Origin: a virus
Strand: one strand, 5' to 3'
IMG/VR virus record: IMGVR_UViG_3300042924_003555
Span: 1 to 20,909 of that record
DNA: 20,909 nt
The position numbers and the translations under genes were made by a program. Shown here in pieces: positions 1 through 20,909 of the stretch. Position 1 is the first letter of the stretch. Every line of letters starts with the position of its first letter. A model generated the notes under the pieces. The model made no database searches and had not been told where the DNA came from. It worked only from the letters and a program-made list of their open reading frames with translations.

Positions 1-268
1 GTAGTCGCTCTATAGCCCGTGCAGCCTTCACCTTCGCCTTAGCCGCTGTGCTGGCTGCGCCCTCGACTCGAAGTTCGACATGGACGCCAGTCGGGCTGTC
101 TGGCAGAAACTGGTCCGGTCGCCAAATCACGACCCAGCCAAATAGGCCGGACACCGGAACCGGCTCGATGTCACCGTAAATCTCCCAGCCGTTACCAAGA
201 TCATCGCAGTATATCCACGCATCAACTGGCGTGATTCCGCGGGGTCGCTCTATCCATTCAATCGCCAT
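1..268 (-). CDS. Hypothetical protein, tandem paralogue copy 2 (partial)
   Basis: The reading frame is open from an ATG at 268 to the left edge, giving about 89 residues with the C-terminus missing. It starts MAIEWIERPRG and is a paralogue of the next gene upstream, which starts MAIEWQKVERA. Both end in a similar helix-rich segment (VHVELRVEGAASTAAKAKVK here, VQLVVEGYATTPEVAKATCE there). The AGGAGG at about 274-279 lies 6 bases before this ATG. Another ATG directly before it (271) is only 3 bases from the AGGAGG, so the MAIEW start was preferred, as in the paralogue. The function is unknown. It is the last visible gene of the ParB-like/CsrA operon. Confidence 0.7.
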   Translation of the reverse strand, partial: MAIEWIERPRGITPVDAWIYCDDLGNGWEIYGDIEPVPVSGLFGWVVIWRPDQFLPDSPTGVHVELRVEGAASTAAKAKVKAARAIERL

Positions 269-291
269 CATATTCCTCCTGAAAAAACGCC

Positions 292-618
292 TTAGGTAGC
301 CGCCAAATGCAACGTCTGCAAAATCCCAGGGCTGTCGTGTGCGATCTGCTGTAAGCACTGCATCAGGCGCTCGCATGTTGCTTTTGCGACCTCCGGCGTG
401 GTTGCGTAGCCCTCCACGACAAGCTGCACACTCAGTTGCGATGTCGCCGCCTGCCATGCCAGCGTCTTTCCGCGCCATGCAACCTGATAGACAATTCGAT
501 TGCAGCTAATGGGGCCGTAGTCTGCGTGGATCTCAGTGTCGTCTGGACCATCTGTGACAGCCAGCCAATCGGCAAAAACACCTTCCGCACGCTCGACCTT
601 CTGCCATTCAATCGCCAT
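292..618 (-). CDS. Hypothetical protein, tandem paralogue copy 1
   Basis: A 108-residue protein of unknown function. I chose the start MAIEWQKVERA because its ATG overlaps the TGA of the nuclease gene upstream and follows a GGGAGA ribosome site; an open extension of 29 residues upstream is the nuclease gene in another frame. The protein is predicted soluble, with a beta-rich centre (NRIVYQVAWRGKTLAWQAA) and a C-terminal helix carrying the segment shared with the adjacent downstream gene. The two genes look like a tandem duplication. I recognise no catalytic motif. Confidence 0.75.
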   Translation of the reverse strand: MAIEWQKVERAEGVFADWLAVTDGPDDTEIHADYGPISCNRIVYQVAWRGKTLAWQAATSQLSVQLVVEGYATTPEVAKATCERLMQCLQQIAHDSPGILQTLHLAAT

Positions 619-944
619 CACATTCTCCCTGAAAAAACGTCTTCGATGTGCTTCCAATCGCTGGGGTACCACAGGTAAGCGTCGGCTCCCCAGTGGTGAA
701 GCCAAAGTAACTGCTCTTCGGTCGGTGTGTTGGTGCCGACCTTTAATTCTGCTCCGACGACACGACCGTTGCGGGCTGCGATAATGTCAGGTGCTCCAGC
801 GTGCCCCTGTATTGCAGTCCGCCAGCCTCTAGCTGTCTTAGCTGGTCTGAAGTGGCAGACTTGCCAGCCGTAAAGAGTCGCCAACCGGATCACCTGCCCC
901 CTGAACTGCGATTCCGTCAGTCGAGGGAATTCTCGCTTACCCAT
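618..944 (-). CDS. VRR-NUC domain nuclease
   Basis: A 108-residue protein with the layout of a stand-alone VRR-NUC domain, a PD-(D/E)XK nuclease fold common in phages and related to Holliday junction resolvases. The N-terminal helix carries E11 and Q14. G50-A-P-D53 matches the family G-x-PD motif, and E66-x-K68 is the E-x-K motif that completes a metal-dependent active site. The following TEEQLLWLHHWGADAYLWYP is typical of the C-terminal part. The family cuts branched or structured DNA in recombination or repair; this role is inferred from the family. It overlaps the upstream small gene by 8 bases and its TGA overlaps the ATG of the next gene, so it is probably co-translated. Confidence 0.88.
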   Translation of the reverse strand: MGKREFPRLTESQFRGQVIRLATLYGWQVCHFRPAKTARGWRTAIQGHAGAPDIIAARNGRVVGAELKVGTNTPTEEQLLWLHHWGADAYLWYPSDWKHIEDVFSGRM

Positions 945-1134
945 CGCCGTGGTCCCTCACCGGCATCCGCGCTGTGTGCACCTTTGCCGCTCGCGGCCCT
1001 CGATACGATGAACCAACCGGCACGCCTGCTGAGCGTCGCATATGTTCAGCGATCTCCTCCAGCGCTGGGTCGTTGGGTTTGCGGTCGCCGCCGTAGGGCA
1101 GTTCCGGCAGCGGTTTAATCGACGGGTATTGCAT
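937..1134 (-). CDS. Small hypothetical protein
   Basis: About 65 residues from an ATG at 1134 (MQYPSIKPLPELPYGG). GGGAG lies 10 bases upstream, inside the end of the csrA-like gene. An in-frame ATG at 1173 would add 13 residues that lie wholly within csrA, so the shorter form is preferred. The protein is rich in proline, glycine and basic residues, is probably largely disordered and has no membrane segment. It overlaps csrA by about 20 bases and the nuclease gene by 8. The function is unknown. The dense packing supports it being translated. Confidence 0.6.
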   Translation of the reverse strand: MQYPSIKPLPELPYGGDRKPNDPALEEIAEHMRRSAGVPVGSSYRGPRAAKVHTARMPVRDHGDG

Positions 1135-1306
1135 CTTTACTGGTCTCCCTGTTGATGAGTTCGCTTCGGACAATATCCACGGTCAGGGGGGCGACGATGT
1201 CGATTGACACACGCCCCGGGCTGATTTCGCAGATTGTAATTTTGGCCACCGTTTCGGAGCCGCGGAACAGCTCAACGCCGTCGCCGACTTTGCGGGTGAT
1301 TCTCAT
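1115..1306 (-). CDS. csrA: CsrA-family RNA-binding regulator
   Basis: A 63-residue protein that aligns along its length with CsrA/RsmA (61 residues in E. coli). MRITRKVGDGVEL matches the first strand and turn of the family (MLILTRRVGE). GRVSIDIVAPLTVDIVRSEL matches the last two strands; R47 corresponds to the RNA-binding R44 of E. coli CsrA. CsrA works as a dimer that binds GGA motifs in mRNA leaders and blocks or activates translation. The R15-G-S17 loop and the C-terminal tail differ from the host type. Its ATG overlaps the TGA of the ParB-like gene, so both are probably made from one mRNA whose leader carries two hairpins (2151-2189). Targets, whether host or phage, cannot be told from sequence. 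Confidence 0.85.
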   Translation of the reverse strand: MRITRKVGDGVELFRGSETVAKITICEISPGRVSIDIVAPLTVDIVRSELINRETSKDAIPVD

Positions 1307-2139
1307 TCGGTTGCCTTCGTGCTGGCAAACAAGTCTGGGAAAATCGGCTTCAAATTCTCTCGCAGCTCGTTCAGCATTTCAATTTCCTGCTGTGCAGATA
1401 TGCGAATAATCTTCGCGAATGCGTTCGCTGAATTGAACGCAAACAACGCACGGCAAAACGTGTTTGGCGTGAAGTTGCGATCCATAGCCGGCACTTGCTT
1501 ATTAAACGCCTCAACGGAACTCCACATGGCGTTTTCGCCAGCCACCCACGCGCGATAGCTTTCCAGAACTCCTTCGCAGTGGTCTGCAATTCCAACGCCC
1601 GAAATCAACCGCACCTGCAGCAAATTGCAAACCACTGCCGCTCGCACCATTGCCGACCCGCGAAATCGCTCGCGGTTTCTGCTGACTGCAACGGCATCAC
1701 TAATCGCGCTTCGCGATTGATGCAAAATGTACTGTGTTTCGTGCGGTCGTGGTGTTGTCGCGTGCCGAACTATTGCGTAGCGAAACACCGCATTCGCCGT
1801 CAACACGTGCGGCTTGTCCTCATTCAGGATATCACTGATCGTCCGCCTTGCTCCGAAATCAATTGGAAGGTCCATTGCTGTTTCCGCGCTGTCATAGACA
1901 GCAACCCAAAACAACTGCGACATTCCGCTGTGAACAACTGCCTTCAGTCGATGCTGCCCGTTAATGAGTCGCCCACTGGCCGTGACTGCGATTGCTTCGT
2001 GTGTCTGCCTCCATTTTCCCTCCCGCATGTCCTTTGCGTATCCCTGCCATGTGCGCGGCCTCAGCGGTCGGTTTCCGTCGTTTCGCGTCAGCATCTCGGC
2101 CGCGATTTCTGGCGTTATTAGCCTTTGTTCGATAATCAT
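1303..2139 (-). CDS. ParB/Srx-fold protein
   Basis: A 278-residue protein. The N-terminal 100 residues contain LINGQHRL (58-65), which matches the G-x-HR-type box of the ParB/sulfiredoxin N-terminal fold, preceded by the usual segment in which an allowed value is named (WRQTHEAIAVTASG). The C-terminal 150 residues are helical and not recognised. There is no clear helix-turn-helix of the chromosome-partition ParB type and no parA neighbour, so a segregation role is unlikely. ParB-fold proteins in phages include CTP- or ATP-binding regulators and nucleases. The function here is open. It is the first gene of the left operon, with AAAGGG about 9 bases before the ATG. Confidence 0.7.
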   Translation of the reverse strand: MIIEQRLITPEIAAEMLTRNDGNRPLRPRTWQGYAKDMREGKWRQTHEAIAVTASGRLINGQHRLKAVVHSGMSQLFWVAVYDSAETAMDLPIDFGARRTISDILNEDKPHVLTANAVFRYAIVRHATTPRPHETQYILHQSRSAISDAVAVSRNRERFRGSAMVRAAVVCNLLQVRLISGVGIADHCEGVLESYRAWVAGENAMWSSVEAFNKQVPAMDRNFTPNTFCRALFAFNSANAFAKIIRISAQQEIEMLNELRENLKPIFPDLFASTKATE

Positions 2140-2150
2140 TGTCTTTCCCT

Positions 2151-2167
2151 TTCTGCACCTTGCAAAA
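2151..2167 (-). promoter_or_regulatory. Leader hairpin 0b (AGG loop) before the ParB-like gene
   Basis: On the minus strand this folds into a 7-bp stem, 5' arm TTTTGCA and 3' arm TGCAGAA with one T-G pair, closed by the loop AGG. It ends 11 bases before the ATG and touches the ribosome site AAAGGG. It shares the core GCA-AGG-TGC with six other leaders in this window, but the outer stem is different and still pairs. Confidence 0.6.
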
Positions 2168-2172
2168 CCCAG

Positions 2173-2189
2173 CCCCGCACCTTGCGAGG
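2173..2189 (-). promoter_or_regulatory. Leader hairpin 0a (AGG loop)
   Basis: Minus-strand arms CCTCGCA and TGCGGGG form a 7-bp stem (one T-G pair) around the loop AGG. It lies 5 bases from hairpin 0b, so this leader is the only one with two copies. A possible -10 box (TACAAT, 2194-2199) lies just upstream, but no good -35 box is seen at the right distance. Confidence 0.6.
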
Positions 2190-2193
2190 CTTC

Positions 2194-2199
2194 ATTGTA
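2194..2199 (-). promoter_or_regulatory. Possible -10 box for the ParB-like/CsrA operon
   Basis: TACAAT on the minus strand lies 8 bases before the GCAAGGTGC core, close to where the -10 boxes of the other cassettes lie (about 13). No TTGACA-like -35 box stands 16-18 bases upstream, so the promoter may be weak or activator-dependent. The rest of 2200-2299 shows nothing recognisable. Confidence 0.35.
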
Positions 2200-2299
2200 T
2201 CAAACCACCCCCGGCAATCATCTGCAATGGGGATCAGCCATTCAGACCAGCTCAGCCGATCATTGCACGCGGTCCCTGTGCTGCGGGGGTTTGTTGTGT

Positions 2300-2572
2300 T
2301 CAGTTGCTCTCAATGATCTCAACAAAGCCGAGCGAAACCACGCCGCCCAACAGCCGCACGACGCCCACTGAGTCCAGCTCGGAAAAGTCCGGCTTATGCT
2401 TGCTGCCCCCAAACCAAAACGCAAATGACTCGCCCACATTGCCGCGCAAAACGTCAGGCTCTGCCGCGATCACGCGGGCCAGTTGCTTCGCGGATTCGAG
2501 GTCTGATTTGCACTCGATAACCACGTCATCCATAGGAAAACGTGCAATCACAAGAAACGCATCTGCCTGCAT
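2300..2572 (-). CDS. Hypothetical protein
   Basis: A 90-residue protein from the ATG at 2572 (MQADAFLVIARFPM), chosen because GGAG lies 7 bases upstream; an in-frame ATG at 2623 lacks a ribosome site. The sequence suggests a mixed alpha/beta soluble protein with an acidic first half (MDDVVIECKSDLESAKQLARVI) and a C-terminal valine-rich segment (VGVVRLLGGVVSLGFVEI), which is probably a buried strand pair and not a membrane helix. It belongs to no family I recognise. It follows the 22-residue membrane peptide and is probably transcribed from the same promoter at 2900-2929. Confidence 0.6.
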   Translation of the reverse strand: MQADAFLVIARFPMDDVVIECKSDLESAKQLARVIAAEPDVLRGNVGESFAFWFGGSKHKPDFSELDSVGVVRLLGGVVSLGFVEIIESN

Positions 2573-2650
2573 AGCTCCACTCCAAGAAAAAAAGAAGAAA
2601 TCCCTGTTCCCGTCGATTGGCACTGCAGACAGGGGCTGCAGCTGATAGTG

Positions 2651-2782
2651 TCATGCGAACTTGCCCAGGCTCTGACGGGTTGCCTCCGGATCAGGAATCT
2701 CTGCAGCAGTGCCGATCTGCAAAGGCCACGTGTAGTCAACCGGGTGACTGCTGCCGGGAGTGACCAGCCCGACGAACGATTC
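2651..2782 (-). other. Open frame without a start, possible +1 frameshift extension
   Basis: Directly after the TGA of the 22-residue peptide gene, the +1 frame stays open for 43 codons (ESFVGLVTPGSSHPVDYTWP at its beginning, LGKFA at its end). Its composition looks like a real soluble protein with balanced charge, whereas the other frame that begins at 2784 is arginine-rich like out-of-frame translation. There is no usual start codon or ribosome site in this frame. A +1 slip at CAA-TGA-A would join it to the peptide, giving 65 residues. A sequencing error or a decayed gene would look the same. Confidence 0.35.
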
Positions 2783-2849
2783 ATTGTGCGAAGTAGCCGA
2801 GAACGCCGAGGATAACGATTATCAGAGCTGCCGCTGCTGCTGGGTCCAT
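2781..2849 (-). CDS. 22-residue single-pass membrane peptide
   Basis: The ATG at 2849 is preceded by a near-perfect AAGGAGG at 6 bases, and by the leader hairpin and promoter of cassette 5. The peptide begins MDPAAAAALIIVILG and ends GYFAQ. Nearly the whole chain is a hydrophobic helix long enough to cross a membrane, with a negative N-terminus. Phage peptides of this kind include lysis or superinfection factors and subunits that modulate membrane enzymes; nothing here decides between these. The strong ribosome site and dedicated promoter argue that it is really made. The reading frame may continue by +1 frameshift (2651-2782). Confidence 0.6.
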   Translation of the reverse strand: MDPAAAAALIIVILGVLGYFAQ

Positions 2850-2872
2850 TTGTCGCCTCCTTGCTGGTTACT

Positions 2873-2891
2873 GGCCTGCACCTTGCGGGCC
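2873..2891 (-). promoter_or_regulatory. Leader hairpin 5 (AGG loop)
   Basis: Minus strand: GGCC pairs with GGCC around a C-A mismatch, then GCA pairs with TGC and closes the loop AGG. The core is the same as in the other leaders while the outer stem differs completely and still pairs, which points to a selected structure. Confidence 0.6.
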
Positions 2892-2899
2892 GATGTCAG

Positions 2900-2929
2900 A
2901 CGATACCCGCGGACGACGGGCGAAGTCAA
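2900..2929 (-). promoter_or_regulatory. Promoter of cassette 5
   Basis: Sigma70-like: -35 TTGACT (2924-2929), 18-base spacer, -10 TATCGT (2900-2905). It drives the 22-residue peptide gene and probably 2300-2572. Its sequence is less related to the other four promoters, and the AATCT box is absent. Confidence 0.5.
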
Positions 2930-2955
2930 GAGGGATGTTTCGGATTTTTGAAATT

Positions 2956-2997
2956 GCCCGGGCCGGTCTCCCGGGGTGGCCTTACCGGGGCTTGTCA
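2956..2997 (-). repeat. 42-bp GC-rich repeat, copy A, with hairpin
   Basis: Identical over 42 bases to 4221-4262. On the minus strand the repeat starts exactly with the TGA stop of the gene at 2995-3294 and ends in a hairpin with CCCGGG arms around AGACCGG. Only a weak T run (AATTT) follows here, so termination is possible but not certain. Confidence 0.75.
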
Positions 2998-3294
2998 TCC
3001 ACAAATCAGATGCAGTGCCAGTTTCTGCTGGCGGTTCGCTTTAGTCCAGAACCAGCCAGCCACACAGTGCCAACAGCAGTTCACGCTGTGGCTGTCCTTT
3101 GCCGTCCGATTGAATGCAGTGTTCACCTGCAGGGCGCTTCGCGGAATCCACACTGTCAGGTTTCGCTCAGCGTTGTGAACCTTGATTGCCTTGTCCGTCG
3201 CTGCCATAACATCCAGAACGAAGTCAATGTGGTCTTCCACGCATCGCGTGCAAAACAAAGCGTCGCCAACCTGTGCTTCGGTAACAGTCTTCAT
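2995..3294 (-). CDS. Hypothetical protein of cassette 1
   Basis: A 99-residue protein with the start MKTVTEAQVGDALF. The AAGGGGCTGAG ribosome site and promoter of cassette 1 directly precede it. C15-x-x-C18 (FCTRC) and a second cysteine cluster near residue 73 (NCCWHC) could bind a metal. The middle (KAIKVHNAERNLTVWIPRSA) resembles the small phage domain in which a polar strand is followed by WIPKSQ; this is a similarity by eye, not a family call. The function is unknown. The stop codon forms the first bases of repeat copy A. Confidence 0.7.
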   Translation of the reverse strand: MKTVTEAQVGDALFCTRCVEDHIDFVLDVMAATDKAIKVHNAERNLTVWIPRSALQVNTAFNRTAKDSHSVNCCWHCVAGWFWTKANRQQKLALHLICG

Positions 3295-3320
3295 CTCTCA
3301 GCCCCTTGCTTAGTTGTGCT

Positions 3321-3343
3321 GTCTTCCGCACCTTGCGTCCGAC
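3321..3343 (-). promoter_or_regulatory. Leader hairpin 1 (AGG loop)
   Basis: Minus strand: outer stem GTC/GAC, a symmetric purine internal loop (GGA opposite GAA), inner stem CGCA/TGCG and loop AGG. Identical to hairpin 2. The following ribosome site of cassette 1 (3297-3311) contains AAGGGG and is shared with cassettes 2, 3 and 4. Confidence 0.65.
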
Positions 3344-3349
3344 GGGTGA

Positions 3350-3377
3350 ATCTTAGCACCTTATCGTTTTGTGTCCA
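3350..3377 (-). promoter_or_regulatory. Promoter of cassette 1
   Basis: -35 TGGACA (3372-3377), 16-base spacer, -10 TAAGAT (3350-3355). The spacer begins CAAAACGATAAGGTGC, the same as in cassette 4. The AATCT box lies 13 bases upstream at 3391-3405. Confidence 0.65.
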
Positions 3378-3390
3378 GTCTGGTCTCCAG

Positions 3391-3405
3391 AGAATCTGGA
3401 AGATT
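3391..3405 (-). promoter_or_regulatory. Upstream box, copy 1
   Basis: Minus strand AATCTTCCAGATTCT; the first 13 bases form a dyad, AATCT and AGATT around TCC. It lies 13 bases before the -35 box. It may be an operator or an activator site. Confidence 0.45.
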
Positions 3406-3416
3406 TCAAAAGATTA

Positions 3417-3437
3417 CCCCGGGCCGGTCTCCCGGGG
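3417..3437 (-). terminator. GC-rich hairpin after the cassette 2 gene
   Basis: Minus strand: arms CCCCGGG and CCCGGGG around AGACCGG, a perfect 7-bp stem. It is the hairpin part of the 42-bp repeat without the rest. TAATCTTTT follows, a poor T run, so it may be a partial terminator or a 3'-end stabiliser for the 56-residue protein gene. Confidence 0.5.
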
Positions 3438-3452
3438 TTGAGTGTGTCGGGT

Positions 3453-3623
3453 TTACTTGCAGTCGAAGCAGACAGAGTCAATTTCATCCAGAGCGTCGAA
3501 ATCTTCCATCATCGCGAGAAACTTGTTGTAATCGACCATGTTTCCAAACGTCTTTGTTTCGAAATGCCACGCACCAGCGGTTCCAAAGTCGCGGCCAGTT
3601 TTCACGTTTACGGTAATGGTCAT
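3453..3623 (-). CDS. Small hypothetical protein of cassette 2
   Basis: A 56-residue protein (begins MTITVNVKTGRDFGTAGAWH, ends VCFDCK), preceded by the promoter, hairpin and ribosome site of cassette 2 and followed by a GC-rich hairpin. It is acidic in its second half (MMEDFDALDEIDS) with a C-x-x-C near the end, and has no membrane segment. A longer open frame over the same DNA (3484-3840) reads through the promoter and is not real. The function is unknown. The context, with its own promoter and hairpin, is the best evidence that it is a gene. Confidence 0.7.
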   Translation of the reverse strand: MTITVNVKTGRDFGTAGAWHFETKTFGNMVDYNKFLAMMEDFDALDEIDSVCFDCK

Positions 3624-3652
3624 CGCTCAGCCCCTTGCTTTTTGTTTGTCCT

Positions 3653-3675
3653 GTCTTCCGCACCTTGCGTCCGAC
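3653..3675 (-). promoter_or_regulatory. Leader hairpin 2 (AGG loop)
   Basis: Same 23 bases as hairpin 1: stems GTC/GAC and CGCA/TGCG, internal loop GGA/GAA, apical loop AGG. Confidence 0.65.
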
Positions 3676-3681
3676 GGGTGA

Positions 3682-3709
3682 AGTATAGCTGCTTATCGTT
3701 TTGTGTCCA
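3682..3709 (-). promoter_or_regulatory. Promoter of cassette 2
   Basis: -35 TGGACA (3704-3709), 16-base spacer, -10 TATACT (3682-3687). Drives the 56-residue protein gene. Confidence 0.7.
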
Positions 3710-3731
3710 GTGTGAACGGGACAAAATTTTG

Positions 3732-3746
3732 AGATTCTGGAAGATT
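3732..3746 (-). promoter_or_regulatory. Upstream box, copy 2
   Basis: Minus strand AATCTTCCAGAATCT, 22 bases before the -35 box. It differs from copies 1 and 4 by the central base of AGAWTCT, and has 9 more bases between box and promoter, as in copy 3. Confidence 0.45.
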
Positions 3747-3763
3747 GCCACTCCACTTGTGGC

Positions 3764-3778
3764 AATGCCACAGGGTTT
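3764..3778 (-). terminator. Small hairpin after 3791-4204
   Basis: Minus strand TGTGGC-ATT-GCCACA, a 6-bp stem with a three-base loop, next to partial copies of GGCATTG. It takes the place that the GC-rich hairpin holds after the other genes. There is no T run, so a terminator role is doubtful. Confidence 0.3.
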
Positions 3779-3790
3779 GTGACAATGCCG

Positions 3791-4204
3791 TCACGGCGAC
3801 TTATGCAGCAAGAGACCTTCCAGCCGCTCCACTTCTGCACTGATTGCCTTTAGGGACACTGCAGCGCTTGTAATGGCCTTCTCCGGGTCAATGAACATTG
3901 ACGCGCTGTTGCAAAACCCGCCTTTGGCGGATGCAATCGACGCGCTGACGCTTGCTGTCGGAAATTCCGCCAAACAATGCAGCAGAACCTCACTAGCTCG
4001 CAGTTGCGGGGCAATCAGCAACAACGCGCCAATGTCCTCCACCGACTGCACCGGAATCGCCAAAACGGTTGTTTCCGCCTCATCATCCCACGACGAAGCG
4101 TAATTGTGCCAGTCATCCCATTTTGTGCCGCGAAGCGCACGGCTGGCATCGCTTCTGTCCACAGAATAAAACTGAAGTACCCACTCTTGCTTTTTGCTGT
4201 TCAT
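3791..4204 (-). CDS. Hypothetical protein
   Basis: A 137-residue protein from the ATG at 4204 (MNSKKQEWVLQFYSVDRSDA). I chose it over an ATG 12 bases upstream because GGAG stands 6 bases before it. There is a likely soluble N-terminal half with W-rich segments (KWDDWHNYASSWDD) and helical later segments; the last 35 residues (ITSAAVSLKAISAEVERLEG) look like a coiled coil. No family is recognised. It has no cassette of its own and sits 17 bases after the hairpin of repeat copy B, so it depends on read-through from the DUF6011 gene. Confidence 0.65.
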   Translation of the reverse strand: MNSKKQEWVLQFYSVDRSDASRALRGTKWDDWHNYASSWDDEAETTVLAIPVQSVEDIGALLLIAPQLRASEVLLHCLAEFPTASVSASIASAKGGFCNSASMFIDPEKAITSAAVSLKAISAEVERLEGLLLHKSP

Positions 4205-4220
4205 GGCATTCTCCAAAAAA

Positions 4221-4262
4221 GCCCGGGCCGGTCTCCCGGGGTGGCCTTACCGGGGCTTGTCA
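4221..4262 (-). repeat. 42-bp GC-rich repeat, copy B, with terminator-like hairpin
   Basis: Identical over 42 bases to 2956-2997, and again starting at the TGA stop of the gene before it (4260-4262). The hairpin (CCCGGG arms around AGACCGG) is followed at once by CTTTTTT, which makes a good intrinsic terminator. The same T run is joined to the ribosome site GGAG of the next gene, so termination and translation start are close neighbours. Confidence 0.75.
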
Positions 4263-4655
4263 GTTTTCGCCCATTTCCTTTTCAGCACACGTCGGACCAA
4301 TCCCACTGGCCACAGACTCCGGTGTTGTCAGGTCTCGGTTGCATCGTCGGCAACAGCAACTTGCGGAAATCTGCAGTCCGTGCTTTTTGGCAACTCGCGG
4401 CAGGTTTGTCAACATCGCAGCGTACTGGCTGAACACTGTGCCTTCGTGCTTCCGCCAGACTCGCACGCCACTTTTTTCAACGAACCCGAATCCGGTGTAA
4501 TCCTCTGTGTTGTCTGGCCCCGTCAGCAGGCTAACAATTCGCTTGCCAGCCAGCTTGCTGTCTGCGGATGCCGTGCGAACCTGAAACGTCCTGTGATTTC
4601 CGGTTGCTGGATTTTTGATTGTCCAAGTCCCGTTGTGTGTCAGAATGCTTTCCAT
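4260..4655 (-). CDS. DUF6011-type zinc-ribbon protein of cassette 3
   Basis: A 131-residue protein. Residues 10-60 (TWTIKNPATGNHRTF, then KRIVSLLTGPDNTEDYTGFG) are typical of small phage and plasmid proteins that precede a C-terminal zinc knuckle. C102-x-x-C105 with NRDLTTPESVASGIGPTC up to C123 matches DUF6011 (C-x-x-C-x-R-x-L-T-x-P-x-S-x-x-x-G-I-G-P-x-C). The biological role of the family is not known; a nucleic-acid or protein-binding role is inferred. The start follows the cassette 3 ribosome site. The TGA opens repeat copy B. Confidence 0.8.
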   Translation of the reverse strand: MESILTHNGTWTIKNPATGNHRTFQVRTASADSKLAGKRIVSLLTGPDNTEDYTGFGFVEKSGVRVWRKHEGTVFSQYAAMLTNLPRVAKKHGLQISASCCCRRCNRDLTTPESVASGIGPTCAEKEMGEN

Positions 4656-4679
4656 CTCTCAGCCCCTTGCTTTTGTCTC

Positions 4680-4702
4680 GCCTCCCGCACCTTGCGTTCG
4701 GC
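4680..4702 (-). promoter_or_regulatory. Leader hairpin 3 (AGG loop, covarying stem)
   Basis: Minus strand: outer stem GCC/GGC replaces GTC/GAC of hairpins 1, 2 and 4, with both arms changed so that pairing is kept. The internal loop is GAA/GGA, the inner stem CGCA/TGCG and the loop AGG. This double change is the best single piece of evidence for an RNA structure. Confidence 0.7.
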
Positions 4703-4710
4703 ATGGCAGT

Positions 4711-4739
4711 AGTATCGTTTGTTTTCCCGTTTGTGTCCA
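4711..4739 (-). promoter_or_regulatory. Promoter of cassette 3
   Basis: -35 TGGACA (4734-4739), 17-base spacer, -10 GATACT (4711-4716). The spacer sequence is the most diverged of the four. Confidence 0.6.
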
Positions 4740-4761
4740 GTGTAAACGGGAAAGAATTTTG

Positions 4762-4776
4762 AGATTCTGGAAGATT
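4762..4776 (-). promoter_or_regulatory. Upstream box, copy 3
   Basis: Minus strand AATCTTCCAGAATCT, identical to copy 2 and also 22 bases before its -35 box. Confidence 0.45.
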
Positions 4777-4777
4777 G

Positions 4778-4798
4778 CCCCGGGCCGGTCTCCCGGGG
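4778..4798 (-). terminator. GC-rich hairpin after the LPD29 gene
   Basis: Same 21 bases as 3417-3437 (7-bp stem CCCCGGG/CCCGGGG, loop AGACCGG), 16 bases after the stop of the LPD29-type gene and 1 base before the upstream box of cassette 3. No T run follows. Confidence 0.5.
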
Positions 4799-4814
4799 GC
4801 TGTGTTGTTGCGAG

Positions 4815-5387
4815 TCAGTTCACGGTCTGTTTTTCCAAGCGATCCATCCAAAAGTCAAGCGTTTCGCCATTGTGGTACAATCGCCAACTGCTTTCGCCAT
4901 TGTCTTTGATTCCGTAGTGCTCAACCGTCCGTTTTCGCAGCTTCTCAAAGTATTCGGCGGACATGTCGCGATGCGTGCTCATGTACTTAACACCGCTGCC
5001 GACCAGCACGGATCCCGCCTCTGGGCAGTCGGTAGCATAGCCTTCCACGCAACCCATTGATCCGCAGGTGCCACGGCTTTCAGCCGGTGTCATTTCGCCA
5101 GACGGCAGGAGCCAGTTGCGGCTGCTGTAGGCCATGTCGATGCTACCATCAAAGCCCCCGAACGAAAACTGACCGATGACACCGCTGACTTCGCTGCTGA
5201 CAGGGCCATCCACCCATGAAACGTCAATCCCGCTGTAGTCACTGCGGACGCCGAACTTAACTCCGGGAAACGCCTTTTTCAGTGCGGCTCGTACCAGAAC
5301 AGCCACGTCCTTCGCTGCCAAATATGCTACGCCATTTTCGTTGCGATTGTTACGAGCGGTTTCGATAATGCTTTTGACGGTTGCCAT
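4815..5387 (-). CDS. LPD29-domain protein of cassette 4
   Basis: A 190-residue protein. Residues 25-90 (KDVAVLVRAALKKAFPGVKF, then VRSDYSGIDVSWVDGPVSSE and FDGSIDMAYSS) match the large polyvalent protein-associated domain LPD29, found in phage and plasmid proteins as a lone domain or as part of polyvalent proteins. Cysteines near residues 108-121 (TCGSMGCVEGYATDC) could hold a metal. The exact activity of the domain is not known; association with anti-defence or entry proteins is family context only. The start MATVKSIIETA follows the cassette 4 ribosome site and hairpin. Confidence 0.78.
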   Translation of the reverse strand: MATVKSIIETARNNRNENGVAYLAAKDVAVLVRAALKKAFPGVKFGVRSDYSGIDVSWVDGPVSSEVSGVIGQFSFGGFDGSIDMAYSSRNWLLPSGEMTPAESRGTCGSMGCVEGYATDCPEAGSVLVGSGVKYMSTHRDMSAEYFEKLRKRTVEHYGIKDNGESSWRLYHNGETLDFWMDRLEKQTVN

Positions 5388-5415
5388 TGCTCAGCCCCTT
5401 GCTTTTCGTTGTTCT

Positions 5416-5438
5416 GTCGTTCGCACCTTGCGTCTGAC
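5416..5438 (-). promoter_or_regulatory. Leader hairpin 4 (AGG loop)
   Basis: Minus strand: outer stem GTC/GAC, internal loop AGA/AAC, inner stem CGCA/TGCG, loop AGG. The stems and apical loop are those of hairpins 1 and 2, while three bases of the internal loop differ. Confidence 0.65.
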
Positions 5439-5444
5439 GGGTGA

Positions 5445-5472
5445 AGTATAGCACCTTATCGTTTTGTGTCCA
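5445..5472 (-). promoter_or_regulatory. Promoter of cassette 4
   Basis: -35 TGGACA (5467-5472), 16-base spacer, -10 TATACT (5445-5450). It overlaps the last codons of the small membrane protein gene at 5456-5638. Confidence 0.7.
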
Positions 5473-5638
5473 GCGTAAGCTGAAAAGAATCTGGAAGATT
5501 TTTAGAAGTCGCGGAAACACAGGGTCGGCCAACGTGCTGCCGGTACTCCAGCCAGTCGCGCTCAAGCTGTGCGGCCAACTCGCGACGGGGGCTGTCGATC
5601 AGGATGGAGATTGCAACCGCCATCACAATGACCGCCAT
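5456..5638 (-). CDS. Small membrane protein
   Basis: About 60 residues from the ATG at 5638 (MAVIVMAVAISILID), with GAGG 6 bases upstream; an in-frame ATG at 5662 (MVGSVRLV) is possible but has no ribosome site. There is one N-terminal transmembrane helix, then a charged helix (SPRRELAAQLERDWLEYRQH). It follows the methyltransferase gene with an overlap or a few bases, so it belongs to the tail operon. Its last 16 or so codons are made from the upstream box and -35 region of cassette 4, so the original C-terminus may have been shorter. A holin- or spanin-like role is possible, but there is no endolysin nearby to support it. Confidence 0.55.
   Translation of the reverse strand: MAVIVMAVAISILIDSPRRELAAQLERDWLEYRQHVGRPCVSATSKNLPDSFQLTLDTKR
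5486..5500 (-). promoter_or_regulatory. Upstream box, copy 4
   Basis: Minus strand AATCTTCCAGATTCT, the same as copy 1 and also 13 bases before its -35 box. It lies inside the coding end of 5456-5638. Confidence 0.45.
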
Positions 5639-5646
5639 CACCAGCC

Positions 5647-6126
5647 TCACGCTGCCCACCATCGCAAATCCGCGCCCGTATCGTGCACCAGGACGCGCAG
5701 GAACCCAGCCGCCTGGAGTTCACTGAGAAGGTCGTCCGCGGTAATGTTGCCGTAATACTCGCCCTGCCGCAATGGTCCACCGTCAACGGCACTGTGAGGC
5801 GCTCGCAGCGGCCCCGCACACGTGCCAACGAAAAACCCGTCAGCCATCAGCAGTGGACGCACCCTGCCAACAATATCCCGCCACGCGCTCGCGTGCTCCA
5901 GCACCTCGCAGCACACGACGACGTCCCACGCGGCATCAGATTCCCAGTCGAGGAAATCGCAAACGACATCCACACCAGGGCCACGTTGCCGGTCGATGCC
6001 GAGCCACCTAGCGTTCGGGAAGTGCACTCGTGCCGTGCCGTTAATGTTCAGGCTTCCGATCTCCAGCACCTGCAACGGATCCGTGCTGCCGTATTTACTG
6101 AGCCACTCCGCCGCCTCAGCGTGCAT
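5647..6126 (-). CDS. SAM-dependent methyltransferase
   Basis: A 159-residue class I methyltransferase. E22-I-G-S with G30 is the SAM-binding motif I, G43-I-D45 the acidic residue of motif II, and CCEVLEH (72-78) the family motif of Methyltransf_11-type enzymes. A typical later segment is PHSAVDGGPLRQGEYYGN. The substrate is not shown by the sequence; small size and the two glycosyltransferase-like genes before it suggest a sugar or glycan. I chose the ATG at 6126 because AGGA lies 8 bases upstream and it overlaps the previous gene by 11 bases; the open frame upstream of it is the glycosyltransferase gene in another frame. Confidence 0.82.
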   Translation of the reverse strand: MHAEAAEWLSKYGSTDPLQVLEIGSLNINGTARVHFPNARWLGIDRQRGPGVDVVCDFLDWESDAAWDVVVCCEVLEHASAWRDIVGRVRPLLMADGFFVGTCAGPLRAPHSAVDGGPLRQGEYYGNITADDLLSELQAAGFLRVLVHDTGADLRWWAA

Positions 6127-6856
6127 TTGCGTTTTCCTGCAGAACGTACTTGATGTGTGGCGACTGGTGCTCCTGATAGTTGCCACTCGGAACGCCGGAT
6201 GGTTCACAGGCTCGAACAATTGCTCGGAGGTTGCAAGCGAAGCGGTCGCTGTCGATTCGCTTCAGGGGCTTGCGTCGATATCGTGGAAGGGTTGATGTAG
6301 CGGCGTCCCCATGCCTAACCCATATCCAACCTGGGGACTCGCTGACAATCCGCGAGGGCCACGTCGCCGGAATCTCCCAGTGCCGTATTTGGTGAGGGTC
6401 TTCGTTCGCGTCCGTGCACAGCGTCGGGAATTGATTGCCCGGGTGCCTGAGCAAATGGATTTGCTGCCGCCAGAATGTGTAGCCGACCGGCCACAACAAC
6501 GCCTCCCGCTGCTCCCGTGCGGTTGCCTGCAGCAGTTCGCAGAAATCCACACTCAAGACATCATCATCGTCCATTCTGGAAACCAGTTTCCAGCCGCCCG
6601 GCAGCTCCCAATTCTCTTTGTACAGCCGCCATTCCGGCCGTTCGATAAACCGAACTTCGCAGCCCGTTGAAATAAACACCTCACACCGTGCGTCAATGTG
6701 GACATCATCAGGGCAGACGGCGACATGGACGACGGGTTTCGTCTTCTGTGTTCTCAATGCCACCGCGCAAGTGTGGCGCGTTATCTCCAGCCGCCTCGCT
6801 GACAGCTCCGCCCGATCCGCCGGATACGCGGATTGAATGATCATGATATGTTTCAT
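6116..6856 (-). CDS. Glycosyltransferase-like protein (rhamnosyltransferase type)
   Basis: A 246-residue protein. SRMDDDDVLS (residues 93-102) is a DxD-type nucleotide-sugar/metal motif in the form found in the putative rhamnosyltransferase family PF11316 (R-x-D-x-DD), with the expected N-terminal segment that lists sugar-nucleotide strands (PVVHVAVCPDDVHID). There are no membrane segments. Family enzymes add sugars to polysaccharides or proteins; donor and acceptor are unknown. Its ATG overlaps the stop of the preceding gene (ATGA) and the methyltransferase starts inside its end, so the three genes are translated together as part of the tail operon. Confidence 0.7.
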   Translation of the reverse strand: MKHIMIIQSAYPADRAELSARRLEITRHTCAVALRTQKTKPVVHVAVCPDDVHIDARCEVFISTGCEVRFIERPEWRLYKENWELPGGWKLVSRMDDDDVLSVDFCELLQATAREQREALLWPVGYTFWRQQIHLLRHPGNQFPTLCTDANEDPHQIRHWEIPATWPSRIVSESPGWIWVRHGDAATSTLPRYRRKPLKRIDSDRFACNLRAIVRACEPSGVPSGNYQEHQSPHIKYVLQENANAR

Positions 6857-7920
6857 CGCTTGCCCTTTGCCTCCATAACTGCTCGGTGTGTGTGCCGCGG
6901 TCGCCGCTTAACCACTCGCCCCGGGTTGCCTCTGGTGACTCGCTTAAATTCCGGCCGGTAACCGCTGCTGATTGTCTCCCCGCTCGCTGCGTTCGGCAAG
7001 CGGTCTTCGAGGAATCGCCGCATGGCTGGCGTCCAGCACTGCGCGAGGTGATTCATCACACTCGCCCCGGCGGTTGCTCGTTCGATATCCTGCGGGCTTC
7101 TGGCGTCCGTCAGCCTCGCAAAGAAGGGCCGCGTACCCCAGGGCTTCGCTCGGTATTCGTTGCCGTAGAGAACCTCCCAAAGCATTGTGTTGGCGTGCAG
7201 GTTATACGTGCCGAACAGGTCGCGCAGTTTCTGTTTTTCGACGGTATGCGGGAGATGTGTGGCGAAGTCGTATTGAGTTTTTCCGCGGCCTGCCAGCGCT
7301 CGCATTGTGTTTGTCTTCCGGCGCTGCCATGAGTTGCCCCGGGACTCATGCCACCGCCATGCTCGCGGCGTGTCAAGGTCGTCCCATGCGACGGGCTTCA
7401 AGAAATAAACGTCGTCCATCATCCAGACGAATTCGCTGTCAATCTCTGCATGAGTCGCCATCACCCACATTTTGTTCAGCATGTCCCGATATGGTCGGTT
7501 GCTGTGATTCGGGCCGATACGTGGACAGGGAATCACGTGGCCGCGAAACCAGTCCGGGCGGTCCCCAACGATCGTGATTTTCGCCGTGCCGCGGTAGTTG
7601 GTTTCGACTGACCGAATTGAGAATCGCAGTTCATCGCCTGAGGCTCCGGCATGCCAGTACGGCCAGACAAACTGGACGGCGGATTCCCGGGCCTTGAATG
7701 TGCCGCAGCCGCCACAGGATCGAGGCTGTGGCGTGTACTCGCCGCGGTGGTATTTGACCACCTGCAGGCGTTCGGTTTGCGCGAAGAAATCCGGCTCTCT
7801 GCGAAAGGGGCAAATCTCGCAAATCGCTAAAGATACACTGCCGCTGTGGCAAAGGTCTCTGCGATTATGGCATACGCAGTTTTCGCCCGTTGTCTGCCCG
7901 CGATACACGCAGCCTTTCAT
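6853..7920 (-). CDS. Glycosyltransferase-like protein with cysteine-rich N-terminus
   Basis: A 355-residue protein from the ATG at 7920, which overlaps the TGA of the cysteine-rich protein gene; the upstream open extension (to 8031) is that gene in another frame. Residues 1-75 hold eight cysteines (C4, C15, C17, C24, C34, C37, C69, C72), in a pattern that could bind zinc or an iron-sulfur cluster. From residue 82 a glycosyltransferase-like domain begins (ITIVGDRPDW); FVWMMDDVYFLKP with D169-D170 recalls the DD motif of Stealth/capsule-type sugar-phosphate and hexose transferases. The C-terminus is basic. A metal-binding domain fused to a transferase is uncommon. The reaction is inferred. Confidence 0.65.
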   Translation of the reverse strand: MKGCVYRGQTTGENCVCHNRRDLCHSGSVSLAICEICPFRREPDFFAQTERLQVVKYHRGEYTPQPRSCGGCGTFKARESAVQFVWPYWHAGASGDELRFSIRSVETNYRGTAKITIVGDRPDWFRGHVIPCPRIGPNHSNRPYRDMLNKMWVMATHAEIDSEFVWMMDDVYFLKPVAWDDLDTPRAWRWHESRGNSWQRRKTNTMRALAGRGKTQYDFATHLPHTVEKQKLRDLFGTYNLHANTMLWEVLYGNEYRAKPWGTRPFFARLTDARSPQDIERATAGASVMNHLAQCWTPAMRRFLEDRLPNAASGETISSGYRPEFKRVTRGNPGRVVKRRPRHTHRAVMEAKGKR

Positions 7921-8645
7921 AGCGACACCGGCGTTAGTGTGACCGTGTCGGGAATGCCCGGATCTTCTCCACTGAACGGATTGCTCCAACACGGGCCAAT
8001 ACCGTAATCGCGGGAGTTTGACGCGGACCACATTTTAACTAACGGTGCCCCAAAAATCTTGTGCGGCACCTTCACGACATCCAGAGTCATCGAGCCAAGG
8101 CAATTGTAGGGCGGAGTTCTCTGCGCTATCGGCAAAACATACTCCACCCAGGTGAACTGGTTTAGACGGAACTCGTAATAGACGCGCAGTTTCAGATTAG
8201 TAGCCACCCCGCCGGAGGGTATGCACGTTAAAGTATTGCCCATGTACAATACAACCCGCGACGCATAAAACGGCGGCGCTGATGGTGTCAGCACGCACGC
8301 AGGCTGCCCATTAATTGTTGCCCCGCGACCGGATTGCTCATTGCTGCCCCAAATACAACAATCACTTGTGTACGGTGGCAGATTCAGTCTGCGATACAAC
8401 CGAAAGGACGATTGCCCCGAATATAAACCGCAACACGGAAAAATGCCGCCCTGCGTGGTGCCGCCATATGCCCATGTGCACTGATAAACAGTCGGGCCAA
8501 CCCCCGCAACGCAAGACAGGCAGCCGCTGCTTTCGATAACAGGCGGATTGCTTCCTGAGCCGCTCGCTATCGCAGACGGTGGCTCTGACTGGCTTGGTGT
8601 GTCGTTACTGTCCCCTGTGCATTGACAGCCGCAACCTAATAACAT
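7917..8645 (-). CDS. Cysteine-rich tail-region protein
   Basis: A 242-residue protein not recognised from any family. It contains 14 cysteines, many paired (GCGCQC at the start, GCLSC, PCC, DCC), with a glycine/serine-rich N-terminal 50 residues and a beta-rich remainder (LKLRVYYEFRLNQFTWVEYV). The start follows GAGG at 7 bases, and the frame is closed by the previous gene's TGA, so no signal peptide can be added. The position after the tape measure and two tip proteins suggests a tail-tip, fibre or receptor-binding component; this is by order only. Confidence 0.6.
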   Translation of the reverse strand: MLLGCGCQCTGDSNDTPSQSEPPSAIASGSGSNPPVIESSGCLSCVAGVGPTVYQCTWAYGGTTQGGIFPCCGLYSGQSSFRLYRRLNLPPYTSDCCIWGSNEQSGRGATINGQPACVLTPSAPPFYASRVVLYMGNTLTCIPSGGVATNLKLRVYYEFRLNQFTWVEYVLPIAQRTPPYNCLGSMTLDVVKVPHKIFGAPLVKMWSASNSRDYGIGPCWSNPFSGEDPGIPDTVTLTPVSL

Positions 8646-8654
8646 GCTGTCACC

Positions 8655-9104
8655 TCACGGAGGGGATGGACCGCCAGGCGGTTGATTTTCCAGCAGACTG
8701 TCGACTGCACTGCCGCCGGGAATTGATTCACTTTGCGGGCTGCAGTCCGCTTTGTAGGGCTGCCACTCCCCGTCAATCCACTCGATGCCAATCAGCGTTC
8801 CGGCGTCAATGCTGATGTTTTCAAATCGGTTGGTGACGGTCTCCTCCTGCGTCGTCAATTCGTAGTTGCCCGCTGTGTTTTTACGGGCAATGCGAACAAC
8901 TGCCGTTGATGGATCACTTTTCCAGTCGACAGCCGCGTAAAGGTCAGACTGCAACACACCGAGCATATTTAGCGGCTGCTGCGTGCCTGGCCCACGTCGC
9001 CGGTCCAATATGCTCACCACGGCATTCACAAGGCTGTTTAACGCTGCAGCAGTCAACCGCTGCCCGCGCTCAAACGCCTGCGGTCTGCGGTCGCCCTGTG
9101 TCAT
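8655..9104 (-). CDS. Hypothetical tail-tip protein
   Basis: A 149-residue protein starting MTQGDRRPQAFERGQRLTAA; its ATG overlaps the TGA of the previous gene (an ATG five codons upstream is also in frame). The N-terminal segment, with ALNSLVNAV, resembles the short helix that opens many small tail-tip or fibre-attachment proteins. The C-terminus is proline- and glycine-rich (QPPGGPSPP). No catalytic motif is seen. It is assigned to the tail by its place between 9101-10000 and the cysteine-rich protein. Confidence 0.6.
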   Translation of the reverse strand: MTQGDRRPQAFERGQRLTAAALNSLVNAVVSILDRRRGPGTQQPLNMLGVLQSDLYAAVDWKSDPSTAVVRIARKNTAGNYELTTQEETVTNRFENISIDAGTLIGIEWIDGEWQPYKADCSPQSESIPGGSAVDSLLENQPPGGPSPP

Positions 9105-10000
9105 GTGCTGGCACTCCACAGGTTGTTAAACTCAAAGAGCTGGAACAGCGGGGCAAAAGTATCGTAAGCCTTGATTTTGTCGTAGTCGCCCGTGTCTGGT
9201 CGCAATTGATGATTCCACCCGTAGATGTCGGCTGTCGCTGGTGCCGCACCTCCCTTGCCCGTGGTTGTGAGTGCCTTCTGGGCCTTCTCTACGAATCGTA
9301 GCGTAAGCTTTCGTGTTGAAAACACGCCGTCAAACGAAAGAGAAACCTCATCATCAAAACCATCAAACAGCAGCGTCTCCGGCTGAAATACCTGTGGGCT
9401 TCCCGGCAGTCGGCACGCAGTTTGATTCACGCAGCCTTTCATGTTAGACAGCGTAATCCACGGCACAATTTTCACCTGATGCCACGTCACCGTGTGTTGC
9501 GTCGCGGAATCTGGAATCACCGCCGCAATGTCCGCCGGAAGTGCTTTGGAGTCACTTTCCCAAATCAGCGCCCGAGCAACAACACTGCGAAACTCCACAT
9601 TACTTGTCTGGCTGTAGGTCGCCCACGTTCCAGCCGGAAGCGGTGAAGGCTCACCCGGATCATTCTGCTGCTGCTGGTCAGTCTGCAGTGGGCTGTAGGT
9701 AATCGTGATCCGCGCGAGCGATCCCGTGTGTTCCAGCTGCTGCGTGTTAGGATCTGTGATCGTCGCGGCTGCTGGCTTGTTTACCAGCCGGTTAATGCGG
9801 AACTTATCCGCCAGCACCCCAGGCCAGTAGCTGGAGTAAGACGCCGGAAGGCCGAACGGGCCGGATGTGTAGTGAGCCGCGATGAACTGCCAGCGGTCTT
9901 CCCACGCAGTCAGGAAGATTCGCGTAAAATCGAATTCGCCCGCACGGCTGCCAGACTCTTCCGGGCTATCTTCATGCTCCTGAAACGCTGGATACGTCAT
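9101..10000 (-). CDS. Minor tail protein
   Basis: A 299-residue protein immediately after the tape measure gene, whose stop overlaps its ATG. It is mostly beta-rich and aromatic (FDFTRIFLTAWEDRWQFIAA), with a Q-rich stretch QTDQQQQND near residue 107. The C-terminal segment YGWNHQLRPDTGDYDKI is followed by a phenylalanine-rich end. The position fits the minor or distal tail protein that caps the tape measure. The exact homologue is not recognised. Confidence 0.6.
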   Translation of the reverse strand: MTYPAFQEHEDSPEESGSRAGEFDFTRIFLTAWEDRWQFIAAHYTSGPFGLPASYSSYWPGVLADKFRINRLVNKPAAATITDPNTQQLEHTGSLARITITYSPLQTDQQQQNDPGEPSPLPAGTWATYSQTSNVEFRSVVARALIWESDSKALPADIAAVIPDSATQHTVTWHQVKIVPWITLSNMKGCVNQTACRLPGSPQVFQPETLLFDGFDDEVSLSFDGVFSTRKLTLRFVEKAQKALTTTGKGGAAPATADIYGWNHQLRPDTGDYDKIKAYDTFAPLFQLFEFNNLWSAST

Positions 10001-11499
10001 CCGAGTACCCCCAGTGTGGCGAGCCCGCCGATTCCGTTGTTGATTTGCTCAAGCCGCGCCACTGCCTCAGTTTGCTGCTGCAACTGGTTCTGTGCGATTT
10101 CGGCCAGCTTGTCCTGCTGCTGTAGTCTGTCCTGCAGTCGCTGAAATGTCTGCAGTGCTCCGGCGCGTTCCACTCGCTGCTGTTCAGCCTGCGCAGCCGT
10201 TGCCCCGCCCAATTGCTCGAAGGCGGTCATGTCCCCGCCTTGTGTTGGCGGCGCGGCGCCACGATTCCTTTCCGCTCCAGTTTGTGGCCCTCTTGCCGCG
10301 GCCCTATTGGCTTCAATGCGCTGCTGACGCACAAGGGCCAGTTCCGCTTTCACCTGGTCCAATACGCCGCCAGACATCGCCGCCGAAAACTCCATTTCGG
10401 GCAGCGCCTGAAACGCCGCTACGCCCTGCAATTCCTGCAAAATGACATCGGGTCGCAGGTTGTTCGCAATAGCCTTTCCAGCATTCATGCTGTACTCAAC
10501 CAACTCGCCGAGCCACGTCTGAACGTCCGCGAAAAACAGCCGAAACTGATCTGGTAGACTGGCCCCAATAACCGCCACGGCCACGCCAAAATCGGCAAGG
10601 TTGTTTTGCATCTCAGTAAAGAATCGCTTGCTTGTGGTTAGCCATTGCTCTGTGCGAGTCTTAACGTCGGTGACACCTTCTGCCGTGCTGTTGAGAAACT
10701 CCAAGAACCGATTGATTTCAGGCAGCAACGCGCTTCCGAATGCGATAGCCACCTGCTCAACATTCGTCTGGAATTTTGCAAACTGCCCGGCCGTCGTTTG
10801 TGACATGCGATCATTCATTCCCGCCAGTCGCCCGGTGCCAGTGGTCAGCCCCTCTAAGGCTGCCCGCACCATCTCGTAACTGATCTTCCCATCCTCCATG
10901 TCTTTTTTAAGGTCTGACATGCTGCGGCCAGTCATCTTACTGATTTCAAACAACGGGCTAAAGCCGCTGTTGATGAGCTGATTCGCCTCCTGCCCCATCA
11001 GTCGCCCAGCCGCCTGAACCTGTGCCATGCCACGGGCCAACAGCATCAATTGCTCTGTGTCGCCCTGTGCCACTTCCGTGAGATTGGTGAGCACTCCAAA
11101 CGCCTCGCCGCCCGCCATGCCGAAGTTCATCATCAGTTTTTGAGCTTGCGCAAGATCCTGCGTTCCAAAGACGGTTTTCTTGTCCAGTTTGCGAATATCG
11201 TCCAGCATTTTCCGGGCTGATTCGCCGCTACCCGTCAGCACCTCAAATGATATCGCCGTCTTCTCCGCCTCTGCCGTCAGGCTTAGCATTTTCGTCACGC
11301 CTGCAGCCACCCCAACAGTCGCCAGAATGCCGCCCACGCCGCTGAATGCCGAGCGAATGCCTCCCAGTGCACCGCCTGCGCGTTTTGCTGCGGACACGAT
11401 GCCGTCCATTGCTCCGGCGGCTTTTTTGGCCTCCGTGTTCACCTGCTGCATCCCGTCAGCAGAGAACAGCACCTGTGCTTCCTGGACTGTGATTGCCAT
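9997..11499 (-). CDS. Tape measure protein
   Basis: A 500-residue protein. The N-terminal 300 residues match the phage tape measure domain: a helical start with an Ala/Gly-rich hydrophobic segment (GALGGIRSAFSGVGGILATV), then EKTAISFEVLTGSGESARKM and the LAQAQKLMMNFGMAGGEAFG region that is characteristic of the family. Residues 430-490 are a glutamine-rich coiled coil. The protein fixes tail length by threading the tube; 500 residues would suit a short tail of roughly 75 nm at 1.5 angstrom per residue (an estimate). Its ATG follows directly after the stop of the GT frame. Confidence 0.9.
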   Translation of the reverse strand: MAITVQEAQVLFSADGMQQVNTEAKKAAGAMDGIVSAAKRAGGALGGIRSAFSGVGGILATVGVAAGVTKMLSLTAEAEKTAISFEVLTGSGESARKMLDDIRKLDKKTVFGTQDLAQAQKLMMNFGMAGGEAFGVLTNLTEVAQGDTEQLMLLARGMAQVQAAGRLMGQEANQLINSGFSPLFEISKMTGRSMSDLKKDMEDGKISYEMVRAALEGLTTGTGRLAGMNDRMSQTTAGQFAKFQTNVEQVAIAFGSALLPEINRFLEFLNSTAEGVTDVKTRTEQWLTTSKRFFTEMQNNLADFGVAVAVIGASLPDQFRLFFADVQTWLGELVEYSMNAGKAIANNLRPDVILQELQGVAAFQALPEMEFSAAMSGGVLDQVKAELALVRQQRIEANRAAARGPQTGAERNRGAAPPTQGGDMTAFEQLGGATAAQAEQQRVERAGALQTFQRLQDRLQQQDKLAEIAQNQLQQQTEAVARLEQINNGIGGLATLGVLG

Positions 11500-11693
11500 T
11501 TATCGCACGTCCTGCTTTTGCCAGATGTCCTCTGGCGCCCAAAACCCGGCGTAAATCAGTGCCTGATACATGGTCAGTTTGCCAACCTGCTCAGGCGTCC
11601 AATGGTACTTTTCGGCCATGCCGCGGAACAGTCCCGCCCACGGAACTGTCCTGCGGGAGGGTAACTGCGCGCCGGGTGGCCCCGGCGCCTTCA
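11500..11693 (-). CDS. Frameshifted T part of the tail assembly chaperone GT
   Basis: Sixty-four residues (begins LKAPGPPGAQLPSRR, ends PEDIWQKQDVR), read only after a -1 slip at the heptamer GGGAAAC (11694-11700). The first shifted codon spans 11694-11692. Joined to the gene at 11691-12140, it gives a 213-residue GT protein, as in lambda. The C-terminal half resembles a small helical chaperone domain (HWTPEQVGKLTMYQALIYAG). It has no start or ribosome site of its own, so an annotation as a separate gene from 11853 would be wrong. Confidence 0.82.
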
Positions 11694-12140
11694 GTTTCCC
11701 AAGCGGTCCTTTTCTTCGACGTGGTGAATCGCCCGGACAAGATCCGCAGCGTTGCCGTACCACGCGATAAAATCGCATCCGAGCTGAATCCCCTTTGCGG
11801 CCGGAAGGCCAGGCGGAAACTCGTCTGGATGGTTCACTGACAACGCCCGCCACAGGCTGTAGGCAAGCCCGCGGAATGATCGATCGAAGCGGTCTTCGTC
11901 TTCCATCGTCGCGATCAGCGGACGCGCCGCAATGTCTGCCGCGATCCGCATAGCCTGCTGCCTGATTGCAGAATCTGAGATTGCCTCAATCCCTGCATAC
12001 GGGCTGCCAACTTTTGCCAAGATGGCTTCTTCCTTGGCTGCGTAGTCGTCGAGGATTCGGACGGCGAGCCTGTAGGTTCGGCCGTCTTTGGTGAGTTCTA
12101 CGGCACGTCTGCCGCAGAGATTAAAAATGCCGTCCGCCAT
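11691..12140 (-). CDS. Tail assembly chaperone (G-like)
   Basis: A 149-residue protein placed between the major tail protein and the tape measure, as is usual for the lambda gpG type. Its N-terminus (MADGIFNLCGRRAVELTKDG) looks like the beta start of these proteins, followed by helices. Just before its TGA the sequence contains the slippery heptamer GGGAAAC in the correct frame (G-GGA-AAC), so a share of ribosomes makes the longer GT product. The family keeps the tape measure protein soluble and guides tube assembly around it. The start follows AGGAG at 9 bases. Confidence 0.85.
   Translation of the reverse strand: MADGIFNLCGRRAVELTKDGRTYRLAVRILDDYAAKEEAILAKVGSPYAGIEAISDSAIRQQAMRIAADIAARPLIATMEDEDRFDRSFRGLAYSLWRALSVNHPDEFPPGLPAAKGIQLGCDFIAWYGNAADLVRAIHHVEEKDRLGN
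11694..11700 (-). promoter_or_regulatory. -1 frameshift slippery heptamer GGGAAAC
   Basis: G GGA AAC in the frame of the chaperone gene is a canonical X-XXY-YYZ site, one base different from the lambda GGGAAAG. The zero frame reaches TGA directly after it, while the -1 frame stays open for 64 more codons. Confidence 0.85.
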
Positions 12141-12155
12141 CGGTCCTTACTCCTG

Positions 12156-12569
12156 TTATGCAATGATATCAAATGCGTTGCCCGACTTACTGGGCGCACC
12201 CTGTCCGTCGAAGGCGTAGTCGATTGCCACTGGGTCGCCTGAATCGGCGTCCAGCGTGATCGGCCCCACCTCTGTGATTACGATTGTGCCGCTAATGTAG
12301 TCGTCAGAATCGGCATGAAACTGTGCGGCCACCTCGTCACCACGGGCCAGCGGTTGCCCGCCGCCGTCGTGTAGCATAATGGTCATCTTACCAGACCACT
12401 CGCCCACACCAATAGTGGTCTTCCGCCAGCCTGCTGTTGAGTTGCTGGCGTACTTTCCTGACGCGCCGCCGATGGTCACCTCCCAGCTCCCGACGTGGTC
12501 AAGCGCCGCTGCTGGGCTGCCCGTCTTGAGGGTCATAGACTTGCCAGTAAACGGTGTTCCTGCGGGCAT
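12156..12569 (-). CDS. Major tail protein
   Basis: A 137-residue beta-rich protein that follows a strong AAGGAG ribosome site at 7 bases. Segments such as GSWEVTIGGASGKYASN and WSGKMTIMLHDGGGQPLARG, and the C-terminal VAIDYAFDGQGAP, are typical of tail tube proteins. It is the first of the tail tube/chaperone/tape measure triad. The function is forming the tail tube by stacking in hexameric rings. The family is clear, although the exact subfamily cannot be named. Confidence 0.78.
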   Translation of the reverse strand: MPAGTPFTGKSMTLKTGSPAAALDHVGSWEVTIGGASGKYASNSTAGWRKTTIGVGEWSGKMTIMLHDGGGQPLARGDEVAAQFHADSDDYISGTIVITEVGPITLDADSGDPVAIDYAFDGQGAPSKSGNAFDIIA

Positions 12570-12581
12570 TGTTTAAGCTCC

Positions 12582-12992
12582 TTATGCTTTCGCAACTGCG
12601 GATTGAATGATGCCGATTTTCAGCACTGTGGTGCTGGTTCCGATTCCGAGCACTGTGACAAAGTCACCAGCCCCCATGTCTGCCACAGGCGCGATGCCTC
12701 CGGCCGTTGTACTCACTACATACACTTGACCAGCCGTCAGAGCTGCGTTGAATGTCAGCGTGCCGCCAGTTGCATACTGCAAAGGCTGGCCACTTGCGGC
12801 GCCGTGCAAGGCAATGCCGACGGCCTTTGATGTTGCCAGTACGTCCGCATCTGCCAACTTCAGTTTGCCGCTGTCAGTGGCGTCTGCATAGACCGGCTGG
12901 CCTGCTGTGATCGTGGCCCCGGCGATGCCCAACGCCCAAAGTGTCGAGGTTGTTTTTTGTATGCTCGCAGCGGTCACGCTGATGTCTGCCAT
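12582..12992 (-). CDS. Decoration-like protein (second copy of the type)
   Basis: A 136-residue protein from the ATG at 12992, which overlaps the TAA of the gene before it (an ATG at 13013 lies inside that gene). It is small, Ala/Gly/Thr-rich and strand-rich: ITAGQPVYADATDSGKLKLA and TAGQVYVVSTTAGGIAP resemble the head decoration proteins of the DUF2190 type. A related-looking protein is present at 16462-16869 beside the capsid gene. This one lies between the tail terminator and tail tube genes, so it might decorate the tail or the head. Confidence 0.55.
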   Translation of the reverse strand: MADISVTAASIQKTTSTLWALGIAGATITAGQPVYADATDSGKLKLADADVLATSKAVGIALHGAASGQPLQYATGGTLTFNAALTAGQVYVVSTTAGGIAPVADMGAGDFVTVLGIGTSTTVLKIGIIQSAVAKA

Positions 12993-13429
12993 TAGACTGC
13001 CCCCTGATGCCACATATCAAATCGAACCGCGGTTTCCCAGACGCCCGTGGCCTCATCCTGTGTGGTCGTGATTGCTCCGGATGGCTTGCAGCAGGTGATA
13101 CTGTTGGCCGTGCCTGTGTAGCTCTGATTTGCCCACTGAGCCACGATCTCCGCCGCAATCTGCTTACTGACGTCGTAGTCGATTGAGAGAACCGACAGAG
13201 TCACCAGTGACCGCCAGCCCTGCGCGGAATTCGTCCGCCATGCTGGTTCTGTGCTAACGTCGAAAATAACAGTCTCATCGAAATAGCCGTCTTCGTCGTC
13301 GTCGCGGTCTTCGCCCTCTTCGCGTGCGTCGATTTCTGCCACCAGCCTATCCGGCGGAATTATTGCCGCGAGGCTGTCTGTCGCTGCCCACCATTCGCCG
13401 AGGACTCTGTCGATTCCGGTGCTGCTCAT
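12992..13429 (-). CDS. Tail-terminator-like protein
   Basis: A 145-residue protein. The order after the gp10-like gene and before the tail tube gene fits the tail terminator or tail completion protein. Its first 30 residues form a helix, then comes a very acidic insertion (DAREEGEDRDDDEDGYFDE, residues 34-52) that is unusual for the family. The C-terminal part (TGVWETAVRFDMWH) resembles the last strand of DUF3168-like proteins. The assignment rests on order and general shape. Confidence 0.55.
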   Translation of the reverse strand: MSSTGIDRVLGEWWAATDSLAAIIPPDRLVAEIDAREEGEDRDDDEDGYFDETVIFDVSTEPAWRTNSAQGWRSLVTLSVLSIDYDVSKQIAAEIVAQWANQSYTGTANSITCCKPSGAITTTQDEATGVWETAVRFDMWHQGAV

Positions 13430-14190
13430 TATCGCACCGTCGCTTTCTTCTTGCCGCCGGTGCTCTTCAGTGTCTGCCTCAGTGATGAACCGACAGCCTG
13501 GCCGAACAAGTGCAAATTATCCTCCACAGCAGGCTTCAAAAATGGTCGCTGCTTGCCGTCCTTTCTGAACTCCCACATTGCCATGTAAGGAGCCTGTTTT
13601 TTATCAACAAACGTCCGGGCCTCGATCTTTCGGCCCTTTGCCCGCAACTCCGCAGATATGCTCTGGCGGCCCTTCCCTGTGCGCATGCGCGGAGGCTCAC
13701 CAGGAAGACTTGCCCCGCTGCGGTCAGATGCTGGCCGGATTGTTGCTGCCGACAGGTCTGCCTCTGCAGTCAAGGCCAATTTGCCGTACTGCCTTTGCTC
13801 CGCTCGCAGTGCCTTATTGGCTGCACGCTGCCGCTGTACTTTATCGCGCTGCCGCCGTCGATATTCGCGCCGCAGCCCAACAATCGCCTTGCTGGTGCGT
13901 TTGCGAGCCTGTCGCACTGCCTTCACTGTTTGCCGTCGGAGTTTGCCGGACTTTTTGAGCAGTCGCCGCGATTGCTTAATGCTGGCTTTCAGGCTTCGCT
14001 TTGTCTGTCGCGTCACCCGCTTGCTGGTTCGCTTTGCAGTTCTTGCAAGGCTATTGGACTGCAGGAAACGCTCAGCGCGACGAACACGCTTGCGAACTTG
14101 TTTGCGCACCGACTTCACCTTGCGAGCGACGGCCTTGTTAGCCCTTGCCCGCAGTTTGGCGAATTGTGATTTTCGGCGCCTCTTTGCCAC
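13429..14190 (-). CDS. HK97 gp10-like protein with a highly basic N-terminal extension
   Basis: A 253-residue protein with a GTG start (AGGA 7 bases before). The first 140 residues are extremely rich in Arg and Lys, like a histone tail or a long basic coiled coil (AKRRRKSQFAKLRARANKAV). The C-terminal 100 residues carry the gp10 signature: SLPGEPPRMRTGKGRQSI, then PYMAMWEF and RPFLKPAVEDN. The gp10 family closes the head-tail connection in siphoviruses. The N-terminal helix expected for gp10 is missing here and is seen in the gene before. Confidence 0.75.
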   Translation of the reverse strand: MAKRRRKSQFAKLRARANKAVARKVKSVRKQVRKRVRRAERFLQSNSLARTAKRTSKRVTRQTKRSLKASIKQSRRLLKKSGKLRRQTVKAVRQARKRTSKAIVGLRREYRRRQRDKVQRQRAANKALRAEQRQYGKLALTAEADLSAATIRPASDRSGASLPGEPPRMRTGKGRQSISAELRAKGRKIEARTFVDKKQAPYMAMWEFRKDGKQRPFLKPAVEDNLHLFGQAVGSSLRQTLKSTGGKKKATVR

Positions 14191-14193
14191 GTC

Positions 14194-14538
14194 TCAATCC
14201 TGTGTGTTTTCCATTGCGTCACGTGCTCGCTGTCGTCTTCGCCTTTGCATCTCTGCCCGTCGCTCACGACTGCGTGCGGCCTTTGCGGCTGCTGATGGCG
14301 TTTGCTGCTGCGGCTTCATTGCCTCGCGTCGCTCCCGTTCCTCAGCTCGCCGCTTTCGCTGTTTCGCGTTCTTTCGATCGCGCTCTTCCTTTGTCAACTG
14401 ATAACGCTTGCTCACTAACTGCCGCGCCACGCCCTTACAGAGCGTTGCGGCATGCTGCAAAGCTTTCCCTGTTGCGGTCTCCAGACTCCGCATCAGTTCT
14501 GGCCTGCGGTCTACTTTCTTTTTTACTTTGACGCTCAC
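14194..14538 (-). CDS. Basic gp10 N-terminal-like protein
   Basis: About 114 residues. I chose a GTG start at 14538 (MSVKVKKKVDRRPEL) since it overlaps the previous stop (GTGA), as in the ATGA pattern of the operon; an ATG at 14556 lies further inside the previous gene. The first 40 residues (ELMRSLETATGKALQHAATL) look like the N-terminal helix of HK97 gp10-type proteins. The remaining part is a highly basic helix. Together with the next gene it looks like a gp10 protein split in two. A separate DNA-binding role is possible. Confidence 0.6.
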   Translation of the reverse strand: MSVKVKKKVDRRPELMRSLETATGKALQHAATLCKGVARQLVSKRYQLTKEERDRKNAKQRKRRAEERERREAMKPQQQTPSAAAKAARSRERRAEMQRRRRQRARDAMENTQD

Positions 14539-15152
14539 GTGTCTGAGCGCCTGCAAATCAGATAGGGAAGATCAATGCGGCTGAACTGGTTTTCCAGCCG
14601 CTCAATTCTAAAAGCTTTGCCGCCAGCATCCACAACAGTATCCACCGCGGAGATGTCGAGCAGGCTTTCGATCAGACAGTAAAACTCGGTCTCCATGCCG
14701 CGCCGCTTGCCGTCTTCCGTCACCTGCATATCTGCCGACGAGGTGAACCACTTCGCCCGGATGCTTCCGGCCTCTGTGGTGATTGCCGACTGCTTTGCCT
14801 TCGCCTGCGTGGTGTAATGCCGACGCCTGCGGAGTGTGATGAATTCGGTGAGTTGCTGATGGCAGTAATGCCGCTGCATTGCCGTTTCTGCCGGGTCGCT
14901 GTACAGGACACGCCAAACCGTTGACACGGCCCCGCGCTTGACTGTGATTAGATCCCCGGCGGAAACCGTCGTGCCTTCTGCCGCGGTCCAGATGTGTGCC
15001 CTGCGGATCGTCTGCCTGTCGGGCTGCTCAATCACTCGCACGGTACGCGGAAGGCTGCTGCCAGTGGACTTCGCCCACGTGGCACGCTCGCCCAACTCGT
15101 CCGTGTTGAGGATTGCACAGGCATCAACAGCCATTTGATCGCGGAGGCTCAT
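14535..15152 (-). CDS. Head-tail connector protein
   Basis: A 205-residue protein in the place of the head-tail stopper/adaptor between the capsid and the gp10-like genes. A beta-rich central part (AEGTTVSAGDLITVKRGAVS) looks like the stopper fold of lambda gpFII-like proteins, and the C-terminus (SAVDTVVDAGGKAFRIERLE) has a typical gp10-neighbour beta pattern. The exact family is not named. Its ATG overlaps the stop of the gene before. Confidence 0.6.
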   Translation of the reverse strand: MSLRDQMAVDACAILNTDELGERATWAKSTGSSLPRTVRVIEQPDRQTIRRAHIWTAAEGTTVSAGDLITVKRGAVSTVWRVLYSDPAETAMQRHYCHQQLTEFITLRRRRHYTTQAKAKQSAITTEAGSIRAKWFTSSADMQVTEDGKRRGMETEFYCLIESLLDISAVDTVVDAGGKAFRIERLENQFSRIDLPYLICRRSDT

Positions 15153-15397
15153 CGGGCCGCTCTCTGATTCTGCGGTGCCACCTGCACTTCCTCGATCTGG
15201 ATATAACCCTTGCTTTCGAGGCTCTGTAGTGTGTTTGCGTCAACATCATTGACGATCACGGTTGTGGGCTCAGATGCCACCACCTGCAGCCGCTTACCAG
15301 TGCTCAGTCGCGTTTGAAAATGCCGCTCGCGCTTGTCCTTGCGCTCGCCAACTGCTGCCGATCCGAGAGTAACTTTGTACGTGGTTGCCACTGTCAT
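15149..15397 (-). CDS. Small hypothetical head protein
   Basis: An 82-residue protein (MTVATTYKVTLGSAAVGERK) from an ATG two bases after GGAG; a GTG two codons later with better spacing is an alternative start. It has a beta-hairpin-rich sequence with a short acidic end (IQIEEVQVAPQNQ). It lies just after the capsid gene and a terminator-like hairpin. The function is unknown. Confidence 0.55.
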   Translation of the reverse strand: MTVATTYKVTLGSAAVGERKDKRERHFQTRLSTGKRLQVVASEPTTVIVNDVDANTLQSLESKGYIQIEEVQVAPQNQRAAR

Positions 15398-15409
15398 TTC
15401 TCCGCCGCC

Positions 15410-15442
15410 AAAAGAAATGCTGCCGGGTGTGGCGGCACCCGG
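15410..15442 (-). terminator. Terminator-like hairpin after the capsid gene
   Basis: Minus strand CCGGGTG and CACCCGG form a 7-bp stem with a 6-base loop, followed by CAGCATTTCTTTT. A second GC-rich stem (CCCGGC/GCCGGG) stands just upstream. Stems and the T-rich end suit a partial terminator that would lower downstream expression. Confidence 0.5.
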
Positions 15443-15489
15443 TCAGCCCCGGCAAGCCGTCGCCCGCCGGGTTGCTCAACCGCCATTTA

Positions 15490-16410
15490 TCACGTGGTCA
15501 GGGTGCACAGCACCGAGGTCCACCATGCGAAGTAGCCCACGTTGTAGCGGGCCTCCGTCATGAATTTGACGTCCTTTGTTTCGAGATCGTCCATGCCCTT
15601 CATCTGCCGAGACAGAGGCTCACGAGACTGGAAGACAAATGGCTTGACCGGCTCGCCTGTCTTGAACAGAAAGAGCTTCACGTCACTGCTCAGGTACGGG
15701 CTGGCGACGACCTGCGGGCGGTCAATCACGACGTTACTGGAGTTGCTCAGCAGTTCGCTTTCGAGTGCATCGAAACAGAGGTCGCGCAGCGCCAACGGCA
15801 CAAGCAAAATGAAGTCGTTCATCCGGCCGATTGTGGGCCGGTAATAGAGCTTGCCCTGGTCGTTCTTGAAGGAGACCATCTTCCGGATCATCGCACGGAT
15901 CGCGGTCTTGATTTCCGCAACAGTCGGGGCGCTGGTACTTACGACAGTGCTGGTGATGTCGTTCGACTGGGTTCCGGAGTTGCCCCACGAATGGTCCGTG
16001 TCGTAAAAGAACTGGCCATCGAAACAGGCAGTCGATTCACCAAGTTCGAGCACGTTGAAAAACAACTCGTCAGGGTGGTGTGCGGCCTCAATGCCGAGTT
16101 GCTCAAGCTGTGGTGCGTACTGCCCGAGGTTGTCATCGGCCAGGTCGGTTTTCTTGATGAGCACCGAGTTTTCCCAGTGCTTATTGTCAATGACGAAGTT
16201 CGCGGCGCGGAGTTCCGAAAACTGTCGCTCGCCGAGCCACTCTCGCACGCCTGGACTGTTGCCGATCCAGCCGTATTTTTCACTGCTGCGGCTGCTGGTC
16301 GCCTGAAAGCAAACCTGCGGGTAAAATGGGGTTGCGGCGACGACACCATTGTCAAATTTTGCCGTCAGGTCGCGGAGTTTGATTTGTGCGGATGCCAAAT
16401 CGAGAGCCAT
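15490..16410 (-). CDS. Major capsid protein, Mu gpT type
   Basis: A 306-residue protein from the ATG at 16410, with GGAGG 8 bases upstream (an ATG at 16425 lacks a ribosome site). Features of the Mu gpT family: YGWIGNSPGVREWLGERQ, NKHWENSVLIKKTDLADDN, and CFDGQFFYDTDHSWGNSG. It assembles the phage head. The combination of a Mu-type capsid protein with a lambda-type portal and gpW is a common mosaic in environmental phages. It is followed by a hairpin. Confidence 0.88.
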   Translation of the reverse strand: MALDLASAQIKLRDLTAKFDNGVVAATPFYPQVCFQATSSRSSEKYGWIGNSPGVREWLGERQFSELRAANFVIDNKHWENSVLIKKTDLADDNLGQYAPQLEQLGIEAAHHPDELFFNVLELGESTACFDGQFFYDTDHSWGNSGTQSNDITSTVVSTSAPTVAEIKTAIRAMIRKMVSFKNDQGKLYYRPTIGRMNDFILLVPLALRDLCFDALESELLSNSSNVVIDRPQVVASPYLSSDVKLFLFKTGEPVKPFVFQSREPLSRQMKGMDDLETKDVKFMTEARYNVGYFAWWTSVLCTLTT

Positions 16411-16461
16411 TGTGAAAACCTCCAAAAACGAGTGTATGCGGTTGCGTCAGCCGATCACGAA

Positions 16462-16869
16462 TCAGCCGAGGATGTCGATTGCCACATCAACCTGAGTGGC
16501 GGAAACGAAGTTCACGGCACGACCAATTCGGCTTGTGCTGCTGCTGCTGGCAGTGATCGTGAAATTGTCGGATGCGTAAATGAGGTCACCGGCAGTCGCC
16601 TGAGTGAAACTGGTGCCCGTCAGCCGGAAGACGCCTTCGGTCCACAGTTCAACCTCTTTATCCCCGGCACTGCCGCCGGAGTTGTCGCACTGCTGGTAGA
16701 CGATGCCCGCGAAGGCGTTGGCCCCGCCATTGTCGTCGTTGGTGATGAATCCGGTGGACGCATCCCAGAATGCGATAGTATTTTGATACAGGTTGACGGC
16801 TGCCGCTTTGCAGCGACTCAGCTTGCCCGCACTCTGCATAAAAACCACCTGATTTGCGGTTACTGCCAC
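16462..16869 (-). CDS. Head decoration-like protein
   Basis: A 135-residue protein with a GTG start 9 bases after AAAGGAG. It is Ala/Thr/Ser-rich and strand-rich, with TEGVFRLTGTSFTQATAGDL and IYASDNFTITASSSSTS segments typical of DUF2190-type decoration proteins that sit on the capsid. The position between protease and capsid genes is the usual one. It may act as the stabilising spike on the mature head. Confidence 0.65.
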   Translation of the reverse strand: MAVTANQVVFMQSAGKLSRCKAAAVNLYQNTIAFWDASTGFITNDDNGGANAFAGIVYQQCDNSGGSAGDKEVELWTEGVFRLTGTSFTQATAGDLIYASDNFTITASSSSTSRIGRAVNFVSATQVDVAIDILG

Positions 16870-16916
16870 TGTCTGTTCTCCTTTGCGGATTGAATGAAAC
16901 TGGAGTAGCTACTGCG

Positions 16917-18038
16917 TCACTTCCGCAGAGGCTGCAAGCCATCATCAATGCGACGGCTGCGAATATACTCGCCTTCCGTCACACTCAGCAGATGCGAATG
17001 CTGCTGGTATTCGTTGCGGTACTTTACGTCTGGATCTGCTGGCATCTCCGGCGCGTTGCTGAGTTGTGGCTGGCGGTGTCCCATCAGCTCTTTCAGTGCC
17101 GACTGCGCCTGCTCAACTGAGAATCCAGCATCGACAAAAGCGTTGAACCTGTCGCCAGCTCCAGCGAGGTCACAGAGCGCCCGGATTTGTTTGCATCGCG
17201 TGCGCTCAGCCGCGGCGAGGTCTGCAGTTGGTGTTAGAATGAGCGGGGCCGCAATTGCCGACAGATCGGCTGGAGGTGCTGGAGGAGCAGCCGGGGTTTC
17301 GGTAATTATTTCGGTGGTTGATTCGGCTGCCACGGGCTGCCCTTTCATTGAAAAATAGCGGTCCAGGAAACCGGCGATTCGCGCCCGGACCACGTCGGGT
17401 TCTGCGTCGCCAAAATAGGTGTTGAGTAAGGCTGTTGCCTGCGCTGGAAGATTCCGAAGATCGGCATCGAGAGAGAAGAATCCGCCGCGAGTTGCTGCAG
17501 GCTCATCGACAACGTCAGCCGCGCGGAGGGCTGTCATCCGAATCGGCCAGCGTTCGTCGGGCTTTGGGTTTTCACGTCGCTCGAATGCCTGCAGATTGGG
17601 GGTGTCATTTCGTGGCGCCAGACTCACGCCAAACGCTCCCGGATCGGCTTCCGCAAGATCCATGACATAATTACCAAGGTCGCCCTGTGGGCTGGTGAAC
17701 GCCGCATCTGCGATGTGCAAATCTGCCCGCAGTGTCTCACCTTCGATCCGCCAGTTAGCCCAGCGTCCGAGGTACGATCCCATGCCATCAGACGACATGT
17801 TCGGGTGAGTGAATCGGGCCTTAACTCCCGTGCGGCTTTGCTGCGCGAGGCTTAGCGCCTGTTGTAGCGTTTCCGCATCGACGGTCCACGGCCTGGCGTC
17901 GCCTTCATTGAGGTCGCCCACCTGCATCATCGACGCCCCGTAAATCACGTTGGCTTGCCGGTCTACTCGCTGCGGCTGGTCGCGGATAGCGTCGGTGCGG
18001 AAGGCGTCTGCTGGCGGTGCGGTTGTTATTGTGCTCAT
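16917..18038 (-). CDS. Prohead protease with probable scaffold domain
   Basis: A 373-residue protein. Residues 30-145 hold a serine-protease-like domain: ARFTHPN with H78, then LGRWANWRIEGETLRADLHI, and GAFGVSLAP with S139. The order H then S fits the HK97-type prohead protease. After a proline/alanine-rich linker (residues 245-270), a helical C-terminal part (ERTRCKQIRALCDLAGAGDR, SVEQAQSALKEL) resembles the scaffold portion of Mu-like protease-scaffold fusions. It cleaves the scaffold and other head proteins during maturation. Its ATG overlaps the portal TGA. Confidence 0.78.
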   Translation of the reverse strand: MSTITTAPPADAFRTDAIRDQPQRVDRQANVIYGASMMQVGDLNEGDARPWTVDAETLQQALSLAQQSRTGVKARFTHPNMSSDGMGSYLGRWANWRIEGETLRADLHIADAAFTSPQGDLGNYVMDLAEADPGAFGVSLAPRNDTPNLQAFERRENPKPDERWPIRMTALRAADVVDEPAATRGGFFSLDADLRNLPAQATALLNTYFGDAEPDVVRARIAGFLDRYFSMKGQPVAAESTTEIITETPAAPPAPPADLSAIAAPLILTPTADLAAAERTRCKQIRALCDLAGAGDRFNAFVDAGFSVEQAQSALKELMGHRQPQLSNAPEMPADPDVKYRNEYQQHSHLLSVTEGEYIRSRRIDDGLQPLRK

Positions 18039-19729
18039 TGCTTGTCTCTCGCTTGCATTTGTGCGCCGTCGTATTTTGCCAGCAGCATTACCGATGCTGT
18101 TTGTGTGGCCATGTCGCCATCAGAAACCGGCTGCCCGTTTGGCTGTGTGATCGGCTCCCGCTCATCGTCGTCGGTGTCGTCGGTGTCGTCGCCGATATCA
18201 TCGAGCCCCAGCGACCGACGAAACTCCATCATGCGGGCTTCCATTTCAGCCTTCGCCTGCAACTCCCGCTCGATCTGCTGCAGGGTCTCGTCGAAGTCCC
18301 GGCCTCGACTTGCAAGGCTTTCAGTCTGCGTTGTCAGACCTGCTTCAATCGCTGCAATATCAGCCTTAACCTCTTTGTCTGGATCAACCCACGGCCAGCC
18401 CGGCGGAATCCATTGATGCTGCAGGAAGTGATCTCGATTTTCTTCGTACTTCACGGGGTCGATATTCACGACACCTTGCACCACGCAGCGATCTACAAAA
18501 CGCGCCCACAGTGGCTCCATCTGCCGCTGAATAAGCACGTGCTGCCAGCACTTGAATGTGATTCGACCGTCGATAAGTGCCAGCCTGCCGCCGCTGAAAT
18601 TGTTGGTGAATTGCTTTGCCAGCAACTCATAAGGGTATCGCAGTGCTGCCGCCACGCCATGCAGTGCCCACTCAACATATGGGGCAAGTGTAGTGCCTGG
18701 ACGCGCTGGGTCGCTGAACTGAATTGATTCACCATCACCGAGGTATTGGATGCTGCCAGGGGCAAGGTCTTCAAGATTGCTTTTTACCCGGCCTGCTGCA
18801 GCGGTGTAGACCGGATCTGTCACGCCCGTGACAAATGCCCCGTAGCACGCGGCAACCTGTTCGGCCACTAGATTTGCATGGACGAAGTCTTTCAGGTCTT
18901 TCAATTTGGCCATCGCGGGAGCAAGCCACGGGAATCCGCGGAGTTGTCCAGGTGACTGCTCCTCAAATCCGTGCAGAAGGTCGTCAAGAGAGATTTCGGT
19001 TTCGCTCAGGTCCGAAGTGTAGCTGTCGTTCGGAATTTGCTTGAGCACGAACGCTGCAATTGGATTGCCATTGCCGTCGAGCCTCAGCCCCATTCGCCGC
19101 TCTGTGACGCTCCGGCGAATGTACGAATAGACTGGAATCCGCAGCGGGTGAATCACCTGTGTGGATAGCGTGACAGGCTTTGAGCCGTCGCCGTCGTCGC
19201 CGAGGTATAACCACGACTCGCCGAATATCGCGTTGCAGCGCTCAAGTAATCGCTGTTTGGCAAACAGTTTTTCGGCCTTCGCCCATTTTGCGAAAGCATA
19301 TTCCAGTTCGCTGTTGAGCCTGTCAGCTTGCGATGCGCTGATAATGCCTCTGCGTGGCTGAATACGGGCCTGCGGGCGAATACCCTGGCCTATCACATTG
19401 TCTACGCGGCCAGCGATTGCAGACGCGGCAAACACGTCGTTACGCACGAGGTCTTGAGCGCGGTCGATCAGGATCTCAAGCTCACTCGCCAGTGCGTCAT
19501 TCTGACTGATTCGGCTGGCAAGCCACTTTTCCCCGCGAAGGCGGTCATGGCCTGCAGCTTCCCACGTGCTGAGATTTTCTGCGGCGCGTGCCGACATCGC
19601 CATGCGCAACTCATGATCCACGCGGCTGCGGATTCGCTTTGCAGCGAGCCCAGGAGCCACGGCCATCACAACGCGGTCGAGTCGCGTCGGCTGCCCTGCG
19701 GCTGCAATACGTGCGGCAAGGTCGCTCAT
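18035..19729 (-). CDS. Portal protein, lambda family
   Basis: A 564-residue protein from the ATG at 19729, which overlaps the TGA of the gpW-like gene. Family landmarks: DNVIGQGIRPQ near residue 110, AIFGESWLYLGDDGDG, and RGFPWLAPAMAKLKDLKDFV followed by ACYGAFV. The C-terminus is acidic (GDDTDDTDDDEREP). It forms the dodecameric ring through which DNA enters and leaves the head. The length is normal for the family (about 530-560). Confidence 0.92.
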   Translation of the reverse strand: MSDLAARIAAAGQPTRLDRVVMAVAPGLAAKRIRSRVDHELRMAMSARAAENLSTWEAAGHDRLRGEKWLASRISQNDALASELEILIDRAQDLVRNDVFAASAIAGRVDNVIGQGIRPQARIQPRRGIISASQADRLNSELEYAFAKWAKAEKLFAKQRLLERCNAIFGESWLYLGDDGDGSKPVTLSTQVIHPLRIPVYSYIRRSVTERRMGLRLDGNGNPIAAFVLKQIPNDSYTSDLSETEISLDDLLHGFEEQSPGQLRGFPWLAPAMAKLKDLKDFVHANLVAEQVAACYGAFVTGVTDPVYTAAAGRVKSNLEDLAPGSIQYLGDGESIQFSDPARPGTTLAPYVEWALHGVAAALRYPYELLAKQFTNNFSGGRLALIDGRITFKCWQHVLIQRQMEPLWARFVDRCVVQGVVNIDPVKYEENRDHFLQHQWIPPGWPWVDPDKEVKADIAAIEAGLTTQTESLASRGRDFDETLQQIERELQAKAEMEARMMEFRRSLGLDDIGDDTDDTDDDEREPITQPNGQPVSDGDMATQTASVMLLAKYDGAQMQARDKQ

Positions 19730-19956
19730 TGAAACCTCACCAGATTGCGGGATGCTGACAGCCCACCGCTTGCCTGACGGCGAAGGTCGGCAATGCGTGC
19801 ATCGAGTTCGGCCAGCCAAGTACTGGTCGGCTCCTTTGTCACCATCTGCCCATCGAGTGAGTAACTCACGACGGGCGCACCGGTCAACAAAGCCCCTTCG
19901 ACTTTGTCGCGAAGCTGCTCAAAAAGTGCGAGACGTTCGGCGGGTGATCGTGCCAT
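19726..19956 (-). CDS. gpW-like head-tail joining protein
   Basis: About 76 residues from the ATG at 19956 (MARSPAERLALFEQL). A TTG at 19986 and an ATG at 19965 are in frame, and there is no good ribosome site for any, so the start is uncertain. The central SYSLDGQMVTKEPTSTWLAE and the final helix (LDARIADLRRQAS) match the gpW fold, in which a beta hairpin joins two helices. gpW-type proteins act just before portal genes in lambda-like phages, as here. Confidence 0.65.
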   Translation of the reverse strand: MARSPAERLALFEQLRDKVEGALLTGAPVVSYSLDGQMVTKEPTSTWLAELDARIADLRRQASGGLSASRNLVRFQ

Positions 19957-20017
19957 GCTGTGCATCGTGCATGGCTGCTGCTGCAATCACCAGAGCAGGC
20001 TTACAATCGTTTGTAAC

Positions 20018-20149
20018 TCACCGCTTCTTTCGCTTGCGCGCCTCTTCGTAGGCAATGGATGCCGCCTGCTTTGGCGGTCGGCCTTCGCGTATCAGCGTCC
20101 GGATATTTACCGCAATCACCTGCTTCGATCGGCTAGGCTTCAGTGGCAT
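20018..20149 (-). CDS. Small basic protein
   Basis: A 43-residue protein preceded by AGGAGG at 8 bases. It begins MPLKPSRSKQVIAVNIRTLI and ends in a basic run KRKKR. A short helix with KQAASIAYEEARK is of the type seen in small phage proteins next to terminase genes. Its function is unknown. It starts inside the last codons of the zinc-ribbon gene. Confidence 0.6.
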   Translation of the reverse strand: MPLKPSRSKQVIAVNIRTLIREGRPPKQAASIAYEEARKRKKR

Positions 20150-20349
20150 TCTGCGGGCCTCCTGATAATCGTCTGGAATGAATTGCCGCATTGACAGTAA
20201 CGGTACTGCGTGCGAAATTCACCAGAGGCCGCCGAGCTGCCGACTCCCGCAAATCGCCCGCACTGCGGACACATGCCACCGCCCGGAACTGCGTGCGTCG
20301 GGGTGTATTCGCGTTTCTGCGTGTATCGAGGTGAATTTAGTTGTTTCAT
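20140..20349 (-). CDS. Small zinc-ribbon protein
   Basis: A 69-residue protein with C27-x-x-C30 (CPQC) and C52-x-C54 (CQC) around a YRY segment, a likely zinc ribbon resembling phage Ogr/Delta-type or zinc-finger regulators. The ATG overlaps the terminase stop (ATGA). A role in late gene control or DNA packaging is possible but not shown. Confidence 0.6.
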   Translation of the reverse strand: MKQLNSPRYTQKREYTPTHAVPGGGMCPQCGRFAGVGSSAASGEFRTQYRYCQCGNSFQTIIRRPAECH

Positions 20350-20909
20350 CGCAGTTTCCTTACGAATTTTTCGGGCTTTTTGCCTGAAATCACGCCTTTT
20401 GCGGCCTGCATTTCTGCCTGTTTTTGGCGAATTGCTTCGGCCTGATCGGCATCATATTTTAACACAGCAAGCCCCACAAATGCCAGATAAGCGGCGTCGA
20501 GTAGGTGGTTGCGACTGAATGTCTGAACCCACTTGCGAACCATTCCGGAACCCACCTGGAACTCTGTGATTTCGCGTTCTGCGGTAAGCTGTTTCGCGAC
20601 TTCTGTGCGGCGTTCGGGTTTTTCTGTCCAAGGCAGGAGCAGGGCCGCCGGGGATTCCATTGAGACGCTCAGCGCCTGATGTACGCGACGTTTCCAGTGG
20701 TCGGCATTGTTGTGGTATTCCCGGAATCTGTTCACGCCGTGGATATAGAGCAGGTCATGCCAGCCTTCGCCGATCCTCAGTGTGGTTTTCGTGCGGTCTT
20801 TGGGCTGATAGTAGACCTGCCCGAGGTGCTGCTTATTGCCAAAGCCCTTGCTGGTGTGCCAACTTGCATGACTGCCGACAGCGTCGCGGATTACGTCGGT
20901 TTCCCATCC
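20346..20909 (-). CDS. Terminase large subunit, C-terminal part (partial)
   Basis: An open frame of 187 residues from the right edge to its stop at 20346; the start is outside the window. It belongs, by order (followed by gpW and portal genes) and by sequence, to the lambda gpA type. GEGWHDLLYIHGVNRFREYH and the closing SRNHLLDAAYLAFVGLAVL resemble the region near the end of the gpA nuclease domain. The protein cuts and packages the genome. The ATPase motifs are not in the window. Confidence 0.72.
   Translation of the reverse strand, partial: GWETDVIRDAVGSHASWHTSKGFGNKQHLGQVYYQPKDRTKTTLRIGEGWHDLLYIHGVNRFREYHNNADHWKRRVHQALSVSMESPAALLLPWTEKPERRTEVAKQLTAEREITEFQVGSGMVRKWVQTFSRNHLLDAAYLAFVGLAVLKYDADQAEAIRQKQAEMQAAKGVISGKKPEKFVRKLR

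Follow-up and report, generated by a model that had tools for sequence, protein, structure and literature searches.

The locus considered here raises the question of whether the gene that lies directly before the tape-measure gene of an uncultured tailed virus makes one protein or, by means of a frameshift near its end, two. Our window, which is the whole stretch of DNA that was analysed, is an IMG/VR-type virus record of 20,909 bases. Along its minus strand the order is head genes, small genes, a gene that we call G, its -1 extension T and then the tape-measure gene. From the evidence set out below we consider, with high confidence, that G is a lambda-type G/GT tail-assembly-chaperone gene that would be subject to a programmed -1 ribosomal frameshift.

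The head genes, also on the minus strand, match Pfam profiles for a portal (Phage_portal_2) and a Mu-like gpT major head protein. The small genes between them and G gave no informative profile match where they were scanned against Pfam, PHROGs and NCBIfam. Directly upstream of G is a 137-residue gene (12156..12569, minus strand) that, by its position only, is a putative major tail protein; its product has no informative match among Pfam, PHROGs or NCBIfam profiles. In the 0 frame, the tail-assembly-chaperone-like gene G (12140..11691, minus strand) starts with ATG and encodes 149 residues with the C-terminus LGN. Its 3′ end reads GAC CGC TTG GGA AAC TGA, in which the slippery heptamer GGGAAAC (11700-11694, minus strand; identified by sequence and conservation), in the phase G-GGA-AAC, is followed by the TGA stop (11693-11691). 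T (11694..11500, minus strand) is delimited by sequence, codon-position changes and frame-switch mapping, and ends with a TAA (11502-11500) that abuts the tape-measure ATG at 11499. That the -1 frame stays open for 64 codons up to the tape-measure gene, as the original prediction claimed, is confirmed in the sequence, and the length of 213 residues that it gave for the long product is correct (149 + 64 = 213). The tape-measure gene itself (11499..9997, minus strand) encodes 500 residues and is recognised by Pfam (TMP_3, 2.3e-18), by PHROG tape-measure families and by NCBIfam.

Elsewhere in the window, between small minus-strand genes, positions 2940-5512 contain interspersed direct repeats. 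One family of 97 nt is present in three copies (at 3310, 3642 and 5405), two of them 77% and 84% identical to the reference copy, and a GC-rich core, CCCGGGCCGGTCTCCCGGGG, is found four times, within repeats starting at 2940, 3401, 4205 and 4762. These interspersed repeats are possibly terminators or mobile palindromic repeats. Separately, a 40-nt repeat occurs at 254-293 and 604-643 (90% identity, 350 nt apart), the minus strand of both copies holding ATGGCGATTGAATGG; it has the look of a duplicated leader and gene start.

As a plain string, GGGAAAC is not rare, with four occurrences in the window against 2.77 expected. Within G it is the sole heptamer of the form X-XXY-YYZ (Y = A or T) in the slipping frame, and shuffling the codons of G 20,000 times placed such a heptamer among the last ten codons in 0.7% of cases, a rarity that is suggestive only. 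Chance is excluded by conservation, as read from the aligned sequences, and not by the frequency of the heptamer.

Relatives were gathered from viral contigs in IMG/VR by two scans with G peptides and one with T peptides, the best 80 of 86 relatives being taken from the T scan. They were picked by peptide patterns away from the heptamer, which had no part in the selection. Homologues with a conserved slippery site, which the original prediction had named as support, were looked for and found: GGGAAAC is kept in the slipping frame in 83 of the 84 relatives that reach the junction or, with the window, in 84 of 85 contigs (the T scan contributing its best 80 of 86), and L042 ends before the junction. 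These 84 contigs contain 60 distinct 250-nt junction regions. The sole exception, L079, has GGGAAAC and lacks one base after it by comparison with its closest relatives, which breaks the frame relation, and two contigs, L006 and L029, are counted among the 84 though their T frames are broken. The apparent deletions in these three contigs, in or near T or after the heptamer, are either assembly errors or decayed copies; the match of L029 in G is shortened as well.

Contigs of this kind show that broken copies or assembly errors occur, and one could suppose that the junction in the window is likewise a true frame break, due to a sequencing error or to the decay of a prophage gene. The recurrence of the same junction in nearly all contigs, across that many distinct regions, and the purifying selection on both frames described below argue against this reading, to which we assign next to no probability. 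The original statement that G ends right after the heptamer stands in part: it describes 48 of the 84 contigs, the window among them, and in the other 36 the 0 frame continues for a further 8, 9 or 12 codons; an abutting stop is therefore not essential.

For the analysis of selection, we used a tree set of 78 contigs with a complete G and an intact T motif, which yield 58 distinct G+T sequences; L006 and L029 (broken) and L027, L028, L063 and L075 (cut) were left out. G comprises the same 149 codons across the 78 contigs, and its 50 distinct proteins align in 149 columns. The start codon, which is at the same position in all 78, is GTG in 56 and ATG in 22. Parsimony places 462, 255 and 1356 changes at codon positions 1, 2 and 3 of G over the 58 distinct sequences. 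The original prediction had named a lack of conservation of the -1 frame as a result that would count against it; we find instead that T is conserved as a protein, with 110, 52 and 380 changes at -1-frame positions 1, 2 and 3 over the 43 codons from the RRT motif on.

The most telling sites are the last three codons of G. At codons 147 (Leu/Val), 148 (Gly) and 149 (Asn) the third base shows zero changes in the 58 distinct sequences, and at codon 147 the first base has changed 13 times (CTG/TTG/GTG) while the third is frozen. The 41 other codons of G with an invariant residue have, by comparison, a mean of 9.4 third-base changes, only one of them (Ala 2) having none. We attribute the freezing of these three bases to slippage, because the slip needs them and the 0 frame does not. 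The best point for a switch of coding frame falls on a plateau that begins 9 nt ahead of the end of the heptamer and extends 1 nt past it, as mapped on 38 gapless distinct sequences that stand for 48 of the 78 contigs, the other 30, which have one extra codon, being left out. These patterns of substitution indicate that the heptamer itself is under selection and that both frames are under purifying selection. Both this selection and the arrangement of the genes can be read from the sequences themselves, and together they provide what we regard as strong comparative evidence for programmed -1 frameshifting.

The same data bear on whether T might be a separate gene with a start of its own, translated without any frameshift by re-initiation or coupling after the G stop. 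G does stop right at the junction in the 48 contigs mentioned above, and start codons within T are available: the ATG of an (L/M)TMY motif is present in 76 of 78 contigs, and in 62 of those 76 another ATG lies between the heptamer and the motif. However, the T frame is conserved in a protein-like manner from the heptamer onward, some 40 codons ahead of the (L/M)TMY ATG, the earlier T-frame ATGs sit at differing places among clades, and in 55 of 78 contigs ATG, GTG and TTG are all absent from that frame between its upstream stop and the heptamer. A separate T would also leave the frozen third bases of codons 147-149 unexplained. We therefore hold a separate T gene to be very unlikely; translation of a short T fragment could begin at the internal ATGs, but conservation of the T frame sets in upstream of them. 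The mechanical list of open reading frames does contain, as had been noted, a frame with an arginine-rich, out-of-frame N-terminus from 11853 (11853..11500, minus strand). We reject it as a gene of its own, since the 55 contigs have no start codon in that frame before the heptamer.

A fused product could also come from slippage of the RNA polymerase rather than of the ribosome, with the same protein expected, and conservation of the T frame alone cannot separate the two. The runs in GGGAAAC are, however, only 3 long, compared with the transcriptional-slippage sites described in PMC3711429, which are A runs longer than 7 or T runs longer than 8, and the X-XXY-YYZ phase with kept P-site and A-site codons is the ribosomal pattern. 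Transcriptional slippage accordingly strikes us as extremely improbable.

Under a programmed ribosomal frameshift, we infer the following course of events. Most ribosomes would read G through to the TGA after the heptamer and make the 149-residue protein. A minority would slip back by one base while GGA occupies the P site and AAC the A site; their tRNAs would re-pair on GGG and AAA, and they would then translate 64 more codons to give GT. By analogy with lambda, many copies of G and few of GT would coat the tape-measure protein, and the T part would recruit the tail-tube subunit. As to the rate of slippage, frameshifting of 6% and 7% is reported for two genes of an HK97-like chaperone cluster (PMC3711429). 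A point against the frameshift is that in E. coli A_AAA_AAC is described as less slippery than A_AAA_AAG, and the lambda-type G_GGA_AAG as highly slippery (PMC5009743).

In the window and its clade, the slip rate would probably be raised by an RNA hairpin, a possible stimulator of 8 base pairs with a 4-nt loop (11669..11688, minus strand; -20.0 kcal/mol) that starts 5 nt after the heptamer; counted from the first base of GGA, the P-site codon, the distance is 11 nt. Of 1,555 overlapping control windows, drawn from 440 nt on the upstream side to 1,200 nt on the downstream side, none matches its stability in the window and the near relatives L002, L003, L004 and L006. We also compared predicted structures with a synonymous-codon null (400 randomisations, unadjusted p values, the 0-frame constraint being ignored where G continues past the heptamer), which gives p 0.013 for the window hairpin. 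In 38 of the 84 contigs, namely those of the window, L010 and L033/L037/L101 clades, a stem with 7 or more pairs begins 5 or 6 nt past the heptamer; it is absent in 46. By the same null, the 36-nt short hairpin has p values of 0.003-0.050 in the window clade, 0.003-0.022 in the L033/L037/L101 clade and 0.05-0.20 in the L010 clade. In the window-L007-L010 alignment, a covariation score with as many cells paired was reached by 3 of 500 shuffles; the signal rests on one pair (U-A/G-C/U-G), each partner of which is at a synonymous site, and this number of pairs is attained in 466 of 500 shuffles.

Over a larger region of 65 nt, the synonymous-codon test gives low values in L007-L009, L022/L024, L036 and L070-L075/L091 (p 0.000-0.052) and less low values in L025, L026 and L089 (p 0.055-0.115); the region is not low by this test in L031/L032, L045-L056, L063-L068, L096 and L099. 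In L007, L025, L036, L070 and their relatives, a larger structure can form when the bases that immediately follow the heptamer pair with conserved Pro-Trp-Ala codons some 50 nt further on; part of it may be accounted for by amino-acid constraint. A stimulatory RNA structure common to the whole family was considered and is not supported: the mean z of the 65-nt region is -1.17 over 51 distinct regions, against means of -0.07 to -1.26 for 65-nt control windows in G and T. The 36-nt test on the 51 distinct regions, which was run without control windows, gives a mean z of -0.83. By a cruder comparison with neighbouring windows, 32 of 54 distinct junctions, including L045-L056, are in their own lowest 5% and 18 in the lowest 1%, these sequences being related and not independent. 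On these predictions the hairpin would be at most a clade-level enhancer. We rejected a conserved upstream Shine-Dalgarno stimulator: the window has the Shine-Dalgarno-like AAGGA 6 nt upstream of the heptamer (11707..11711, minus strand), for which a role is unsupported, and 50 of 84 contigs have no such motif within 18 nt upstream.

The arrangement at the far end of T suggests a further idea. In 69 of 84 contigs the stop codon of T shares one base with the start codon of the tape-measure gene (TGATG or TAATG type), and in 5, window included, the two codons abut; only shifted ribosomes, which make GT, would stop at a codon beside that start. Translation of the tape measure might then be coupled to termination of T, one slip setting the ratio of GT to tape-measure protein and being tuned by the clade-specific hairpins; if this were true, frameshifting would directly fix the amounts of both. 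Median Shine-Dalgarno matches are -4.0 kcal/mol at the tape-measure start, -8.4 at G and -6.6 at the gene before G; at the gene that follows the tape measure the match is hardly stronger (-4.5). Of 80 tape-measure starts, 59 still have a motif resembling AGGA or GAGG, one of the 80 being the misplaced start of the broken copy in L029. The lambda T and H genes overlap too, and the relevant portions of PMC4493119 and PMC3025963 hold no statement that translation of the tape measure is coupled to the shift. On balance we think such coupling unlikely.

What, then, would G and T do? Nothing convincing names either of them by profile or sequence in Pfam, PHROGs, NCBIfam or PDB sequences (for T against PHROGs and NCBIfam, with the window copy), and T alone gave no convincing fold match. 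An AlphaFold2 model of G has a mean pLDDT of 70 and consists of a beta-hairpin followed by helices. Compared with predicted viral structures (BFVD), its fifth-ranked match is GT of phage N15, with E 0.053, a probability of 0.98 and a weak TM-score of 0.38; the four higher ranks are taken by uncharacterised phage proteins (best E 5.8e-4), and several other tail assembly chaperones come lower in the list with poor scores. Against the PDB the fold of G found no convincing match, VIA-align returning one uninformative row (Z 2.0). Searched by the peptide-pattern method, the species-genome collection yielded no relative of either G or T, and 50,697 phage records yielded none of G; the portal and tape-measure matches are too distant for naming a host. 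The position of the locus, its tape-measure neighbour and the weak match of the modelled fold to N15 GT support the view that G and T form a lambda-type tail-assembly chaperone; the label used in the original prediction fits the place before the tape-measure gene and the kind of heptamer. The argument for function is carried mostly by position and neighbour, together with what is known of lambda, in which G and GT are described as binding the tape measure and T as recruiting the tail-tube protein (PMC5009743). A likely function can thus be proposed for G and T, which the Pfam, PHROGs and NCBIfam scans leave unnamed, in a group of uncultured tailed viruses.

G/GT frameshifting has been described as widely conserved in long-tailed phages (PMC5009743; see also PMC10885494), and the window shares much with its best-known case. 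In lambda (NC_001416), too, G is directly before the tape-measure gene, a GGG-AAA heptamer with the same phase occurs shortly before G ends, and a -1 extension, T, ends by overlapping the tape-measure gene start. The lambda heptamer, however, is GGGAAAG, its 0 frame continues for 5 more codons, its downstream structure is weak, at -5.5 kcal/mol over 36 nt where the window has -20.0, and no profile match connects its proteins to G and T of the window. N15 gene 14/15 (GT) lies before the tape measure and carries an annotated -1 slippery sequence; besides the low TM-score of its match to G, it differs in its heptamer, annotated as GGAAAAG.

The heptamer of the window is itself found in several described systems. 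Burkholderia phage KL1 has a predicted GGGAAAC directly before a TGA in gp18/gp19 (PMC3483164), which we checked in its sequence; it differs in having no meaningful protein similarity to G of the window, a longer extension, a gene that intervenes before the tape measure and only weak structure (-4.9 kcal/mol over 36 nt). Caulobacter phage Colossus is described as having a GGGAAAC slippery site in the chaperone gene before the tape measure (PMC3556154), and the g-t genes of haloarchaeal virus HCTV-1 have a G_GGA_AAC shift site, although in an archaeal host (PMC5009743). Since GGGAAAC is already in print for these three, the window case belongs to a known kind. The spacing of the window hairpin, 11 nt after the P-site codon, is the same as that given for E. 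coli dnaX (PMC7282821); dnaX differs in its heptamer and gene, and here the Shine-Dalgarno-like stimulator is not conserved and such a hairpin is confined to the 38 contigs. What is new is a G/T pair that has no profile matches and for which isolates yielded no relatives, together with a hairpin, beginning 5-6 nt past the heptamer, that appears to be a clade-level feature. The locus also offers a clean codon-level demonstration of selection on the heptamer, usable as a test case for prediction tools, and a case in which to ask whether an A_AAC site, aided by a hairpin, can suffice for such a virus. The principle has long been known from lambda, and the window is a well supported but ordinary example of it in a little-known group of viruses.
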